A stretch of 64,000 nucleotides of DNA from Anaeromonas frigoriresistens (GTDB lineage: Bacteria > Bacillota > Clostridia > Tissierellales > SIT17): positions 1-64,000 of the forward strand of contig NZ_WSFT01000029.1 in the NCBI RefSeq assembly GCF_016820655.1, in the 5' to 3' direction. Shown here in pieces: positions 1 through 64,000 of the stretch. The notes beneath the pieces are model-generated. The model was not told the origin of the DNA. It ran no database searches and saw only the letters and a list, made by a program, of their open reading frames with translations. A program made the translations under genes and the position numbers. The number at the start of each line of letters is the position of its first letter. Position 1 is the stretch's first letter.

Positions 1-150
1 TTATTAGAAGTACTTAATAATGAAAATCTACCAATCATTGCAGATTTTCATAGTTGTCATAATCGACCAATGGTAATGCCAATAGGATGTTATATTGAAA
101 TGGATAGCACTAGCAAGAAAATAACTTTATTAGAAGATTATTTTGGTTAA
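1..150 (+). CDS. S66-family LD-carboxypeptidase, C-terminal fragment (5' end outside window)
   Basis: The frame is open from base 1 to the TAA at 148-150, giving the last 49 residues. The segment around 'ADFHSCHNRPMVMPIG' matches the C-terminal core of peptidase family S66 (LdcA/MccF), where the usual motif is D-F-G-H-T-x-P followed by a P-I/L-G turn. The His of CHNRP would be the catalytic-triad His. Family members cleave L,D or acyl-amide bonds in murein peptides or microcin-like compounds. The nucleophile Ser and the rest of the gene lie upstream, so the exact subfamily cannot be told. Confidence 0.6.
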   Translation, partial: LLEVLNNENLPIIADFHSCHNRPMVMPIGCYIEMDSTSKKITLLEDYFG

Positions 151-493
151 TAAAGAAGTAATATTGAGTCGTGAGCGATTATAGTACATAATAATATGTT
201 CTCGCAATGGGTGCCTAGAGTGAACGTCCAGAGTAGGAGAGTCAGCACCACATTCCCACAGCTAATCAAGTCGGCAGCTTTCTAACCTAATAAAAGAGCT
301 ATCTAAGGGTAGAAGGTGGCCTGTAACATTTGAAAACATCGGTAACAAAGGAAGGGTGTTGGTGCTACATTAAACTTTTAAGACCAAATATCAATAATGA
401 TCCTGAAAGTGCATTGCATACCGATTTGAAGTCTACGCAACTATAGCTTTTCTATAACATATAAGCAATAAAATAAAAGAATAGGGGATACAT
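151..493. other. Intergenic stretch with possible structured RNA or intron remnant
   Basis: No convincing reading frame. Bases about 200-370 are clearly richer in G and C than the surroundings. GGTGC at 210-214 can pair with GCACC at 246-250, and AGCTTT (about 276) can pair with AAGAGCT (about 294). Together with short GUAAC/GGTAAC-type motifs (about 330-350), this looks like part of a structured RNA or the 5' half of a group II intron without its reverse transcriptase. I could not identify a family. Bases 440-490 are AT-rich leader for the next gene. Confidence 0.25.
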
Positions 494-1714
494 ATGGAGA
501 AACTAAAAATAAAAAGCTTTACAATTTCCAAACTTCAAGAGCAATTAGAACTGGGAAATGAAGAAGCATTAGAAAAGTTTTGGGAGGGTATATTAGAAAA
601 TGGATCACCATTAATAGAAGTGATCCCAAGAGATTCAATCCATCACTTGGTAACATTCGTTTATAAAGAGGACGAAAAGATAGAAAATGTTCTAGTAATA
701 CCAGAGATGGGAGACTGCAGGTTCCTGAATTATAGAATGGAAAGATTACTAGACACAAATCTATGGTATATATGTTGCAGTATCAGAAATGATATTCGCT
801 TACAATACAGTTTTTCTGTAGATGATCCATTGGATAATGACTGGGATAGCCGGTTTGAAAACTTACAACATGATGAACTTAATAAGAATTTTTTATATGT
901 GGAAGATGAAGAGGATGGTGAAGATGAAATACTGTCCTATGTTGTAATGCCAAAGGCGGATGAACATGTTTGGATCAAGGAAAATTTTGATATTCCCAAA
1001 GGCAAGCTAATGGAATATTGGCTTGAGAGCATAAAATTAGATGAAGCACGTAGGATAAGAGTTTATACACCCCATAGATACAAGGAAGAGGGACAACCAT
1101 ATAGGTTTTTAGTTCTAACTGATGGAGATGAATATCTCAAAATTCTATCTGCTAAAAATGTTCTTGACAATCTTATTGCAGACAATAAGATACCACCTAT
1201 AGTTGTATTGTTTATCGACTCAACTGATACCAGAGAGGAGGAGTTGAGTTGTAGTGACGTATTTATAGATATTCTTATTAATGAGTTCATGCCTTGGTTT
1301 AAAGCAAATTATTATATATCTCATGAAGCTGAAGATGGAATAATAGGAGGTCTGAGTTTAGGTGGACTTACTGCTTCATATATTGGATTCAAGCATTCTG
1401 AAGCTTTTGGGAATATACTATCTCAATCTGGAGCGTACTGGTATAAACCTTCTGGTTGGGATGAAGCAGAAAGTGATTGTTGGATTAGCTCGAAATTTGA
1501 AAAGATAGAAAAACTACCCCTTAAGTTTTATTTAAATGTAGGAATTCTAGAGGAAAAGGAAAGTATGATTGGAGCAAATAAAAAACTAAGAGATGTGTTG
1601 ATTACAAAAGGTTATAAAGTTGAGTATGAAGAATTCAAAGGTGGTCATGATTATTTATGTTGGGGAGAAAACTTAGGGAATGGACTCAGGTCGTTGATTG
1701 GATATAAACAGTAA
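494..1714 (+). CDS. Enterochelin-esterase-like alpha/beta hydrolase (Fes/esterase_phd family)
   Basis: A 406-residue protein with the two-part layout of enterochelin esterases. An N-terminal beta-sandwich-like region (about 40-190) has the 'SFSVDDPLDND' signature that in Fes homologues precedes the hydrolase. The alpha/beta hydrolase domain follows (about 195-400). The nucleophile elbow is GLSLGG with Ser288, and GGHDYLCW supplies catalytic His385. No signal peptide, so it is cytoplasmic. Fes proteins open ferric-siderophore esters to release iron, but many low-GC homologues act on unknown esters and no siderophore genes lie nearby, so the substrate is unknown. The ATG follows AGGGGA by a normal spacing. 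Confidence 0.75.
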   Translation: MEKLKIKSFTISKLQEQLELGNEEALEKFWEGILENGSPLIEVIPRDSIHHLVTFVYKEDEKIENVLVIPEMGDCRFLNYRMERLLDTNLWYICCSIRNDIRLQYSFSVDDPLDNDWDSRFENLQHDELNKNFLYVEDEEDGEDEILSYVVMPKADEHVWIKENFDIPKGKLMEYWLESIKLDEARRIRVYTPHRYKEEGQPYRFLVLTDGDEYLKILSAKNVLDNLIADNKIPPIVVLFIDSTDTREEELSCSDVFIDILINEFMPWFKANYYISHEAEDGIIGGLSLGGLTASYIGFKHSEAFGNILSQSGAYWYKPSGWDEAESDCWISSKFEKIEKLPLKFYLNVGILEEKESMIGANKKLRDVLITKGYKVEYEEFKGGHDYLCWGENLGNGLRSLIGYKQ

Positions 1715-2131
1715 ACTACTAAAAAATAATTCAAAATACTCATTAGAATACATAAATCTTTTTACAGACTTCGGAACTAGTAATAGAAACAGAGTTTTTC
1801 TATTGGTCATGCTTGTATTAGTGGAAATAAACTAAATGAAAGACTTAAATGTAAATTATGGAATAGAGAGTATCAAGAGAAAATTAAATAGTAAGTTGAA
1901 ATTTATATGTATCATAAATAATTTCTTACTGTACATTATAACAAAGCTCAAATCAGCAATAAAATAAAGTCAAATCAACACGAAAAAATAGCAGTATGAA
2001 GCTATGGGTTTTATGGAGTAAATATTGAGGGGCATACAGTAGTAATTATTACAATTATTAATTTACAGTAAAAATAATCTAAAATAAAATATTTCCTTTT
2101 CGCATATATTTTATATACGGGAGGGATTTTA
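1715..2131. other. Intergenic region, no gene seen
   Basis: About 415 bp of AT-rich DNA. A short open stretch at about 1806-1890 (reading GHACISGNKLNERLK and ending in TAG) has no start or ribosome site and may be a gene relic, but I do not recognise it. A strong GGGAGGG ribosome site at the 3' end belongs to the next gene. Confidence 0.4.
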
Positions 2132-2887
2132 TTGTTTAAAGGTGGATATAACATTATATTAGCTATCTTTTGTCTACTTACTGTAATAATAGTAGGAAAT
2201 AAAATAACATATATAATAGGACTTAAATTTATAGGGGACTATCAAGTATATCACCAATATGAAGAGTGGGAAAGAAAACAATTAAGGGATAATCCCGACT
2301 ATGATAATTTATGGATACTTATCAATATTGATAGTAAACAACTTAAGGTAATAGATTTAGATACTAAAGAGATCATAAAAAAATATACAGTAGCCACTGG
2401 AAAAGATGATACACCGACTCCTATAGGGGATTTTAAAATAGTCCAAAAAGCTCAATGGGGTGGTAGCTTTGGATCAAGATGGATGAAGCTAAATGTACCC
2501 TGGGGTAATTATGGTATTCATGGTACAAATAAACCTAATTCTATTGGGAGAAGTGCATCCCATGGATGTGTTCGTATGAGAAATAAGGATATAGAAGATT
2601 TATATAGTATAGTAAAATACAATACTCCAGTCACTATAGAAGGAGGTCCACATGGAGCATTTAATTATGGATTTAGAGTATTAAATCCTGGTGATAAAGG
2701 AGCAGATGTACAGGAAGTTCAAAAGAGACTTAAAATTAAAGATTACTATAATGGTAATATTGACGGAGTATATGGTGAAGCTATGAAATCAGCTGTAATA
2801 AATTTCAAGAAGAAGAATGAACTTGCCTTAAACCATTCTATTGACTATGAAATGTACGAGAAGTTAGGGATAACCCTAATGGAATAA
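2132..2887 (+). CDS. Membrane-anchored L,D-transpeptidase (YkuD) with C-terminal peptidoglycan-binding domain
   Basis: 251 residues starting at TTG 2132, chosen because GGGAGGG lies 6 bases upstream. Residues 7-30 are hydrophobic (signal anchor). The YkuD domain spans about 60-170 with the catalytic motif HGTNKPNSIGRSASHGCVRM; His144 and nucleophile Cys146 are visible. A PG_binding_1 repeat follows (about 185-250, with GADVQEVQKRL and NGNIDGVYG). YkuD enzymes make 3-3 peptide cross-links or attach proteins to murein outside the membrane. This anchor-YkuD-PGB layout is common in sporulating Firmicutes. Monocistronic by spacing. Confidence 0.88.
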   Translation: MFKGGYNIILAIFCLLTVIIVGNKITYIIGLKFIGDYQVYHQYEEWERKQLRDNPDYDNLWILINIDSKQLKVIDLDTKEIIKKYTVATGKDDTPTPIGDFKIVQKAQWGGSFGSRWMKLNVPWGNYGIHGTNKPNSIGRSASHGCVRMRNKDIEDLYSIVKYNTPVTIEGGPHGAFNYGFRVLNPGDKGADVQEVQKRLKIKDYYNGNIDGVYGEAMKSAVINFKKKNELALNHSIDYEMYEKLGITLME

Positions 2888-2997
2888 ATTAACTTAAGGC
2901 TTTGTTAATTTTATGTTATACTATTTTAGAGAGTTATTTTATATATTTTTGGGTATATATATTAATAACGTCTTGATAAATTTAAAGGAGGTATATT

Positions 2998-3501
2998 ATG
3001 GCATCAGAAAAACTAATAAAAGCATTAAACGATCAACTAAATTTTGAATATGAATCAGCAAATTACTACATAGCGATGGCTGCATATTGTGCAGACCAGG
3101 ATCTAGAAGGAATTGAAAACTTCTTTATGGTTCAAGCAGAAGAGGAAAGATTTCATGCTAGAAAATTCTATGACTATATCAATGATGTAGATGGTAGAGT
3201 TACAATTCAAACAATGGAAGCACCTAAGAATGATTATACATCAATAAAGGATGCTTTTGAAACAGCTTTAGCTCATGAAAAGAAAGTAACTTCAAGAATA
3301 AATGATCTTATGAAGTTAGCTCATGAAGAGCATGATTATGCAACAGTAAGCTTCTTAAACTGGTTCGTAGATGAGCAAGTTGAAGAGGAAGCTTCTATGA
3401 AGACTATAATAGCTAAAATTGAAAAAATTGCTAATAGTCCTCAAGGATTATACATGTTGGATAATGAATTAGCTAGTAGAACATTCACTCCAGCTGAATA
3501 A
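2998..3501 (+). CDS. ftnA: Non-haem ferritin
   Basis: 167 residues, normal length for bacterial ferritin (FtnA). The four-helix bundle carries the ferroxidase ligands: Glu17 (NFEYESANYY), Glu50 and His53 (QAEEERFHARKF), and the third-helix Glu in ALAHEKKVT. It oxidises Fe(II) and stores iron as mineral in a 24-mer in the cytoplasm. No haem-ligand Met as in bacterioferritin. ATG preceded by AAAGGAGG. Monocistronic, followed by a terminator-like hairpin. Confidence 0.93.
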   Translation: MASEKLIKALNDQLNFEYESANYYIAMAAYCADQDLEGIENFFMVQAEEERFHARKFYDYINDVDGRVTIQTMEAPKNDYTSIKDAFETALAHEKKVTSRINDLMKLAHEEHDYATVSFLNWFVDEQVEEEASMKTIIAKIEKIANSPQGLYMLDNELASRTFTPAE

Positions 3502-3540
3502 TTATATAATAGCTTAATATTTTTTAAAGAATAAGAATAG

Positions 3541-3589
3541 GAGTTAGCTCAGAGCAACGATATATACTTGCTTTGGGTTAGTTCTTTTT
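3541..3589 (+). terminator. Terminator of the ferritin gene
   Basis: A 17-base left arm (GAGTTAGCTCAGAGCAA) pairs with TTGCTTTGGGTTAGTTC, using several G-U pairs, and is followed by TTTTT. Confidence 0.65.
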
Positions 3590-3648
3590 CATGTTTAAGA
3601 TAATGAGTGAGTATAATAAATACTATAGTTATATTGTATAAAAATAAT

Positions 3649-3698
3649 AAAACATAAAAAAAGATAGATGATTAATCATCTATCTTTTTTTATGTTTT
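3649..3698. terminator. Bidirectional terminator
   Basis: A perfect 50-bp palindrome centred on GATGATTAATCATC, with A-runs on the left and T-runs on the right. It lies just past the stop of the leftward SASP gene and also faces the ferritin gene. Confidence 0.85.
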
Positions 3699-3707
3699 GC
3701 TATTTAA

Positions 3708-3917
3708 TTATCTTTGTCCACCCATGTTTCTTTGAGCTTGCTCAACTAATCTCTTAGTCATGTATCCACCAACATAACCATTATCTCTAGCTGTTAAGTT
3801 ACCTTTATCCATAGATTCATAGTTAGTCATTCCTAATTCACTAGCTATTTCTGCCTTCATTTGATTAAGAGCTTGACGAGCTTCAGGTACTACTAATTTG
3901 TTTGTATTTCTAGCCAC
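3708..3917 (-). CDS. Alpha/beta-type small acid-soluble spore protein (SASP)
   Basis: 69 residues, typical SASP length. It contains the GPR protease cleavage region EIASELG and the DNA-binding part NGYVGGYMTKRLVEQAQR. These proteins coat spore DNA in the forespore, protect it from UV and heat, and are degraded at germination. The gene is alone, with a GGTGAGGG ribosome site, as expected for a sigma-G gene, although I could not define the promoter. It is direct evidence that the host makes endospores. Confidence 0.95.
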   Translation of the reverse strand: MARNTNKLVVPEARQALNQMKAEIASELGMTNYESMDKGNLTARDNGYVGGYMTKRLVEQAQRNMGGQR

Positions 3918-4054
3918 GTTGTTTCCCTCACCTTCATTTTAATTTTTTGTTGCAGTAATATTTTGTGTAATATAGCGGTTTTTAAACAAGGAAATTTTAA
4001 CTAATATTTCATTTAAATTCTATGGGGATTTTTACCTTAAAACAAAATTATGAT

Positions 4055-4606
4055 TTAAAAAAAAATCATTTTTATCCCGAATAATATAAGTATAATTCCA
4101 CCTAAGAAGTCTGCATATTCTCTAACAAATTTTATTTTAGATATTTTTGTACTAATATTAAAGGATACACTAGTCATAAAAGCTGTAATTAAGCCAATAA
4201 TTATTGAGTAATTGATTATAATAATTATTGAACTTATATAATTAAATGAAGAAAATCCAACTACAAATGCATCTATACTTACAGAAATACCAATAAAAAT
4301 CTTTATGATAAATGTGAATTTATCTATTTTTGCTTCTTCAGTGAAACCTTCTTTTATCATAAATATTCCTACAATGGCAATAATTACACCGCCCATTACA
4401 GAGGGGAGTTTAAATACATAGAAATTAAATAAACATCCAAAATATCCTCCTAAGAATGCCAGTAGGAATTGAAAGAATCCAAAATTTATAATAAAAAATA
4501 TTTTATCTCTATCTTTAATTCTTCTATCTATACCTATAGATAATGCTACTCCAGATGCATCAAGAGCTAGAGCTATAGAAATAATTATTATATTTAAAAC
4601 TGTCAA
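4055..4606 (-). CDS. mntP: MntP-type manganese efflux pump
   Basis: 183 residues with six hydrophobic helices and the internal duplication of the MntP/DUF204 family: the first half has ALALDASGVALSIG, the second has GISVSIDAFVVGFS, each carrying a membrane-embedded Asp needed for Mn(II) export. The gene is divergent from an MntR/DtxR-family regulator, and the pairing supports manganese. The related spore membrane protein YtaF is an alternative, but its extra middle segment is not seen. Confidence 0.72.
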   Translation of the reverse strand: MTVLNIIIISIALALDASGVALSIGIDRRIKDRDKIFFIINFGFFQFLLAFLGGYFGCLFNFYVFKLPSVMGGVIIAIVGIFMIKEGFTEEAKIDKFTFIIKIFIGISVSIDAFVVGFSSFNYISSIIIIINYSIIIGLITAFMTSVSFNISTKISKIKFVREYADFLGGIILILFGIKMIFF

Positions 4607-4633
4607 AAGATTACCCCCTAAAATATGTTATAT

Positions 4634-4692
4634 ATTAATCATATTAATGGAGGAGTATTAAATATTAATGATATTAAAATAATATTAATGGG
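4634..4692. promoter_or_regulatory. Divergent control region between mntP and the MntR-like gene, with repeated ATTAAT motifs
   Basis: Within 60 bp there are ATTAATCATATTAAT (4634-4648), ATTAATGATATTAA (4664-4677) and a third ATATTAATG (4683-4691). Repeats placed between divergent genes suggest operators for the adjacent DtxR-family protein. They do not resemble the published Bacillus MntR box. No yybP-ykoY riboswitch fits in the space. Confidence 0.4.
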
Positions 4693-4728
4693 TATTTATT
4701 AATAAAATAAAAATAAAGGAATGATTTT

Positions 4729-5169
4729 ATGTTATCACCTAGTTTAGAAGATTATCTAGAAGAAGTATATAGACTATCTTTAAATAAAAAAGAAATAAGA
4801 AATAAAGATATTGCTGATGTTTTAAATGTATCTATGCCTTCTGTAGTAAAAGGACTTAAAAAGTTAAAAAGTATGGGTTATATAAAATATGAACCTTATG
4901 AAGGAATTGAACTTTTAGAAAAAGGTAAGAGAAAAGGAAAATTTTTAGTAGAGAGAAATAGGATACTTAGACAATTTGTAGATGTTATTGGATCAAATTG
5001 TGATGAAAAGGCAGAAGCTGAAGCAATGGAACATTATCTTTGTATAAGTACTATTAAATCAATAGAGAAATTAGTTAGTTTCTTCACTGAGAATCCAGAG
5101 ATAGATAAGAAATTTAGAGATTATAATATTGAGAGTATATTAGAAGATGATGATATTGAGTATAGATAA
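4729..5169 (+). CDS. MntR/DtxR-family metal-dependent transcriptional regulator with one altered metal ligand
   Basis: 146 residues, the usual length of MntR, which lacks the SH3-like domain of DtxR. Winged helix at about 5-65 (SMPSVVKGLKKLKSMGYIKY is the recognition region), dimerisation helix bundle after 70. Of the six Mn ligands in Bacillus MntR, Asp8, Glu11, Glu98, Glu101 and His102 are present here (AEAEAMEHY). The position of His77 is Asn77 (ERNRIL instead of the usual ERHRLL). It probably senses Mn or Fe and controls mntP next door, but metal selectivity may differ. Confidence 0.8.
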   Translation: MLSPSLEDYLEEVYRLSLNKKEIRNKDIADVLNVSMPSVVKGLKKLKSMGYIKYEPYEGIELLEKGKRKGKFLVERNRILRQFVDVIGSNCDEKAEAEAMEHYLCISTIKSIEKLVSFFTENPEIDKKFRDYNIESILEDDDIEYR

Positions 5170-5335
5170 AAAGGACAATAGTCTTTTTTTATGTGAGGAT
5201 TACAGTTATTTTATTTAGGTATATAGATAGAATCAATGGATCGTTATTTAATTATCATATTTTTATATATTTATTATATGAATTATCTAATTATTGTATA
5301 ATTCAAGTAGATTAAATATATTAGGGGGTAATTAA

Positions 5336-6628
5336 ATGGCTGATTATAGAGAATTGTGGGAATCATTAGATATGGATTTAGAAAAACATGATGAGTTATG
5401 TCAAGTATTACCAGAATTTTATGGGGATATATATATGACTCAGGAAAAAAGACCAGAAGGAATGAATTATTTTAATTTTGTTATATCAGAGATTCATGGA
5501 CTAAGAATTAAAGAATTAAATGAACATAGAAAAAACGGAAAGAAAGTATTTGGTAGTTTTTGTGTTTTTGTTCCTGATGAAGTCATATTAGCAGCAGATG
5601 GAATAGGGGTTGGACTATGTGGAGGATCTGAATTTTGGGTACCTGATGGAGAAAAGGTTTTGCCTAGAAACATGTGTCCATTGATAAAGGCATCTGTGGG
5701 AGCAAAAATCAGTGGAACCTGTCCATATTTCCAATCTGCAGATATGTTAGTTGGAGAAACTACCTGTGATGGTAAGAAGAAAGCATGGGAGATACTAGAA
5801 GATTATATTCCGATGCATGTTATGGATTTACCTCAAATGAAGAGAGAAAAGGATAAAGAAAACTTTAAAGATGAAATAAAAATATTTAAAGAAAAGGTTG
5901 AAGAAGTTACGGGAAATAAAGTTAGTGCGGAGAGTTTAAAAGAAACAATAAAATTAGTTAATAATAAAAGGAAAACTCTTCAAAGATTATATAATACTAG
6001 AAAGGCAGAAAACCTACCTATAAGTGGTAAAGATGCACTTTTGATAACCCAGGTGGCTTTTTATGATGATACTAATAGATTCATAGATAAAGTTAATGAA
6101 TTATGTGACGAGTTAGAAAATAGGATAGAAGAAAAAGTTTCTGTATTTAAAGAAGGAACCCCTAGAATTTTACTTACAGGAACACCTATGGCAATTCCTA
6201 ATTGGAAGATGCATCATCTAATAGAAACTAGCGGAGGAGCAGTAGTATGTGAAGAAGCATGTACTGGAACTAAATATTTTGAAAGACTTGTAGATGAGGA
6301 TAATGAAGATTTAGACAGTCAATTAAGAGCTCTTTCTGAGAGATATATGGGTATAAACTGTGCTTGTTTTAGTCCTAATGATGGTAGAATAGATGATATT
6401 ATTAGATTGTATAAAGAGTATAATGCTGATGGTGTAATATATAATTCTCTTCCATTCTGTCATACATATGCAATTGAGTACAAGAAGGTGAAAGATGCCC
6501 TTGAAAAGGAAGGCATCCCTGTGATTATGATAGAGACTGATTATAGTCTACAAGATGCAGGTCAAATAAATACAAGATTAGAAGCTTTTTTTGAAATGAT
6601 AAATATGAATAAAGAATTAGCTATATAG
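5336..6628 (+). CDS. Double-cubane-cluster protein (DCCP), anaerobic reductase of the 2-hydroxyacyl-CoA dehydratase family
   Basis: 430 residues, matching the single-subunit double-cubane-cluster reductases (YjiM-like) related to HgdB/FldB dehydratase subunits. Characteristic blocks are RPEGMNYFNFVISEIHG, FGSFCVFVPDEVILAADG, a Cys-rich stretch including Cys114 and SGTCPYF, and in the second half EEACTGTKYF and NSLPFCHTYAIEY. Family members carry an [8Fe-9S] cluster and use ATP-driven, very low-potential electrons from a partner ATPase to reduce small molecules; the natural substrate is unknown. It heads the operon DCCP-DUF3343-activator, with gaps of 16 and 10 bp. Cytoplasmic. Confidence 0.85.
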   Translation: MADYRELWESLDMDLEKHDELCQVLPEFYGDIYMTQEKRPEGMNYFNFVISEIHGLRIKELNEHRKNGKKVFGSFCVFVPDEVILAADGIGVGLCGGSEFWVPDGEKVLPRNMCPLIKASVGAKISGTCPYFQSADMLVGETTCDGKKKAWEILEDYIPMHVMDLPQMKREKDKENFKDEIKIFKEKVEEVTGNKVSAESLKETIKLVNNKRKTLQRLYNTRKAENLPISGKDALLITQVAFYDDTNRFIDKVNELCDELENRIEEKVSVFKEGTPRILLTGTPMAIPNWKMHHLIETSGGAVVCEEACTGTKYFERLVDEDNEDLDSQLRALSERYMGINCACFSPNDGRIDDIIRLYKEYNADGVIYNSLPFCHTYAIEYKKVKDALEKEGIPVIMIETDYSLQDAGQINTRLEAFFEMINMNKELAI

Positions 6629-6644
6629 TAGTAGGTGATAGGAT

Positions 6645-6896
6645 TTGAATTCTAATACCTATATTCTCTTTCCATCCCATAGTGACGGATTAGCTTTAGA
6701 GAAGAAATTAAAAGAAGAGTCTATAAAATATACTATATCACCCACTCCTAGAAGTTTAAGTGAATGTTGTGGTATATCTATTATGATTAGTCCTGAGATA
6801 TGTCATACAGTTGAATCAATAATAAAAGAAAATAGGGATATAAGAATTAGTGGTATACACACCATAGAAAGAAAATCTAGAGATTGGTTTAAATAG
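6645..6896 (+). CDS. DUF3343 protein, small partner in the DCCP operon
   Basis: 83 residues from TTG 6645. The pattern ILFPSHSDGLALEKKLKEESI, TPRSLSECCGISIMIS fits DUF3343, a one-domain family with a conserved Cys-Gly after SxxC. It is often found beside 2-hydroxyacyl-CoA dehydratase-like reductases or selenium metabolism genes. It lies between the reductase and its activator, so it is likely co-expressed and may act as a carrier or partner. Biochemical function unknown. Confidence 0.72.
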   Translation: MNSNTYILFPSHSDGLALEKKLKEESIKYTISPTPRSLSECCGISIMISPEICHTVESIIKENRDIRISGIHTIERKSRDWFK

Positions 6897-6906
6897 GGGG
6901 GATAAT

Positions 6907-7671
6907 TTGTACAGTATAGGAATAGATGCAGGATCTGTAGCTACAAAGGGAGTATTATTTAATGGAAATATAGTTGATAGTATTATTATCCCTACAGGAT
7001 GGAGTCCCAAAGGAGCTTCCTTAAAAATCCTCGACAAACTAATAGAGAGAAATAAAATATCAAGAGATGATATTAAGCATATTATAGGAACAGGATATGG
7101 AAGAATATCAATGGGTTTTGTTGATAAGACAATAACTGAAATAAGCTGCCATGCTAAGGGAGCCTATCATTTAAATTCTAATATTAGGACAATACTTGAT
7201 ATTGGGGGACAAGATAGTAAGGTAATAAGTCTAGATGATAAGGGCAATGTTATTAATTTTGTTATGAATGATAAATGTGCAGCTGGTACAGGGAAATTTT
7301 TAGAAGTAACATTAAATAACCTTGGTATAGATGTAAGAGATATTGATAATTATGCTAAAGGTAGTAAACCAGCTGATATTAGTAGTATGTGTACAGTTTT
7401 TGCTGAGTCTGAAATAGTAAGTCTATTAGCAGTAGGTAAAAAAAAGGAAGAAATAGCTTCCGGGGTATTATATTCTATCGCTAATAAATCCTATTCTCTT
7501 CTGAATAGAATAAATATAAAAGATAATATTGCATTTACTGGAGGAGTTGCTTCTAGTAAAGAATTAAAAAATATTCTAGAAACTAAATTAAAGAAAAAGA
7601 TATATACTTCAAGTAACACCCAAATAGTTGGTGCTTTAGGAGCTGCAGTTATAGGATTTAACTTGAAATAA
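6907..7671 (+). CDS. Activator ATPase of the double-cubane reductase (BadF/BadG/HgdC family, YjiL-like)
   Basis: 254 residues from TTG 6907, with AGGGGGG just upstream. ASKHA fold: phosphate-binding loop GIDAGSVATKGV, second motif DIGGQDSKVI, adenosine motif FTGGVA. Cys124 (DKCAAGTG) and Cys162 (SSMCTVF) are the two ligands each monomer gives to the [4Fe-4S] cluster at the dimer interface, as in HgdC. ATP hydrolysis drives one-electron transfer to the reductase encoded first in this operon. A strong terminator ends the operon. Confidence 0.88.
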   Translation: MYSIGIDAGSVATKGVLFNGNIVDSIIIPTGWSPKGASLKILDKLIERNKISRDDIKHIIGTGYGRISMGFVDKTITEISCHAKGAYHLNSNIRTILDIGGQDSKVISLDDKGNVINFVMNDKCAAGTGKFLEVTLNNLGIDVRDIDNYAKGSKPADISSMCTVFAESEIVSLLAVGKKKEEIASGVLYSIANKSYSLLNRINIKDNIAFTGGVASSKELKNILETKLKKKIYTSSNTQIVGALGAAVIGFNLK

Positions 7672-7675
7672 AAAG

Positions 7676-7700
7676 CCTTGTCATATGACAAGGTTTTTTT
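7676..7700 (+). terminator. Terminator of the DCCP operon
   Basis: A perfect 18-base palindrome, CCTTGTCATATGACAAGG, followed by T7 directly after the activator stop codon. Confidence 0.9.
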
Positions 7701-7827
7701 ATGCCTATAATACTGATTATCATTTATGCAATACTATATCTAAATTACGTGTTAAATAAAGTTATATTGGTAATATTACTAAGTGGATAAGATTTGGGAA
7801 AATTTTTAAAAAGAGAAGGTGAATATT

Positions 7828-8340
7828 TTGACAAAACCACAAACTATCAGTGTAACTAAACCAATAAGTAAAGACTTGCCTAGGGAAAAATTTGATGAAC
7901 TTGAAGAGTTTATAGATAATATGGAGACAACAAAAGGTGCTTTAATTGGGATTTTACACAAAGCTCAGAATATATTCGGCTATTTACCAAGAGATGTACA
8001 GTTATATATAGCAAGAAAACTTGGAATACCAGGGGCAGAAGTGTTTGGAGTAGTAAGTTTTTATTCATATTTCACTACAAAACCTGGAGGCAAACATACA
8101 ATTAGTGTTTGTATGGGAACAGCTTGTTTTGTTAGAGGAGCAGATAAAGTTATTGAGAGGCTTAAGGAAAAGCTAAATGTTGAATCTAATGAAATAACAG
8201 AAGATGGACTTTTCAACTTAAAAGATGTACGTTGTGTGGGAGCATGTGGTCTAGCTCCAGTAGTTATGGTTGATGATAAGGTCTTTGGTAGAGTAAAAGA
8301 AGAAGATCTAGATGATATTATCAATACTTATCGGAAATAG
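7828..8340 (+). CDS. hndA: NADP/NAD-reducing [FeFe] hydrogenase subunit A (NuoE-like, thioredoxin-fold [2Fe-2S])
   Basis: 170 residues if started at TTG 7828, which has AGAAGGTG at a good distance; GTG 7819 in frame is too close to it. N-terminal helical bundle (PREKFDELEEFIDNM to GVVSFYSYF), then a thioredoxin-like domain with four [2Fe-2S] Cys in SVCMGTACFVRG and DVRCVGACGLAP. Orthologue of HndA/HydC/NuoE. It passes electrons inside the soluble hydrogenase complex between NAD(P)H and ferredoxin. First gene of the HndABCD-like operon (gaps 11, 14 and 18 bp). Confidence 0.88.
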   Translation: MTKPQTISVTKPISKDLPREKFDELEEFIDNMETTKGALIGILHKAQNIFGYLPRDVQLYIARKLGIPGAEVFGVVSFYSYFTTKPGGKHTISVCMGTACFVRGADKVIERLKEKLNVESNEITEDGLFNLKDVRCVGACGLAPVVMVDDKVFGRVKEEDLDDIINTYRK

Positions 8341-8351
8341 GAGGAATAGTA

Positions 8352-8744
8352 ATGAAAGTTAAATCACTAGATGAATTAAAAAAAATAAGAGAAGAATCTT
8401 TAGGAAAAGTAAATTTAAGGGATGCAGGAGCGTTAAAGGGAGATAATATTGAAATTCTAGTGGGAATGGCTACATGTGGCATATCCTCTGGAGCAAGGGA
8501 AACACTTACTAGTTTTGTAGAAAAGTTAGCCAAAGCTGAAATAAATAATGCCAAGGTGGTACCGGTAGGGTGTATTGGATATTGTCACTCTGAGCCCACA
8601 GTACAGGTGAATATCCCTGGGCAAAAGCCTGTACTTTATGGAAAAGTAAAGAAAGACAAAGTGGAGGATATAATTCAAAGTCATATTAAAGATGGAAAAA
8701 TAGTTGATAGCCTAGTACTGAACATAGATTTTGATAGAGCATAG
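8352..8744 (+). CDS. hndB: Hydrogenase subunit B (HndB-like [2Fe-2S] protein)
   Basis: 130 residues. The Cys pattern MATCGISSGARE and PVGCIGYCHSEPTV provides four ligands of a thioredoxin-type [2Fe-2S] domain; the N-terminal 35 residues have no Cys. Matches HndB of the tetrameric Desulfovibrio NADP-reducing hydrogenase and sits in the same gene order, hndA-B-C-D. Trimeric HydABC enzymes lack a separate copy of this subunit, so this enzyme is of the four-subunit type. Its electron-transfer role is inferred from the cluster. Confidence 0.82.
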   Translation: MKVKSLDELKKIREESLGKVNLRDAGALKGDNIEILVGMATCGISSGARETLTSFVEKLAKAEINNAKVVPVGCIGYCHSEPTVQVNIPGQKPVLYGKVKKDKVEDIIQSHIKDGKIVDSLVLNIDFDRA

Positions 8745-8758
8745 AAAGGAGGATAAAT

Positions 8759-10411
8759 ATGGTAAGAACACGTACGAATATAATGGTCTGCGGAGGAACA
8801 GGATGTTTAGCAAGTGAAGGAGAAAAAGTTGCTAAGAATTTAGAATTGATTATTAAAGCAAGAGGTTATGCTGAGGAAGCAAAGGTTATTCAAACAGGAT
8901 GCTTTGGATTTTGCGAACAAGGACCTATTGTAAAAATAGAACCAGACAATGTTTTTTATGTAAGGGTAGGACCTAAAGATGCCAAGGATATAGTGGATGA
9001 ACATATTGTAAAGGGAAGAAAGGTAGAAAGACTTTTATTTAAGGACCCTAAAGAAGATAAAAAGGTTGATAAACAGGAAGATATGAGTTTCTATAAGAAG
9101 CAGCTTAGAGTTGCATTGAGAAATTGTGGACTCATAAATCCTGAAGATATTTATGAGTATATAGCTATGGGAGGATATGAAGCTTTAGGAAAGTCATTAA
9201 CTGAAAGCTCTAGGGATGATATTATCAATGAAATTAAAGCTTCAGGTCTTAGAGGTAGAGGTGGTGGTGGTTTTCCTACTGGAGTAAAATGGGAAATCAC
9301 TAAGCAACAGGAAAGTGATGTTAAATTCATAATTTGTAATGCTGATGAAGGGGATCCAGGAGCTTTTATGGATAGGAGTATTTTAGAGGGAGATCCCCAT
9401 AGTGTAATAGAAGCAATGGCAATAGGTGGTTATGCAATAGGAGCAGATAAAGGTGTAGTATACATAAGAGCAGAATATCCCTTAGCAATCTCAAGACTTA
9501 AGATAGCTCTTAGTCAAGCAAGAGAATTAGGATTACTAGGTGAAAGGATATTTGATACTGACTTTAGTTTTGATATAGATATAAAATTTGGAGCTGGAGC
9601 CTTTGTATGTGGTGAAGAAACAGCTCTTATTAATTCCTGTGAAGGTAAACGAGGAGAACCCAATTATAAGCCACCTTATCCAGCTCAAGAGGGATATTGG
9701 GGTCATCCAACTAGCGTAAATAATGTTGAAACCTTTGCTAATATTCCTCCAATTATTATGAAAGGCGCTAAATGGTTTTCATCTATAGGAACAGAAAATA
9801 GTAAAGGAACTAAAGTTTTTGCTCTAGCAGGAAAGATAAATAATGTAGGGTTAGTAGAAGTTCCTATGGGGAGTACTTTAAGAGAGATTATTTATGATAT
9901 AGGTGGTGGTATACAAGGAGGACGTAAATTCAAAGCGGTACAAACAGGAGGACCTTCAGGAGGAGTTATAACAGAAGAAGGATTAGATACTCCAATAGAC
10001 TATGATAGCTTATTAGAAGTAGGCTCAATGATGGGGTCTGGTGGTATGATTGTAATGGATGAGACAGATAATATGGTTAATATTGCTAAATTCTATCTTG
10101 AATTTACCATGGATGAGGCCTGTGGAAAATGTGCAGCTGGAAGAATTGGAACTAAGAGACTTTATGAGATTTTAAATAAAATTACCAGTGGAAATGCTAC
10201 TATGGCAGATATAGATGCATTAAAGCAGTTAGCATATATGGTAAAAGGGAGTTCTTTATGTGGTCTCTGTCAGACAGCCCCTAATCCAATAATTAGTACT
10301 TTGGAAAATTTTTGGGATGAATATTTAGCCTTTATTAAAGATATAGATCATCCTCAAGGGGAAGGTAAATACGTAGATAAAAATAAAGATGATTCAATGT
10401 TAAAATCCTAA
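8759..10411 (+). CDS. hndC: Hydrogenase subunit C (NuoF/HydB-like, FMN and NAD(P)H binding) with altered [4Fe-4S] ligands
   Basis: 550 residues. Residues 8-90 are a thioredoxin-like [2Fe-2S] domain (MVCGGTGC, TGCFGFCEQ). The NuoF core has GLRGRGGGGFPTGVKWE for NADH and NADEGDPGAFMDRS plus GAGAFVCGEETAL for FMN, then an SLBB segment. In the usual cluster motif CxxCxxC...C, the third Cys is replaced: Cys455, Cys458, then Gly461. A new Cys504 stands two residues after Cys501 (LCGLC rather than LCGLG). The C-terminal two-[4Fe-4S] ferredoxin domain of T. maritima-type HydB is absent; the protein ends about 40 residues after LCGLC. It should exchange electrons with NAD(P)H. Confidence 0.88.
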   Translation: MVRTRTNIMVCGGTGCLASEGEKVAKNLELIIKARGYAEEAKVIQTGCFGFCEQGPIVKIEPDNVFYVRVGPKDAKDIVDEHIVKGRKVERLLFKDPKEDKKVDKQEDMSFYKKQLRVALRNCGLINPEDIYEYIAMGGYEALGKSLTESSRDDIINEIKASGLRGRGGGGFPTGVKWEITKQQESDVKFIICNADEGDPGAFMDRSILEGDPHSVIEAMAIGGYAIGADKGVVYIRAEYPLAISRLKIALSQARELGLLGERIFDTDFSFDIDIKFGAGAFVCGEETALINSCEGKRGEPNYKPPYPAQEGYWGHPTSVNNVETFANIPPIIMKGAKWFSSIGTENSKGTKVFALAGKINNVGLVEVPMGSTLREIIYDIGGGIQGGRKFKAVQTGGPSGGVITEEGLDTPIDYDSLLEVGSMMGSGGMIVMDETDNMVNIAKFYLEFTMDEACGKCAAGRIGTKRLYEILNKITSGNATMADIDALKQLAYMVKGSSLCGLCQTAPNPIISTLENFWDEYLAFIKDIDHPQGEGKYVDKNKDDSMLKS

Positions 10412-10429
10412 AAGGGGTGAAATGAAATT

Positions 10430-12214
10430 ATGTCTAAAGATACAGCAAATCATGAAAATAAAAGAAAGATTAATATAGAAATTAATGGTGAAAAAATAAT
10501 TGTGCCTGAAGGTATTACAGTATTAGAAGCATCCCATGAACTAGGGGTAAAAATACCGACTCTTTGTCACTTAGACTTAAAAGATTTGCAATTATATAAT
10601 AAAACAGCATCCTGTAGAGTTTGTATGGTAGAATCAATAGATCCAAGAAATGATAACAAAAGACTAGTTCCATCCTGTGTCACAAAGGTTTATGAAGGAA
10701 TGGTTATTAAAACTGATTCAGTAAATGCTATAACAGCCCGTAGGATGGCGGTTGAACTCTTACTTTCAAATCATCCCAATGAGTGTTTTACCTGTCCTAA
10801 AAATTTAGAATGTGAGTTACAGGCTTTAGCTGAAGAACTAAATGTTAGGGAGATAAGATGGGAAGGGGAAAGGATGGATTATCCTAAAGATGTATCCAGT
10901 GATGCTATTGTTAAGGATGCTAATAAATGTATATATTGTAGACGTTGTGAAACAGGATGTAATGAAGTACAAACTTGTGGGATTCTTTCAGGAATTGGAA
11001 GAGGATTTGACGCATTTGTAGGACCTGCATTTAATATGCCTATGGTAGAGACTTCATGTACCTATTGTGGACAGTGTGTACAGGTATGTCCTACAGCTGC
11101 TCTTACAGAGATGTTCCATACTGATAAAGTATGGGAAGCACTAAACGATCCAGATAAACACGTTATAGTACAGACTGCACCAGCCATCCGAGTGGCATTA
11201 GGAGAATTATTTGGAATGGAAGCAGGAACTATAGTAACAGGGAAAATGGTTTCTGCTTTAAAACGAATGGGATTTGATGGTGTCTTTGATACGGATTTTG
11301 GAGCTGATTTAACTATAATGGAGGAAGCCTCTGAGTTAATTTATCGTTTAGAAAATAATAAGACATTACCAATACTTACAAATTGTTGTCCTGCATGGGT
11401 TAAGTTTATAGAGCATCAATTTCCAGAATTAATTCATGTTCCATCAACTTGTAAGTCACCTCATATAATGTTTGGAACAATAGCTAAAACTTATTATGCG
11501 GAGAAAAATAAGTTAGATCCAGATAATATTGTAGTTGTTTCTATAATGCCATGTATAGCCAAAAAGGCAGAAGCTAAAAGACCAGAATTGACAAAGGATG
11601 AGAAGAATAACGTAGATATAGTTGTTACTACTAGAGAACTTGGAGCTATGATTAAGGAAGCGGGTATAAAATTTGATGCTCTACCTGATAGTGAATTTGA
11701 TAGTCCTTTAGGTGAAACAACAGGGGCTTCAGTAATATTTGGAACAGCAGGAGGAGTTATAGAAGCTGCAGTTCGAACCGCCTATGAGTGGATGACAGGA
11801 GAAGAATTGGAAGATGTAGAATTTGAACAACTTAGAGGTATGGATGGATTAAGAAAGGCTAGTGTTCTAATAGGAGATAAGGAGCTAAAGATTGGAATAG
11901 CCAGTGGATTAGGAAATGCTCGTATTATTCTAGAAGAGATAAGAGAAGGGATATCTGAATATGATGCTATAGAGATAATGGCTTGTCCAGGAGGATGTAT
12001 AGGTGGTGGAGGTCAACCTTATCATCATGGAAATAGAGAAGTTATTAAGAAACGTAAGGATGCAATATATGATGAAGATAGAAGAAAGAAAATAAGAAAA
12101 TCTCATGAGAATCCAGAAATAATTAAGCTCTATGAAGAATATTTAGGTAAGCCCTTTGGAGAAAAAGCTCATAAGTTATTACATACTCACTTTGAGGAAC
12201 GAGAAAGAATTTAA
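10430..12214 (+). CDS. hndD: [FeFe] hydrogenase catalytic subunit
   Basis: 594 residues with the full modular layout: N-terminal [2Fe-2S] (TLCHLDL, ASCRVCM, VPSC), His-ligated [4Fe-4S] (SNHPNECFTCPKNLEC), two [4Fe-4S] (CIYCRRCETGC and CTYCGQCVQVCP), and the H-cluster domain. H-cluster motifs are TNCCPAW (Cys319/Cys320; Asn where Ser is common), MPCIAKKAE (Ile where Thr is common) and ACPGGCIGGGGQP. A small-subunit-like tail follows (about 535-590). It produces or oxidises H2 in the cytoplasm. The maturases HydEFG are not in the window. Followed by a perfect terminator. Confidence 0.95.
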   Translation: MSKDTANHENKRKINIEINGEKIIVPEGITVLEASHELGVKIPTLCHLDLKDLQLYNKTASCRVCMVESIDPRNDNKRLVPSCVTKVYEGMVIKTDSVNAITARRMAVELLLSNHPNECFTCPKNLECELQALAEELNVREIRWEGERMDYPKDVSSDAIVKDANKCIYCRRCETGCNEVQTCGILSGIGRGFDAFVGPAFNMPMVETSCTYCGQCVQVCPTAALTEMFHTDKVWEALNDPDKHVIVQTAPAIRVALGELFGMEAGTIVTGKMVSALKRMGFDGVFDTDFGADLTIMEEASELIYRLENNKTLPILTNCCPAWVKFIEHQFPELIHVPSTCKSPHIMFGTIAKTYYAEKNKLDPDNIVVVSIMPCIAKKAEAKRPELTKDEKNNVDIVVTTRELGAMIKEAGIKFDALPDSEFDSPLGETTGASVIFGTAGGVIEAAVRTAYEWMTGEELEDVEFEQLRGMDGLRKASVLIGDKELKIGIASGLGNARIILEEIREGISEYDAIEIMACPGGCIGGGGQPYHHGNREVIKKRKDAIYDEDRRKKIRKSHENPEIIKLYEEYLGKPFGEKAHKLLHTHFEERERI

Positions 12215-12228
12215 TATGAGTTTCAATT

Positions 12229-12262
12229 AAAATGACCTTAAGCTTCTGCTTAAGGTCATTTT
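12229..12262. terminator. Bidirectional terminator after hndD
   Basis: AAAATGACCTTAAGC pairs perfectly with GCTTAAGGTCATTTT across a TTCT loop. It serves both hndD and the leftward cotJC fragment. Confidence 0.9.
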
Positions 12263-12265
12263 AAT

Positions 12266-12645
12266 TTAATAGTGCTTTTTCATGTTCATATATTCTTCGA
12301 CTATTCTCAATGTCTCTCCAAATCTTTGATAGTGAACAACTTCTCTTTCTCTTAGGAATTTTAAAGCATCTATAACTCCAGGGTCATCACTTAACTTAAT
12401 AAGATGTTCATAGGTAGCTCTAGCTTTTTGCTCTGCTGCCATATCCTCGTGTAAGTCTGCAATAGGATCATCTTTTGAGTTTATAAATGTAGCAGTCCAT
12501 GGTACGCCTGCTGCATTATGAGGGAATGGACTTTTACCATGATTAGCATAATGAGCTGCAAAAGGAGTACCTTTTATTTTATCGATTGGAGCATCCTTTG
12601 TAAGCTTATATACTATTGTACCTATCATTTCCCAATGGGCAAGTT
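12266..12645 (-). pseudogene. cotJC: cotJC 3' part: spore-coat manganese catalase cut by the prophage
   Basis: On the minus strand the frame reads EELAHWEMIGTIVYKLTKD and continues through HEDMAAEQKARATYEHLI and REREVVHYQRFGETLRI to a stop at 12266. This is the C-terminal two thirds of CotJC (Mn-catalase family), including the second-half metal ligands (AAEQ.AR..YE and E..H..RFGE). The true gene should have about 60 more residues upstream, but from about 12646 the sequence becomes phage DNA and an in-frame TAA appears. An internal ATG at 12628 could give a 120-residue remnant lacking the first metal ligands. The missing 5' sequence is found, decayed, at about 48278-48361. Confidence 0.85.
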
Positions 12646-12667
12646 CTTCTGAACGTAAAGGTTATCA
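12631..12667. other. Left attachment site (cotJC/phage junction)
   Basis: Host part GGGCAAGTTC (cotJC, minus-strand codons for EELA), then phage part ending in AGGTTATCA at 12659-12667. The octamer TTCTTCTG (12644-12651) matches TTCCTCTG at the right junction (48276-48283) with one mismatch. The crossover is probably in the TTC at 12644-12646, the centre of symmetry of the rebuilt attP. The recombinase gene ends 5 bp inside this site. Confidence 0.8.
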
Positions 12668-12671
12668 GTAA

Positions 12672-14219
12672 CTATTTATTTAATTTTAAATATAATTTCA
12701 ATTTAAACTCATCAGGGTTATTATGCCATCTTCCATTAACTATTTTAGTATATTCGACCTTCTCCAAAATTTCTTTTAATAGTCTATTTTTATCGGCAGG
12801 ATCTTTAAGGGTATCATATACCTCTATTATATTTTCTATTTTAGGGATTAATATTTCCTTGTTATTTTCTCTTTTTTTCTCAATTTCTATTTTGCTTAGC
12901 AGACCTTGTTTATCATTTTTATAGTTTTTAATCTTGTCTTTAATTAATATACTTCTCTTTATAAAAACATCTTTAGAATAAACTCCTTGCTCTAATAGAT
13001 CATGTAAATTATTAAGTTGTTTATTTAAGGTTTCTAATTCATTATCTATAATAGAAATAGATTTTTCTATAACTTCTAATTCTATATTCTCGCTTTTATT
13101 ATTTTCTAATTGTAATTCTAGTTTATATTTTTCTAACCATGTAGAAAGTGCTTGGATTAATTTTTCTTCTACCAAGTATAAATGTGAGCTTATATTATTG
13201 CAGGTTGGTCCAATACACATTAATGTATCCGGATAATCTCCTTTATGGGGCCTTCTATTCATTTTTCTACCACATAAACCACAAACTATTATCCCTACTA
13301 AAGGGTTTTTTAATTTATGTCTTGTAGGTACTGGAGGGGTAGAATTTTCTTCTAAATATCTTTGGGCTAAATTAAATATTTCTTCATCTACTATACCTGG
13401 ATGTAATCCATCTACAAGTATTATATTGTTATTTCTAGGTCTAGTTTTCTTTATTTCTCCATCTACTACTTGTTTTTTAATCGGCCTAGTATTCCATTTT
13501 ATTTTACCGATATAAACTGGATTTCTGATTATTGTTTGTATGGTGGATGTAGTCCAATCTCCACCACGAGAAGTGGGTATATTCATTTCATTTAACCTAT
13601 TGGCTATCATTTGTACTCCTATACGATTTGAACGAGTGTATAGGTCAAATATTAGCTTTACAATCTTAGCTTGTTCCGAATGGGGTTCTAGTGTATAGCC
13701 TTTTTGGCTTTCTAGTTTCTTTCTTTTATATCCATATGGAGCTATGCTGCCTAAATATTTTCCTTCTTTAACAGATTGGATTCTACCTTGCTGTAATCTT
13801 CTGTTTATAGTTTTATATTCTCTCCTAGACATGAATAAACCAAACTCAAAGTATTCTTCATCAAACTCATTATTTGGATCATAAGTTTTCATAGGAGTAA
13901 TAATTTTAGTGTTTGTATATTTAAAAGCTTGAGCAACTAATCCTTGATCCATAGTATCACCACGTGCAAGTCTTTCTACTTCTACTACAAGTACTCCATC
14001 CCATTTTCCTTGTTCTACATCTGAAAGCAACTCTTGCATAATAGGTCTAGATCTTATTGTTTCCCCAGATACCACTTCTCTATATATTTTATCTACTACT
14101 ATGTTCATTTTTTTAGCTAAGTCAAGCAAAATTCTCTCATGTCTTTTTAGAGTTTCACCTTCTCCTCTTGACTCTGCTTCTATATCTTTTCTACTTTTTC
14201 TTAGATACATGGCATACAT
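12672..14219 (-). CDS. Large serine recombinase (prophage integrase)
   Basis: 515 residues. Resolvase catalytic domain at 1-140 with the nucleophile Ser9 in YLRKSRKD and conserved VVEVERLARG. Recombinase domain about 165-290 (YGYKRKK, NRLNEMNIPTSRGGDW). Zinc ribbon about 310-345 (CGLCGRKM, then MCIGPTC). Coiled-coil plus C-terminal domain to the end. These enzymes recombine attP with attB without host factors and need a directionality factor for excision. No obvious directionality factor is seen, so it may be one of the small early genes. It lies next to attL, as usual. Confidence 0.95.
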   Translation of the reverse strand: MYAMYLRKSRKDIEAESRGEGETLKRHERILLDLAKKMNIVVDKIYREVVSGETIRSRPIMQELLSDVEQGKWDGVLVVEVERLARGDTMDQGLVAQAFKYTNTKIITPMKTYDPNNEFDEEYFEFGLFMSRREYKTINRRLQQGRIQSVKEGKYLGSIAPYGYKRKKLESQKGYTLEPHSEQAKIVKLIFDLYTRSNRIGVQMIANRLNEMNIPTSRGGDWTTSTIQTIIRNPVYIGKIKWNTRPIKKQVVDGEIKKTRPRNNNIILVDGLHPGIVDEEIFNLAQRYLEENSTPPVPTRHKLKNPLVGIIVCGLCGRKMNRRPHKGDYPDTLMCIGPTCNNISSHLYLVEEKLIQALSTWLEKYKLELQLENNKSENIELEVIEKSISIIDNELETLNKQLNNLHDLLEQGVYSKDVFIKRSILIKDKIKNYKNDKQGLLSKIEIEKKRENNKEILIPKIENIIEVYDTLKDPADKNRLLKEILEKVEYTKIVNGRWHNNPDEFKLKLYLKLNK

Positions 14220-14228
14220 TTTAATTTA

Positions 14229-14687
14229 TCACTCCCAAATTTCTAGAATTGATAAAGGTTCAAAATAAACTATAAAATTATTGACTCTATGTGATAAGCC
14301 ATACTTCTCCTTATAGTATTTTAAAGCTTCATCTATGTATTCTTCAGTTACATCTAAGTATTTTGATAATTCATATCTATTAGTTACATCATCTTTAAAA
14401 GCAGCTATTAATAACTCAATACTAACAAGTTTGGAATAGCCCCAGGCTCTTGCTCTTCGTTCTTGTTTTCTATTTTCCACTTTCGATTGATCTAAAATAT
14501 CTCCAGAAGAAGTATAATGATGACCTAGTTCTTCAGCTAATATACACTTTTTTTCTTTATCAGTTTCTATATTTTTATTTATTGCAATTACATTATCTGA
14601 GTACAAACCTTTGATATTTCCTTTAAAAGGCATTTCAATAATCTCTACTCCCTCATCTTCACTTTCCTTAATTAAGATTTCATACAT
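14229..14687 (-). CDS. ImmA/IrrE-family metallopeptidase (anti-repressor protease)
   Basis: 152 residues. Zinc motif ILAEELGHHYTS (E-E-x-x-H-H variant of HExxH), a further acidic helix with ENRKQERRARAWG, and a C-terminal part typical of phage ImmA. In ICEBs1 and phi105, ImmA cleaves the neighbouring repressor after DNA damage, which induces the element. Here the repressor gene lies 11 bp upstream in the same leftward operon, which supports that role. Confidence 0.88.
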   Translation of the reverse strand: MYEILIKESEDEGVEIIEMPFKGNIKGLYSDNVIAINKNIETDKEKKCILAEELGHHYTSSGDILDQSKVENRKQERRARAWGYSKLVSIELLIAAFKDDVTNRYELSKYLDVTEEYIDEALKYYKEKYGLSHRVNNFIVYFEPLSILEIWE

Positions 14688-14698
14688 TTGTCATCCCC

Positions 14699-15013
14699 CT
14701 ATTGATTTCGTCTAGACTTAATAAACTCCTTAAAATTTTTTATTTCCTCTAGTTCTTCTTCTGTAAAGTCATCACCATCATGATGAGCAGCTATAGTTGA
14801 TATATCATCTTGTGTACTCATTCTTTCAAGCTCATCAATAGTAATATCTAATGCTTTACATAGCTTTATTACATTACCAACTGAAGAGTTATCTATTCCT
14901 CTTTTTAACATTGAACGCAATGTCGTATATGGTATATCTGCTTTTATAGCAGCAGATCTCACATTCAAATTTTTCTCTTCAATAAGCTTTTCAATAATTT
15001 CAGTCTTATCCAT
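14699..15013 (-). CDS. Phage repressor (ImmR/cI-like, HTH_XRE)
   Basis: 104 residues: N-terminal helix-turn-helix about 10-60 (KNLNVRSAAIKADIPYTTLRSMLKRG), then an acidic C-terminal tail (FTEEELEEIKNFKEFIKSRR), the region ImmA-type proteases usually cut. First gene of the leftward lysogeny operon. Faces a cro-like gene across a region with three copies of an 11-bp operator. Ribosome site AAGGAG is correctly spaced. Confidence 0.88.
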   Translation of the reverse strand: MDKTEIIEKLIEEKNLNVRSAAIKADIPYTTLRSMLKRGIDNSSVGNVIKLCKALDITIDELERMSTQDDISTIAAHHDGDDFTEEELEEIKNFKEFIKSRRNQ

Positions 15014-15093
15014 TTATAAAAACTCCTTTATATAAAAAATTTAAAAATTCTTTAACTAACTATATTATAACCAAAAAAATAAAAATATGCTAT

Positions 15094-15169
15094 ATTTCGT
15101 ATATTTTTTTATAAAAATGCTTGACTATATATGAAATTTCGTATATAGTTAAATCAAGATATACGAAAT
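15094..15169. promoter_or_regulatory. Lysogeny switch: three ATATACGAAAT operators and the rightward early promoter
   Basis: ATATACGAAAT occurs at 15094-15104 (minus), 15136-15146 (minus) and 15159-15169 (plus). The last two form an inverted pair. A sigma-A promoter, TTGACT (15121-15126), 17-bp spacer, TATAGT (15144-15149), drives the cro-like gene, and the second operator overlaps its -10. On the other strand, TATAAT at about 15063-15068 can serve the repressor, with the first operator near its -35 region. Layout is that of a bistable repressor/Cro switch. Confidence 0.75.
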
Positions 15170-15192
15170 TGAGTATAAAAGGTGGTGAGAGA

Positions 15193-15396
15193 ATGTACAA
15201 AAATTTAGAAGCTGAACTTGCTCGTTTTAATCTTACTAAAGGTGATATAGCTAAAGATTTAGAGTTAAGCTATGGAACTATTATCAATAAATTCAAAGGT
15301 AAGCAAGACTTTACACTTGGAGAGGCTTTCATAATAAAAAATAAGCGATTTTCTAATTTAACAATAGAATATTTATTTGAAAGATCTGAGGAATAG
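15193..15396 (+). CDS. Cro-like early regulator (HTH)
   Basis: 67 residues from ATG 15193, which has AAAGGTGGTGAGAG upstream. A longer frame to 15121 would include the promoter and operators and is rejected. HTH: FNLTKGDIAKDLELSYGTIINKFKGKQDF, followed by FTLGEAFIIKNKRF, which fits the phage XRE regulators with 'L..Y.T...K..G...'. First gene of the rightward operon, hence likely Cro-like or an early activator. Confidence 0.75.
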   Translation: MYKNLEAELARFNLTKGDIAKDLELSYGTIINKFKGKQDFTLGEAFIIKNKRFSNLTIEYLFERSEE

Positions 15397-15439
15397 GACA
15401 AATTTACTCCAGCATATGTAATACCAGGAGGGAGATAGC

Positions 15440-15595
15440 ATGATAGTAGAAGAGTATAAGCTAGGAAATACTACAATTCAAATTGATGATGAGTTTATAG
15501 ATGAGAGTAAAACAGAAGAAATCTTAGAAAGGATTAGGCAGATAGCTATTAATTCGGAGAGAAAGGTGAAAATTAATGAAAAACCTAACTACTAA
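15440..15595 (+). CDS. Small phage protein, unknown function
   Basis: 51 residues, MIVEEYKLGNTTIQIDD to KINEKPNY, with GGAGGGAG 6 bases upstream. Overlaps the next gene by 20 bp, typical of packed early phage operons. Acidic, no recognised domain. The pattern EEYKLGNTTIQIDDEFI resembles short proteins found at this spot in clostridial phages. A directionality factor is possible but unproved. Confidence 0.6.
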   Translation: MIVEEYKLGNTTIQIDDEFIDESKTEEILERIRQIAINSERKVKINEKPNY

Positions 15596-15827
15596 AGTCA
15601 AAACAGAAAATTTCACATCAAAACAATTGGCTGATTTTGAAAAAAGAATAACAGGTGAGAAACAAAAGATATATTATCCCTGGGAAAGAAAATCTATCTA
15701 TAGAGTAATTAAGCAAGACAAAGATGGTTACTTTATCAACTATAAAAATGAAAGATTAAAGGTTATTCCTGAGTTGAATTTTCTAGATGAAGTAAGAGGT
15801 ATCATGGCCCTACATGGAAGGAGGTGA
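15576..15827 (+). CDS. Phage early protein, unknown function
   Basis: 83 residues, basic. Start ATG 15576 follows GAGAAAGGTG. Contains YYPWERKSIYRVIKQDKDGYFINYKNERLKV, a small beta-rich stretch without a recognised fold. Ends within the ribosome site of the next gene, so translation is coupled. Confidence 0.6.
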   Translation: MKNLTTKVKTENFTSKQLADFEKRITGEKQKIYYPWERKSIYRVIKQDKDGYFINYKNERLKVIPELNFLDEVRGIMALHGRR

Positions 15828-15835
15828 GTAAGAGA

Positions 15836-16264
15836 ATGGATGAAAGAATAGGGAAACTTATTAGCAAATTGGATACTGCAATCGGAATATTGATAGTACC
15901 TGCAGTAAGTAATCAAATCATAAGAGAGGCAAAAACACTAGTTACTGAAATATCTCTAGAATTAGGAAATATCGTAAATGAAGAGGAGTTTCAGGAAACT
16001 ATAAATGAGGACAAGCTAGAAGAGATGAAAGAATATTTAAAAAACACTCATTGTAGTTATGATAAGGATCAAGTAATTTCAGAGTACATTGCTGGAAATA
16101 TATCTTATTTAAGTAATTACAGCTTAGATGAATTCTATGTAGAGTGGGATGGAGTTTATTGTACAGACTTAGAAACTTATACAAATGATGTATTCAATAA
16201 TGTGATTCAACTTGTGTGTAATGTGATTGATAGTTATAAGGCTAATAATGAGGAGGTGAAATAG
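15836..16264 (+). CDS. Phage early protein, unknown function
   Basis: 142 residues from ATG 15836, placed 10 bases after AAGGAGGTG; the earlier in-frame GTG 15824 lies inside that ribosome site. Acidic and mostly helical, with no recognised domain. Lies in the early operon between small hypotheticals. Confidence 0.6.
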   Translation: MDERIGKLISKLDTAIGILIVPAVSNQIIREAKTLVTEISLELGNIVNEEEFQETINEDKLEEMKEYLKNTHCSYDKDQVISEYIAGNISYLSNYSLDEFYVEWDGVYCTDLETYTNDVFNNVIQLVCNVIDSYKANNEEVK

Positions 16265-16266
16265 CA

Positions 16267-16419
16267 ATGAATATAAGTTTTGGAGCTATAGCAGACCAAA
16301 TGTCTTTAGATACAGCTGTTCAGTATCATGAAAAATTAAATATAGACACTATTATCACAGATGGAAAGGATGTTACTTTTGAAATTGAAGAAGAACCTAC
16401 CAGCCTGCCAGCAAAATAG
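16267..16419 (+). CDS. Small phage protein, unknown function
   Basis: 50 residues (MNISFGAIADQMSLDTAVQY to EEPTSLPAK). AGGAGGTG lies 9 bases upstream, inside the end of the preceding gene. Acidic, no domain recognised. Confidence 0.55.
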   Translation: MNISFGAIADQMSLDTAVQYHEKLNIDTIITDGKDVTFEIEEEPTSLPAK

Positions 16420-16467
16420 GTTCTAGAAAAAATAATACATTTAAATTATACCATAGGAGGAATAAGG

Positions 16468-16653
16468 ATGGCGAATAGAGATGAAATAGAAGATAAAATG
16501 TCATTACTTTTAATGGATATAGGAGAGCTTAAGAGAGAAGTAAGGATTGGAGATAAAGCTAAAGTTCAATTAATCCTGAAGAGAAAAGAATTGAATAGCT
16601 TAGTAAAACAATTAGGAGGGGAAATTGATGGAGAATTGGAAAGTTCAAAATGA
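16468..16653 (+). CDS. Small helical phage protein, unknown function
   Basis: 61 residues, charged and predicted to be one long helical hairpin (DEIEDKMSLLLMDIGELKREV, then KRKELNSLVKQLGG). ATAGGAGGAAT upstream. Overlaps the Gam-like gene by 26 bp. Confidence 0.6.
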   Translation: MANRDEIEDKMSLLLMDIGELKREVRIGDKAKVQLILKRKELNSLVKQLGGEIDGELESSK

Positions 16654-17131
16654 TGATGATGCTGAATTTATCATAGAAAAATATAATGAAAAATTATCTG
16701 AAACAAATAGATATAAATTAGCTATAGAAACTAAAATCAAGAGTTTAAAAGACAAGCTTAGCAAAGTAAATGATGAGGAGAGAGAAATAATCGAAAGAAG
16801 AGATTCATACTTAGCAGAATACTTTGAAACTATAGATGAGAAGTTTAAGAAGAAGAGTAAGACTCAAGAAAAATATAGATTACCTAGTGGATCTATTGTA
16901 AAGAAATATCCTAATCCTCAATTTAAGAGAAGTGAGGACAAGCTATTAAATTGGATTAAATCGAATGAACTGAATAATTATGTAGAAATAAAAGAAGCTC
17001 CTAAATGGGGAGATCTCAAGAAACTAACTCAAGTAGTTAATGGACAAGTGATATATAAAGAAACCGGAGAAATTATTGAAGGTATAGAGTTAATAGAAAG
17101 ATCTCCAGTATTAGAATTCAAGGAGGAATAG
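16628..17131 (+). CDS. Host-nuclease inhibitor Gam family (Mu Gam-like)
   Basis: 167 residues from ATG 16628, with TAGGAGGGG upstream; TTG 16625 is possible. N-terminal coiled coil (about 10-70), then TQEKYRLPSGSIVKKYPNP and LLNWIKSNELNNYVEIKEAPKWGDLKK, the conserved part of phage Gam proteins. Gam binds DNA ends and shields them from host exonucleases such as RecBCD/AddAB. It begins the recombination block with the Sak4-like ATPase. Confidence 0.75.
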   Translation: MENWKVQNDDDAEFIIEKYNEKLSETNRYKLAIETKIKSLKDKLSKVNDEEREIIERRDSYLAEYFETIDEKFKKKSKTQEKYRLPSGSIVKKYPNPQFKRSEDKLLNWIKSNELNNYVEIKEAPKWGDLKKLTQVVNGQVIYKETGEIIEGIELIERSPVLEFKEE

Positions 17132-17132
17132 T

Positions 17133-17837
17133 ATGAGTTTAGATATTAAAAATGCAACAGATATTAAAAAAACCAAAGGTACTTATCTCATATATGGACC
17201 TCCTGGTATGGGAAAAACTACAACTTTAAAATTCTTACCAGGTAAAACTTTAGTATTAGATGTAGATAGGACAACCAAGGTACTAAAAGGTGAAAAAAAT
17301 ATAGACATACTTAAGATAGACAATATTAATACTTGGGAAGATTGGCAAAATAAGATATTGGAGCTATATGAAAACTACAAAGGGAAATATGACAATATCT
17401 GTGTAGATAATGTATCAGAATTGGAGAGATGTATCTTATCAGATTTAGGTAGCAAAGGTAAAAATAAAGGGGTACCATCCCAAGGAGATTATCAATATAT
17501 GCAATTTAGAATGGTTAATTCTCTAAGATATATGAAAAATTTAGGATCTAATATAATCTGGACTGCTTGGGAAAGTACTGATCTATATACTACATCTGAA
17601 GGACAACAATACAACAGAAGTTATCCTCAAATAAATCAAAAAATAATGAATAATGTTTTAGGTTTATGTGATGTAGTTGCTAAATTAGTAGTTAATTCAG
17701 AAGGAAAAAGAGGGTTTATAATGAGTGCTACTAATAGTGTTTATGCTAAGAATCAAATAGATGATAGAAAAGGATGTTTACAAGAGGAGTTATTTTTAGA
17801 TGAAGCTAAGAGAGTATCAAGCCAATCTGATAAATAA
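17133..17837 (+). CDS. RecA-like phage ATPase (AAA_24 / Sak4-type recombinase)
   Basis: 234 residues. Walker A GPPGMGKTT at about 24-32, Walker B-type strand with NICVDNVSELER, and SNIIWTAWE as the sensor region. Matches phage nucleotide-binding proteins of the AAA_24 group, which includes Sak4 single-strand annealing recombinases. Placed between Gam and the helicase and near an SSB-like protein, as in many Sak4 phages. Confidence 0.75.
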   Translation: MSLDIKNATDIKKTKGTYLIYGPPGMGKTTTLKFLPGKTLVLDVDRTTKVLKGEKNIDILKIDNINTWEDWQNKILELYENYKGKYDNICVDNVSELERCILSDLGSKGKNKGVPSQGDYQYMQFRMVNSLRYMKNLGSNIIWTAWESTDLYTTSEGQQYNRSYPQINQKIMNNVLGLCDVVAKLVVNSEGKRGFIMSATNSVYAKNQIDDRKGCLQEELFLDEAKRVSSQSDK

Positions 17838-19125
17838 AGTAAGAAAAGCTTATATCGAAGGATATAAAAGTCCTTGCATAGTAAGTCCCTGTGGTTCAGG
17901 TAAGTCGGTTATGATTGCAGAAATATCAAAGAAAACTACAGCTAAGAAGAATAGAGTCTTATTCTTAGTTCATAGAAAAGAACTTAAAGACCAAATAAGA
18001 GAAACTTTTGAGTGGTGGGGAGTAGATCTAGATTATGTAGAAATAGGTATGGTTCAAACAATAGTTAGAAGATTAGATAAAACTGAACAACCAAGTTTAA
18101 TAATAACTGATGAAAACCATCACTCTTTAGCAAATAGTTATAAAAAAATATATAAATATTTTCCCAATGCTAGATTAGTAGGTTTTACTGCTACACCTAT
18201 AAGACTTAATGGTGGAGGTTTAGGAGAAATAAATGACAAATTAATTATAGGTCCTACAGTTACTGAATTAATAGAGTGGGGAAATTTAGCACCATTTAAA
18301 TATTATGCTCCTGAGGTAATAGATACTTCTAAATTAAAAGTTAGAAGAGGAGAATATGTATCTAAGGATATAGAGGATCTTTTTGAAAATAAAGCTATTT
18401 GGGGTGATGTAGTTAAGCATTATAAAAAACTGTCTGATGAAAAACAAGCTATATGTTATTGCTCTAGCATTAAACAGAGTAAAAAAATGGAGCAAGAATT
18501 CAATGAAAATGAAATAGTAGCTAAACATATAGATGGTAAAACACCAAAGGCTGAAAGGGATGCAGCTATTGAATATTTTAGACAAGGAAAGATAATGGTC
18601 CTTTGTAATGTTGATTTGATATCAGAAGGATTTGATGTTCCAGATTGTAATACTGCAATTCTACTAAGGCCTACACAATCATTAGCTTTATATATACAAC
18701 AATCAATGAGAGCAATGAGATATAAAGAAGGAAAAACAGCAATAATTATTGACCATGTAGGTAACGTAGGAAGGTTTGGAACCCCTGATCTGGATAGAGA
18801 ATGGAGTTTAAAACCTAAGAAGGGATCCAACTCAACTATAAAGGAAGAAAATCCAGTTAAGCAATGCCAAGAATGTTTCTACACTGTAGAGAGAAAAGTG
18901 AAAATATGTCCTGAATGTGGTTTTGAATTTGGACAAGAAGAGAAAGAAATTGAACAGGTTGAAAGCGAATTAGTTGAAATAGATTCTATTGCAGGGTTTA
19001 CTACTGATTATAGAAAACCTGAGGACTGTAAAAATATGGCCGAGTTATATAAGTTAGCTAAACATAAAGGATATAAACCAGGGTGGGCCTGGTATCAAGG
19101 TAAACTATTAGGGTTTGTAAAGTAG
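17800..19125 (+). CDS. Superfamily 2 DEAD/DEAH-box phage helicase
   Basis: 441 residues; overlaps the preceding gene by 38 bp. Motif I CGSGKS, motif II DENHH, motif III GFTATP, motif VI QQSMRAMRY. A C-terminal zinc finger, CQECFYTVERKVKICPEC, follows, then a short tail. Similar to phage RecG/UvsW-like or type-III-restriction-like helicases in replication modules. Probably works in recombination-dependent replication. Confidence 0.85.
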   Translation: MKLREYQANLINKVRKAYIEGYKSPCIVSPCGSGKSVMIAEISKKTTAKKNRVLFLVHRKELKDQIRETFEWWGVDLDYVEIGMVQTIVRRLDKTEQPSLIITDENHHSLANSYKKIYKYFPNARLVGFTATPIRLNGGGLGEINDKLIIGPTVTELIEWGNLAPFKYYAPEVIDTSKLKVRRGEYVSKDIEDLFENKAIWGDVVKHYKKLSDEKQAICYCSSIKQSKKMEQEFNENEIVAKHIDGKTPKAERDAAIEYFRQGKIMVLCNVDLISEGFDVPDCNTAILLRPTQSLALYIQQSMRAMRYKEGKTAIIIDHVGNVGRFGTPDLDREWSLKPKKGSNSTIKEENPVKQCQECFYTVERKVKICPECGFEFGQEEKEIEQVESELVEIDSIAGFTTDYRKPEDCKNMAELYKLAKHKGYKPGWAWYQGKLLGFVK

Positions 19126-19138
19126 AGGAGGAAGAAAT

Positions 19139-19561
19139 ATGGATTTAATACGTGAAAAAACTGATATTTCTAAGAAAGTATTAGAAATAGACATAGATAG
19201 TCCAATATTTGAAGACATGCTAGAAAATTTAAATAGAGAAATATTGAGAGTAGTAGAAAAAGTATATGAGGAAGAATTTGAAGCTGGAGAGATAACTGTG
19301 AAATTAGCTTTAACTATTCCAACTTCATATAAAGATTATCCAGCTAAGAATGAATTTGGTGAAATGGTTAATAAGACATTTAGTTTTAGAAAACCTCATT
19401 TTGAACATAAGATTACAACTAATTTAAAGAAGCAATTCAAGCAAGAGGGTTTATATACCGAGGAAAAGGAAGTTGTTTTTAAAGATGGCAAATTTGTAGC
19501 TATGCCAATACAAGAGCCACAAACATCACTATTCGATAATAAAAATCAAGGAGGAATGTAA
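19139..19561 (+). CDS. Phage protein of the replication block, unknown function
   Basis: 140 residues. VYEEEFEAGEITVKLALTIP and FRKPHFEHKITTNLKKQ are reminiscent of short conserved phage proteins found beside DUF669 genes. No catalytic motif seen. 13 bp from the helicase and 1 bp from the next gene, so part of the same unit. Confidence 0.65.
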   Translation: MDLIREKTDISKKVLEIDIDSPIFEDMLENLNREILRVVEKVYEEEFEAGEITVKLALTIPTSYKDYPAKNEFGEMVNKTFSFRKPHFEHKITTNLKKQFKQEGLYTEEKEVVFKDGKFVAMPIQEPQTSLFDNKNQGGM

Positions 19562-19562
19562 A

Positions 19563-20048
19563 ATGTCATTTAATTTTGAAGTAGATCATGATGATGTATT
19601 TGAGGGAGGATTAATAGAGGAAGGAACTTATGAAGTTGTAGTACACAAAGCTTTTGAAGATGCTGCAAGGAGTGGTACTATGTTTATCAACTTACATTTG
19701 ATTGTAAGAAATGATATTGAGCAGAAATTTAAAAATAAGTATATATTTGCAAGTATATGGCAGTCAAAACAAACTGGAGAATATCATAAAGGAATGTTAA
19801 ATGCAGTTGCTAAAGCTTTACAAGTTCCAAATGGTAAGAAATTTAATAGCCTAGAAGAACTTCTTAATGAGTTTAAAGGAAGGACTGCTAGAGTAACTGT
19901 AAAGCATGAAGAATATAACGGTAATACGAATGCTAGAGTAAAGTCTTGGGAAGTAAGTAGATTTAAAGATTGTAACCATACTTTTAAAACTAATGATAAT
20001 GAGATACAAGGGTTTACACCAGTAGATGATGATGATATACCATTTTAG
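19563..20048 (+). CDS. DUF669 protein with an SSB-like C-terminal tail
   Basis: 161 residues. The body (FEVDHDDVFEGGLIEEGTYEVVV, GKKFNSLEELLNEFKGRTARVTV) fits DUF669, an OB-like family in phage replication modules. The last residues, VDDDDIPF, copy the acidic tip of bacterial SSB (DDDIPF), which recruits recombination and replication partners. So I infer a phage single-strand DNA-binding protein working with the Sak4-like ATPase and the primase. Confidence 0.72.
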   Translation: MSFNFEVDHDDVFEGGLIEEGTYEVVVHKAFEDAARSGTMFINLHLIVRNDIEQKFKNKYIFASIWQSKQTGEYHKGMLNAVAKALQVPNGKKFNSLEELLNEFKGRTARVTVKHEEYNGNTNARVKSWEVSRFKDCNHTFKTNDNEIQGFTPVDDDDIPF

Positions 20049-20059
20049 GAGTTGATTAA

Positions 20060-22315
20060 ATGATACCCAACGAATTAAAGCAAGTAGATAATTGGTGTGT
20101 TTACAATATAGTTGAAGATAAAGATAGACCAGGAAAAACAAAAAAGATACCTATTAATGCTAAAACCGGTGGGTATGCTCAGAGCAATAATCCATCCACC
20201 TGGTGTGATTATGATACAGCTCTAAAAGCAATAGGGACATATGGAGAGGGGTTAGGTTTCTTCTTCTCTCCTCCTTATTTTGGAGTAGATATTGATGATG
20301 TAGGTAATGCAATAGATAAGTATAAAAATGGAGATACAGATAATATAATATCTGAATTCATATATAGTTTAGGAAGCTATACTGAGTACTCTGTAAGTGG
20401 TAATGGAATTCACATTATATGTAAAGGTAATCTTCCTGAAGGTGGAAGAAGAAAAGCTAATGTTGAGATGTATCAAGAAGGTAGATATTTTATTATGACT
20501 GGAAATATAGCCAGTGAATACACTGAGATAGTTGATTGTACTGAGAATATTAAATATCTACATGCTAAATATATTGGTGGAATAACTGATAAACAAACTG
20601 TAAGAGTTGAAAATCAAGTTCCTTTAGATATTGATGAACAAAAACTAATAGATATAGCTCTAAAATCAAAACAAGGACAAGCTTTCAATACTCTCTACAG
20701 AGGTTTTTGGGATGGTCTATATCCAAGTCAATCAGAAGCAGATTTAGCTTTTTGTAATATGTTAGCTTTTTGGACCGGAAGAGATAAGTTTAAAATGGAT
20801 TCAATATTTAGGAAGAGTGGATTATATAGACCTAAATGGGATAGTAAAAGAGGTCAATCTACTTATGGAAATTATATGTTAGATAGAGCTATAGCTGATT
20901 GTAGAGAAGTATTTACTCCTGGAGATGGAGTAGAAGATTATGGGATTATTATACTTGATAAAAATATTAAAAGATATGCATATGATGATACAGGAAATGC
21001 AGATAGATTTGTAAGTAAATTTCATGATGTAGCTAGGTATAGTTATATTGATAGAGGTTGGTATTATTATAATGGTCGGAAATGGAAGTTTGATAACTCA
21101 GGATATATAAAGGGACTAACTGAAAAAGTTATTAAGGATATGAAAATGGAGTTAGCATATTGTGAAGATGAAGAACAGGAAAAACAGTTTTTAAAACATC
21201 TTAAGTACACAAGAAATAACAGAGGTAAGACAAACATGATCAAAGAGTCAGAACATAGATTATCAATTTTACCTAAAGAATTTGATAAAAAGAAAGATAT
21301 ATTTAATGTAATGAACGGAGTTATTTCATTGAGAGATGGAAGTATTTCAGAACATGATCACAGCCAGCATCTATCAAAAATTTCATATGTAGAATATACA
21401 GATACAATAGATGCTCCTATGTGGACTGAGTTTTTAAACCAGATATTCGATAATGATCAGGAGCTTATAGAGTATATTCAAAAAGCTATAGGTTATTCAA
21501 TATCAGGAAGCACTAAAGAACAATGTGTATTCTTTTGTTATGGGAATGGTAGGAATGGAAAGTCTACCTTTTTAGATATAATTGCAGCAATAATGGGAGA
21601 TTATGCAACTAATATTCAACCAGAAACAATAATGGTAAAAAATCAGCAAGGTAGTGCTAATAGTGATATTGCAAGACTAAAAGGAGCTAGATTTGTAACA
21701 ACTGTAGAACCTAATGAAGGAGCTAGAATTAATGAGGGTTTATTAAAGCAGCTTACTGGTGGAGATACAGTTACAGCTAGACATCTATATGGTAAAGAGT
21801 TTGAATTTGAACCAGAGTTTAAATTATGGATGAGTACTAATCATAAACCTATAATTCGTGGTAGAGATTTAGGTATCTGGAGAAGAATGCACCTAATACC
21901 ATTCACAGTACAGATCCCAGATGAGAAAGTAGATAAGAACTTAAAATATAAGCTTAAGAAAGAACTAACTGGAATATTAAACTGGGCAGTTGAAGGGTGT
22001 ATGAAATGGCAGAGAGAGGGACTGAAGATGCCTGAAGCTGTTCAAGATGCAGTCAAAGAGTATAAGTCAGAAATGGATGTTATTTCTGCTTTCTTAGAGG
22101 ATTGTACAGAGAGAGGTCCAGGAGCTGTAAAAGCAAGTGAATTATATAAATCTTATATTAATTGGGCTGATGAAAACAATGAATATAAGATGAGTAATAC
22201 AAAGTTTGGTAAGGAAATATCATTGAGATTTAATAAAGTGAAAAAAAGACAAGGAATTTTTTATGAAGGAGTTAGATTACATGATGATAGTAAACCATAC
22301 TCTATAAATTGGTAA
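20060..22315 (+). CDS. Phage primase-helicase (D5/P4 family)
   Basis: 751 residues. N-terminal primase-polymerase-like region (about 1-180) with GLGFFFSPPYFGVDIDDV and SVSGNGIHIICKG, then the D5_N region (about 330-450), and an SF3-type helicase with Walker A CYGNGRNGKST (about 495) and STNHKPIIRGRDLGIWRR as sensor/arginine finger. C-terminal winged-helix-like tail. Such proteins prime and unwind phage or plasmid origins. Inverted pairs of 10-bp repeats lie immediately downstream. Confidence 0.9.
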   Translation: MIPNELKQVDNWCVYNIVEDKDRPGKTKKIPINAKTGGYAQSNNPSTWCDYDTALKAIGTYGEGLGFFFSPPYFGVDIDDVGNAIDKYKNGDTDNIISEFIYSLGSYTEYSVSGNGIHIICKGNLPEGGRRKANVEMYQEGRYFIMTGNIASEYTEIVDCTENIKYLHAKYIGGITDKQTVRVENQVPLDIDEQKLIDIALKSKQGQAFNTLYRGFWDGLYPSQSEADLAFCNMLAFWTGRDKFKMDSIFRKSGLYRPKWDSKRGQSTYGNYMLDRAIADCREVFTPGDGVEDYGIIILDKNIKRYAYDDTGNADRFVSKFHDVARYSYIDRGWYYYNGRKWKFDNSGYIKGLTEKVIKDMKMELAYCEDEEQEKQFLKHLKYTRNNRGKTNMIKESEHRLSILPKEFDKKKDIFNVMNGVISLRDGSISEHDHSQHLSKISYVEYTDTIDAPMWTEFLNQIFDNDQELIEYIQKAIGYSISGSTKEQCVFFCYGNGRNGKSTFLDIIAAIMGDYATNIQPETIMVKNQQGSANSDIARLKGARFVTTVEPNEGARINEGLLKQLTGGDTVTARHLYGKEFEFEPEFKLWMSTNHKPIIRGRDLGIWRRMHLIPFTVQIPDEKVDKNLKYKLKKELTGILNWAVEGCMKWQREGLKMPEAVQDAVKEYKSEMDVISAFLEDCTERGPGAVKASELYKSYINWADENNEYKMSNTKFGKEISLRFNKVKKRQGIFYEGVRLHDDSKPYSINW

Positions 22316-22319
22316 AAGT

Positions 22320-22425
22320 GTGTAGGGTTGTGTAGGGTTTAAACCATTTTCATATAACTTTTTATATTTTAATTTCTCTATAGGGACTTTATAGAAAACC
22401 CCTTCAACTATACACAACTATACAC
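22320..22425. repeat. Two inverted pairs of 10-bp repeats, candidate replication origin
   Basis: GTGTAGGGTT occurs twice in tandem at 22320-22339. AACTATACAC, the reverse complement of GTGTATAGTT, occurs twice in tandem at 22406-22425. The two units differ in two of ten bases. The AT-rich 66 bp between them could melt. Position after the D5 primase gene suggests iterons of the phage origin; an RNA hairpin is the alternative. Confidence 0.45.
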
Positions 22426-22521
22426 AAGTAAGTTAAATACAATATTAGAGAGGTTTTTACATCTTTAGAAAATAGTATAAAAATTAAAATAATGTATTAT
22501 TATGGAAGGTGAAATTGAAAA

Positions 22522-22836
22522 ATGAGAGAAAAAGATATACAAAATGAGATTAGATTAGCTCTTAGAGATATAGCAGTAGTTTTTAGAATAAACGTTGGTA
22601 CTTTTATGAGTGATACTGGAAAAATGGTATCAACTGGTGTACCTAAAGGTTTTTCAGATTTATTTGGTGTAAGAAAATTAGATGGTAAAGCATTTTTTAT
22701 AGAAGTTAAGAATGAAAAAGGTAGGACAAGTAAATACCAAGATAATTTCCTTAAAAAAATGAAAGAATCTGGAGCTATAGTGGGGGTGGCCAGAAGTGGA
22801 TCAGAAGCAATTAAAATTATTAAAGAAGAAATATAA
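22522..22836 (+). CDS. VRR-NUC nuclease
   Basis: 104 residues, the typical size of stand-alone phage VRR-NUC (PD-(D/E)xK) enzymes. Key residues: Asp of GFSDLFGV, FIEVKNEKG (E-x-K) and Q of KYQDNFL. Probably resolves branched replication or recombination DNA. ATG with GGAAGGTG upstream. About 200 bp separate it from the primase gene. Confidence 0.88.
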   Translation: MREKDIQNEIRLALRDIAVVFRINVGTFMSDTGKMVSTGVPKGFSDLFGVRKLDGKAFFIEVKNEKGRTSKYQDNFLKKMKESGAIVGVARSGSEAIKIIKEEI

Positions 22837-23023
22837 CGAAGCTTTAATTAGATTTAATAAGATGGAAGCTTGGTGCAAGACTGCTACTCCTGAAGAACAA
22901 AAAAAACATTATGGAAATGTTATTAAAGTTATTAATGATTGCAGCAACTTACTTAATGAAATTAAAAAATATGATAAGTTCGTATGTGCGAATGAAGTGA
23001 TATACGGATTTAAGGAGGTTTAG
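22796..23023 (+). CDS. Small phage protein, unknown function
   Basis: 75 residues from GTG 22796, overlapping the nuclease gene by 41 bp; ATG 22861 is another possible start. Helical, with KMEAWCKTATPEEQKKHYGNVI. No domain recognised. Confidence 0.5.
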   Translation: MDQKQLKLLKKKYNEALIRFNKMEAWCKTATPEEQKKHYGNVIKVINDCSNLLNEIKKYDKFVCANEVIYGFKEV

Positions 23024-23026
23024 ATA

Positions 23027-23221
23027 GTGAAAGAATATGCATTGTATAAAGGTGAGGATTTATTAGCTATGGGAACTATACCAGAATTAGCTAAAAGAAT
23101 GGGAGTTCAAAAAGATAGTATGGCATATTACAGAACGAAGGCCTATCAAAATAGACTTAAAAGAAGAAATGCAATGAATGGAAATGTAAGAATGTTGGTT
23201 GAGTTAGATGAGGAGGAATAA
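23027..23221 (+). CDS. Small phage protein, possible DNA-binding
   Basis: 64 residues from GTG 23027, with AAGGAGGT upstream. Pattern MKEYALYKGEDLLAMGTIPELAKRMGVQKDSM contains a short helix-turn-helix-like segment (TIPELAKRMGVQKDSMAYY). It is a frequent small phage protein with no assigned role. Confidence 0.65.
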   Translation: MKEYALYKGEDLLAMGTIPELAKRMGVQKDSMAYYRTKAYQNRLKRRNAMNGNVRMLVELDEEE

Positions 23222-23224
23222 TAG

Positions 23225-23377
23225 ATGGTAGGTAGGCAATGTAACCAATGTTGTTTTTATAAGAAAAAAATATTCAGGTTTTTATTTAAAGGCTGGAATA
23301 AAGGTAAATGTACAAGGATAGGTATTAAAGGCAAAAAAGGTGTATGTTGGATGGAAAAATGCGAGGGTGAATATTAA
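23225..23377 (+). CDS. Cys-rich mini-protein, likely zinc-binding
   Basis: 50 residues. Cys at positions 6, 9, 10, 29, 41 and 46 (CNQCC, GKCT, VCWMEKC), basic. The start ATG lies 5 bases from the preceding stop, with GAGGAGG near. No family recognised. Probably an early regulatory or nucleic-acid-binding peptide. Confidence 0.55.
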   Translation: MVGRQCNQCCFYKKKIFRFLFKGWNKGKCTRIGIKGKKGVCWMEKCEGEY

Positions 23378-23394
23378 GAGGAGGTCTATGAAGA

Positions 23395-23748
23395 ATGAAT
23401 ATAAATAAGCTAAGTCTAGAAGCACATTTAAATGCAAAGAATAAAGGATTCCACGATATGGAGTTAAGAATACTTAGGAAAATGAAAGAAATTTTTGATG
23501 AAGAAGAAATAGCTGCAGTAAAGGATGCATTCAGAAGTCAAAGAATAGCATTAATAGCAAGTGAAGTATTAGAATCACTTCAAGAACTGAGAAAAGATAA
23601 CTATGATAATCATTTAACTGAATTAGGAGATACAGTAATTAGAATTGGTGATTACTTTGGAAGAGAGGATATAAATTTAGAATCAGTTATAGAAGAAAAG
23701 ATGGAATTTAATAAAACTAGGGACAAGCTTCATGGAAAGAGATTCTAA
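23395..23748 (+). CDS. MazG-like nucleotide pyrophosphohydrolase family protein
   Basis: 117 residues. All-alpha MazG signature: IASEVLESLQELRKD, LTELGDTVIRIGDYFGRE and EEKMEFNKTRDKLHGKRF, the last being a hallmark of phage MazG-like proteins. May remove modified or signalling nucleotides during infection. Followed by a coupled TAATG start. Confidence 0.8.
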   Translation: MNINKLSLEAHLNAKNKGFHDMELRILRKMKEIFDEEEIAAVKDAFRSQRIALIASEVLESLQELRKDNYDNHLTELGDTVIRIGDYFGREDINLESVIEEKMEFNKTRDKLHGKRF

Positions 23749-23918
23749 TGATAGCTGAACTTATTCCTTATAAATCATTTAAGGAAAAGATTAAGATAGT
23801 AAGAGAAGAACAAAAGAAAAACAGGTACATTGAAATTTGGGAAAATAGTATATATTCAGCAACTAAATTTTCAGAAATGGGGGTAGAGGATGAAGAATAT
23901 AAAGGACAAATATTATAA
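23748..23918 (+). CDS. Small phage protein, unknown function
   Basis: 56 residues (MIAELIPYKSFKEKIKIV to EYKGQIL). The start overlaps the MazG-like stop (TAATG) and the end overlaps the next gene by 29 bp, so it is probably translated by coupling. No domain recognised. Confidence 0.5.
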   Translation: MIAELIPYKSFKEKIKIVREEQKKNRYIEIWENSIYSATKFSEMGVEDEEYKGQIL

Positions 23919-24360
23919 AGCAACTGAGAAAGCATTATATAATTATTCACATTTTAAAATAAATATTATCAATATGAAGGAAGAGTTAGAGAGTTTAAAA
24001 GATGATGATGGAGTAGGAGCAATAAGCTATGAAGGTGAAAAGACAAGTGAAACTTTTAAGATTAATCGTCAAGTAGAAGATCAATCGATAAGAAATATTA
24101 ATAAAGAAAAATATCTTAGAATGAAGATCAAATTAACTGAAAATGAAATAAGAAAAATAGATAGAGCATTAGAAGGTCTGACGGAAAAAGAAAGAAAGAT
24201 AATAGAATTAAGATATATGAAAGGCTATCAATGGTTTAATATAGCATATGAAGTTCAATATAATGAAAGATACTGCAGAACAATAAAAAGATGTGCTATT
24301 GAAAATGTAGCAAAATCATTATATGGAATGACAGCCGTTTTTGAGCCGGATTTTCCATAA
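23890..24360 (+). CDS. Late transcription activator (ArpU/RinA-like, sigma-70 region 4-like HTH)
   Basis: 156 residues. The C-terminal part LTEKERKIIELRYMKGYQWFNIAYEVQYNERYCRTIKRCAI is a sigma region-4-like helix-turn-helix as in the ArpU/RinA phage late regulators. N-terminal half helical. It stands at the end of the early operon just before a terminator and the packaging genes, where late activators usually sit. Confidence 0.8.
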   Translation: MKNIKDKYYKATEKALYNYSHFKINIINMKEELESLKDDDGVGAISYEGEKTSETFKINRQVEDQSIRNINKEKYLRMKIKLTENEIRKIDRALEGLTEKERKIIELRYMKGYQWFNIAYEVQYNERYCRTIKRCAIENVAKSLYGMTAVFEPDFP

Positions 24361-24418
24361 TAAATGTGTTATTGTATTAATAGAGATACCAAGACAAAAT
24401 CTCTTCTTCAATACAGAG

Positions 24419-24447
24419 AAACCGATCCAGAAGTGGATCGGTTTTTT
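24419..24447 (+). terminator. Terminator at the end of the early operon
   Basis: AACCGATCC pairs with GGATCGGTT across AGAAGTG, followed by TTTT. It may be the point where late transcription is antiterminated or restarted. Confidence 0.85.
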
Positions 24448-24469
24448 ATTATACTGAGAAGGTGAAATT

Positions 24470-24586
24470 ATGAAATATACAAATAAAAAATTTGATGAAA
24501 GTAAGTGTAACGGTTGCACTTGGTTAAAATATATTAATGAAACAACTTCTTATTGTTTATGGCCAAAGTGTATAAAACATAAATAA
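24470..24586 (+). CDS. Cys-rich mini-protein, likely zinc-binding
   Basis: 38 residues with Cys13, Cys16, Cys29 and Cys34 (CNGC, then YCLWPKC), a plausible four-Cys zinc knuckle. GAGAAGGTG upstream. Lies directly behind the early terminator. Function unknown. Confidence 0.5.
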   Translation: MKYTNKKFDESKCNGCTWLKYINETTSYCLWPKCIKHK

Positions 24587-24615
24587 TTTGGAGGAAAATT
24601 CCTTTCTATAGAGAA
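24581..24615 (+). repeat. Left copy of the repeat flanking the HEPN-like gene
   Basis: Shares the pattern AAATAA..TGGAGGA..ATTCCTTTCTAT..AGAA with 25226-25260. Overlaps the stop codon of the preceding mini-gene. The inner part can form a small hairpin (AGGAA/TTCCT). Confidence 0.6.
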
Positions 24616-24639
24616 TAAACAAAATAGGAGGAGAGAGTA

Positions 24640-25227
24640 ATGAATAAAGAAAGGTTTAATAAATATTACAAGAATGAATCAGAATTCATATATACAGTAT
24701 CAAAGGAACACCTTTATAACTTGAAAGAACTTATTTCTATACTCAATGATAATTATAAAAATAATAAGTGTTTGGGGATAGATAACTTATCAAATGATAT
24801 CTTTCAATGGACATTATCTGAATCTTTAGTTTTAAAATCATATGCTTTATTAGAAAAAACTATGATAAAACTTTGTAGACTGTGTGAAACATTGCTTGAA
24901 ATTGATTTAGGAGTGGAAGATTTATATGGTAAAGGTATAGTTAGATCTGCTACTTACTTAGAAAAAGTGATTGGTTTTGATAATGTGAAATCAAATAAAT
25001 GGAATGAAATAAAACAGTGGGGAAGAATAAGAAATTTGATTATACATAATGGAGGAGAAGTTGATAATACTGAAGTTAATAAAATTAAAACTACTGTATA
25101 TGTAGATGAAGATATATTTGGTAATTTTATAAGTATAGATTACAGGGATGTTTTGTCATTCATAGATGTTCTCGAAAGTTATTTAGAATATTTGTTTTCT
25201 CTAGAACCTAAATCAGACAAAAAATAA
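24640..25227 (+). CDS. HEPN-like protein with RNxxxH motif, candidate defence or exclusion gene
   Basis: 195 residues, strongly helical. The segment WNEIKQWGRIRNLIIHNGG holds Arg131-Asn132-x3-His136, the RX4-6H motif of HEPN ribonucleases. The helix before it (LVLKSYALLEKTMIKLCRL) fits the first long HEPN helix. HEPN proteins are common in abortive infection and toxin-antitoxin systems; some are inactive scaffolds. No antitoxin gene is obvious beside it. It sits alone in a pocket between two near-identical leader repeats, which marks it as a late-acquired cargo gene. The RNase function is inferred from the motif only. Confidence 0.6.
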   Translation: MNKERFNKYYKNESEFIYTVSKEHLYNLKELISILNDNYKNNKCLGIDNLSNDIFQWTLSESLVLKSYALLEKTMIKLCRLCETLLEIDLGVEDLYGKGIVRSATYLEKVIGFDNVKSNKWNEIKQWGRIRNLIIHNGGEVDNTEVNKIKTTVYVDEDIFGNFISIDYRDVLSFIDVLESYLEYLFSLEPKSDKK

Positions 25228-25260
25228 ATAACATGGAGGATTATTCCTTTCTATGTAGAA
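25226..25260 (+). repeat. Right copy of the repeat flanking the HEPN-like gene
   Basis: About 28 of 35 positions match 24581-24615. The hairpin bases differ in a compensatory way (AGGA/TCCT with a TTAT loop instead of AGGAA/TTCCT), so the fold may be kept as an RNA leader for the next gene. Confidence 0.6.
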
Positions 25261-25287
25261 GTTTGTAAGTAGAGGGGAGGTGATAGC

Positions 25288-25500
25288 ATGAAACTTGGTT
25301 TAAGTGAAAATGAAATCAACCAAATATTAGAGAATAATGGAATTGCTAAAGGTGACATGGTCTCTGCTGAAAATTTAAGAAAAGCCATTTCCAAAGCAAT
25401 AGAAGAAAACAACAAGAAAATTAGAGAAGATATAAGACAGGTAATAAATGAAGATACTAAAAAAGGTTTAAGAAAAAAAGGAATAGTTCCTCCTTTGTAG
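25288..25500 (+). CDS. Small helical phage protein, unknown function
   Basis: 70 residues, LSENEINQILENNGIAKGDM then charged helices. AGGGGAGGTGATAGC ribosome site. Resembles short conserved clostridial phage proteins encoded just before the HNH/terminase genes. No catalytic motif. Confidence 0.6.
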   Translation: MKLGLSENEINQILENNGIAKGDMVSAENLRKAISKAIEENNKKIREDIRQVINEDTKKGLRKKGIVPPL

Positions 25501-25520
25501 ATTAGAACAATACATTTTAA

Positions 25521-25550
25521 TTGTTAAATCCTTCCTAACTATATTATAAT
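25521..25550 (+). promoter_or_regulatory. Sigma-A promoter of the glycine-zipper gene
   Basis: TTGTTA (25521-25526), 18-bp spacer, TATAAT (25545-25550), 25 bases before the start of the gene at 25575. With the terminator at 26067 it makes an independent transcription unit. Confidence 0.65.
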
Positions 25551-25574
25551 TAATATAAAAAGGAGGGATTTATT

Positions 25575-26066
25575 TTGGGTTTATTTAGTAAGAAAAATAA
25601 AGATGACAATGTGGTTAGTACACAAGTAAAGTTCTTTGATGGATTGGACTTATTCTTTAAAGGTGAATTAGTAGAATTAAGTTACAATAAAGAAGAAAAG
25701 AAAGTAATAATAGAGTCTAAGTTTAAGGATAAGAGGACAGGGGAAAAGAAGAAAGCTAACTTAAGTGTAGATAAGATTAAGAGAGCTGAGTTTTTAAATG
25801 AACAAGAAATAATAGAAAAACAAAAGAGTGTTGGAGGAAGAGCTGTAGTTGGAGCTTTAGCATTAGGTCCATTAGGAGCAGTAATAGGTGGAATGACTGG
25901 TATTGGTAAAAAAGAAAAGAAGGGTAAACTTAATCAATACATAATAATAAATTATGATGAAGATAAAGTTTTATCATTCGAATTACCACCTACTAATTTT
26001 AGTTTCATTAAAGTAATGAATGCAATAAATAATGATATAAAAGTTGAGAGTGAAATAGAACTATAA
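25575..26066 (+). CDS. Glycine-zipper-like protein with its own promoter and terminator (moron)
   Basis: 163 residues from TTG 25575, after AAAAAGGAGGG. Residues about 20-75 are a beta-rich domain similar to short PH-like or SHOCT-associated domains. A glycine-rich hydrophobic stretch follows, VVGALALGPLGAVIGGMTGIG (interrupted here only by numbering, about 95-117), which is a glycine zipper able to insert in membranes. Then a second beta segment, YIIINYDEDKVLSFELPP. Isolated by promoter and terminator inside the prophage, so it may be expressed in the lysogen. Function unknown. Confidence 0.6.
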   Translation: MGLFSKKNKDDNVVSTQVKFFDGLDLFFKGELVELSYNKEEKKVIIESKFKDKRTGEKKKANLSVDKIKRAEFLNEQEIIEKQKSVGGRAVVGALALGPLGAVIGGMTGIGKKEKKGKLNQYIIINYDEDKVLSFELPPTNFSFIKVMNAINNDIKVESEIEL

Positions 26067-26090
26067 GACATCCAATAGGGTGTCTTTTTT
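26067..26090 (+). terminator. Terminator of the glycine-zipper gene
   Basis: GACATCC/GGGTGTC stem (one G-T pair), AATA loop, T6. Confidence 0.85.
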
Positions 26091-26105
26091 ATATGGAGAG
26101 ATTAT

Positions 26106-26405
26106 ATGGCAAAGGAATGGGCTAAGTGGTTTTATAAGAGTAGAGCTTGGAAGAAGTGTAGAGCTGCATATATAAAGAAAGTAATTGGTATATGTGAACA
26201 CTGTGGTAATCCAGGATATATTGTAGACCATATAGAGGAGATAACTCCAGATAATATTAATGATCCAGAGATAACATTGAATCATGATAACTTACAGTAC
26301 TTATGTTTATCATGTCACAACAAGAAGACCTTTAAGAAGAAGGAAGCAACAAGAGAAGGATTGGTATTCAATGAGAGAGGAGAGCTGATCAAGGATGGAT
26401 ATTAG
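26106..26405 (+). CDS. HNH endonuclease (packaging-associated)
   Basis: 99 residues. Zinc-binding CEHCG and CLSCHN, catalytic core VDHIEEITPDNINDPEITLNHDNLQYLC. Small HNH proteins immediately upstream of P27-type terminases are needed for cos cleavage and DNA packaging in HK97-like phages. The position here, before the small terminase and a candidate cos site, fits that role. Confidence 0.9.
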   Translation: MAKEWAKWFYKSRAWKKCRAAYIKKVIGICEHCGNPGYIVDHIEEITPDNINDPEITLNHDNLQYLCLSCHNKKTFKKKEATREGLVFNERGELIKDGY

Positions 26406-26535
26406 AGTAGTCTGTAATAAGTGTAGAAAAGAAGCTCCAATAGACAAAGAGAAGAGTAATCTAAATTGGAAGGTATATGATGAGAGTAAGTCTTGTAAGT
26501 GTGGAGGAGAATGGAAGATGATACTCCCCCCATAA
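26395..26535 (+). CDS. Zinc-ribbon mini-protein
   Basis: 46 residues, overlapping the HNH gene by 11 bp. CNKC (7-10) and CKC (34-36) suggest a small zinc ribbon. Unknown role, possibly helping the HNH/terminase complex. Confidence 0.5.
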   Translation: MDIRVVCNKCRKEAPIDKEKSNLNWKVYDESKSCKCGGEWKMILPP

Positions 26536-26556
26536 AGAAGCAATATATTAATATTA

Positions 26557-26615
26557 CAGGGACCGGTGGGGGTACAACCGTTTAACACACAGGTAATTTT
26601 CCATGAGGGGGGGCA
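26557..26615 (+). other. G+C-rich island between HNH and small terminase, candidate cos site
   Basis: After an AT-rich run, the bases CAGGGACCGGTGGGGGTACA (26557-26576) and the following ACCGTTTAACACACAGG stand out by composition and include the palindrome ACCGGT (26562-26567). This is the usual place of cos in HNH-containing HK97-like phages. Cleavage position not determinable from one sequence. Confidence 0.35.
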
Positions 26616-26622
26616 TAAAATA

Positions 26623-26988
26623 ATGGCCAAACTTAGCAAGAAAAAACAAAACGAACTAATAGATGAAGAGATTAATAAAATGTTAGATTTATTTAAAGAT
26701 ATTTCTGAAGATAAAAAGGAACTTGCAATGAGATTAATTGAAAGAGTGGCTTTTATGACTATTACTCTTCAGATATTAGAAGATAATATTAAAACCAAAG
26801 GTCCAACATATAATTTTGTTCAAGGTTCTCAAAAAATGATTGTAGAAAATCCATCTCAGAAATCATATAACACAATGATTAATAGATATACTACTGCATA
26901 CGATAAATTGATTAATCTACTACCTAAAGAACCAAAGGGGGATGTAGGAGATGGATTTGAAAAATTCGTTAATTCTAGAACCGACTAA
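26623..26988 (+). CDS. Terminase small subunit (P27 family)
   Basis: 121 residues from ATG 26623, with GAGGGGGGG upstream; a longer frame to GTG 26566 would run through the candidate cos site. KKKQNELIDEEINKMLDLFKDI, then NDIK-type helices and YTTAYDKLINLLPKEPKGDVGDGFEKF, as in P27-type small terminases. It recognises the packaging site and overlaps the large subunit gene by 38 bp. Confidence 0.75.
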   Translation: MAKLSKKKQNELIDEEINKMLDLFKDISEDKKELAMRLIERVAFMTITLQILEDNIKTKGPTYNFVQGSQKMIVENPSQKSYNTMINRYTTAYDKLINLLPKEPKGDVGDGFEKFVNSRTD

Positions 26989-28738
26989 ATATCTGAGAAA
27001 TGATCCTGATATTATTTTTGGAAAAATAAAACCTAGAATTAATGCTGATGGTCTTAAAGAATACCCTGAAAATTATAATCCCATATTAGAGTATTGGGAG
27101 CAAATACAAAGCAATAAAATAATAGTCTCAAAAAAAGTATATCAGCAGTATGAAGAAATAGTTAAATGGATAAATAATGATGGATATAAAGAATGGTTTT
27201 ACTCTAGTAAGAGAGCTAATCATGTAATAGAATTTGCTGAAAATTTTTGTCGACACTCCAAAGGAAAATTAGCAGGTCAAAGAGTTGAACTGGAACTTTG
27301 GGAGAAAGCGTATATAGCAAGTGTTTATGGATTCATAGATATTGAAGGTAATAGAAAACATCAAAGAGTTATTCTTATTGTTGGAAAGAAAAATGGTAAA
27401 TCTTTATTAGCTTCAATTATGGGTTTATATGGATTAATTGGAGATGGTGAAGGTGGTCCAGAAGTTTATGCAGTAGCTACCAAAAAGGATCAGTCAAAAA
27501 TAATATGGCTTGAGTCTAAAAGGATGGTAAAAAAATCACCAGCTTTAAGAAAGAGATTAAAAACATTAGTATCAGAAATAAGTTTTGAACTCAATGACGG
27601 TGTATTTAAAGCCCTAGCATCTGACAGTGATAGTCTAGATGGATTAAATATTCATGTAGTACTTATGGATGAGTGGCATCAATGGAAAAATGGAAGAGCA
27701 CTATACGATATAATGGCTGATGGTATAACTGCTAGGGAACAACCTTTAATAAGTATGACTTCAACAGCTGGGACTATAAGAGAAGATATATTTGATGAAA
27801 TATATGAAGAAGCAGAAATCCAATTTAACAATATGAAATTAGGAAACGAGGTTGATGATAGGACCTTGTTTTTTATTTATGAATTAGATAAGAAAAGCGA
27901 ATGGAGAAATGCAAATAATTGGATGAAAGCAAATCCTGGCTTAGGTACTATAAAGAAGTTAAGAGCATTACAAGATAAGTCTAAAAGAGTAGCGAATAAT
28001 TTAAGATTAGAAAAAAACTTTGTCTGTAAAGAATTTAATATAAGAGAAACTTCAACAGAAACATGGTTAACATTTGAAGAATTAAATAATCCAGCAACCT
28101 ATGATTTAAGCATATTAAAGCCTAGGTATGGAATTGGTGGTTCTGACCTTGCATCTACAACGGACCTTACTTGTGGAACAGTTATATTTATGGTTCCAAA
28201 TGATTCTACAATTTATGTACTTCAGATGTATTGGTTACCTGAAGAATTACTTGATCAGAGAGTTAAAGAAGATAAGATCCCTTATGATATATGGCTAGAA
28301 CAAGGATTATTGAGAACAACACCAGGTAATAAAGTTCATTATAAGTATGTAACAGAATGGTTCCAGGAAGTTCAAAATGAATATGATATCTACATTCCCT
28401 GGCATGGATATGATGGATGGTCTGCAGAGTATTATGTAGAGGAAATGAGGAATTACTTTGGAAAAGATGGTATGGAGCCAGTAATACAAGGGAAAAAAAG
28501 TTTAAGTGGACCTATGAAATCATTAGGAGCAGATTTAGCAAGTAAAAAGATAAATTACAATAATAATCCTATTTTAAAATGGTGTTTATCAAACACTTCT
28601 ATAGATGTAGATAAAAATGGCAATATACAACCTGTTAAGACTAGTAATCGAAGAAGAAGGATAGATGGTACAGCTAGTCTTCTAGATGCTTGTGTAGCAT
28701 TGGAGAGACATTATGAAGATTATATTAATTTAATCTAG
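26951..28738 (+). CDS. Terminase large subunit
   Basis: 595 residues. ATPase: Walker A-like LIVGKKNGKSLLAS, Walker B VVLMDEWHQW, coupling motif SMTSTAG. Nuclease domain with GGSDLASTTDLTC and later Asp residues (WHGYDGW). Packages DNA into proheads by ATP hydrolysis and cuts it. Full-length for the HK97/P27-associated type. Confidence 0.93.
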   Translation: MDLKNSLILEPTKYLRNDPDIIFGKIKPRINADGLKEYPENYNPILEYWEQIQSNKIIVSKKVYQQYEEIVKWINNDGYKEWFYSSKRANHVIEFAENFCRHSKGKLAGQRVELELWEKAYIASVYGFIDIEGNRKHQRVILIVGKKNGKSLLASIMGLYGLIGDGEGGPEVYAVATKKDQSKIIWLESKRMVKKSPALRKRLKTLVSEISFELNDGVFKALASDSDSLDGLNIHVVLMDEWHQWKNGRALYDIMADGITAREQPLISMTSTAGTIREDIFDEIYEEAEIQFNNMKLGNEVDDRTLFFIYELDKKSEWRNANNWMKANPGLGTIKKLRALQDKSKRVANNLRLEKNFVCKEFNIRETSTETWLTFEELNNPATYDLSILKPRYGIGGSDLASTTDLTCGTVIFMVPNDSTIYVLQMYWLPEELLDQRVKEDKIPYDIWLEQGLLRTTPGNKVHYKYVTEWFQEVQNEYDIYIPWHGYDGWSAEYYVEEMRNYFGKDGMEPVIQGKKSLSGPMKSLGADLASKKINYNNNPILKWCLSNTSIDVDKNGNIQPVKTSNRRRRIDGTASLLDACVALERHYEDYINLI

Positions 28739-28752
28739 AGGGAGGTGATCTA

Positions 28753-29898
28753 TTGGGTATATTTAATAAGTTTTGGAATAAAGGAGTTACAGTATCGAGT
28801 TATAAAATGATAACAGATAGAGGTAATGGTTTTTATGCTTGGAATGGGAAATTATATCAATCTGATATTGTTAGGTCAGCTATAAGACCAAAGGCTCAAG
28901 CTATAGGTAAGATAATAGGAAAACATATAAGGAATGGTCCAGAAGGATTAAAAGTAAATCCAGAACCATATATGAAGTTTCTACTGGAAGAACCTAACCC
29001 CTATATGACAGGACAAATGTTACAAGAAAAACTTGCAATACAATTAGAATTAAACAATAATGCTTTTGCTTATATTGAAAGAGATGAAAATAATTATCCC
29101 ATAGCTATATATCCTATTTCTGCTACAAGTAGTGAAGCTATACAAAGTGATCAAGGAATACTATATCTTAGATTCGTTTTGAATAATGGCAAAACAGTTA
29201 CATTTAAGTATACAGATATCATTCACTTAAGAAAAGATTTTAATGATAATGAATTATTTGGAGACAATCCAGCTCAATCCTTAACACCTTTAATGGAAAT
29301 TGTAAATACATCTGATCAAGGAATAGTTAAAGCTATTAAAAACTCTAATATCATTAAATGGTTACTTAAGTTTAATCAGACCTTAAGACCAGAGGATATA
29401 AAGAAACAAACTAAACAATTTATAGATGATTTTATGAATATTGAAAGTGAAACAGTAGGAGCTGCAGGTACGGATGCGAAAGTAGATGCTATACAAGTAG
29501 AGCCTAAAGACTATGTACCAAACTACAAGCAAACAGAGTCTACAGTAAATAGGATACATTCGTTCTTTAATACTAATCAAAAAATAATTCAAGGAAATTA
29601 CAATGAAAATGAATGGATTTCATATTATGAAGCAAGTATAGAGCCTGTGGTAATGCAATTATCTGGTGAATATACTAGAAAGTTATTTTCAAGACGTGAA
29701 AGAGGTTTTGGAAATAAAATTATATTTGAGAGTTCTAATTTAACATTTGCTAGCATGAGTACTAAATTAGGATTATCTAAATTTGTGGAATTAGGAATAT
29801 TTAATCCTAATGAATTAAGAGAAATTATGAACTATGCACCAAGAGAAGGTGGAGATGAGTATGTAAGAAGATTAGATACTAGACCTACAAGCGAGTAA
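28753..29898 (+). CDS. Portal protein (HK97 family)
   Basis: 381 residues from TTG 28753, after GGGAGGTGATC. Contains PYMKFLLEEPNPYMTGQMLQEKL and IHLRKDFNDNELFGDNPAQSL, hallmarks of HK97-type portals. Forms the dodecameric DNA channel at the capsid vertex. Followed by the prohead protease gene after 13 bp. Confidence 0.92.
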   Translation: MGIFNKFWNKGVTVSSYKMITDRGNGFYAWNGKLYQSDIVRSAIRPKAQAIGKIIGKHIRNGPEGLKVNPEPYMKFLLEEPNPYMTGQMLQEKLAIQLELNNNAFAYIERDENNYPIAIYPISATSSEAIQSDQGILYLRFVLNNGKTVTFKYTDIIHLRKDFNDNELFGDNPAQSLTPLMEIVNTSDQGIVKAIKNSNIIKWLLKFNQTLRPEDIKKQTKQFIDDFMNIESETVGAAGTDAKVDAIQVEPKDYVPNYKQTESTVNRIHSFFNTNQKIIQGNYNENEWISYYEASIEPVVMQLSGEYTRKLFSRRERGFGNKIIFESSNLTFASMSTKLGLSKFVELGIFNPNELREIMNYAPREGGDEYVRRLDTRPTSE

Positions 29899-29911
29899 AG
29901 GAGGTGAGTAG

Positions 29912-30613
29912 ATGAGAAAAATCAATATTAAAGGTGCTATTGTAGATAATGATGAAAAATGGATTTATGATTGGTTTGAAATGGACTCCACATGTCCAAA
30001 AGAAGTGGAGGATGAACTTAATAAAGCTAATGGTGAAGAAGTTGAAGTCATAATAAATTCTCTTGGAGGAAGTGTATTTGCAGGATCAGAAATATATACC
30101 CTATTAAAATCTTATAATGGAAATACAATAGGAAAAATTGTTGGTGTAGCTGCAAGTGCTGCAAGTATAGCAGGAATGGGTGTAAATAAGTTGATGATTT
30201 CACCTACAGCGGAAATAATGATTCATAATGTTTCTGGAGGAATTAGAGGAGATTATAGAGATATGGAGCATGCAGCTATAATGCTAAAAGATTATAATAG
30301 TACAATAGCCAATGCTTATATGATTAAAAGTGGAATGGGTAAAGAAGAGTTACTTGATATGATGAACAAAGAAACCTGGCTTACTCCAGAAAAATCATTA
30401 GAATACAAATTAGTTGATGAAATCATGTTCATGGATAATAATTTAAAGCTATCAGCTAGTATTGGGGTCTCAAATATAATTCCTCATGATGTAATTAATA
30501 AAATGAGAAATATGAAAGATAAGTTTAATCCGACTATTGATAAGTCGGATATTTTTATGCAACAAAAAGCTCAAGCAAAACTGCAATTATTAAAATTAAA
30601 AGGAGAGATGTAA
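29912..30613 (+). CDS. ClpP-like prohead protease
   Basis: 233 residues. ClpP fold: VIINSLGGSVFAGSEIY, nucleophile Ser in GVAASAASIAGMG, catalytic His in IMIHNVSGG. Such proteases remove the scaffold part of the capsid protein encoded next. C-terminal 40 residues helical. Confidence 0.92.
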   Translation: MRKINIKGAIVDNDEKWIYDWFEMDSTCPKEVEDELNKANGEEVEVIINSLGGSVFAGSEIYTLLKSYNGNTIGKIVGVAASAASIAGMGVNKLMISPTAEIMIHNVSGGIRGDYRDMEHAAIMLKDYNSTIANAYMIKSGMGKEELLDMMNKETWLTPEKSLEYKLVDEIMFMDNNLKLSASIGVSNIIPHDVINKMRNMKDKFNPTIDKSDIFMQQKAQAKLQLLKLKGEM

Positions 30614-30614
30614 A

Positions 30615-31850
30615 GTGAATAAAGAAAAATACTTAAAACAGAGAAATGAGTTATTAACAGAGGTTGAGAATCTTATTAATGAAGGAAAGATTGATGAGTC
30701 TAATGCTAAGATGAAAGAAATAGAAGACTTAGACAATAAATATGAAGAAGCATCTAAAGCAAATGTTAATATGAATGCTTTAAAAGATAGAACTAAAGGG
30801 TTAAATTTAGAAAATAACTCTATAAAAGTGGAAGGGGGTCAAGTAGTGGACAATATTGATAATAAAGTACAACAAATCAATGATATAACTAATACATTTG
30901 AATATAGAAATGCTTTTATGAATTTCTGTAAAACTGGAGAAATGAATGAAACATTAAGGAATGTAAATGAAAGCACTTCTACAAGTGATGCAGGAGCAGT
31001 AATTCCTACTACCATAATGCAAGAAGTAATTAAAAAGATGGAGTCCTATGGCCAGATATTTAATAGAGTTAGAAAAACAAATATTAAAGGTGGAGTAGAA
31101 GTACCAATTTTATCATTAAAACCTACTGCTAAGTGGATTGGAGAAAACACTTCTTCTGATAGACAGAAAACACAGCTTAATACAAATGTTTCATTTAGCT
31201 ACCATGGGTTGGAATGTAAGATAGCAATATCATTATTGACAGATGTTACTACTCTAGCAATATTTGAAAAGACTATTACAGATTTAATAGTTGAGGCTAT
31301 GATTAAGGCTATGGATAAAGCTATAATCAAAGGAACTGGTGTAGGTCAGCCTAAAGGAATAACTGTAGATACTAGAATACCAGCAGAACAAAAAATAGAG
31401 TTATCACCAACTGAAATATCTAGTTGGAAGGGATGGAAAACAAAAGTATTTGCTAAGATACCTTTATCATATAGAGCTGGTGGATCATTCATTATGGCTG
31501 CAGGTACATTTGAAGGTCAAATAGATGGAATGGTAGATGATAATGGCCAACCAATAGGGAGAACAAACTATGGTATTACTAATGGACCACAAGAGAGATT
31601 TGGAGGAAGAGAAGTAATTTTAGTTGAGGATGATGTAATTGCTCCTTATGATTCTGCAGCTACTGGAGATATTGTAGCAGTATTCTGTAAGTTATCAGAT
31701 TACTGTATTAACTCTAATATGCAAATAACAATGTTTAGATGGTTAGATCATGACACCAATCAGTATGTAGATAAAGCTATATTAGTAGCAGATGGTAAGA
31801 TATTAGATCCTAATGGAGTAATTATAGTTAAGAAAGGTGCAGCAGTATAA
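30615..31850 (+). CDS. Major capsid protein (HK97 gp5-like) with N-terminal scaffold
   Basis: 411 residues. Residues 1-75 are a coiled-coil delta domain (ENLINEGKIDESNAKMKEIEDL) expected to be cut off by the protease. The HK97 fold follows, with GAVIPTTIMQEVIKKME, AKWIGENTSSDR and IKGTGVGQPKGI. 1 bp after the protease gene. A hairpin follows its stop codon directly. Confidence 0.93.
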   Translation: MNKEKYLKQRNELLTEVENLINEGKIDESNAKMKEIEDLDNKYEEASKANVNMNALKDRTKGLNLENNSIKVEGGQVVDNIDNKVQQINDITNTFEYRNAFMNFCKTGEMNETLRNVNESTSTSDAGAVIPTTIMQEVIKKMESYGQIFNRVRKTNIKGGVEVPILSLKPTAKWIGENTSSDRQKTQLNTNVSFSYHGLECKIAISLLTDVTTLAIFEKTITDLIVEAMIKAMDKAIIKGTGVGQPKGITVDTRIPAEQKIELSPTEISSWKGWKTKVFAKIPLSYRAGGSFIMAAGTFEGQIDGMVDDNGQPIGRTNYGITNGPQERFGGREVILVEDDVIAPYDSAATGDIVAVFCKLSDYCINSNMQITMFRWLDHDTNQYVDKAILVADGKILDPNGVIIVKKGAAV

Positions 31851-31876
31851 GAGAGGGGTTAATCCCTTCTCTTTTT
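31850..31876 (+). terminator. Hairpin after the capsid gene, probable partial terminator
   Basis: AGAGAGGGG pairs with TCCCTTCTCT (one G-T pair) and is followed by TTTTT. The tail genes continue downstream without another clear promoter, so leaky termination or mRNA 3'-end protection is likely. Confidence 0.6.
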
Positions 31877-31898
31877 CTTATTGAGGGAGGTGTATCAA

Positions 31899-32099
31899 AT
31901 GGCAAATGGAGATAAAGCTAAGAAATCAGATAAAGAGACAATTAAAGTAAAAGAAGAAGATAAGGTTATTGTTTTTAAGGCCAATAAACCTTTAAATAAG
32001 GAAGAATTTGAATTACTTTCAGATATAGTCAAATCTGAACATAAGAAATCAGGAGTAAAGATAGTTTTAATGCCTTATTCATGTGAAGTAGGTGAGTAG
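31899..32099 (+). CDS. Small phage structural-region protein, unknown function
   Basis: 66 residues from ATG 31899, with GGGAGGTG upstream; TTG 31881 would place the ribosome site inside the gene. Lys/Glu-rich N-terminus, then VIVFKANKPLNKEEFELLSDIV and VKIVLMPYSCEV. Lies between capsid and head-tail connector genes. Confidence 0.6.
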   Translation: MANGDKAKKSDKETIKVKEEDKVIVFKANKPLNKEEFELLSDIVKSEHKKSGVKIVLMPYSCEVGE

Positions 32100-32101
32100 A
32101 A

Positions 32102-32386
32102 ATGATTGAAGATGTAAAATTATCATTAAGAATAAAAAGCAATGCCTTTGATGCAGAAATTGAAGGATTAATAGATGCTGCTATATCAGATTTAAAACTA
32201 TCAGGAGTTTTAGAGAATAAAATTAATACTACTGAAACAGATCCTTTGATTAAGAGAGCAGTAATTTTATATTGTAAAGCAAACTTTGGATATGATAATC
32301 CTCATGCAGAAAAATTTATGGATAGTTATGTAATGTTAAAGACTCATTTAACACTTTCCACAGATTATACGGAGGAAGTGGTATAG
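32102..32386 (+). CDS. Head-tail connector protein (HK97 gp6-like)
   Basis: 94 residues, all-helical: VKLSLRIKSNAFDAEIEGLIDAAISDLKLSGV and LIKRAVILYCKANFGYDNPHAEKF are characteristic of the phage_gp6 / QLRG-like connector family. Ring between portal and tail. Confidence 0.85.
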   Translation: MIEDVKLSLRIKSNAFDAEIEGLIDAAISDLKLSGVLENKINTTETDPLIKRAVILYCKANFGYDNPHAEKFMDSYVMLKTHLTLSTDYTEEVV

Positions 32387-32698
32387 ATGTGGGATGAAGT
32401 AATAGAACTGGGAAACTATATTGAAACTATAGTGCATGGAGAGGTTATACAAACTTTAGAATGGACCACTATATTTGCTAATAAAAAAAGTGTTAGACAA
32501 TCAGAATTTTATGAAGCAAGAAATTTAGGATTAAAACCGGAGTTAGTATTTGAGGTCCATAGTTTCGAATTTAATAACAATGAAAAAATTAGATTTCCTA
32601 TTGGAGTAAATGGGAAAGAATATGACATCATAAGAGCCTACGATAAGGGAGAAAAAACAGAACTAACAGTAACTAGTTTTACTGGGGGTGAAGTATAA
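32387..32698 (+). CDS. Head closure protein
   Basis: 103 residues directly after the connector (0 bp). QTLEWTTIFANKKSVRQSEFYEARNLGLKPELVFEVHSFE and DIIRAYDKGEKTELTVT match the SPP1 gp16 / phage head-tail adaptor family. Overlaps the next start (TAATG). Confidence 0.8.
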   Translation: MWDEVIELGNYIETIVHGEVIQTLEWTTIFANKKSVRQSEFYEARNLGLKPELVFEVHSFEFNNNEKIRFPIGVNGKEYDIIRAYDKGEKTELTVTSFTGGEV

Positions 32699-33024
32699 TG
32701 GCTAGAAAAGCCTATGAATTTGAGAGTAATTTAGACAAAATAATACCTAAAATAGAAGAAGCTCCTCATAGAGTATTTAATGAGATTGGTAAAGGAATTG
32801 CAAGGGAAGCAAGAACTAAAGTACCACGTAGAACTGGATATCTAAAAAAATCTCTTCAATATTGGGCTAGAAAAAAAGAAATGGACTTACAGATTGGATT
32901 TAAAATATTCTATGCTCCATTTGTTTATGACCATAATGATCCCATAAAGCCAGTGGTGATTAAATATAAAGACTTAATACAACAGTTATTAGCAAGAGCA
33001 TTAAATGAAATAGGTAAGAGGTGA
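32698..33024 (+). CDS. HK97 gp10-like tail-completion protein
   Basis: 108 residues. EIGKGIAREARTKVPRRTGYLKKSLQY is the signature of HK97 gp10 family neck proteins, and FYAPFVYDHNDP is also typical. Confidence 0.87.
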   Translation: MARKAYEFESNLDKIIPKIEEAPHRVFNEIGKGIAREARTKVPRRTGYLKKSLQYWARKKEMDLQIGFKIFYAPFVYDHNDPIKPVVIKYKDLIQQLLARALNEIGKR

Positions 33025-33028
33025 CTAT

Positions 33029-33406
33029 ATGAATATAGATACTAATTTACTATCAGATACTGTATTAGAAGAATTGAAGAAATATCATCCTAGAGTATAT
33101 AGAAATAGAGCACCTCAAAACCCTATTTTTCCTTATATTATTTATGTATTAGATAATCTAGTTGATAGTTTTCCTTCGGAAGATTATTACATCCATATTG
33201 ATGTATATGATGATGGAAACAAATCAGTTAGAGCTATGGAGAATTTAGCTGATATTATTGATAACAATATAAATAATAAAGTATTAAACATCCCAGGATT
33301 AAATATTCATTTTAAAAGAGAAGGTAGACAGTTTGTAGGAAGTGAAGACTTAGGAGGAAAGAATTTAATAAATTTAAGATATAACACAAGAGTATATTTT
33401 AGATAG
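33029..33406 (+). CDS. Tail terminator-like protein
   Basis: 125 residues. LKKYHPRVYRNRAPQNPIFPYIIYVLDN and YIHIDVYDDGNKSVRAMENLADII match the DUF3168/tail-terminator type fold that caps the tail tube. Position between gp10-like and major tail genes agrees. Confidence 0.75.
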   Translation: MNIDTNLLSDTVLEELKKYHPRVYRNRAPQNPIFPYIIYVLDNLVDSFPSEDYYIHIDVYDDGNKSVRAMENLADIIDNNINNKVLNIPGLNIHFKREGRQFVGSEDLGGKNLINLRYNTRVYFR

Positions 33407-33417
33407 GAGGTAAGCAT

Positions 33418-33948
33418 ATGCCAAAAGTAACAGCTGAAAAGATATTATTAGGACATGGAGTAATAACTATAGGGGCAATACCAGTAGGACTTACTAGAGG
33501 TGGGAGTGCCTTTGTGGTAGAGAGAGAAATGAGACAAATTGAAGCAGATGGTGATAGAGGACCTGTTAAAGGGCGAATAGTAATTGACAGTGAAGTTGCA
33601 AAATTAACAGTAAAGGCTTTAGAATTATTTAATGCAGAAGATATGACGAAATATTATCCTGGTACATCATTAACAGAGTTGTCAACAGGAGATCCTCCTA
33701 CTGTTACTGGTAATAAGTGGACTAGTACATTAAAAATATCAGAGGGAGATTATAATGACGTGACATGGACAGGCAAGACTAAGGATGGTAAATCAGTAGT
33801 CATAAAGTTAGAAAATGCTTTAAACATGGGGAATATAGAATGGACTCTAGAAGATAAAAATGAAGCAGTACCAGAATTAGAGTTTACAGCTACTTATGAC
33901 GAGACAACACGAGATACTCCACCTTGGAACGTAGAATTTGCAGCATAG
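33418..33948 (+). CDS. Major tail (tube) protein
   Basis: 176 residues. PKVTAEKILLGHGVITIGAIPVGLTRGGSAFVVEREMRQIEADGDRGPVKG is the start of a siphovirus tube protein, followed by a beta-sandwich; it ends TRDTPPWNVEFAA. Preceded by AGGAGGTAAGC. A strong hairpin follows the stop. Confidence 0.85.
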   Translation: MPKVTAEKILLGHGVITIGAIPVGLTRGGSAFVVEREMRQIEADGDRGPVKGRIVIDSEVAKLTVKALELFNAEDMTKYYPGTSLTELSTGDPPTVTGNKWTSTLKISEGDYNDVTWTGKTKDGKSVVIKLENALNMGNIEWTLEDKNEAVPELEFTATYDETTRDTPPWNVEFAA

Positions 33949-33974
33949 AGGGATTAAATCCCTCTTATTTTTTT
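33947..33974 (+). terminator. Hairpin after the major tail gene, probable partial terminator
   Basis: AGAGGGATT pairs perfectly with AATCCCTCT, then TTATTTTTTT. The next tail genes lack a visible promoter, so read-through must occur. Confidence 0.75.
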
Positions 33975-33996
33975 ATATATAGGAGGATGAAATAAT

Positions 33997-34374
33997 ATGA
34001 TAATCAAAGAATTTGACTTAGAAGATGTATTCTTATTAAGTGAGATTATAGAAAAGATGAATTTAAATGTTGAGATAGAGAAGTATATGGATTCAAAGAA
34101 AATAATTGACTTCATTGAAAATAATGAAGAAAAAGAAAAACAAGAGGAACAATTGGGAAAAGAAATGTTCTTAAAAATGGGTTTAGATCTCGGAGTTAAA
34201 TTTGTAAAGAGGATGCATAAAGCTAAAAAAGAAATCAAAAAGCTTATATCTGATCTTACTGGTAAACCTATGAAAGAAGTTTCTAAAATGAGTTTAAAAG
34301 AAATAAAAACATTCTTTATGGAGTTAGTTAAAACAGAAGGTTTTGAAGATTTTTTATCTCAAGCAGGGGAATAG
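33997..34374 (+). CDS. Tail assembly chaperone gpG-like (zero-frame product)
   Basis: 125 residues, helical and charged (VEIEKYMDSKKIIDFIENNEEK, MSLKEIKTFFMELVKTEGFEDFLSQAGE). Position between tube and tape-measure genes is that of lambda gpG. The codons GAT TTT TTA near its end contain the slippery heptamer T-TTT-TTA (34350-34356), which leads to the longer gpGT product. Confidence 0.82.
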   Translation: MIIKEFDLEDVFLLSEIIEKMNLNVEIEKYMDSKKIIDFIENNEEKEKQEEQLGKEMFLKMGLDLGVKFVKRMHKAKKEIKKLISDLTGKPMKEVSKMSLKEIKTFFMELVKTEGFEDFLSQAGE

Positions 34375-34667
34375 ACAAAGAGTTTATAGAGGATCTCCTG
34401 CTTAAGAGATATAGCAATATAGATTATGTATTTAAATTACCCCTTAGAAGGTCAATAAAGTTAATTAAAAAGGCACAAGAGGAAGAGCATAAAGAACATT
34501 ATTATAGATTATATCTAGCAGTACTCCCTAATTATGATGAAAGCAATTTTGAAACTTTCGAGGATTTTTATGACAAAATTAAACCACAAAAAATTATAAA
34601 AGATAATAGAAGTAAAGATGAATTAATGAAAGAAATTTTAGAAATTACTCCTAAGAAAGGAGGTTAA
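33997..34667 (+). CDS. Tail assembly chaperone gpGT-like (product of -1 frameshift at T-TTT-TTA)
   Basis: Translation in the zero frame to 34356, then one base back and on from 34356 to the TAA at 34665-34667. This gives 120 + 103 = 223 residues. The -1 frame has no start codon of its own near its beginning, stays open for 103 codons (FIEDLLLKRYSNIDYVFKLP, ending in EILEITPKKGG) and stops just before the tape-measure gene, as in lambda-like G/GT pairs. The extension would otherwise be an unexplained 290-bp gap. Confidence 0.82.
34350..34403 (+). promoter_or_regulatory. Programmed -1 frameshift signal (slippery site plus stem-loop)
   Basis: Slippery T-TTT-TTA at 34350-34356 in correct phase. 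Four bases later AAGCAGGGGA (34361-34370) can pair with TCTCCTGCTT (34394-34403), 9 of 10 Watson-Crick, with a 23-base loop. The stem spans the zero-frame stop codon. Confidence 0.75.
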
Positions 34668-34671
34668 GATA

Positions 34672-36390
34672 TTGGAACTTTTTAGATTATATGGTTCAGT
34701 ACTTGTTGATAATAAAGATTCTATTAAGAAGTTGAAGGAGTCTGATAAACAAGCAAGAGAAGTAAATAAGACTTTTAAAAACATGGGTAAAGCTATTAAA
34801 ACTATGGGTAAAGTTGCAATAATGGGAGGAGCTGCAGCAGGAGGAGCTCTTTTAGGTATGGCCACAAAAGCATCAAAAACTGCAGATGCAATTCATAAAG
34901 GATCTCAACGAATGGGTATATCAATGAAAGCATACCAGGAACTAGAATATTGGGCATCTCAAAATGGTTTAGCACAAGAACAATTAGAAAAAGGTGTAGG
35001 TAGACTAAATCAACGAATGGGAGCAGCTGCAGATGGTAATAAAAAATACTCTGAAGCTTTAGAAAGACTAGGAATAAATATGGATGATGTTAAAAATGGT
35101 ACTATTTCTACAGAAGATGCTTTTGCTACTGCAGTACAAACTTTATCTGGGATGAAAAATGAACAAGAGAAAGCAGCGCTTGCCACTGAAATGTTTGGAA
35201 CTAAACTAGCAAGAGATATGTTGCCAGCTTTAAATGATGGAGCACTTAGCTTGGAAGATGCTAAAAAGAAAGCAGCTGAACTAGGTATTGTTATAGGTGA
35301 TAAAGCTATAAATGATGGGGTAAAATTCACTGATACTATGGATAGTATGAAACGAAGTCTTGGAGGAATTGTATCAAAGATTGGACTTGCCGTACTACCA
35401 AAATTACAAGAGTTTTTGGATTGGATGGTAGTTAATGGTCCAGAAATTAAAGCAAAAATAAAAGATGCGATGGAAAAAGCAAGGGAAGTGACTGATAAGT
35501 TTAAGAATGCTTTAGGATTTTTAAAAAATAATGCAAATATACTAATACCTATTCTAAGTGGTTTATTAGGTGCATTGATAGCATTTAAAGTAATTACCAC
35601 TATAAATGCAGCTATAGGCAAAATGAAAATTCTTATGGCAGCATGGAAAGCTAGTACTTTTGCTCAAACATTAGCACAACATGGTCTAAATGCAGCATTA
35701 CTTGCCAATCCAATAGGAATAGTTATAACAATTATTGGAGCTCTTATAGCAATAGGTGTGGCTCTGTATATGAATTGGGATAAAGTGAAGTACTATGCTG
35801 GCCTTCTGTGGGATAAAATGAAAGCGGTAGGTAGAGGAATTAAAAATGTATTTATAGATATGAAGAATGGAATAGTCTCTGGTGTGTCTAGTGCGGTAGG
35901 TTATATTAGAGATAAATTTAATCAGGCTAAGGACTTTATAATGAGTCCAATTAGAACAGCAGTTAACTTTATTAGAGGTCAAATAGCAAAAATTAGAGGT
36001 TTCTTTAGTGGTCTTAAAATTAGTTTACCTAAGATAAAATTACCTCACTTTAGTCTTAAAGGGAAATTAGATCTTATTCCTCCGGGATTATCAGTTCCAA
36101 AGCTGGATGTTAAATGGTATGCAAAAGGTGGATATATGAATGAGCCTACTCCCTTTGGAATAGATGGTAATTCTATTCTTGGTGGTGGAGAAGCTGGTGG
36201 AGAAGGAATAGTGCCTCTTGAAGGTAAGCATATGTTCCCACTCGCTGAGGCAATAGCTAAGAGATTAAATAATAAAGCAAATGAAGTTATAAATAAAATA
36301 ATATTAAATTTCTACCCTCAAAATATGAATGATGAAGAGCTAGAAAGAGCATTTAACTATGTAAATAAAAGATTTGGATTGGAGTTGTAA
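34672..36390 (+). CDS. Tail tape-measure protein
   Basis: 572 residues from TTG 34672, with AAGGAGG upstream. Coiled-coil N-terminus, then SQRMGISMKAYQELEYWASQNGLAQEQLEKG, typical of tape measures, a hydrophobic stretch (ILIPILSGLLGALIAFKVI and LLANPIGIVITIIGALIAIGV) and a basic C-terminal part. Sets tail length; the modest size predicts a rather short tail (general rule about 0.15 nm per residue, roughly 85 nm). Confidence 0.9.
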   Translation: MELFRLYGSVLVDNKDSIKKLKESDKQAREVNKTFKNMGKAIKTMGKVAIMGGAAAGGALLGMATKASKTADAIHKGSQRMGISMKAYQELEYWASQNGLAQEQLEKGVGRLNQRMGAAADGNKKYSEALERLGINMDDVKNGTISTEDAFATAVQTLSGMKNEQEKAALATEMFGTKLARDMLPALNDGALSLEDAKKKAAELGIVIGDKAINDGVKFTDTMDSMKRSLGGIVSKIGLAVLPKLQEFLDWMVVNGPEIKAKIKDAMEKAREVTDKFKNALGFLKNNANILIPILSGLLGALIAFKVITTINAAIGKMKILMAAWKASTFAQTLAQHGLNAALLANPIGIVITIIGALIAIGVALYMNWDKVKYYAGLLWDKMKAVGRGIKNVFIDMKNGIVSGVSSAVGYIRDKFNQAKDFIMSPIRTAVNFIRGQIAKIRGFFSGLKISLPKIKLPHFSLKGKLDLIPPGLSVPKLDVKWYAKGGYMNEPTPFGIDGNSILGGGEAGGEGIVPLEGKHMFPLAEAIAKRLNNKANEVINKIILNFYPQNMNDEELERAFNYVNKRFGLEL

Positions 36391-36393
36391 TCT

Positions 36394-37224
36394 ATGAAAA
36401 GTGCATATCTAATAAATGAATTAAACGAAAAATATAACCTTAGAAACTTTAAAGATACAACTCTAATTCAACGTTTAAATGGATTAGGATATGAGAATGA
36501 ATTAAGTTATGTAAGGGTAGGGAATTATTATAAAAGGGACAATAAAGAGATAAAACAAGGTGAATTATCGGGGACGTTAGTATTTGACGATTACTTAAAA
36601 TACCAGAATTTCATAGATTATATAGAAAGATCTCAAAACTTAAGGATTATATACAGACCTTTAGACACTGAATACTATAGAGATGTAGATTTTAAGGCTA
36701 TAACAAATGTAATAAAGAATAGAGGTACAATAGAATGTGAGCTAGTATTATGTTGTAAAAGTTTATACTATACAGAGGATAATAAAAGGTTTGTAATTGA
36801 GGAAATGGAAGGAGAAAGTAGATACTCTATGCCATTTCCTTTTCAATTCAATGATTATTCATCTGTAGCAGTAGCCTATAACAATACAGGTCACATAGAA
36901 GGAGAGATTATAGCTGAGATATATGGATATACTCAAAAACCATCCATAGAGCTATATTTAAGAGATAAACTAAAATATAAAGTAGTTTTTGATATAACTA
37001 TAGAAAAAGGTCAAAAGCTTATATATTCAGCTAGGAATGGTAACAATTATGTAGCTTTAGAAGATGAAGAAGGCAATCAAATAAATATTCCTAACTGTCT
37101 TAAATTAGAAAATGATAACTTTTTTAAGCTACCAACAGGATTTAGTAGACTTAAGATTACCAGTGATACCGGAAATATAAATAAAATAGTATTTAGAATA
37201 ATTACTGCCTATAAGGGGGTGTAA
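36394..37224 (+). CDS. Distal tail protein (Dit-like)
   Basis: 276 residues. N-terminal half has the tail-component fold with LNGLGYENELSYVRVGNYYKRDNKEIKQGELSG and a C-terminal beta domain (ITIEKGQKLIYSARNGNNYVAL). Hub of the baseplate joining tube and Tal/receptor-binding proteins. 3 bp after the tape measure. Confidence 0.8.
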   Translation: MKSAYLINELNEKYNLRNFKDTTLIQRLNGLGYENELSYVRVGNYYKRDNKEIKQGELSGTLVFDDYLKYQNFIDYIERSQNLRIIYRPLDTEYYRDVDFKAITNVIKNRGTIECELVLCCKSLYYTEDNKRFVIEEMEGESRYSMPFPFQFNDYSSVAVAYNNTGHIEGEIIAEIYGYTQKPSIELYLRDKLKYKVVFDITIEKGQKLIYSARNGNNYVALEDEEGNQINIPNCLKLENDNFFKLPTGFSRLKITSDTGNINKIVFRIITAYKGV

Positions 37225-37225
37225 T

Positions 37226-38242
37226 ATGCTATACATTTTATCTAAAGACAATTTAGAAATAAAAGATATAATTCAGGATAGTAGCTATGATATAAAGCAA
37301 GATATAAATTTGACTGGTAAAAGTGAGTTTAAAGTTGCAGAAAAGCTTTTAGCAAATGAAGGAGATTATATAATTCATAAAGATGAAGGATATAAAGGTA
37401 TTATTGAAAACATAGAAACTGAGAAATATAGGATCACATATATAATACATGCAAATGAAATAGATAATATATTTGATAGAAAAGTAATACTAAGCAATGA
37501 AGAAATTATACTTAATACCGGAATAGAGGACTTTATTAAGAAAACAATAGAAGATAACTTTGTCATTTCTAATGATGATCTATTAAATAAAACTTATATT
37601 AATGTATCAGTATCTACTCATACTCCGATAAACGCAAGTATAGATACAAATGATGGAATATATAACCTTAGAACATATTTAGGTAATGTAAAAGAGAGAT
37701 ATGATATATATTTAGACTATAAGTTTAATAAAGATACACTTGATATTATAATATATAGATCTAATGCAGAAGTTTTAGAAGTAGATGCAACTATAGAGGA
37801 TATAATAACATACCAAGAATTTTATAGTGTTGATGTGGTATCTAAAGTTACCGTATTATCAAAAGGAACTGGAAATACCTTTGATTATTTTCTACTAACT
37901 GATAGAACTACAACTACGGATAAGAATAATCCTAATCGTGCTAAAGGTAGTATTGAAGTAGAGACATGTGAAACTGATGATGAAGCATATCAAAAAGCTT
38001 TAGATACATTCAAAAGCAATTCATATCAACATAATATTGAGATTAACTTAACTAAAGATAGTATGATATATGATATTAATGACTTTTATATAGGGAGAAA
38101 CTTAAAGATAAAAACTAATGATAACGGAATATACCATACTTTTGTTAGAGAAATAAATAAGAAATCAAACTCCAATATTTATATTGTAAAATGTGGCAAT
38201 ATGAAAGTGACATTAATTGAGAAGTTGAAAGGAGTGATTTAA
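37226..38242 (+). CDS. Tail-associated protein (Tal/prophage endopeptidase tail family)
   Basis: 338 residues. LYILSKDNLEIKDIIQDSSYDIKQDINLTGKSEFKV is the typical start of Firmicutes Tal/gp18-like proteins (Prophage_tail). No added peptidase domain at the C-terminus, so probably only structural (baseplate tip). Stop and next start overlap by one base. Confidence 0.8.
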   Translation: MLYILSKDNLEIKDIIQDSSYDIKQDINLTGKSEFKVAEKLLANEGDYIIHKDEGYKGIIENIETEKYRITYIIHANEIDNIFDRKVILSNEEIILNTGIEDFIKKTIEDNFVISNDDLLNKTYINVSVSTHTPINASIDTNDGIYNLRTYLGNVKERYDIYLDYKFNKDTLDIIIYRSNAEVLEVDATIEDIITYQEFYSVDVVSKVTVLSKGTGNTFDYFLLTDRTTTTDKNNPNRAKGSIEVETCETDDEAYQKALDTFKSNSYQHNIEINLTKDSMIYDINDFYIGRNLKIKTNDNGIYHTFVREINKKSNSNIYIVKCGNMKVTLIEKLKGVI

Positions 38243-40128
38243 TGATAAGAGCAATAACATTTGATAAACAATTAATGAAAAGTGAAGATTTTGCCCATCA
38301 AATTCATCATATATATCAAGGAAAGATAGGAGTGAGTAAAGGGTGTGAAGTATCTACAGATATAGATGGAAATTTAGTTATATCTGATGGATACTTTTCT
38401 ATTTATGGTAGATTACTTAGAAATGTAGGCGACACTATAATTGAAATTCCATCAGTTGCTAGTGGAATATTATACTCAGTTTTAGTATTTGAAATAGATT
38501 TAAATCAGGAAAATACATTGGATGTATTTAACCAAGGTACCTTTAAAATAATATCTGACCCATTTAACTATCCTAGTTTGACACAAGAAAATCTAGATGA
38601 TAGTGGTAATCTATATCAAATGGAGTTTGCGAGATTTGAAAATAAAGTATCTGGTATTGAAAACATTCAAGATACTCGAACAATTTTAAAATTTCATTTG
38701 GCAGAAAGTATTTCAGGACTAAAAAATGTAATGATAGGATTCGGTGCTAAAAGAGATGGGGTTACAGATGATATAATTCCTATAAATAAAGCGTTAGCTG
38801 AAGGTGGAACTGTTTACATCCCAGGTCCTGGTACTTATTTGATTAGTGATAGTATGAAAATACCTTCCGATACGACTTTAATAATAGATCCTACAGCTAC
38901 AATAAAATTAGCTAATGGTGCTAATTGCTATATAGTTAAAAATAGTGATTTGGTAAATGGAAATAGTAACATAACTATTATAGGTGGAAACTGGGATGGT
39001 AATGCTTTGAATCAAACTAGGGATTATTCTACTGGAAATATTTTAACCGGATATTATGGAATGGGTCTATTATTCTATAAAGTTAAGGGGTTAAAAGTTA
39101 AACATTTAAAAACCAAAGAAATTGAAGCATGGGGAATTGCATATCTTGATTGTGAAGATTGTATTTTTGACGATATAGAATTTGATCAACCTTTACCATC
39201 CCAAAATGGTGGTAAAGTGAACGGAGATGGTGTAACTGGAATAGGGAAAAATGTAATTATAAATAATATTAGAGGTTATTCAAATGATGATATTGTAGCT
39301 GTTTCTTCTGGAATTGCTACATTAGAAGGAATAGATACTGGACTAGTTTATGGGAACTCAGAAAATATTAAAATTACAAATATTTTCCCTAGAAAGAAAA
39401 ATGGAACTAATGAATTAAGTATGAGAGGTATAGCTATATATTCAAAAGGAGGGGGAAAGGTCTCTAATGTAACTGTTCAAACGGTAAAAGGCTACTGTAA
39501 ATGGGAAGTGATAAAAGTTCAAACTCCTATAGAATGGGAAACCACAGAAAAAAGTATTTTTGATAATTTAGTGTTTGAGGATATTGTTAAATTTGCTGAT
39601 AATGGAGAAGAAAAAGTATCCGGATTTGGAGCTTTAATATTATTAGATAATGTTCATATTAAATCTATTACTTTGGATAAGATATTAAGACGTGAACTAG
39701 AAGCTGATTCAGATATAGAGAGAATATTCATTAAGAGTACCGAAACATCTATTGTTGATTCTATGAAGATATCAAATGTTGAATGGTATAATACCTATAC
39801 TCCAGGAGACTCTATTATTTATGACTATGGTGAATTAAAAAGCTTGAAGTTTGACAACATTTATAATAATAACGGTGGATTGTACCATAAGATGAACAGT
39901 AACTCTATTATTACTGTAATAATGGGCAACGGTTATAAACATGAAAAGTCAGGGTATGGTGATATGAATGCAGTAGCAGGAGCTAAGGTTAGAGTTAGAA
40001 GTATGTTGGTAGTCGATAGATCTAAATTAACTCCAAGCAAGTTTGATTATATTATTGATGCTACTTTAGGATTACCTATTATTTATGATGGAGCTAATTG
40101 GCTTAGGATGGATGGAATAACAGTATAA
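38242..40128 (+). CDS. Tailspike / receptor-binding protein with pectate-lyase-like beta-helix
   Basis: 628 residues. N-terminal adaptor (1-160, beta-rich; RAITFDKQLMKSEDFAHQIHHIYQGKIGVSKGCEV) attaches to the tail. Then IGFGAKRDGVTDDIIPINKALAEGGTVYIPG, the classical start of a Pectate_lyase_3 right-handed beta-helix, with many parallel coil repeats to about 560. C-terminal cap ends in LPIIYDGANWLRMDGITV. Probably binds and may degrade the host surface polysaccharide. Confidence 0.85.
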   Translation: MIRAITFDKQLMKSEDFAHQIHHIYQGKIGVSKGCEVSTDIDGNLVISDGYFSIYGRLLRNVGDTIIEIPSVASGILYSVLVFEIDLNQENTLDVFNQGTFKIISDPFNYPSLTQENLDDSGNLYQMEFARFENKVSGIENIQDTRTILKFHLAESISGLKNVMIGFGAKRDGVTDDIIPINKALAEGGTVYIPGPGTYLISDSMKIPSDTTLIIDPTATIKLANGANCYIVKNSDLVNGNSNITIIGGNWDGNALNQTRDYSTGNILTGYYGMGLLFYKVKGLKVKHLKTKEIEAWGIAYLDCEDCIFDDIEFDQPLPSQNGGKVNGDGVTGIGKNVIINNIRGYSNDDIVAVSSGIATLEGIDTGLVYGNSENIKITNIFPRKKNGTNELSMRGIAIYSKGGGKVSNVTVQTVKGYCKWEVIKVQTPIEWETTEKSIFDNLVFEDIVKFADNGEEKVSGFGALILLDNVHIKSITLDKILRRELEADSDIERIFIKSTETSIVDSMKISNVEWYNTYTPGDSIIYDYGELKSLKFDNIYNNNGGLYHKMNSNSIITVIMGNGYKHEKSGYGDMNAVAGAKVRVRSMLVVDRSKLTPSKFDYIIDATLGLPIIYDGANWLRMDGITV

Positions 40129-40160
40129 AAACCTTCTTTGCAAATTTTTAGAATATATTA

Positions 40161-40206
40161 GTAAAAATAACTACAGTGTATTATAATATATTGTAGTTAT
40201 TTTTAC
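40161..40206. terminator. Terminator between tail genes and the acyltransferase gene
   Basis: GTAAAAATAACTACA (40161-40175) pairs perfectly with TGTAGTTATTTTTAC (40192-40206). The loop contains TATAAT, which could be a -10 element for the next gene. Confidence 0.8.
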
Positions 40207-40223
40207 TTAGGGGGATAAATGGC

Positions 40224-41270
40224 ATGGAGAATCAATTTACAAAAGAGGACACTAATTATCTAAAAGGCATAGCAATTTTCCTATTACTTTGGCATCACTT
40301 ATTTTATAATGCAAATTATATAGAGTCATTTAGCTCTTTTAATATTGCAGAGATAATCTCATACTATAGCAAGGTATGTGTTGCAATATTTCTTATATTA
40401 AGTGGTTATGGTCTAAGTGAAAGCTATAGTAAGAAAAAATATACTCTTAGAACTTTTTACCTTAAATATTATAGAAAGCTTTATCAAAATTATTTATTAA
40501 TGTGGATTCTTTTTGTACCTATGGGGATAGTCTTATTTAATAGAACTTTTGAAGTTGTATATGGAGACCATGTCATAACAAAATTATTTCTTAATATTTT
40601 AGGAGTACAAAGGCTTTTTAGCTTTAATGGTTATAATGCAACTTGGTGGTATATGAGTTTAGTTATAGGATTATATTTATTTTTTCCATTATTGAATAGA
40701 TTAGTGAAAAAATATCCAATCTTATCTTTGTGTTTAAGTTATTACTTAATGTTTATTACAAGACATAAAGTTGGAAGTTTTGATCCTATCGGGTTATATG
40801 GATATTGGGTATTCCCTTTTATCATAGGAATATTTTGTTCTCAAAGAAAAGTTATTTCTAATATTACTAGTTTTAAAATAGGGAATAAATATATAAAGTT
40901 AATGATTTACTTAATTATATTGATACTCATAGTGTATTTTAGAAGATATGGAGTTAAGCTAATAAATGAAAAGATTGATGGTTTTTTTGGGTTGATTATA
41001 ATACTCATAAGTTACGAATATATATCTAAAATAAAATGTTTTAAAAAAGTTCTAACCTTTGTAGGGATCCACTCTTTTAATATATTTTTATTTCATACAT
41101 TTATATATGAGTATTATTTTAAAAGAATAATTTATTCATTTAAAAATCCACTTATAATTTTCAGTGTATTATTGGTAACTTGTATAATGATTTCTATAGG
41201 TATTGAAAGGTTGAAGAATATAAGATTTGAAAAGAGAAAGTATATTTTAATCTCAAAGAATAATTCATAA
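40224..41270 (+). CDS. Membrane acyltransferase (acyltransferase 3 / OatA-like), prophage cargo
   Basis: 348 residues, about 10 membrane helices. N-terminal TNYLKGIAIFLLLWHHLFYN carries the His of the acyltransferase-3 family (usually R/K-GIA...H/HH) and ILSGYGLSESY follows. These enzymes O-acetylate cell-wall sugars or teichoic acids. Such genes in prophages change the receptor and block superinfection (serotype conversion). It is set off by terminators at 40161 and 41297 and lies right behind the tailspike. ATG 40224 follows TAGGGGGAT. Confidence 0.85.
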   Translation: MENQFTKEDTNYLKGIAIFLLLWHHLFYNANYIESFSSFNIAEIISYYSKVCVAIFLILSGYGLSESYSKKKYTLRTFYLKYYRKLYQNYLLMWILFVPMGIVLFNRTFEVVYGDHVITKLFLNILGVQRLFSFNGYNATWWYMSLVIGLYLFFPLLNRLVKKYPILSLCLSYYLMFITRHKVGSFDPIGLYGYWVFPFIIGIFCSQRKVISNITSFKIGNKYIKLMIYLIILILIVYFRRYGVKLINEKIDGFFGLIIILISYEYISKIKCFKKVLTFVGIHSFNIFLFHTFIYEYYFKRIIYSFKNPLIIFSVLLVTCIMISIGIERLKNIRFEKRKYILISKNNS

Positions 41271-41296
41271 TCAGTAAATTAATATTAAATAAATTA

Positions 41297-41320
41297 AGGA
41301 CTAGGAATAGTCCTATTTTT
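41297..41320 (+). terminator. Terminator of the acyltransferase gene
   Basis: AGGACT/AGTCCT stem, AGGAAT loop, then ATTTTT. Confidence 0.75.
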
Positions 41321-41343
41321 ATGTCCAAAAAAGGAGGAAGAAA

Positions 41344-41790
41344 ATGAGTAATATATCGATTAAATTAATAGCTACAGGTATTATAGGTTTTATAGCAGGA
41401 CTAATAGGAGGGTGGGATATGGTACTAGAAATACTTTGCATTTTAATTGTTGTTGATTATCTCACCGGGTTGGGAGTAGCTTTAAAGGAAAAGAAACTCA
41501 ATTCAAGCATAGGCTTTTTAGGAATTCTTAAGAAAGCTATGATTTTCTTAGTTTTAATTTTAGCAGCTCAATTAGATAGGATAACAAATAATCAAGCTAA
41601 TTTATTTAGAACTGCAACAGCTCTATTTTATATAAGCAATGAAGGTATAAGTATACTTGAGAATATAGGAAATATAGGAGTATCTTTACCGCCTTTCATT
41701 GTTAAAGTATTAGAGCAACTTAGAGAAAACTCTAGTAAAGGAATTATAGACGATATGAAAGAGAAGGTTAGAGAGGAAGGAGAGATATAA
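41344..41790 (+). CDS. Phage holin (TcdE/phage_holin_4_1 family)
   Basis: 148 residues with three hydrophobic helices. VDYLTGLGVALKEKKLNSSIGFLGILKKAMIFLVLILA is the hallmark of this holin family, and NEGISILENIGNIGVSLPPFI closes it. Opens the membrane at lysis time. Coupled to the endolysin gene by ATAATG overlap. Confidence 0.93.
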   Translation: MSNISIKLIATGIIGFIAGLIGGWDMVLEILCILIVVDYLTGLGVALKEKKLNSSIGFLGILKKAMIFLVLILAAQLDRITNNQANLFRTATALFYISNEGISILENIGNIGVSLPPFIVKVLEQLRENSSKGIIDDMKEKVREEGEI

Positions 41791-42968
41791 TGTTTAGTGT
41801 AAACAATACTACATTCGACCCAGGACATTATGCAGGAGCTAATATTGCTCCTCGTTGCTCCAATAGATACTCAGAGGGGGATAATATGTTACTCTTAGGA
41901 TTAGCGCTTAATAAAGAGTTTGGTAGTCCCCTTACCAGGTACAATGGTAAAGATGTAAGCTTTCCAAATAGAACAGCTATGGCCAAGAAAAATGGGAGCA
42001 AATATCTAGTATCTCTTCATACGAATTATCCAACTGATGGAGTAATATGTTTTATTTCTGTATCTAGGCCAGAAGATAAAATAGTAGCTGAGAAGATAGG
42101 CAAAACAGTAGCTAACAAACTAGGTATTCAATTTAGAGGGGTAAGAACTAGAAAAAACTCCTATGGCACTGACTACTATGGTATGATTAGAATTCCTCAG
42201 AGATATGGTATTCATGGAATTATAGTAGAACATGGTAGTCATAGAGAACACTGTTCTAATACAGACGAAAAAAGAAGATTAATTATTGAAGCATATCGAG
42301 AAGTATTTGAGGGGAAAACATCTACTAAAGATAATGGAATTAAAGAAAAATACAATAATGGTATTATAGATTTACCAGCTAAGGGATATTGGACCATTGC
42401 AGATAATGATAGAGAGATATCCTTTATGCAAGAAGAGTTGAATATCATAGGATATGAATTAGAGATAGATGGAAACTTTGGACCTAATACTTTAGAAGCA
42501 GTGAAAGAGTTCCAGGAATTTTATGATCTAGAAGTAGATGGTTATGTAGGTCCTAATACTGTAGAGAAAATTGGAGAAGTAGTTGAAGCGTTAGAAAAGA
42601 ATGGAATAATAGATTTACCAGGTAAAGGTTACTTCACTACTAAAGATGAAGGATACGAAGTAAAGCTAATCCAGCAAACTTTAAAAGAGATAGGATTTAA
42701 GTTAGTTGTGGATGGTATTTATGGGAGTGAAACAAGAGGAGCTATAAAATTATTCCAAGCTAAGTATGGACTAAAAGTTGATGGGTATGCTGGAAAAGAA
42801 ACTGTAAGAGCTTTAAATAATATTATCAAAGAAATCAATATTCCTACGAGAAGAGTAATTATTAATGGAGAGCAGATAGGGGCATTTAAGGTTACAGATA
42901 ATATAGTAGAACAAGTAAAAGAGAATTTAGACAAAGCAGATAAAATAGAAATAGAGAAAGTAGAATAG
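41790..42968 (+). CDS. Endolysin: N-acetylmuramoyl-L-alanine amidase with two peptidoglycan-binding domains
   Basis: 392 residues. Amidase_3 catalytic domain (about 5-175): zinc ligands in FDPGHYAG, YSEGDNM and SLHTN, catalytic Glu in IIVEHGSH. Two PG_binding_1 repeats, each opened by GIIDLPxKGY and containing LNIIGYELEIDGNFGPNT or LKEIGFKLVVDGIYGSET. C-terminal 60 residues form an extra small domain. Cleaves the amide between MurNAc and L-Ala. Confidence 0.92.
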   Translation: MFSVNNTTFDPGHYAGANIAPRCSNRYSEGDNMLLLGLALNKEFGSPLTRYNGKDVSFPNRTAMAKKNGSKYLVSLHTNYPTDGVICFISVSRPEDKIVAEKIGKTVANKLGIQFRGVRTRKNSYGTDYYGMIRIPQRYGIHGIIVEHGSHREHCSNTDEKRRLIIEAYREVFEGKTSTKDNGIKEKYNNGIIDLPAKGYWTIADNDREISFMQEELNIIGYELEIDGNFGPNTLEAVKEFQEFYDLEVDGYVGPNTVEKIGEVVEALEKNGIIDLPGKGYFTTKDEGYEVKLIQQTLKEIGFKLVVDGIYGSETRGAIKLFQAKYGLKVDGYAGKETVRALNNIIKEINIPTRRVIINGEQIGAFKVTDNIVEQVKENLDKADKIEIEKVE

Positions 42969-42976
42969 ATTCAATT

Positions 42977-42998
42977 GACCAGGGAGAAATCTCTGGTC
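42977..42998 (+). terminator. Weak terminator after the endolysin gene
   Basis: GACCAGGGA pairs with TCTCTGGTC (one G-T); only a short T-rich tail. Confidence 0.55.
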
Positions 42999-43186
42999 TT
43001 CATTTAAAGAGATTTAAAAATAATGGAATAGAATTATTAACGTTGACAACAATCAATAAGAAAATAGGGGTTTAAAATAAAAAATTAATTACTAAAGTGA
43101 GGGGTATAAAATAAATACATAAATTATTAAATACACTTCATATTTATATTAATAAAGTTGAAATATTTTAGAAGAAGGTGTATAAT

Positions 43187-43939
43187 ATGACTAAGAAAAT
43201 AGGAGGAATATGGAAAAAGAGGGAGAGAATTATAATGGGAGAGGTTTTAACATTACATACTTGGAATGAATCATACTTAAACAGCTTTAAAAATAAATGG
43301 GATTTATTTTTTATGAAATTAGTTACAAAGAGAGTATCTAGACTTCGAAGGATAAATAATGACTTACAAAATAATATTATGAGTTTCTGTGAAAAATCTA
43401 ATAATATTCATGGCCCAAATTTAATTAAAGTGAATAATGGTCTAGGAGAAATTTTAGCTGAATTAGAAAAAGAAGGAATTAAAGATATATACTTAGAATC
43501 AATAACTAATTTAGAAAATGTATTAGATGAAGTTCAAATGAATTTGCTAAAAGTTAAGAAAATGATTCATAAACCAATTTATAAAGATATAAAAGAAAAG
43601 AGATTGTCTAGTCTTATTAATCAAACAAACAGAAATATAAATATAATTTTAGAAATTAGAGATAAAATAGATAAAATAGATAATATTACTCATGATAAAC
43701 GCTTTCAGGTAGAAGTAAATAAGAAGTATAATAAAAATAAAAAAATACTATTAGCTCTAAGTTTTAGCTTTCTTATTATTAGTTTCTTTAACTTTGATTT
43801 CTTACCGGCAATTATATCTATTGGCACCTCTTTAATGTGTTTTATAGCTTATATAGGTATTTATGTTAATAGAAGTTATATATGTAAAGAGCTTATGAAT
43901 ACCTTTAACAATGATTTATGTCAGGATACTAGGGGTTGA
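43187..43939 (+). CDS. Unknown prophage membrane protein with helical cytoplasmic domain
   Basis: 250 residues from ATG 43187, with AGAAGGTG upstream. Residues 20-180 are helical and charged (SRLRRINNDLQNNIMSF, NLENVLDEVQMNLLKVKKMI); two hydrophobic helices near the C-terminus (ILLALSFSFLIISFF and IISIGTSLMCFIAYIGIYV). No family recognised. It overlaps the frame of the next membrane gene and sits beyond the lysis genes, where lysogenic-conversion genes often lie. Confidence 0.6.
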   Translation: MTKKIGGIWKKRERIIMGEVLTLHTWNESYLNSFKNKWDLFFMKLVTKRVSRLRRINNDLQNNIMSFCEKSNNIHGPNLIKVNNGLGEILAELEKEGIKDIYLESITNLENVLDEVQMNLLKVKKMIHKPIYKDIKEKRLSSLINQTNRNINIILEIRDKIDKIDNITHDKRFQVEVNKKYNKNKKILLALSFSFLIISFFNFDFLPAIISIGTSLMCFIAYIGIYVNRSYICKELMNTFNNDLCQDTRG

Positions 43940-43944
43940 TTTTT

Positions 43945-44316
43945 GTGACTGAAGAATCTAAGGATAACTCTCAAACACAAGGTAAGATTAACGCTTTTTT
44001 TGGAGGAACAGGAGATTTAATAAATCATACAGGGGATTATGCACAAAAGACTAATGCTACCTCTATAATGAGCTTTAGTATGTATATATTTTTAATATAT
44101 GCTGTTCTAATATGTGCACTTGCCCTTATACCAGGAGACAATCTACCTAAATATGTAGCTATGGGAATTGTATCGGTAGTATTGTTAATTATATTTATAA
44201 TGAATTTGAGCCATCATAAACAAACTTATATACTTGAGCATAGACGGGAGAAGAAACTAAAAGAAAAAGAATCCTCTGTTTTAGTTAATAAGAATATTTT
44301 AGCGGAAATTGATTAA
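43945..44316 (+). CDS. Unknown small prophage membrane protein
   Basis: 123 residues from GTG 43945, with AGGGG upstream; TTG 43936 is possible. Cytosolic-like N-terminus (TEESKDNSQTQGKINAFFGGTGDLINHTGDYAQKT), two membrane helices (about 45-95) and a basic tail. Paired with the preceding gene, so the two may form one membrane complex. No family recognised. Confidence 0.6.
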   Translation: MTEESKDNSQTQGKINAFFGGTGDLINHTGDYAQKTNATSIMSFSMYIFLIYAVLICALALIPGDNLPKYVAMGIVSVVLLIIFIMNLSHHKQTYILEHRREKKLKEKESSVLVNKNILAEID

Positions 44317-44341
44317 TATGGTTATCAAAGTAAAGAAATGA

Positions 44342-44367
44342 ACCAAGTTAAAACTTGGTCTTTTTTT
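44342..44367 (+). terminator. Terminator after the membrane-protein pair
   Basis: ACCAAGTT/AACTTGGT stem with a two-base gap as loop core, then C and T7. Confidence 0.8.
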
Positions 44368-44372
44368 ATGTC

Positions 44373-44401
44373 TTTACACCGAACGTTTGTTCTGATATAA
44401 T
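44373..44401 (+). promoter_or_regulatory. SOS promoter with LexA (DinR) box
   Basis: TTTACA (44373-44378), 17-bp spacer, extended -10 TGATATAAT (TATAAT 44396-44401). The spacer contains CGAACGTTTGTTC (44380-44392), matching the Gram-positive LexA box core GAACnnnnGTTC. A second half-site, ATGTTCGG, follows at about 44415. The operon at 44432-45171 should be induced by DNA damage. Confidence 0.8.
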
Positions 44402-44431
44402 TTAATAAAAATATATGTTCGGGGTGATATT

Positions 44432-44671
44432 ATGGTTGATCATGAATTAAAGTATTCTCTTCAAAATCATAAAATAATTTCTATTATGTATATGAAAGGA
44501 TTAGAGATAACACAAAGAAGAATACAGGTATTAAAAATAGATAAAGGTATTATTAAAGCTTTAGATATAGATAAACAAGCTATAAGAACTTTCAAAAAAG
44601 AAAATATATTAGCAGCAATGAACATGACTATAATTAATGAAAGTAGAAGTGGAAAACATGAGAGTTATTAA
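44432..44671 (+). CDS. Short WYL-like protein of an SOS cassette
   Basis: 79 residues. ITQRRIQVLKIDKGIIKALDIDKQAIRTFKKENILAA matches the compact WYL-like proteins encoded beside Y-family polymerases (UvrX/DinB) in Firmicutes SOS cassettes. WYL domains sense ligands or nucleic acids. First gene under the LexA-box promoter. Here the polymerase gene is missing. Confidence 0.7.
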   Translation: MVDHELKYSLQNHKIISIMYMKGLEITQRRIQVLKIDKGIIKALDIDKQAIRTFKKENILAAMNMTIINESRSGKHESY

Positions 44672-44918
44672 TAAATCAGTTGATATGATTGCTATATTTA
44701 ATAAAGATGGAACTATCCGGCCATGGAAATTTAAGTTTGATAATGGAGATGAAGAGATCAAAATCAAAGTAGATACTCTTCAATTTTCAGATAAGATTAA
44801 ACATTGTGGTCGGATTATACATACATATAGATGTCAGTCAAATATTAATAATACACTAAGAGTTTATGAATTACATTACATAGGAGATAAAATGGAATGG
44901 TATTTATACAAGATATAG
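44658..44918 (+). CDS. Companion protein of the WYL-like SOS gene
   Basis: 86 residues from ATG 44658 (ATG 44637 also possible). RVINKSVDMIAIFNKDGTIRPWKFKFDN and IHTYRCQSNINNTLRVYELHYIGDKMEWYLYKI match the small beta-rich protein that usually follows the short WYL protein in polymerase cassettes. Overlaps it by 14 bp, so they are translated together. Function unknown. Confidence 0.65.
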   Translation: MRVINKSVDMIAIFNKDGTIRPWKFKFDNGDEEIKIKVDTLQFSDKIKHCGRIIHTYRCQSNINNTLRVYELHYIGDKMEWYLYKI

Positions 44919-44931
44919 AGGGGGATAAATT

Positions 44932-45171
44932 ATGCTTACTAAAAAACAATTAGTAGTATTAAAAGGGATAGATGATCTAATAAAAGAAAATAAATATAGT
45001 CCTACTGTTAGGGAAATTGGAGAAAAGGTTGGATTAAAGTCTTCAAGTTCAGTTCATACTTATATTAAGAAATTAGAAGAAAAAGGGTGTCTTAGTAAGG
45101 TAGAAGCTTCAGGGAGATCACTTGTGATTACTGAAAGAGGACAAATGGCATTGAAGTTAATCAATAATTAA
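44932..45171 (+). CDS. LexA DNA-binding-domain protein lacking the peptidase domain
   Basis: 79 residues covering only the LexA winged helix: LTKKQLVVLKGIDDLIKENKYSPTVREIGEKVG then LKSSSSVHTYIKKLEEKGCLSK, closely like the first 70 residues of LexA. The Ala-Gly cleavage site and the Ser-Lys peptidase domain are absent, so RecA cannot trigger self-cleavage. It is third in an operon controlled by a LexA box. It could repress that box constitutively, compete with host LexA, or act as an autoregulator. Confidence 0.82.
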   Translation: MLTKKQLVVLKGIDDLIKENKYSPTVREIGEKVGLKSSSSVHTYIKKLEEKGCLSKVEASGRSLVITERGQMALKLINN

Positions 45172-45173
45172 AC

Positions 45174-45196
45174 CAGGATATTAATCCTGCTCTTTT
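45174..45196 (+). terminator. Short terminator of the SOS cassette
   Basis: CAGGAT/ATCCTG stem, then CTCTTTTATT. The following 170 bp to the next gene hold no gene. A near-palindrome TTTCAAATTGAAA at 45256-45268 could be an operator. Confidence 0.55.
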
Positions 45197-45366
45197 ATTA
45201 ATAGAATTATATAATAAATTCTAGATAATTTAGAAAATTAAAAGGGAAAATCAAGTTTCAAATTGAAATTAATATGTAACTCTATAAAAGATATTAAGAT
45301 ACTAACTTTTTCAATAAGTAAAATATATAACTGACAAGTTAACTATATTTTTAGGAGGAGTCTGAT

Positions 45367-46410
45367 TTGAAAGAAATAAAAAATTACATAGATAAAACTA
45401 TAAGGTCAGGTAATAAGCCAAATCTAAAGATGTTTATTTATTTGATAAGTCTGACTGAGACTTTTGAAGAAGTATTAGATATTGCTGAATATTTACAGTC
45501 ATTGGGTTTTACATTAGGAAAAAAAAAATATAACTGGATGTTGGCATTAGTAGAATCATACGATGATGCTAAAACAATAATCTCAGCCATGAAGAAAAAG
45601 AGGGTGAATATAGATATAGAAAACTACTTGAATTTTGTGAATACTGCTGAAAATAGTTTTCAGGTTAGACAAATTATTAATGATATGGAAATAAACAATA
45701 TAGAAACCGTTCCGGCAATATACGCTAGATTACTATGGGTACAAGACTCATATGATAATGCAAGAAAGATTTTAGATGAAGTAAAACAAAGTGGATTAGA
45801 GCCCTTCATTATGTATTATATCTTATTAAGTACCGCACAGTGTGAAAATGAAGTGAGAGAAGTAATTGATGATCTGAAAATGATAGGAAGAGAATTTGAT
45901 ATTGAAGATTATTATAGATTTGCATATAAAAACAGACGAGACATTGTAAAGTTAACGAGAGAGAGTTTAAGGAGAAATTATAAACCAAGTAATTATGAAG
46001 ATTTATATGAATATAAAAAACAGGACAAGTTATCAAAAAAAAGACAACAAATAATAAATGTTACAAGACGTGATTATGTTATCGTAAATTATTTAAAAGA
46101 GATATATAATAATTCGTGTCAAGTGTGTGGAATTAAACTTAGTCTAGGAAATGATATCTATTACTCAGAAGTGCATCATATTAAACCACTGTCATGTAAT
46201 GGCCCTGATATTCTTGAAAATATGTTAGTTCTTTGCCCGAATCATCATAAGCTATTTGATAGAGGGGCAATAACTATTAATATAGAGAATAAAAAGGTTA
46301 TTCATATTGATGCTAAAAACAACATAAATACATTAAGCTTGACTTTGAAACATAAGGTTGATAAAAGTTATGTTAATTATCATAATTATAATATACTAAT
46401 AAAAGTGTGA
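45367..46410 (+). CDS. PPR-like 32-residue helical-repeat protein fused to an HNH endonuclease
   Basis: 347 residues from TTG 45367, after TTTAGGAGGAG. Residues about 18-185 form five or more helix-turn-helix repeats with an exact 32-residue period: aromatic positions F23, Y55, Y87, Y119, Y151, Y183; small positions V36, A68, V100, A132; turn positions 47, 79, 111, 143, 175. The pattern (Y-x-x-L-L, A-x-x-I/L, D/E-x-x, G-x-x-P) resembles pentatricopeptide repeats, but the unit is 3 residues shorter. Residues about 245-300 are an McrA-type HNH: Cys251, Cys254, EVHHIKP (His270/271), Cys290 and His293/294. I infer a nuclease steered by a nucleic-acid- or protein-binding superhelix; defence is likely. 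No known family was recognised for the fusion. Confidence 0.72.
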   Translation: MKEIKNYIDKTIRSGNKPNLKMFIYLISLTETFEEVLDIAEYLQSLGFTLGKKKYNWMLALVESYDDAKTIISAMKKKRVNIDIENYLNFVNTAENSFQVRQIINDMEINNIETVPAIYARLLWVQDSYDNARKILDEVKQSGLEPFIMYYILLSTAQCENEVREVIDDLKMIGREFDIEDYYRFAYKNRRDIVKLTRESLRRNYKPSNYEDLYEYKKQDKLSKKRQQIINVTRRDYVIVNYLKEIYNNSCQVCGIKLSLGNDIYYSEVHHIKPLSCNGPDILENMLVLCPNHHKLFDRGAITINIENKKVIHIDAKNNINTLSLTLKHKVDKSYVNYHNYNILIKV

Positions 46411-46483
46411 ATCATATAAAAATCAAAGGGAAAACCAACTATCTGTCTTATACATATAATAATACATAAAATGGAGGGATATT

Positions 46484-46684
46484 ATGGGGGTAAAAAACAG
46501 ATTAGAAGAGATAAGGTTACAAAAGGGATATAAGTTCCAGAAAGATTTTGCTGAGTTTTTGGAGTTAAGTCAATACCAATATAACCGATATGAAAGAAAT
46601 GAAAGGCAACCTTCCTTAGAAATTTTATTAAAGATATCAGATAAATTAAATATGGATATAAAAGATATTGTATACCTAGATTAA
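46484..46684 (+). CDS. XRE-family HTH regulator
   Basis: 66 residues: NRLEEIRLQKGYKFQKDFAEFLELSQYQYNRYERNERQPSLEILLKIS is a complete Cro/CI-type helix-turn-helix. GGAGGGATATT upstream. It stands before a control region with 19-bp direct repeats and the FtsK/replication-relaxation genes, which it probably regulates. Confidence 0.85.
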   Translation: MGVKNRLEEIRLQKGYKFQKDFAEFLELSQYQYNRYERNERQPSLEILLKISDKLNMDIKDIVYLD

Positions 46685-46699
46685 TCTAGGTATTTTTTT
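46673..46699 (+). terminator. Terminator overlapping the HTH gene end
   Basis: TACCTAGATTAATCTAGGTA is a perfect palindrome followed by T7. It starts inside the last codons of the gene. Confidence 0.85.
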
Positions 46700-46752
46700 A
46701 TTATTTTTTTTAGGACAGGCAATAAATAAACCACTTAGGCATATATATAAAC

Positions 46753-46795
46753 TATACGTTAGGGTATTCGTTATATTATACGTTACTCTATTCGT
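46753..46795. repeat. Two 19-bp direct repeats, 24-bp period, upstream of FtsK/replication-relaxation genes
   Basis: TATACGTTAGGGTATTCGT (46753-46771) and TATACGTTACTCTATTCGT (46777-46795) differ only in three central bases; a related ACGTAT follows at about 46801. Each unit is roughly symmetrical (ACG at one end, CGT at the other), so it may be an operator for the HTH protein or an iteron. Confidence 0.6.
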
Positions 46796-46871
46796 ACAGA
46801 ACGTATGAAAATATAGCTATATAACTTATGTTAAGGTTGTACATTTGAATTATATAAGAGGGAGGATGTAT

Positions 46872-47704
46872 ATGAAGAAGGAGAAGGGTGGATTATTTGA
46901 AATAGGAATGAGTTCAGTGGTTATACATTAAATGGATTACAATTATTAGATCTAGTAAAAGGGGTACATTTATTAATTGCTGGTGAGACTGGATCAGGGA
47001 AGTCTACATTACTAAGAAGTATAATCACCAACCTAATACTAAATGGAAAGTACAATAGATATGAATTACATCTAATCGATTTAAAAAATGGAGCTGAATT
47101 TAATGTATTTAGGAAGAGTAAATATGTAAAATCTTTCTCTAGGACTATAGAGGATGCTGAAAAGATACTAAATAAATTAATTATAGAAGTTGATGATCGT
47201 TATGATAAGTTCTTTAAAAATGATTGTGTAGATATCCAGGAATATAATAAGAAATACAGATCTAAAATGAAATATAAGATTATAATTATTGATGAATTTG
47301 CAGATTTACAAAATGAAAAAGATAGTATACAGATATTAGAGACTCTTGCAGCTAAGGCTAGAGCATGTGGAATACATTTAATTATTTCCACTCAAAGACC
47401 AGATGCTAAAGTTCTAAATGGAAGAATAAAAGCTAATGTACCTTCAGTTATTGGATTAAAAACTATGAATGAAATAAACAGTAGAATAATAATAGATCAT
47501 TCGGGACTGGAAGAATTAAAAGGTATGGGCCATGGGATATATAAATTTGATAAGGAGATAGAATTCCAAAGTATGAATATCTCCTCAGGAACTGCTAGAG
47601 ATTTAATTAAGCATACATATATTAATAAAAAGGAAGAAAATAAACCTAAAAATACTGGGGAATTGCCTAAAGATTTCACTATAGGTGATTTCAATGGTAA
47701 CTGA
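46872..47704 (+). pseudogene. FtsK/SpoIIIE-like DNA translocase, frameshifted near its 5' end
   Basis: ATG 46872 has a perfect ribosome site (GGGAGGATGTAT) and begins MKKEKGGLFEIG, but the frame stops at the TAA near 46930. In the neighbouring frame the protein continues without a start codon: NEFSGYTLNGLQLL, Walker A LIAGETGSGKSTLLRS, LIDLKNGAEF, then Walker B YKIIIIDEFADLQ, STQRPDAKVLNG and the stop at 47704. One missing base at about 46910 explains both. A downstream ATG at 47267 would give 145 residues without Walker A. Either a real loss or a sequencing error. FtsK-like ATPases beside replication-relaxation genes occur on plasmids and integrative elements. Confidence 0.78.
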
Positions 47705-48248
47705 TAGAGATAGAAAAGTTATAGAATTTATTGAAAAATTTAATGTAGCCACAACAAATATAGTAGCTGAATTATTTTACCCCTCTCTAAGAGTAGCTCA
47801 AAATAGATTAAAGAGGTTAACAGAAGATAAGGTTCTTAAAAGAGATAGAGATCACTTTACTAATCAATATCTCTATTATTTAAAGAAACCTAAACAACTG
47901 AATCACTGTCTATTATTAGTTGAGTTTTATCAAAAGGTTAGTAAATATGTAGATATAGAATATTATGATAAGGAAGTTACTATAGAAAATTTAAGAGCAG
48001 ATGGATTGATGATCTATAGGTATAGGAGTAAAAAATATATAGCATTTATAGAAGTACAAATATCTAATATTCCAGTAGATATAGATAAGTATAGGAAATT
48101 ATATCTATCTGAGAAATATAAAAAGTACTTCCCTGTATTTCCTAAATTAATAGTGATAAGTAATAAAAAGATGCCTGATAATCAGGATTTTAAAATAATA
48201 AAAATATCAGAGGATCTTAATAATATCCAGGATATAATTCCTTCATAG
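47694..48248 (+). CDS. Replication-relaxation family protein
   Basis: 184 residues from ATG 47694 (GTG 47685 possible), overlapping the FtsK-like gene. N-terminal winged helix (TDRDRKVIEFIEKFNVATTNIVAELFYPSLRVAQNRLKRL), then a nuclease-like fold with ADGLMIYRYRSKKYIAFIEVQISN. Replic_Relax proteins were named from plasmid replication in Gram-positives. Last gene before attR. Confidence 0.8.
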   Translation: MVTDRDRKVIEFIEKFNVATTNIVAELFYPSLRVAQNRLKRLTEDKVLKRDRDHFTNQYLYYLKKPKQLNHCLLLVEFYQKVSKYVDIEYYDKEVTIENLRADGLMIYRYRSKKYIAFIEVQISNIPVDIDKYRKLYLSEKYKKYFPVFPKLIVISNKKMPDNQDFKIIKISEDLNNIQDIIPS

Positions 48249-48255
48249 TCTCTAT

Positions 48256-48296
48256 TGATAACCTATATGTACATATTCCTCTGTACCTATGTCAGT
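48256..48296. other. Right attachment site (phage/cotJC junction)
   Basis: Phage arm TGATAACCTATATGT (48256-48270), then TTCCTCTG (48276-48283) and host cotJC sequence on the minus strand (codons for LTDIGTEE). The arm TGATAACCTATATGT is the inverted partner (13 of 15) of the left-end phage arm, read TGATAACCTTTACGT on the minus strand at 12653-12667. Confidence 0.82.
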
Positions 48297-48361
48297 GAGG
48301 ATACCCTTAGCTTGAACCATTGTCAGTAGTTTCTACTTATTATCCTAGATTCATTTAGTAA
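48278..48361 (-). pseudogene. cotJC: cotJC 5' remnant, decayed
   Basis: On the minus strand the frame reads LTMVQAKGILTDIGTEE up to the attachment site, the conserved segment of CotJC just before ELAHWE. Further upstream, SRIISRNY aligns with the usual (M/L)RYLSQRY, but only after a frameshift between TAC and ACA (2 extra bases). Beyond about 48361 no CotJC similarity is visible, and the expected cotJA/cotJB genes are absent. So the host 5' half is truncated and cannot be restored by prophage excision alone. Confidence 0.75.
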
Positions 48362-48484
48362 TGATATGTAGAATAATTAGAAAAAAGTGAAAAAGTCAAT
48401 TTAATTATTATAAAAGGGTATATTATAGATTAAGAAGATTGATAGTATTAATTAAATACAATTTTGAAAAAAGGAGTAGATAGA

Positions 48485-49648
48485 ATGTTGAATTTTAATT
48501 ATTCAATCCCTACAAAAGTATTTTTTGGGAAAAATAAAATAGAATTGTTAGCAGATAATATTAAACAGTATGGTAATAAGGTCTTATTAGTTTATGGTGG
48601 AGGTAGTATAAAAAAAAGTGGATTATATGAGGAAGTTATAGAGAGTTTGAATAAAAATAAAATAGAATCGTGGGAATTATCAGGTGTAAAGCCTAATCCA
48701 AGGATATCAAGTGTAAGAAAAGGAATTGAAATATGTCGTGAGAATAAAATAGATTTAGTTTTGGCTGTAGGTGGTGGAAGTGTAATTGATTGTTCGAAGA
48801 TTATAGCAGCAGGATATTATTATGATAATGACCCATGGGATATTGTGGTTGATCCAAGGAAAATAGGTAAAGCTCTTCCAATTGCAACAATACTTACATT
48901 AGCCGCTACTGGTTCTGAGATGGATGCAGGGGCAGTAATTACAAATCCTGAAACTAGTGAAAAATTAGGCACTGGTCACCCAAATATAGCTCCTAAGTTT
49001 TCTATATTAGATCCTACCTATACATTTACTGTTCCTAAAGAACAAACAGCAGCAGGAACAGTAGATATAATGAGTCATGTGTTCGAAGTATATTTTAGTA
49101 ATACAAAGGAAGCTTATCTACAAAATAGAATGGCAGAGGCAGTTCTTAAAACTTGTATAAATTATGGTAAAAGAGCCATGGATGAACCTAATGATTATGA
49201 AGCAAGAGCTAATTTGATGTGGGCTGGAAGTCTTGCTATAAATGGTCTTTTAGGTTATGGTAAGGAAACTGAGTGGAGTGCCCATGAGATAGAACATGAG
49301 CTAAGTGCTTATTATGATATTACCCATGGAGTTGGACTGGCGATTTTATTCCCTTATTGGATGGAATATGCTTTAAACGATGATACGGTAGATAAATTTG
49401 TAGAGTATGGAGTGAATGTATGGGATATAGATTCAGATAATGATAAATATGAAATTGCTAAAAGTTCTATTAATAAAACAAGAGAATATTTCAATTCTCT
49501 GGGTATGCCTTCTAGATTAGAAGAAGTTGGAATTGGAGAAGAAAAGTTAGAACAGATGGCTAAAGGAGCTACTTCAAGAGGAACCCTTGGAAGATTTAAA
49601 CCTTTAGAAGCAGAAGATGTGCTAAGTATATATAAATCAGCACTTTAA
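48485..49648 (+). CDS. Iron-containing alcohol dehydrogenase (butanol-dehydrogenase-like)
   Basis: 387 residues from ATG 48485, with AAAGGAG upstream (a TTG 21 bases earlier is less likely). Rossmann part with LLVYGGGSIKKSG and LAVGGGSVIDCSK; metal domain with Asp/His ligands in TVDIMSHVFEVYF, SAHEIEHELSAYYDITHGVGLAILFPYWMEY. Closest in layout to YqhD/BdhA, NAD(P)H-dependent reduction of aldehydes to alcohols. Lies immediately right of the prophage; a perfect terminator follows. Confidence 0.92.
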   Translation: MLNFNYSIPTKVFFGKNKIELLADNIKQYGNKVLLVYGGGSIKKSGLYEEVIESLNKNKIESWELSGVKPNPRISSVRKGIEICRENKIDLVLAVGGGSVIDCSKIIAAGYYYDNDPWDIVVDPRKIGKALPIATILTLAATGSEMDAGAVITNPETSEKLGTGHPNIAPKFSILDPTYTFTVPKEQTAAGTVDIMSHVFEVYFSNTKEAYLQNRMAEAVLKTCINYGKRAMDEPNDYEARANLMWAGSLAINGLLGYGKETEWSAHEIEHELSAYYDITHGVGLAILFPYWMEYALNDDTVDKFVEYGVNVWDIDSDNDKYEIAKSSINKTREYFNSLGMPSRLEEVGIGEEKLEQMAKGATSRGTLGRFKPLEAEDVLSIYKSAL

Positions 49649-49667
49649 TTTTATAATATATTCACTG

Positions 49668-49695
49668 AAGCTAGGAAATGATCCTAGCTTTTTTA
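49668..49695 (+). terminator. Terminator of the alcohol dehydrogenase gene
   Basis: AAGCTAGGA/TCCTAGCTT stem, AATGA loop, T6. Confidence 0.9.
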
Positions 49696-49779
49696 AAAAT
49701 TAACTTTTAATGAGATATGATATATAATATAAATATAATAGATTAATTTTTATATATTAAAATAAAGGAGATACTCCAA

Positions 49780-49959
49780 ATGAAAAAATGGATAATTTAT
49801 CTTATACTCATACTATTATATATTTTAATAACATTTTTCGGATTAGGACCTGTACTTTTAGCTGATGGATCAATGAATGAAAGAATTATTACTTTATTAA
49901 TAGTTATTGGTCTGTATGCAGTAGTAACAGTTGTATTTCGTAAGATAATAGATAAATAA
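49780..49959 (+). CDS. Small two-helix membrane protein
   Basis: 59 residues with two hydrophobic segments (WIIYLILILLYILITFFGLG and IITLLIVIGLYAVVTVVF) joined by GPVLLADGSMNER, which looks conserved among Firmicutes small membrane proteins. AAAGGAG upstream with a long spacing. Function unknown. Confidence 0.65.
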   Translation: MKKWIIYLILILLYILITFFGLGPVLLADGSMNERIITLLIVIGLYAVVTVVFRKIIDK

Positions 49960-50014
49960 GATATTAATACTTGATATAATAGTACTATAGATTATATTTA
50001 AGGAGGTATATTAA

Positions 50015-51025
50015 GTGGAAAATAACTTGAAGGTAAAGGTTGATGTATTTATTGAGACTTTTGCCACATTGAAAAAACACTATAAATGGTCAGTTGGGGA
50101 TTTATCACTACGCTTTATAGCTTTAGTATATGTTATTAGTAATAAATCATTTAAGAAAGATGAATTTGATGATATGGTAAAGTATATTAAGAAAAATTCT
50201 GGATTATTTTCTTACTATAGAGGACATAACATGTACTCTATAGCTTCATTATTAATCACTAAATTTGATGAGCCTAAAGAGGCTTTTATTAAACTGAAAG
50301 AATATGATGAGAAAATGAAAGAAAGAGGGTTTAAGAAATCTTCTTACCTATCTATTGCATCCTATGCTCTATTACTTACTAGTGAGGGTGATTATATAGA
50401 TGAGAGAATTGAAAGATCAATGGAATTATATAAAGGAATGAAAAAAAATCACTTTTGGCTAACTGGTACTGATGATTATCCTATTGCAATATTATTGTCA
50501 GAGAAGAAAGAGAATAATGATGCACTTATATCTGAAATAGAGCATAATTATGATACTTTACATAGAGAAGGATTTAGTAGAAGCAATGGTTTGCAATTTC
50601 TATCTCATTTATTAACTTTTGCGCCTACTAAATCTGTACAAATGAAAGCTCAGAAAACAAGAAGTATTTATGACCGACTAAAACAAGATAAATTTCATGT
50701 ATCATCTACCTACTATGGTATATTAGGATTTTTATCTATATTAGGAGAGCATAGTGAAGAAGCAGTTGAGGAAGTTGTAGAAGTTGTTAGATATCTAAAA
50801 TCTAATAAAAACTTTAAATGGACTTATAAAGACATGAATGTATTAGCAGCCACTGCTATTGTTTCAAATAAATATATTGAGAAGCTAAGTCAAAGTAATG
50901 AATTGCTTCAAACAGGAATTGGAATTTCTATTGAAACAATGATAGCAGCGCAAACAGCTGCTCTTATTGCAGCAACTTCAGCTGCCGCATCGGCTAATGC
51001 TGCTACAGCATCTGCAGGAAGTTAA
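50015..51025 (+). CDS. DUF4003 family protein
   Basis: 336 residues from GTG 50015, with AAGGAGG upstream. The pattern KVDVFIETFATLKKHYKWSVGDLSLRFIALVYVI, YRGHNMYSIASLLIT and SGLQ-like FSRSNGLQFLSHLLTF fits DUF4003, a helical family in Bacilli and Clostridia. The end is Ala-rich (TAALIAATSAAASANAATAS), typical of members with a disordered tail. No enzymatic motif, role unknown. Confidence 0.78.
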   Translation: MENNLKVKVDVFIETFATLKKHYKWSVGDLSLRFIALVYVISNKSFKKDEFDDMVKYIKKNSGLFSYYRGHNMYSIASLLITKFDEPKEAFIKLKEYDEKMKERGFKKSSYLSIASYALLLTSEGDYIDERIERSMELYKGMKKNHFWLTGTDDYPIAILLSEKKENNDALISEIEHNYDTLHREGFSRSNGLQFLSHLLTFAPTKSVQMKAQKTRSIYDRLKQDKFHVSSTYYGILGFLSILGEHSEEAVEEVVEVVRYLKSNKNFKWTYKDMNVLAATAIVSNKYIEKLSQSNELLQTGIGISIETMIAAQTAALIAATSAAASANAATASAGS

Positions 51026-51052
51026 TTAGATAACTAAATAAGTTAATTATAC

Positions 51053-51079
51053 AATAGACCTCTTTTTAAGAGGTCTATT
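51053..51079 (+). terminator. Terminator of the DUF4003 gene
   Basis: AATAGACCTCTT pairs perfectly with AAGAGGTCTATT across TTT; only a short T-rich tail follows. Confidence 0.75.
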
Positions 51080-51154
51080 ATATATGCTTGATAAAAGAAG
51101 GGATTCATAAAAATAAATAGAATAATATATTAGTTATAAGGGGGAAGAAAGGAT

Positions 51155-51682
51155 ATGGAGTATAGAGAACTTAAAAGAGAAGAACTTACTTTACTAAGAG
51201 AGATTGAAAGATCAGAAGTGGTTAAAGAGGTTTATTATTGTAAAAATAATAGACTTAGTCTCGTAGATGAATTTTATGATATTCAAGGATGGGACTTAGA
51301 TGAACTTAATAGTTTCATTAGTAGATTATATGATATCTATGATAGAAATGGAACAGTTCTAGGAGCATTTGATAATGATAAAATTGTAGGATTAGTAGCT
51401 TTAGATAGTAAGGCTATTGGTAAGAATAATGACCAACTTAAGCTTGATATGCTCTATGTAAGTAGTACTTATAGAAATAAAGGGATAGGTAAATGCCTCA
51501 TGAATAAAATATCTAGAAAAGCAAAAGACTTAGGAGCAAAAAGCTTGTATATTTCTGCAACACCCTTTAGAAATACAGTGGATTTCTACTCTAGAGTAGG
51601 AGCAAAGTTAACAGATGAAATTATTAAAGAATTATATGACTTGGAACCAGAGGATATTCATATGGTATTAGACTTAAATTAA
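51155..51682 (+). CDS. GNAT-family N-acetyltransferase
   Basis: 175 residues. Motif A LDMLYVSSTYRNKGIGKCLM binds acetyl-CoA; beta4 is GLVALDSKAIG; FYSRVGAKLTDE is the C-terminal motif. Substrate unknown. AAGGATAT-type weak ribosome site. Followed 42 bp later by a paralogue with the same length and layout. Confidence 0.88.
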   Translation: MEYRELKREELTLLREIERSEVVKEVYYCKNNRLSLVDEFYDIQGWDLDELNSFISRLYDIYDRNGTVLGAFDNDKIVGLVALDSKAIGKNNDQLKLDMLYVSSTYRNKGIGKCLMNKISRKAKDLGAKSLYISATPFRNTVDFYSRVGAKLTDEIIKELYDLEPEDIHMVLDLN

Positions 51683-51724
51683 TTCTATGATATTAACTAT
51701 ATTATAAAAATAGGGGGCAAATAT

Positions 51725-52255
51725 ATGTCAGATATTATCTATAGAAACTTAGAGTTAACCGAGTGTGAGAAGATTAATGAAATGAATCCATATCAGTATA
51801 TTGGAAAGGCATGGAGAGAGGTAGATGGGAAAAGACAATTAGTGGAAATTGATTATCATGAAACTGATTGGCCTAATGGATACGAAGAACATTTTACTAA
51901 TTTAAAGGACACTATAATAAATGGTGGAATTGCAATTGGCGCGTTTGAAAATGATAAATTAATAGGGTTTGTAACAGTAAAATCTGAGATCTTTGGAGAA
52001 AAGTATAAACATGTTTTATTAGATCAACTTTTTATTACACTGGAGTATAGAGGAAAAGGAATAGGTAAAGAATTATTCTTTAAATCAGCAAATAGAGTAA
52101 AAGAATGGAATGTAGACAAACTATATATTTGTGCTGGTTCAGCTGAAGAAACAATTGCATTTTACTTTGCAATAGGATGTCAAGAAGCTGAAGAGGTTAA
52201 TAGAGAATTCTATGAAAGCGATCCAAGGGATTTTCAATTAGAGTTTGAACTATAA
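51725..52255 (+). CDS. GNAT-family N-acetyltransferase (paralogue of preceding gene)
   Basis: 176 residues. Motif A LDQLFITLEYRGKGIGKELF, then IAFYFAIGCQEAEEV. Both proteins end with a D/E-x-x-D-I/F-x-L-x-L type tail (EPEDIHMVLDL and DPRDFQLEFEL), so the two genes arose by tandem duplication and diverged. Substrate unknown. Confidence 0.88.
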   Translation: MSDIIYRNLELTECEKINEMNPYQYIGKAWREVDGKRQLVEIDYHETDWPNGYEEHFTNLKDTIINGGIAIGAFENDKLIGFVTVKSEIFGEKYKHVLLDQLFITLEYRGKGIGKELFFKSANRVKEWNVDKLYICAGSAEETIAFYFAIGCQEAEEVNREFYESDPRDFQLEFEL

Positions 52256-52302
52256 TTCAATTAGGAATTATTTTAACCTTGGAGTGCTTTATAGACTGAA
52301 AT

Positions 52303-52791
52303 TTAACATAATACAATAATTTTGTAGGGTGTAGTCTGTGCAGGGATACTTCTAGTGGTAGGTCCATACACAACTACTAGGTTTCTATTTCTAGGAATGG
52401 TAATAAAAGGCTGGCCATTTTCCAATAGAACAGGAGTTAAGGGTGATAAATTTAATTTTAGAGTTCCATCGCTACTAATTAATTGGGTATCAAAATAGTC
52501 TACCTTCACATTTTGATACTCAGAAACTTTTGTCATAACAATTGCTCGTAATTGAGGTGGAAAAATAAGAGGAGTAGGTGCCAATGCATCGTAAAATCCA
52601 GTCACAAAATCTCCTTCTTTTATCATTACTCCATCTACAAAGTAAGTATCCGGTGTAACTACAAAATTTACTATTCCTTCATCTCTATTTTCTACAGAAA
52701 CTAATTTTGTACATCCAATTCTATCTGTACTACCTCTCCATAAATGATCAATATTGGTAATTATCCCAGAGAAAGATTTAAATAATGCCAT
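52303..52791 (-). CDS. Conserved clostridial protein of unknown function, beta-rich
   Basis: 162 residues. FSGIITNIDHLW, NFVVTPDTYFVDGVMIKEGDFVTGFYDALAPTPLIFPPQ and a C-terminal NRNLVVVYGPTTRSIPAQTTPYKIIVLC are strongly conserved features of an unnamed Firmicutes family that looks like OB or beta-barrel folds in tandem. No signal peptide. Divergent from perR; GGAGGTATAAAC upstream. Confidence 0.75.
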   Translation of the reverse strand: MALFKSFSGIITNIDHLWRGSTDRIGCTKLVSVENRDEGIVNFVVTPDTYFVDGVMIKEGDFVTGFYDALAPTPLIFPPQLRAIVMTKVSEYQNVKVDYFDTQLISSDGTLKLNLSPLTPVLLENGQPFITIPRNRNLVVVYGPTTRSIPAQTTPYKIIVLC

Positions 52792-52881
52792 AGTTTATAC
52801 CTCCATATATATTTATTTATCTACTATAAAGTATGCATCTCTATATAATTAGGTAACTTAAGAAAAAAAATTAATAAATAC

Positions 52882-52929
52882 TTGACAAGTGTCATAATTT
52901 TTATTATGATTAGATTGTAATCATTACAA
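52882..52929 (+). promoter_or_regulatory. perR-rbr promoter with PerR box
   Basis: TTGACA (52882-52887), 17-bp spacer, TATGAT (52905-52910). TTGTAATCATTACAA (52915-52929) is a perfect 7-1-7 palindrome of the Fur/PerR type (PerR consensus TTATAATnATTATAA), just at the start point, so binding would block transcription. This suggests autorepression released by peroxide. Confidence 0.82.
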
Positions 52930-52998
52930 ACTTAAAATCATTACATATTACAATTATAAAATATTAAAGGAGATGAAGGAGAACTTATCCAGTTAATT

Positions 52999-53409
52999 AT
53001 GAAAAATAACGTAAGTGAATATTTAAAAGAACATGGAATAAAGCCTTCATTGCAAAGAATTAAAATATATGAATATTTAGTAGAGAATAAAAATCACCCT
53101 ACAGTAGAGAAAATATATAATGATTTAATTGATGAAATACCTACACTATCTAAAACAACAGTATATAATACATTTAATTTGTTTATGGAAAAAAACATTC
53201 TTACTATGATAACAATAGAGGAGAATGAAACAAGATATGATGCAGATACTACTTTTCATGGCCATTTTAAATGCAACAAATGTGGAGAAGTATATGACTT
53301 TCAGGTTGAGAAGGTACAATTAAAAGAAGATATTTTAGAAGGATTTGAAATTAATCAAAGACATTTATACTTTAAAGGTAAGTGTAAAAGATGCCTTAAA
53401 AGTATTTAA
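52999..53409 (+). CDS. perR: Peroxide-sensing repressor PerR (Fur family)
   Basis: 136 residues. Winged helix (KPSLQRIKIYEYLVENKNHPTVEKIY, LSKTTVYNTFNLF). Regulatory-metal residues line up with Bacillus PerR at a constant offset of four: His33, Asp81, His87, His89, Asp100. The Asp at the last site points to PerR rather than Fur. Structural zinc Cys92/Cys95 and the C-terminal CKRC. Metal-catalysed His oxidation by H2O2 inactivates it. Cotranscribed with rubrerythrin, 32 bp downstream. Confidence 0.9.
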   Translation: MKNNVSEYLKEHGIKPSLQRIKIYEYLVENKNHPTVEKIYNDLIDEIPTLSKTTVYNTFNLFMEKNILTMITIEENETRYDADTTFHGHFKCNKCGEVYDFQVEKVQLKEDILEGFEINQRHLYFKGKCKRCLKSI

Positions 53410-53441
53410 ATAATATAATAATAAAGGGGAGAAGTATTAAT

Positions 53442-54017
53442 ATGGCAAGTTTAAAAGGAACTAAGACAGAACAAAATTTACTTAAAGCATTTGCTGGGGA
53501 ATCTCAAGCAAGAAATCGTTACACAATGTTTGCAAAGCAAGCAAAGAAAGAGGGATATGAGCAAATAGCAGATTTCTTTTTACAAACAGCAGAAAATGAA
53601 TATCAACATGCAAAAATATTCTTTAGCTTCTTAGAAGGTGGAGATGTTGAAATAACAGCTACATATCCAGCAGGAAAAGTAGGAACGACTGCTGAAAACT
53701 TAAAAGCTGCAGCTGATGGAGAAAATGAAGAATTTGTTTCTATATATCCTGAGTTTGCAAAAATAGCAGAAGAAGAAGGATTTAAGAAAGTAGCATTTGC
53801 ATTTAAAACAATAGCAGAAATAGAAAAAGATCATGAAGAGCGTTACTTGCAATTACTCGATAATGTTAAAAATGAGTTAGTATTTAAGAAAGAAAATGAG
53901 CAAAGCTGGTATTGCCGTAAATGCGGTCATGTGCATACCGGTGAAAAAGCTCCTGGAGTATGTCCAGTGTGTAAACATCCAGAAGCGTACTTCGAAATTA
54001 AACAGTCAAACTATTAA
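53442..54017 (+). CDS. rbr: Rubrerythrin
   Basis: 191 residues. Diiron four-helix domain with GESQARNRYTMFAKQAKKEGYEQIA, ENEYQHAK and AEIEKDHEERY (E-x-x-H ligands); C-terminal rubredoxin domain with CRKCGHVHTGEKAPGVCPVC. Reduces hydrogen peroxide in anaerobes using rubredoxin-type electrons. Second gene of the PerR-controlled unit. Confidence 0.96.
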   Translation: MASLKGTKTEQNLLKAFAGESQARNRYTMFAKQAKKEGYEQIADFFLQTAENEYQHAKIFFSFLEGGDVEITATYPAGKVGTTAENLKAAADGENEEFVSIYPEFAKIAEEEGFKKVAFAFKTIAEIEKDHEERYLQLLDNVKNELVFKKENEQSWYCRKCGHVHTGEKAPGVCPVCKHPEAYFEIKQSNY

Positions 54018-54025
54018 TGATAATT

Positions 54026-54069
54026 ATTTAAAAATCCACTCTCTAGTACTAGAGAGTGGATTTTTAAAT
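54026..54069. terminator. Terminator of the perR-rbr operon
   Basis: Perfect 44-bp palindrome with core CCACTCTCTAGTACTAGAGA and flanking AAAA/TTTTT. Confidence 0.92.
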
Positions 54070-54153
54070 ATATTTATTAGAATAGATATTTAATGTATCA
54101 AACTTGGGTAAGTTATAAGTAATGGCATATTAAATTATGAAAGGAGATATATT

Positions 54154-54543
54154 ATGAAAATGATATATGAAGTAGAGACAAAAAAGTTATTTAGTGAAGC
54201 AGTAGAAAGCTTAAAAGAAAGTTTAAGTAATAATAACTTTGGAGTGCTTTGGGAATTAAACTTTAAAGATAAGTTAGAGGAAAAAGGACTTGAGTTTGAT
54301 AATAACTTTAAAATATTTGAGGTATGTAATCCAAAGCAGGCTAAGGAAGTACTTGAAAGACATTTAGAAGTTGGATACTTTTTACCTTGTAAAATAGTTA
54401 TTTATGAAAAAGATGATTCTGTAAAAATAGGTATGTTAAAACCATCAGAGTTAATTGATATTATGGATGATCAAGAATTATCTAAGATAGGAGCAGAAGT
54501 AGAAAAAGAGTTGAAGACTGCCATAGATAGGGCTGCAAATTAA
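54154..54543 (+). CDS. DUF302 family protein
   Basis: 129 residues. Alpha/beta sandwich of DUF302: FSEAVESLKESLSNNNFGVLWELNFKDKLEEKGLEF, VCNPKQAKEVLERHLEVGYFLPCKIVIYE. Homologues are small cytoplasmic proteins near redox and metal genes, role unknown. AAAGGAGATAT ribosome site. Enclosed by strong terminators on both sides. Confidence 0.85.
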   Translation: MKMIYEVETKKLFSEAVESLKESLSNNNFGVLWELNFKDKLEEKGLEFDNNFKIFEVCNPKQAKEVLERHLEVGYFLPCKIVIYEKDDSVKIGMLKPSELIDIMDDQELSKIGAEVEKELKTAIDRAAN

Positions 54544-54544
54544 A

Positions 54545-54597
54545 ATATACAAAAAGACAAGGCATTCTATTATAGAATGCCTTGTCTTTTTGTATAT
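54545..54597. terminator. Terminator after the DUF302 gene
   Basis: 25-bp perfect stem (core GACAAGGCATTCTA/TAGAATGCCTTGTC, extended by A5/T5 and ATATAC/GTATAT) with a 3-base loop. Confidence 0.92.
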
Positions 54598-54700
54598 AAG
54601 AAATATTTATTTATATAAGTATATTTGATATGCATATAAATTTACTGTTAGTTAGACTATAATATATAATATGAATGAATTATATATTGAGGAGGCAATT

Positions 54701-55150
54701 ATGAAATCTTTTATACGTAATACACTTGTAGTAGCTATTGTTGCATTCTTATTTCAGCTTGTATGGGAATATGTTCAATGCGGCTACTTTTATACTATGG
54801 GTGAAGTGACTGGTCATACTAGATTGATGATGAGTGCTACCATTGGTGATATGAATATGAGCATAATATTATATTGGATATTATCCTATATCAATAATGA
54901 TATTAATTGGATTATAGGTAAGTGGAAGAAGCATGATTATGCTATAACAACATTATATGCATTGTTTTTAAGTTTCTATTTTGAGATTCACGCTTTACAT
55001 ACTAACAGATGGGGATATAATCCTGATACGATGCCTTTATTTCCAAATACGCCTGTCGCCTTAATACCAGTGATCCAACTTGTTATACTTTTTCCTGTGA
55101 TTTTCTTTGTAAGTAAATTAATAATTAAGAGATTTAAGCTAAAAAGATAG
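54701..55150 (+). CDS. Four-helix integral membrane protein, unknown function
   Basis: 149 residues from ATG 54701, because TTGAGGAGG lies 9 bases upstream (ATG 54671 in frame has none). Four hydrophobic helices; LVWEYVQCGYFYTMGEVTGHTRLMMSATIGDMNMSI and FYFEIHALHTNRWGYNPDTMPLFPNTPVALIPV have conserved-looking polar residues (Glu, His, Trp). Similar proteins are annotated as hypothetical membrane proteins in many bacteria. Confidence 0.7.
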   Translation: MKSFIRNTLVVAIVAFLFQLVWEYVQCGYFYTMGEVTGHTRLMMSATIGDMNMSIILYWILSYINNDINWIIGKWKKHDYAITTLYALFLSFYFEIHALHTNRWGYNPDTMPLFPNTPVALIPVIQLVILFPVIFFVSKLIIKRFKLKR

Positions 55151-55182
55151 TTAGTCGAGATTATTCGATTAGCTATCTTTTT
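55141..55182 (+). terminator. Terminator of the membrane-protein gene
   Basis: AAAAAGATAGTTAGTCGA pairs with TCGATTAGCTATCTTTTT (two G-T pairs); overlaps the stop codon. Confidence 0.8.
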
Positions 55183-55500
55183 AAATTTAACTAAGCTATA
55201 ATTCAATTATATGTTTAACCCTAGTTACTTTACTGGTTTGTTCATTTAGGGAGTACATGTGATTTTTATTTAATTTATGTATATCATCAATGCACTACTT
55301 ATAAAAGTTATATGGAATAGTATGATAAACTCAATTGAAAAATATGTACAAAGGGCTCCAAACTTGATTTGTTTATATCAAAGGAACTAAGGGTAAAAAT
55401 CCTATATAGAAGTATTTACATAAAGTAAGAATAAAAAACAAAAGATATGATTAGATATTTTATAATTATTATAAACTTTTATATTAAGGAGTGTGATTGA
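55183..55500. other. Intergenic region upstream of the copper ATPase
   Basis: About 315 bp, AT-rich, no convincing gene, repeat or strong promoter. A TAAGGAGTG ribosome site lies at its 3' end. Confidence 0.4.
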
Positions 55501-57462
55501 ATGAATAGTGAAAATGATCATCATGATCATCACAAAATGATGATTGAAGACTTTAAGAAAAGATTTTATATTTCATTGATTGTTACAATACCAATACTTA
55601 TACTTTCACCTATGATTCAAGAGTGGGTAAATATAAGCGTAGATTTTACTGGTAGTAAATATATATTATTTGCTTTAGCTACCTTTATTTATTTTTATGG
55701 AGGATGGCCATTTTTAACAGGATTTATAGATGAGATCAAGATAAAGAAACCCGGGATGATGACCTTGATAGCTATGGCAATATCTGTAGCCTATCTATAT
55801 AGTAGTGCAACGGTCTTTGGGTTGGAAGGTAATGACTTCTTTTGGGAGTTAGCCACCCTTGTTGACATAATGTTACTTGGACACTGGATCGAAATGAAAT
55901 CTGTATTAAGTGCATCCAAAGCCCTTGATAAATTAGCGGAATTAATGCCAGATGAAGCCCATCTATTTAAAGACGGTGATGTGGTAGATGTGGATGTAAA
56001 GGAATTAAATTCAGGAGATAAAATATTAATAAAACCGGGAGAAAAAATTCCCGCTGATGGAACTATTGTAAAAGGGAGTAGTTATATAAATGAATCCATG
56101 TTAACAGGAGAGTCTAAACCTGTAGAGAAGAATAAGGGTGATGAGTTAATAGGTGGTTCAGTTAATGGTGAAGGTTCTCTAGAGGTAAAGGTAGAAAATT
56201 TAGGAGAAGATTCTTATCTATCTAAGGTAATTAATATGGTAAAACAAGCTCAAGAATCTAAATCAAAAACTCAGAACCTTGCAGATAGAGCAGCCTTTTG
56301 GCTTACTATAATTGCTTTAACACTAGGTTTTGCTACCCTTATTGTTTGGCTATTTTTAGGAAGAAGTTTTACTTTTGCGATTGCTAGAATGGCAACTGTA
56401 ATGGTAATTACTTGTCCTCATGCATTAGGTCTAGCAACTCCCCTAGTAGTTGCCACTTCTACAGCTTTGTCGGCTAAAAATGGACTGCTTATAAGAAATA
56501 GAACAGCGTTTGAGAATTCAAGAAAAATTGATACTATCGTATTTGATAAAACAGGAACATTAACTCTAGGAGAGTTTGGTGTAAATTTTATAGAAATATT
56601 TAATGAAAATTATGATGAACAGAGAGTTATTCAATTAGCGTCAGCCTTAGAAAATAACTCAGAACACCCCATTGCTACTGGAATTATAAGAAAAGCTAAG
56701 GAAATGGATATAGAACCTTTAGATATGAATGATTTTCAAGCTATGAAAGGTAAAGGTGTAAAGGGGAAAATAGAGAATAAGGATGTTATGGTAGTAAGTC
56801 CTGGATATCTCAAAAATAATGACATATCTCTTCCTTCTGATTTACCAGATCATGATATATCTACTAATGTATTTTTACTAGTAAATGATGAGTTAATCGC
56901 AGCTATAGGTCTTGCTGATAAAATTAGAGAAGAATCCTACGAAGCTATCGAATCCTTAAAAGAACAAGGAATAAAATGTTGGATGTTAACGGGAGATAAT
57001 GAAAAAACAGCTGCTCAGGTATCAAAGGAGTTAAATTTAGATGGTTATTTTGCAGAGGTTCTACCGGATGAAAAACAAGATAAAATAAAAGAATTACAAG
57101 AAGATAAAAAGTATGTAGCCATGACCGGAGATGGAGTAAATGATGCACCTGCTTTAGCTCAAGCCGATGTAGGTATCGCTATAGGCTCTGGAACAGATGT
57201 AGCTGCTGAAACTGCCGACATAATTCTAGTCAATAGTAATCCTCAAGATGTAGTGTCTCTAATTAAATTTGGTAAAGCTACTTATAAGAAGATGATTCAG
57301 AACCTTATATGGGCTACTGGATACAATGTAATTGCCATCCCATTAGCAGCTGGAGTACTTTATAGTGTAGGTATAGTAATATCACCAGCAGTTGGAGCAA
57401 TACTAATGTCCTTAAGTACAGTGATAGTAGCAATTAATGCCAAGCTTTTGAAAGTAAACTAA
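55501..57462 (+). CDS. copB: CopB-type copper-translocating P-type ATPase (CPH motif)
   Basis: 653 residues. Short His-rich N-terminus (NDHHDHHKM) instead of CxxC domains. Membrane motif CPH (Cys305-Pro306-His307 in VITCPHALGLATPL), which marks the P1B-3 / CopB group, unlike CPC of CopA. Phosphorylation site DKTGTLT (Asp349), actuator TGES, nucleotide-binding EHPIATG and hinge TGDGVNDAPALAQAD. Exports copper (Cu(I) or Cu(II)). It converges on a leftward cluster of small Met/Cys/His-rich proteins that probably belong to the same stress response. Confidence 0.92.
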   Translation: MNSENDHHDHHKMMIEDFKKRFYISLIVTIPILILSPMIQEWVNISVDFTGSKYILFALATFIYFYGGWPFLTGFIDEIKIKKPGMMTLIAMAISVAYLYSSATVFGLEGNDFFWELATLVDIMLLGHWIEMKSVLSASKALDKLAELMPDEAHLFKDGDVVDVDVKELNSGDKILIKPGEKIPADGTIVKGSSYINESMLTGESKPVEKNKGDELIGGSVNGEGSLEVKVENLGEDSYLSKVINMVKQAQESKSKTQNLADRAAFWLTIIALTLGFATLIVWLFLGRSFTFAIARMATVMVITCPHALGLATPLVVATSTALSAKNGLLIRNRTAFENSRKIDTIVFDKTGTLTLGEFGVNFIEIFNENYDEQRVIQLASALENNSEHPIATGIIRKAKEMDIEPLDMNDFQAMKGKGVKGKIENKDVMVVSPGYLKNNDISLPSDLPDHDISTNVFLLVNDELIAAIGLADKIREESYEAIESLKEQGIKCWMLTGDNEKTAAQVSKELNLDGYFAEVLPDEKQDKIKELQEDKKYVAMTGDGVNDAPALAQADVGIAIGSGTDVAAETADIILVNSNPQDVVSLIKFGKATYKKMIQNLIWATGYNVIAIPLAAGVLYSVGIVISPAVGAILMSLSTVIVAINAKLLKVN

Positions 57463-57502
57463 TATAATACCCTCTGGAATTTATTCCAGAGGGTATTATA
57501 TT
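57461..57502. terminator. Bidirectional terminator shared by copB and the leftward metal-binding operon
   Basis: AATATAATACCCTCTGGAAT pairs perfectly with ATTCCAGAGGGTATTATATT across TT. It overlaps the stop codons of both converging genes. Confidence 0.9.
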
Positions 57503-57944
57503 AGAAACTATTCATCATAGAAGAGGTATTTTCATCATTTCCATGACAAGCTTCAGCACCACCCATGGAATTATGCATCTCAATCATTTGATCTTTATCC
57601 ATAGTTTCCATCATACTTGCCATATGTTCATAGCCACTTTCTTTCATGATTTGAGTCATTTTCTCATAGTCTTCATCAGTTAAATTATTCATGAAATCAT
57701 CTACTACTTCATAGTTTTTCTTTTCTAGAGCTTTGGCTACATCTTTATATCCATTTTTTCTCATAATTTTTAGCATATCTTTATAATTAGACTTTTGATC
57801 TTTAGATTGCAGATTTTCTTCGACTTTTTCATTGCTTATAATATTATTTGCTAATGTTTTTTCTTCATCTCCATATACAAAGCCGCTTAGAACTCCTATT
57901 GCTAATAAACCAACAATAAAGAATACGATACCTTTTTTCTTCAT
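57501..57944 (-). CDS. Exported Met-rich, probable copper-binding protein
   Basis: 147 residues. N-terminal signal peptide (KKKGIVFFIVGLLAIGVLSGFVYG), then an acidic helical domain with two related segments (MLKIMRKNGYKDVAKALEK and MTQIMKESGYEHMASMMET) and a C-terminal Met/His/Cys-rich tail (MIEMHNSMGGAEACHGNDEN, SSMMNS). Met-rich clusters outside the membrane usually bind Cu(I) or Ag(I). Shares the motif CHGNxEN with the next gene. Last gene of the leftward operon, facing copB. Confidence 0.7.
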   Translation of the reverse strand: MKKKGIVFFIVGLLAIGVLSGFVYGDEEKTLANNIISNEKVEENLQSKDQKSNYKDMLKIMRKNGYKDVAKALEKKNYEVVDDFMNNLTDEDYEKMTQIMKESGYEHMASMMETMDKDQMIEMHNSMGGAEACHGNDENTSSMMNSF

Positions 57945-57964
57945 ATTTATTACTCCTTTATATT

Positions 57965-58249
57965 TTATTTTTGTCCTTCTAACTCTTTATTTTCTCTATT
58001 ACCATGGCAACCACCAGAATTTCCATTTCTCATCATTACTACCATCATTCCAATATGAAGTAAAGGACAAAGTAATAGGATAAAGGTTGCCCCTATAGAC
58101 TCTGTAAATCCTAGCAATGGTAAAGAAATGGCTAATACAATTGGTATTAGACAACATAACATCATCATTTTTCCATGTTTTTTCTTATGTTTACCATCAT
58201 TATTAGTTTGATTTTCTTCATGACAGGATGTACTTTGATTATCTTTCAT
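57965..58249 (-). CDS. DUF2933-like small membrane protein
   Basis: 94 residues: Cys/His-containing N-terminus (STSCHEENQ), Lys/His-rich stretch, two membrane helices (MMMLCCLIPIVLAISLPLLG and ATFILLLCPLLHIGMMVVMM), and a tail with GGCHGNREN. The CPLLHIGMM pattern is that of DUF2933, often found beside copper genes. Probably handles metal at the membrane. Confidence 0.68.
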   Translation of the reverse strand: MKDNQSTSCHEENQTNNDGKHKKKHGKMMMLCCLIPIVLAISLPLLGFTESIGATFILLLCPLLHIGMMVVMMRNGNSGGCHGNRENKELEGQK

Positions 58250-58269
58250 TGATATTCCCCTTTCAATTT

Positions 58270-58662
58270 TTAAAATGATACTTCATCAATATCTGTTTTA
58301 TTTACTTCTTTAAAATTCTCTATATTAATTGAGATTTTATTAGGGAGACATACTATTGTTTCATAGCGGTTATTAATCCACCCTGTTTCTGAACAAATTT
58401 TTTCAGGACAAAACAATTCATCCATTTCTAGCATTCTAATCTTTCCATCTTTTATCTGTAGATAACCTAACTCATTCTTAAATTTAAATTCAATAGTTTT
58501 GTCTGTGGTATCTTCTATTAATAGTTTTTTTATTACTTCTTTATCTATTTGAACAATAACATATTTTTTACTCGAAGTAGAATTTAAGTTATTAATAAAC
58601 ATATTGATAAAAAGAGCTAAAGTTAGAATAATAAAAATTATTAATATATCACCTTTTTTCAT
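58270..58662 (-). CDS. NusG domain II-containing membrane-anchored protein
   Basis: 130 residues. One N-terminal membrane helix (ILIIFIILTLALFINMFI), then a small beta domain: LGYLQIKDGKIRMLEMDELFCPEKICSETGWINNRYETIVCLPNKISINIE matches extracytoplasmic 'NusG II' proteins with a CPxxxC pair and VCLPN. Usually associated with thiol-redox or electron-transfer genes; here in a metal-related operon. Role unknown. Confidence 0.8.
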   Translation of the reverse strand: MKKGDILIIFIILTLALFINMFINNLNSTSSKKYVIVQIDKEVIKKLLIEDTTDKTIEFKFKNELGYLQIKDGKIRMLEMDELFCPEKICSETGWINNRYETIVCLPNKISINIENFKEVNKTDIDEVSF

Positions 58663-58700
58663 AGGTAGGTCCTACTTTCTAATAATAAACTCAGTATTAT

Positions 58701-58835
58701 TTATTTCTTCTTACTTTTAGAATAAGAACCATTGCTTTGCTGATTTACTTCACAACAATCCATTCTTCCTGATCCGAAATTTTCTTTATTTGTATCAGCT
58801 AATTTTTCAAGAAATTTTTTAAACCATTTTTTCAC
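58701..58835 (-). CDS. LDCC-motif type mini-protein, putative metal binding
   Basis: 44 residues from GTG 58835, with GGAGAGAT upstream. KKWFKKFLEKLADTNKENFGSGRMDCCEVNQQ resembles the small clostridial peptides with a conserved (L/M)DCC motif thought to bind metal. First gene of the leftward operon, 38 bp before the NusG II gene. Confidence 0.65.
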   Translation of the reverse strand: MKKWFKKFLEKLADTNKENFGSGRMDCCEVNQQSNGSYSKSKKK

Positions 58836-58902
58836 TTCTAATCTCTCCTTTAATTCTATTTATATCTTTATATATTATTAATGCAATCTGTATGCCAAAT
58901 AT

Positions 58903-58923
58903 AGATTTAGTTAAACTAAATCT
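58903..58923. promoter_or_regulatory. 21-bp perfect palindrome upstream of the leftward metal operon
   Basis: AGATTTAGTT-A-AACTAAATCT, about 70 bp before the GTG of the first gene, close to a TTGGCA-like -35 on the minus strand. No T-run follows on either transcript side, so an operator (for a CopY- or MerR-like regulator) is likelier than a terminator. The regulator is not in the window. Confidence 0.5.
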
Positions 58924-59114
58924 AAAAAAATAAAAGGAATGATACTTGTAACCTCATAGTAAAAGTAGCACAGTCAGTATTAGGATATAAAACTGTAAGT
59001 ATGATGAAGTATTAAAAGATAGAGATATGTAGCATATGGTACTGTGGATGTAGCATATACTACAGTTAAGTTTATTCGATTTTTAATTATTAGGTAAATA
59101 TAAGATTTTAAAAC
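58924..59114. other. Intergenic region, no gene identified
   Basis: A short stretch at about 58974-59012 reads SVLGYKTVSMMKY and faintly recalls the end of a tyrosine recombinase, but stops interrupt it. Otherwise AT-rich with no clear signal. Confidence 0.3.
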
Positions 59115-59209
59115 TTGGTATATATATTGCAAGTTTATATAATAACATTAATAGTCCCCCTTGGAATATATGGGTAAGCTAGCGAGAACTTATCGCTAGC
59201 TATTTTTTT
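59115..59209 (+). ncRNA. Candidate small RNA: promoter followed within 40 bases by a strong terminator
   Basis: TTGGTA (59115-59120), 17 bp, TATAAT (59138-59143) is a sigma-A-like promoter. The same DNA also has GG-N10-GC (59117-59130, TTGG...TTGCA), the sigma-54 pattern. A start at about 59142-59150 would run only to the hairpin AGCTAGCGA/TCGCTAGCT (59177-59201) with T7 at 59203-59209, giving about 60-70 nt. No reading frame. It may also be a leader attenuator of the following two-component operon. Confidence 0.4.
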
Positions 59210-59277
59210 ATTATGATAAAATATAATTAAGAAATAATAAAGATATAATTTAAAATTTTTATTAAGGATGGATTAAT

Positions 59278-60672
59278 ATGAAACTTAACGAAGATAAAAG
59301 GGATATACTTTTTATAGGCATTAATATTTTAATTATTACATTTCTTCACTATTTTACTGTCTCAACCCATTGGGGTATACATGACTTTTATAGAAGGCTA
59401 TATTATATTCCAATTATAGTTGCAGCTTTTAGATTTAGATTAAAAGGAGGCTTAATTACCTCAATTATTGTATCTAGTGTATATGCTCCTCATATATTTA
59501 TATATTTTAATGATATAGATATAGCTATATTAAATCAGATTTTAGAAATTTTCATGTTTTTAATAGTTGGAGTAATAACAGGATATTTGGTTGAATCAGA
59601 TTTTAAGAAAAAAGTTATGTTGGAGTTACAAATTAAGAAACTAATTGGGTTAGAGAATTATACAAGGAATATTTTAGACAGTATAACCAATGTGGTGATT
59701 GCAGTAGATAATGATTTGAATATCAAATCTGTCAACAAAGAAGGTAAGAATCTTTTCTATTCAGATAATAAGAACGAAAAATTAAATGAAATTTTTACTG
59801 ATTATAAAGAGGTTAATGAAAAATTGAAGGACGTTATTAAGTATAATAAGAAGTATTTAAGTATTGAAACTCAATGTAAGTCTGAGTGGGGTGAAATTCT
59901 ATATGTAAAGCTACTAGCATATCCTTTGCGTAATATTGCAGGTGATATTGAAGGTCTAGTTATTGTACTAGAGGATATATCTGAAATCAGAAAATTAGAA
60001 AACCAAATAAGAAGAGCAGAGAAACTCTCTGCAGTGGGAGAACTTGCCTCAGGAGTTGCCCATGAAATAAGAAATCCATTAGGAATAATAAAAACAATAT
60101 CTCAAACTCTTTACAGTGAAGTTAAAGATGAAGATATGAAAGAAGGACTAGGCATTATTAGTCAAGAAATAGATAGAGCAAATTTAGTTATTCAAGGCTT
60201 ATTAAACTTTGCAAAGCCTGGAATGAAGGAAGTCAAATTATTTAATATCAAAGAACTAATAAAAGAGGTTGTTTTGATTATTAGAAAATATGCTGAACAG
60301 CATAATGTAAGACTTAATCTTGAATCTCAAATAAATCCTCAAGTATTAATAGATAAAGATAATTTAAAACAATCTTTTATAAATATTATATTCAATGCAA
60401 TACAAGCTATGCCTAAGGGTGGAAAACTAGATATTGAAGTCACCATTGATAAGGGTTGGGTAAAAACTACTTTTTATGATACAGGAGTAGGAATTCCAGA
60501 GAAAAAGTTAGAAAAAATATTTGAACCATTTTATACTACAAAGGATACTGGAACTGGATTAGGATTATCAATTACTCATAGAATAATAGAAGAACATAAG
60601 GGATATATAGAAGTGGAAAGTGAATTAAACAAAGGAACAATAGTTCATATTTATTTACCCCTTAAAGGTTAG
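59278..60672 (+). CDS. Membrane sensor histidine kinase (NtrB-like)
   Basis: 464 residues. Four to five N-terminal membrane helices (DILFIGINILIITFLHYF, YYIPIIVAAFRFRLKGG, IFMFLIVGVITGYLV), then a PAS domain (about 125-235), HisKA with phospho-acceptor His262 in ELASGVAHEIRNPLGI, and the ATPase with NxxxNAIQAMPKGG, DTGVGIPEKKLEKIFEPFYTTK and GTGLGLSI. Pairs with the sigma-54 activator 13 bp downstream. Signal unknown. Confidence 0.92.
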   Translation: MKLNEDKRDILFIGINILIITFLHYFTVSTHWGIHDFYRRLYYIPIIVAAFRFRLKGGLITSIIVSSVYAPHIFIYFNDIDIAILNQILEIFMFLIVGVITGYLVESDFKKKVMLELQIKKLIGLENYTRNILDSITNVVIAVDNDLNIKSVNKEGKNLFYSDNKNEKLNEIFTDYKEVNEKLKDVIKYNKKYLSIETQCKSEWGEILYVKLLAYPLRNIAGDIEGLVIVLEDISEIRKLENQIRRAEKLSAVGELASGVAHEIRNPLGIIKTISQTLYSEVKDEDMKEGLGIISQEIDRANLVIQGLLNFAKPGMKEVKLFNIKELIKEVVLIIRKYAEQHNVRLNLESQINPQVLIDKDNLKQSFINIIFNAIQAMPKGGKLDIEVTIDKGWVKTTFYDTGVGIPEKKLEKIFEPFYTTKDTGTGLGLSITHRIIEEHKGYIEVESELNKGTIVHIYLPLKG

Positions 60673-60685
60673 AAGGGAGAGTTGT

Positions 60686-62044
60686 ATGATGAAAAGAATT
60701 TTAATAGCAGATGATGAAAGAAATATGGTATGGGCTCTTAAAAGAGCATTAAAAGATGAAGACTATCAAGTGATATCATCAGAAAATGGTGAAGAAGCAA
60801 TAGGAATAATAAAACAATCTGAACCTGATTTAGTACTGTTAGATATGAGAATGCCCAAAATGAATGGTATGGAAGCATTAAAGAATATTAAAAGAATTAA
60901 TAAAGATATTCCGGTGATTATGATAACAGCCCATGGAACAATGGGAAGTGCTATTGAAGCTATGAAAATAGGAGCTTTAGATTACATATCTAAGCCTTTT
61001 GATGTAGAGGAATTAAAGATAATAATACGAAAAGCTTTAGATATTAGAGATATGACAAGACAAATAGAGTTTCTTACTGATGAATTACGAAATGAAACGG
61101 GAAAAGAAATTATTGGTGAGAGTAATAATATGAAACAAGTGTTAGATATCGTAAACAGGGTAGCTACAAGTAATGCAACGGTATTGATAACAGGAGAAAG
61201 TGGTACAGGGAAGGAATTGATAGCTAATGCAATTCATTATACTAGTGATAGAGCAAAAATGCCCTATATAAAAGTGAATTGTGGAGCTCTTCCAGAGAAT
61301 CTCCTTGAGAGTGAATTGTTTGGTCATGAGAAAGGATCATTTACAGGAGCTATTAGTAAGAAATTAGGTAGATTTGAAAGAGCTGATGGTGGAACTATAT
61401 TTTTAGATGAAATTGGAGAAATAAGTCTTTCTATGCAAGTGAAGTTATTAAGAGTACTTCAAGAAAAAGAACTAGAAAGAGTTGGAGGAACAGAAACCAT
61501 AAAAGTTGATGTTAGAGTTCTTGCAGCAACTAATAAAGATCTTGAAGAAATGATCAGAGAGGGTAGTTTTAGAGAGGATTTATATTATAGACTTAATGTT
61601 ATACCTCTAGAATTACCTCCTCTTAGGGATAGAAAAAATGATATTCCTTTACTGGTTCAATACTTTTTAGATAAATATTGTAAAGAAATAGGGAGAAGTA
61701 AAATGGAGATAACTGAGGGTGCCTTAGAAATTTTAACTAAATATCAATGGAAAGGTAACATAAGAGAACTTGAAAATATTATAGAAAGACTTGTAATATT
61801 AAGCAGAAGTAATATAATAACTAAAAGAGATTTACCAAAAGAGTTAATATCTTCTGATAATCATCCAGTAGAATATACGTTACCCGAAGAAGGTATAAAT
61901 TTGGATAAAGTAGAAAAGAGCCTTATAATTCAAGCACTAGAGAAGGTGAATTTCAATCAAACACAAGCTGCCAAACTACTGGGTATCTCTAGGCATACCT
62001 TGCTTTATAGAATAGATAAACATAGTATTAGAAATGAAAAATAA
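60686..62044 (+). CDS. Sigma-54-dependent response regulator (NtrC/ZraR-like)
   Basis: 452 residues. Receiver domain 1-120 with phospho-Asp53 (VLLDMRMPKMNG); AAA+ domain about 140-370 with GESGTGKE, the sigma-54 contact loop GSFTGA (usual GAFTGA) and FLDEIGE; Fis-type HTH at the end (NFNQTQAAKLLGISRHTLLYR). Activates sigma-54 promoters on signal from the kinase encoded before it. Target genes not clear within this window. Either ATG 60686 or 60689 can start. Confidence 0.94.
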   Translation: MMKRILIADDERNMVWALKRALKDEDYQVISSENGEEAIGIIKQSEPDLVLLDMRMPKMNGMEALKNIKRINKDIPVIMITAHGTMGSAIEAMKIGALDYISKPFDVEELKIIIRKALDIRDMTRQIEFLTDELRNETGKEIIGESNNMKQVLDIVNRVATSNATVLITGESGTGKELIANAIHYTSDRAKMPYIKVNCGALPENLLESELFGHEKGSFTGAISKKLGRFERADGGTIFLDEIGEISLSMQVKLLRVLQEKELERVGGTETIKVDVRVLAATNKDLEEMIREGSFREDLYYRLNVIPLELPPLRDRKNDIPLLVQYFLDKYCKEIGRSKMEITEGALEILTKYQWKGNIRELENIIERLVILSRSNIITKRDLPKELISSDNHPVEYTLPEEGINLDKVEKSLIIQALEKVNFNQTQAAKLLGISRHTLLYRIDKHSIRNEK

Positions 62045-62123
62045 TAGAAGATTATAAATATAGCTGTTTATATACTAAACTACCAAAAAAATAATAATTT
62101 TAAAATAGCATAGGAGTGATGAC

Positions 62124-62870
62124 ATGTTACATGAATTTTCAAGAACAGAAATGGTTATAGGAACTGAAGGGTTAAATAAATTAAGAAATAGTACAGTGGC
62201 AGTATTTGGTATAGGTGGAGTAGGGACATTTGCAGTAGAAGGACTAGTAAGAAGTGGAGTAGGAAAGTTTATATTAGTAGATGATGACGATGTTTGTCTT
62301 ACTAATATTAACAGACAAATTCATGCCACACTGAAAACAGTTGGTAAACCAAAGGTAGAAGTTATGAAGGAAAGAATACAAGAAATAAATCCTAAAGTGG
62401 AGGTTATAACTTTCCAAGAATTGTATAATAGTGAAAGTGCAGAGAGACTTTTATCAGAAGACTATGACTATGTAATTGACGCTATAGATATGGTTTCTGC
62501 GAAACTTGATTTGATAGAGAGATGCAATAAAATGGGTATCCCAGTTATCAGTAGTATGGGAGCAGGAAATAAATTGAATCCTACTATGCTAGAAGTTGCT
62601 GATATATATGATACTTCTACTTGCCCACTTGCAAGAGTAATGAGAAAGGAATTAAGAAGAAAAGGAATAGATAAACTGAAAGTAATTTACTCAAAGGAGA
62701 AGCCAATTGAGCCAAAGGTAGTAGAAGGAGACTGTAAGACTAATTGCATATGTCCTAATAAAGATAGAACCTGTGTGGAAAGAAGACAAATTCCAGGGAG
62801 CACCTCCTTTGTTCCATCAGTAGCAGGACTTATAATTGCTTCAGAAGTAGTTAAGGATATTATAAAATAA
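62124..62870 (+). CDS. tcdA: tRNA threonylcarbamoyladenosine dehydratase (TcdA/CsdL, E1-like)
   Basis: 248 residues, usual length. Nucleotide-binding GIGGVGTFAVEGLVRSGVG, then LVDDDDVCLTNINRQIHA (catalytic Arg and adenylation residues) and DYVIDAIDMVSAKLDLI. C-terminal VPSVAGLIIASEVVKDI. ATP-dependent cyclisation of t6A37 in tRNA to ct6A. A Cys-rich segment, CKTNCICPNKDRTC, before the end is seen in this family. Monocistronic. Confidence 0.9.
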   Translation: MLHEFSRTEMVIGTEGLNKLRNSTVAVFGIGGVGTFAVEGLVRSGVGKFILVDDDDVCLTNINRQIHATLKTVGKPKVEVMKERIQEINPKVEVITFQELYNSESAERLLSEDYDYVIDAIDMVSAKLDLIERCNKMGIPVISSMGAGNKLNPTMLEVADIYDTSTCPLARVMRKELRRKGIDKLKVIYSKEKPIEPKVVEGDCKTNCICPNKDRTCVERRQIPGSTSFVPSVAGLIIASEVVKDIIK

Positions 62871-63101
62871 TAAGGGCTATAATTTTTTAGTTTTATTTAG
62901 GGCTAGTATTTTATAAGAAAAAAGCATTTACGATGATTGAAACATATATAAAGAATAATTAAAGGTCAAGTCCTCGCTTGACCTTATTTCTTTTGTTTTT
63001 TTTCTCGTTCTTTGATTATAATTCTTTCGATGATTTCATAAATGATTTTATAAGCATCCATAGTAATATATATGATTTTGATAAATAAGCTATGAGTATA
63101 A
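62871..63101. other. Intergenic region with bidirectional-type terminator
   Basis: AAGGTCAAG/CTTGACCTT hairpin (62962-62985) with TTATTTCTTTTG after it terminates rightward transcripts. A 25-codon leftward frame (63061-62984, MDAYKIIYEIIERIIIKER) overlaps this hairpin and has no good ribosome site, so I do not call it a gene. Confidence 0.6.
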
Positions 63102-63416
63102 TTAAGATTTTCCTCTGATTTGATTTTGATCTGCAATTATCTTTAATGCTTGATATTCATCATAGTCTAATTCCATTACAAAGGAACATTGGGGACAACT
63201 AATATAATATCTAGTTTTTCTAGGTACAAGTAGTCTGAAGAAATTTTTATTTCCTTCATAAACTTTCTTTTTATGAATAAGATAGGAATGATTTTGACCA
63301 CAACCTTCACAAGTAGGATTTATTCTATCCAATAAAGGAGATTCTTTTATTTGATTAATTAAAGCTGTTCCTTGTGATGTTGGTTTACTATGATCCTTAT
63401 TATAGAATTCTTTCAT
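63102..63416 (-). CDS. Zinc-ribbon protein of unknown function, downstream of a serine recombinase
   Basis: 104 residues. Two Cys pairs, CEGCGQNH and CPQCSFVME, enclose a beta-rich stretch (VYEGNKNFFRLLVPRKTRYYIS), giving a likely zinc ribbon. GGAGGACATTC upstream. Leftward like the recombinase that precedes it by about 46 bp, but not recognisably part of a mobile element. Confidence 0.65.
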   Translation of the reverse strand: MKEFYNKDHSKPTSQGTALINQIKESPLLDRINPTCEGCGQNHSYLIHKKKVYEGNKNFFRLLVPRKTRYYISCPQCSFVMELDYDEYQALKIIADQNQIRGKS

Positions 63417-63462
63417 ATTAGAATGTCCTCCTTATAGTTTAATATTAAATAATTCACTTACA

Positions 63463-64000
63463 TTATAAAATATCCTTCCATTTAATAGAGATATCATCAT
63501 TCTTGATATATATTTTATCAATAAAGTCTTTTAATAAAATCCTTTTCTCTTCAAAATTAGCTTCTTTCCATATAAGGTCTATTTTATCAATATATTCTAA
63601 TATTTCATCTAAACCTATATTAGTGGTACTAACTATAGGTTTGCAATTTTTTTGTAGAGTTTTTTGAATTTTGTCTTTATCTTTGTAGAGAGGCTCAATT
63701 CTCTGTGAAAGTTCAATAGATGGTATATGTTCATATTGATAGAGATTCATAAGTTTCGAGATTTGATTTTCTATAGATTTGATCTTATCCTTTAATATCT
63801 TTGTATCTACAGATTGAGTTTTAGATTTTTGATGTTTATTATGAATATTAATTAGTTTATTTCTATCAAGATGAATATTTTTGAAATTACTTATAATATA
63901 TTCATCCACTTTCTCCATTGGTATATGCTTTCCTGGGCAGTCTGGATCTTTTATCATGTAAGTTGGAGTACCAGATGAGGAATAGCAAATATAATAATAA
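63463..64000 (-). CDS. Large serine recombinase, C-terminal part (5' end outside window)
   Basis: The minus-strand frame is open from the window edge: YICYSSSGTPTYMIKDPDCPGKHIPMEKVDEYIISNF is the end of the zinc ribbon and start of the following helix of large serine recombinases. It continues with a coiled coil (ILKDKIKSIENQISKLMNLY) and the usual end WKEANFEEKRILLKDFIDKIYI. The catalytic N-terminus lies beyond base 64000. It is unlike the prophage integrase in its zinc ribbon, so it marks a second integrative element or skin-type element. Confidence 0.8.
   Translation of the reverse strand, partial: YYYICYSSSGTPTYMIKDPDCPGKHIPMEKVDEYIISNFKNIHLDRNKLINIHNKHQKSKTQSVDTKILKDKIKSIENQISKLMNLYQYEHIPSIELSQRIEPLYKDKDKIQKTLQKNCKPIVSTTNIGLDEILEYIDKIDLIWKEANFEEKRILLKDFIDKIYIKNDDISIKWKDIL

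Follow-up and report, generated by a model that had tools for sequence, protein, structure and literature searches.

A PPR-like α-solenoid fused to an HNH nuclease domain in a prophage of Anaeromonas frigoriresistens

Introduction

Pentatricopeptide repeat (PPR) proteins, with which plants and other eukaryotes read RNA in their organelles, form a large family that bacteria almost entirely lack. An initial annotation of a 64,000-nucleotide stretch of Anaeromonas frigoriresistens DNA (the window; positions 1 to 64,000 of contig NZ_WSFT01000029.1), made from the sequence alone, described a protein in which exact 32-residue PPR-like repeats are followed by a complete HNH nuclease centre, and placed its gene in the cargo zone of a prophage beside an SOS cassette. 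This description raises two questions. Is the N-terminal part of this protein really related to PPR proteins, and what would such a solenoid do in front of a nuclease carried by a phage?

Results and Discussion

Gene and overall architecture

The gene at 45367–46410 (+) is an intact open reading frame of 347 codons with a TTG start, and is present in a single copy in its own 3.2-Mb genome. Its features are as follows.

45355–45362, +: ribosome-binding site (AGGAGGAG region), read directly upstream of the TTG start
45367–46410, +: PPR-like solenoid/HNH nuclease fusion gene, 347 aa, an ORF with a full-length homologue in L031
45424–45975, +: six PPR-like helical hairpins, residues 20–203, capped by helix 2–13 (periodicity, profile matches, predicted helices, structural matches)
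45976–46065, +: probably flexible linker, residues 204–233 (pLDDT <50 at residues 204–225)
46066–46407, +: HNH nuclease domain, residues 234–347 (PF13391 at 1e-10, alignment with TagI, superposition with Z 16.9)

The structure was predicted with AlphaFold2 from 19 sequences, giving a mean pLDDT of 82.5 and a well-defined HNH domain; this model replaced one from two sequences in which much of the HNH domain lay under pLDDT 50. Six hairpins (residues 20–45, 53–77, 84–109, 116–140, 146–172 and 179–204) follow the capping helix. Both halves were thus predicted, superposing on PPR proteins and on TagI, respectively, and the profile comparison places the N-terminus with the PPRs and the C-terminus with the TagI HNH. 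The fusion proposed initially is therefore borne out by profile matches and predicted structure together, and the protein is almost certainly a PPR-like α-solenoid joined to an HNH nuclease. Two outcomes had been named beforehand as telling against it, a prediction lacking a solenoid and an assignment of the N-terminus to a nuclease family already described; neither was encountered.

The N-terminal solenoid resembles PPR proteins

Within residues 15–214 the self-similarity is strongest at a lag of 32, followed by a lag of 64, and across all lags of 20–45 none of 5000 shuffles attained the height of the lag-32 peak. The tandem, degenerate helix-turn-helix repeats of about 35 residues that make up the PPR fold are represented by six hairpins over residues 20–203, with spacings of 31–32. 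The anchor aromatics F23, Y55, Y87 and Y119 are spaced by exactly 32 residues, as had been claimed. The two that were said to follow at 151 and 183 are Y150 and Y182 in helix register (each position being one of a YY pair), with spacings of 31 and then 32, and repeat 4 is accordingly 31 residues long. The exact period thus holds for repeats 1–4 and lapses thereafter. It does not extend to the homologue P0002 either, in which the anchors lie at 23, 56, 92, 124, 157 and 191 (spacings of 33, 36, 32, 33 and 34). Since the spacings of the homologue range from 32 to 36, the regular 32 is a trait of this copy and not a rule of the family.

A profile built from this protein and P0002 (A1) was searched against all PDB sequences with hmmsearch. 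It matched designer PPRs at 2.7e-14 and the natural maize protein PPR10 at 1e-7, over profile positions 7–179 or about five repeats, and P0002 alone matched the designer protein cPPR-Telo1 at 1.8e-9. The curated Pfam cut-off for PPR was not reached (PPR_3, 18.4 bits against 25), and the domain is called 'PPR-like' here because this sub-threshold score points to a divergent, short-repeat variant. The Foldseek and VIA-align lists for the predicted model are filled by PPR proteins. The solenoid superposes on solved PPRs with Z values of 12–14 (designer PPRs about 14, PPR10 12.4, PRORP1 12.2), of which values up to about 13 may be generic among helical repeats, the sequence profile being in independent agreement. 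Among the VIA matches to the N-terminus, PPR was the only family to stand out, which leaves room for other families.

In common with the P-class PPRs (maize PPR10 and the designer dPPR/cPPR proteins), this solenoid has tandem helix-hairpin repeats, a superhelix and profile matches of 1e-7 to 2.7e-14. In contrast to them, its repeats are of ~32 residues, with about three residues absent from helix A or the turn, its code residues are mostly non-canonical, and its host setting is a bacterial prophage instead of an organelle. The protein-only RNase P (PRORP) likewise joins a PPR solenoid to a nuclease, and its PPR part is the one superposed above as PRORP1; however, the nuclease of PRORP is an unrelated metallonuclease, and PRORP is a eukaryotic RNA enzyme.

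A resemblance to lipoyl synthase (NCBIfam, 1e-5, residues 70–175, window positions 45574–45891) was also noticed and was dismissed as due to chance, being absent from the homologue. LipA matches turned up in the genome and plasmid searches as well.

The HNH domain belongs to a group of restriction endonucleases

The C-terminus matches HNH_2 (PF13391) in Pfam at 1e-10. The zinc ligands are C251, C254, C290 and H293, and the catalytic residues are H271, N285, H294 and D298; the complete centre read initially (C251, C254, H270/H271, C290, H293/H294) is indeed there, together with N285 and D298. The best solved relative by profile is TagI (9e-16), followed by EcoKMcrA and VcaM4I. The predicted HNH domain superposes on TagI with Z 16.9 and 1.8 Å over 109 residues at 37% identity. 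The catalytic residues of TagI are His229, Asn245, His254 and Asp258 (PMC6212794), and these correspond by motif to H271, N285, H294 and D298. All residues characteristic of the TagI/McrA group, namely H-N-H, a downstream Asp and the zinc ligands, are thus present. The nuclease half is a member of the TagI/McrA/HHPV4I group of restriction-endonuclease HNH domains, an assignment that the initial annotation had missed.

This protein shares with TagI (SRA-HNH, PMC6212794) and EcoKMcrA the HNH fold, the catalytic H/N/H with the downstream Asp and the zinc site. The difference lies in front of it: in TagI an SRA domain reads 5mC/5hmC, whereas here the PPR-like solenoid occupies that place. No modified-base reader of the kind expected of a type IV enzyme (SRA, EVE, SBD or the N-terminal McrA type) was found in the Pfam and NCBIfam scans. 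The best NCBIfam match, over residues 180–319, is NF045808 (9.2e-17), which represents the phosphorothioate-dependent HNH enzymes of the ScoMcrA/SprMcrA group; its score of 61.1 bits falls short of the curated cut-off of 180, and no sulfur-binding domain was matched. PADLOC 2.0.0 returned no full-length system match and only weak matches to the HNH part, the best being mREase_IV at 3e-7 over residues 231–297.

Homology extends to an HNH domain encoded by the archaeal virus HHPV4 (tblastn, 4e-5), and the protein concerned is HHPV4I. This is a characterised virus-borne restriction endonuclease, which loses its activity on H296A, N310A or H319A substitution (PMC10101028). HHPV4I (SRA-wH-HNH, PMC10101028) resembles the present protein in being a virus-borne nuclease with a reader and a homologous HNH domain, and differs from it in its wH/SRA readers, its m6A target and its archaeal virus.

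Profile searches of Bacillota and plasmids uncovered HNH relatives with other N-termini. That of L055 is SRA-like (SAD_SRA 5e-6, below the cut-off) and that of L062 shows a weak EVE match, while those of L054, L056, L057, L058, P0003, P0004 and P0005 are unassigned. Judged from these sequences, the HNH domain is a cutting module common to proteins whose readers can be exchanged, the PPR-like solenoid being one more such reader. As a separate observation, the HNH proteins at L054:1474-3000, L056:123-1556 and L051:1960-3420 have long N-termini that look tyrosine-recombinase-like by eye, with nothing convincing in Pfam; they are possibly an undescribed reader-HNH fusion.

A second copy and the rarity of the fusion

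Among the 249 genomes of the order there is one full-length match at the level of a homologue, P0002 (372 aa, L031), in a genome of another family. It is 39% identical to the present protein over residues 2–343. The identity is 32% in the solenoid, 56% in the HNH domain and 74.5% in the HNH core, and these conservation statistics are thin since only two full-length members are known. The gene of P0002 lies about 60 bp from an amidase gene, near the amidase/holin lysis genes of a different prophage, and adjoins a SocA_Panacea gene.

Protein or profile searches that covered some 1,250 different Bacillota genomes revealed no third full-length copy, and none of 50,697 phage and 72,556 plasmid records gave a match covering 80% of either protein; a search of the phage and plasmid records with the solenoid alone returned nothing credible. 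Short-pattern scans of genome and viral contigs, which reach close relatives only, found no full-length relative. The statement that PPRs are rare in bacteria agrees with the counts, Pfam PPR_2 exceeding its cut-off in 0 of 245 genomes from the class and in none of 14 controls. Neither a PPR-HNH protein nor a PPR-based phage defence was found in the open-access literature.

Code residues and possible ligand of the solenoid

In RNA-binding PPRs, Lys13 contacts the phosphate, and its position falls in the stretch that is missing from these short repeats. The PPR code, consisting of the 5th and last positions of each repeat, was taken from PMC11094755. Only one of the five readable repeats has a canonical pair (repeat 2, N56/D83), and the sole canonical pair of P0002 is in the fifth repeat (T158/D187); hence neither homologue has the canonical pairs in most repeats that a code-following RNA-binding PPR would show. 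Between the two copies the code positions differ (position 5 is identical in one of six repeats) and the structural aromatic is kept.

The scarcity of canonical pairs, the code positions not being shared and the missing Lys13 stretch together make canonical RNA reading doubtful. To judge from these residues, the two copies either read different targets or bind in a non-canonical manner, and RNA-guided reading seems possible but is not favoured by the code residues. Single-stranded DNA may be a ligand, given that the ssDNA-bound designer PPR cPPR-Telo1 is among the top matches. The net charge (31 K+R against 35 D+E) was considered as an argument against nucleic-acid binding and dropped, as the consensus of the designer PPRs likewise shows, by a hand count, a slight excess of acidic residues.

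Prophage setting and the cargo slot

The gene is placed after the lysis genes (amidase, 41790–42968) of a prophage with a serine integrase at 12672–14219. Its surroundings contain the following features.

44373–45171, +: SOS-type cassette, a separate transcription unit (LexA box 44381–44392; LexA-DNA-binding-domain protein 44932–45171)
45174–45189, +: terminator-like hairpin closing the SOS-type cassette and separating it from the fusion gene
45193–45293, +: left-hand flank of the exchangeable slot for cargo, with 74% identity in the sister species G536
46455–46684, +: right flank of the slot with an HTH_3 regulator gene (46484–46684), kept in G536 and more distantly in G611
46672–46693, +: terminator-like hairpin after the HTH_3 regulator
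46872–48248, +: degraded FtsK/SpoIIIE gene and Replication-relaxation gene, a conserved distal module of related prophages

In G536 both flanks are kept, with HTH, FtsK and Replication-relaxation genes on the right, and an unrelated 296-aa gene lies between them. Matching flanks around an unrelated gene indicate an exchangeable cargo slot. In G614, the corresponding zone of a related prophage, from the lysis genes to the FtsK module, contains a PDC-S02 candidate defence gene. The prophage cargo position claimed initially is thus upheld by the lysis-gene neighbourhood and the exchange in G536, and the lysis-gene/prophage neighbourhood of both copies of the fusion gene indicates cargo of a temperate phage in each case. 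The HTH gene at 46484–46684 was considered as a dedicated controller or antitoxin and rejected, since it is kept in G536 without the fusion gene.

The adjoining SOS cassette was likewise recovered. Its promoter holds a perfect LexA box (GAAC-N4-GTTC) within the -35/-10 pair and drives three small genes, the last of which encodes a LexA DNA-binding domain (PF01726, 4e-16) without the peptidase.

Several other observations were made around this locus. The occupant of the slot in G536 (L097:6238-7128, -) has no family match over cut-off and is a candidate cargo gene, and the FtsK/SpoIIIE gene at 46872–47704 is degraded relative to the intact 404-aa copy in G536 (L097:4529-5743). Two overlapping genes at 43178–44316, after the amidase gene, encode probable membrane proteins; the second has a weak PADLOC match to PycTM (5.6e-4) and may be a small membrane effector. 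No methyltransferase was noticed when the prophage ORFs were read by eye. Serine integrases use short cores, and no direct repeat marking the prophage ends was found. The spore-coat gene cotJC is in two parts, the C-terminal one (12269–12658, -) adjoining the integrase gene and the N-terminal one (C53:66054-66212, -) lying 53 kb off, on the far side of a second serine recombinase (C53:63463-64899). The presence of host-like genes between the two parts indicates that the region is more than one clean prophage.

Proposed function and alternatives

We favour, with a probability of about 0.58, the interpretation that the gene encodes a prophage-borne, single-gene restriction-type nuclease that has a divergent PPR solenoid as its reader and is used against competing phages. 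We infer the nuclease step from the intact catalytic and zinc residues and the close structural likeness to TagI; a role in keeping rival phages out of the lysogen agrees with the location of the gene in an exchangeable slot at the distal end of the prophage. As a TagI-group HNH, the nuclease domain probably forms a dimer and uses a metal ion to nick or cut DNA. The flexible linker would tether it to the solenoid, which is positioned where relatives bear an SRA/EVE modified-base reader. The solenoid would be the targeting part, binding some mark of an invading replicon, most likely a single-stranded nucleic acid (RNA or ssDNA) and less likely a protein, and this binding would bring the nuclease to foreign DNA. 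A narrower version is offered tentatively: the short-repeat solenoid may read single-stranded nucleic acid of the invader (a transcript, an R-loop or a replication intermediate) repeat by repeat and direct the HNH domain to its DNA, which would make the protein a naturally modular PPR targeting system of prokaryotes, with a reader that diverges faster than its nuclease.

Other explanations deserve consideration. The solenoid might bind a transcript and the HNH domain cut either that RNA or the DNA under transcription, in a PRORP-like manner. PPRs are known as RNA binders, PRORP1 is included among the head structural matches, and PRORP exemplifies the PPR-nuclease fusions of eukaryotes. This mechanism is nevertheless rather unlikely, because the code residues are mostly non-canonical and unshared between the homologues, no Rfam match was found around the gene, the upstream folding signal is modest (z -1.85), and HNH domains of the TagI group act on DNA (PMC6212794). 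The unspecific code residues would suit a toxin or abortive-infection effector, in which the solenoid senses a phage protein and releases an HNH domain that degrades all cellular DNA. TPR-like α-solenoids do sense phage proteins, the homologue adjoins the antitoxin-like SocA_Panacea gene, and the location in the cargo zone would be fitting; but the fold searches returned PPR rather than TPR-like proteins, and the retention of the adjacent HTH gene in G536 without the fusion gene speaks against that gene as a dedicated antitoxin, so that we regard such an effector as improbable.

Nor does it seem probable that the protein is a free-standing homing or mobility endonuclease, which would carry its slot from prophage to prophage and bind DNA through the solenoid. 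HNH proteins are commonly homing enzymes, the slot is exchanged between prophages, and the N-terminus of the HNH relative P0005 looks LAGLIDADG-like by eye. However, the closest HNH relatives of known function are restriction enzymes, the same slot is used by other genes, and there is neither an intron or intein nor an interrupted conserved gene. It is very improbable that the gene is a decayed or neutral passenger: for all its rarity and the degraded FtsK gene in its neighbourhood, its frame is intact, a ribosome-binding site and a complete active site are present, and the HNH core retains its 74.5% identity to the copy in another family.

Implications

Judged by the collections and papers searched, this would be the first protein to combine PPR and HNH domains. 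If the solenoid does target the nuclease, as the favoured restriction-type reading holds, a repeat-protein reader would join the SRA/EVE/SBD set of HNH restriction enzymes, the protein would be a natural scaffold of small size on which a programmable nuclease could be built, and its presence in a bacterial prophage would have a bearing on the origins of PPR proteins.
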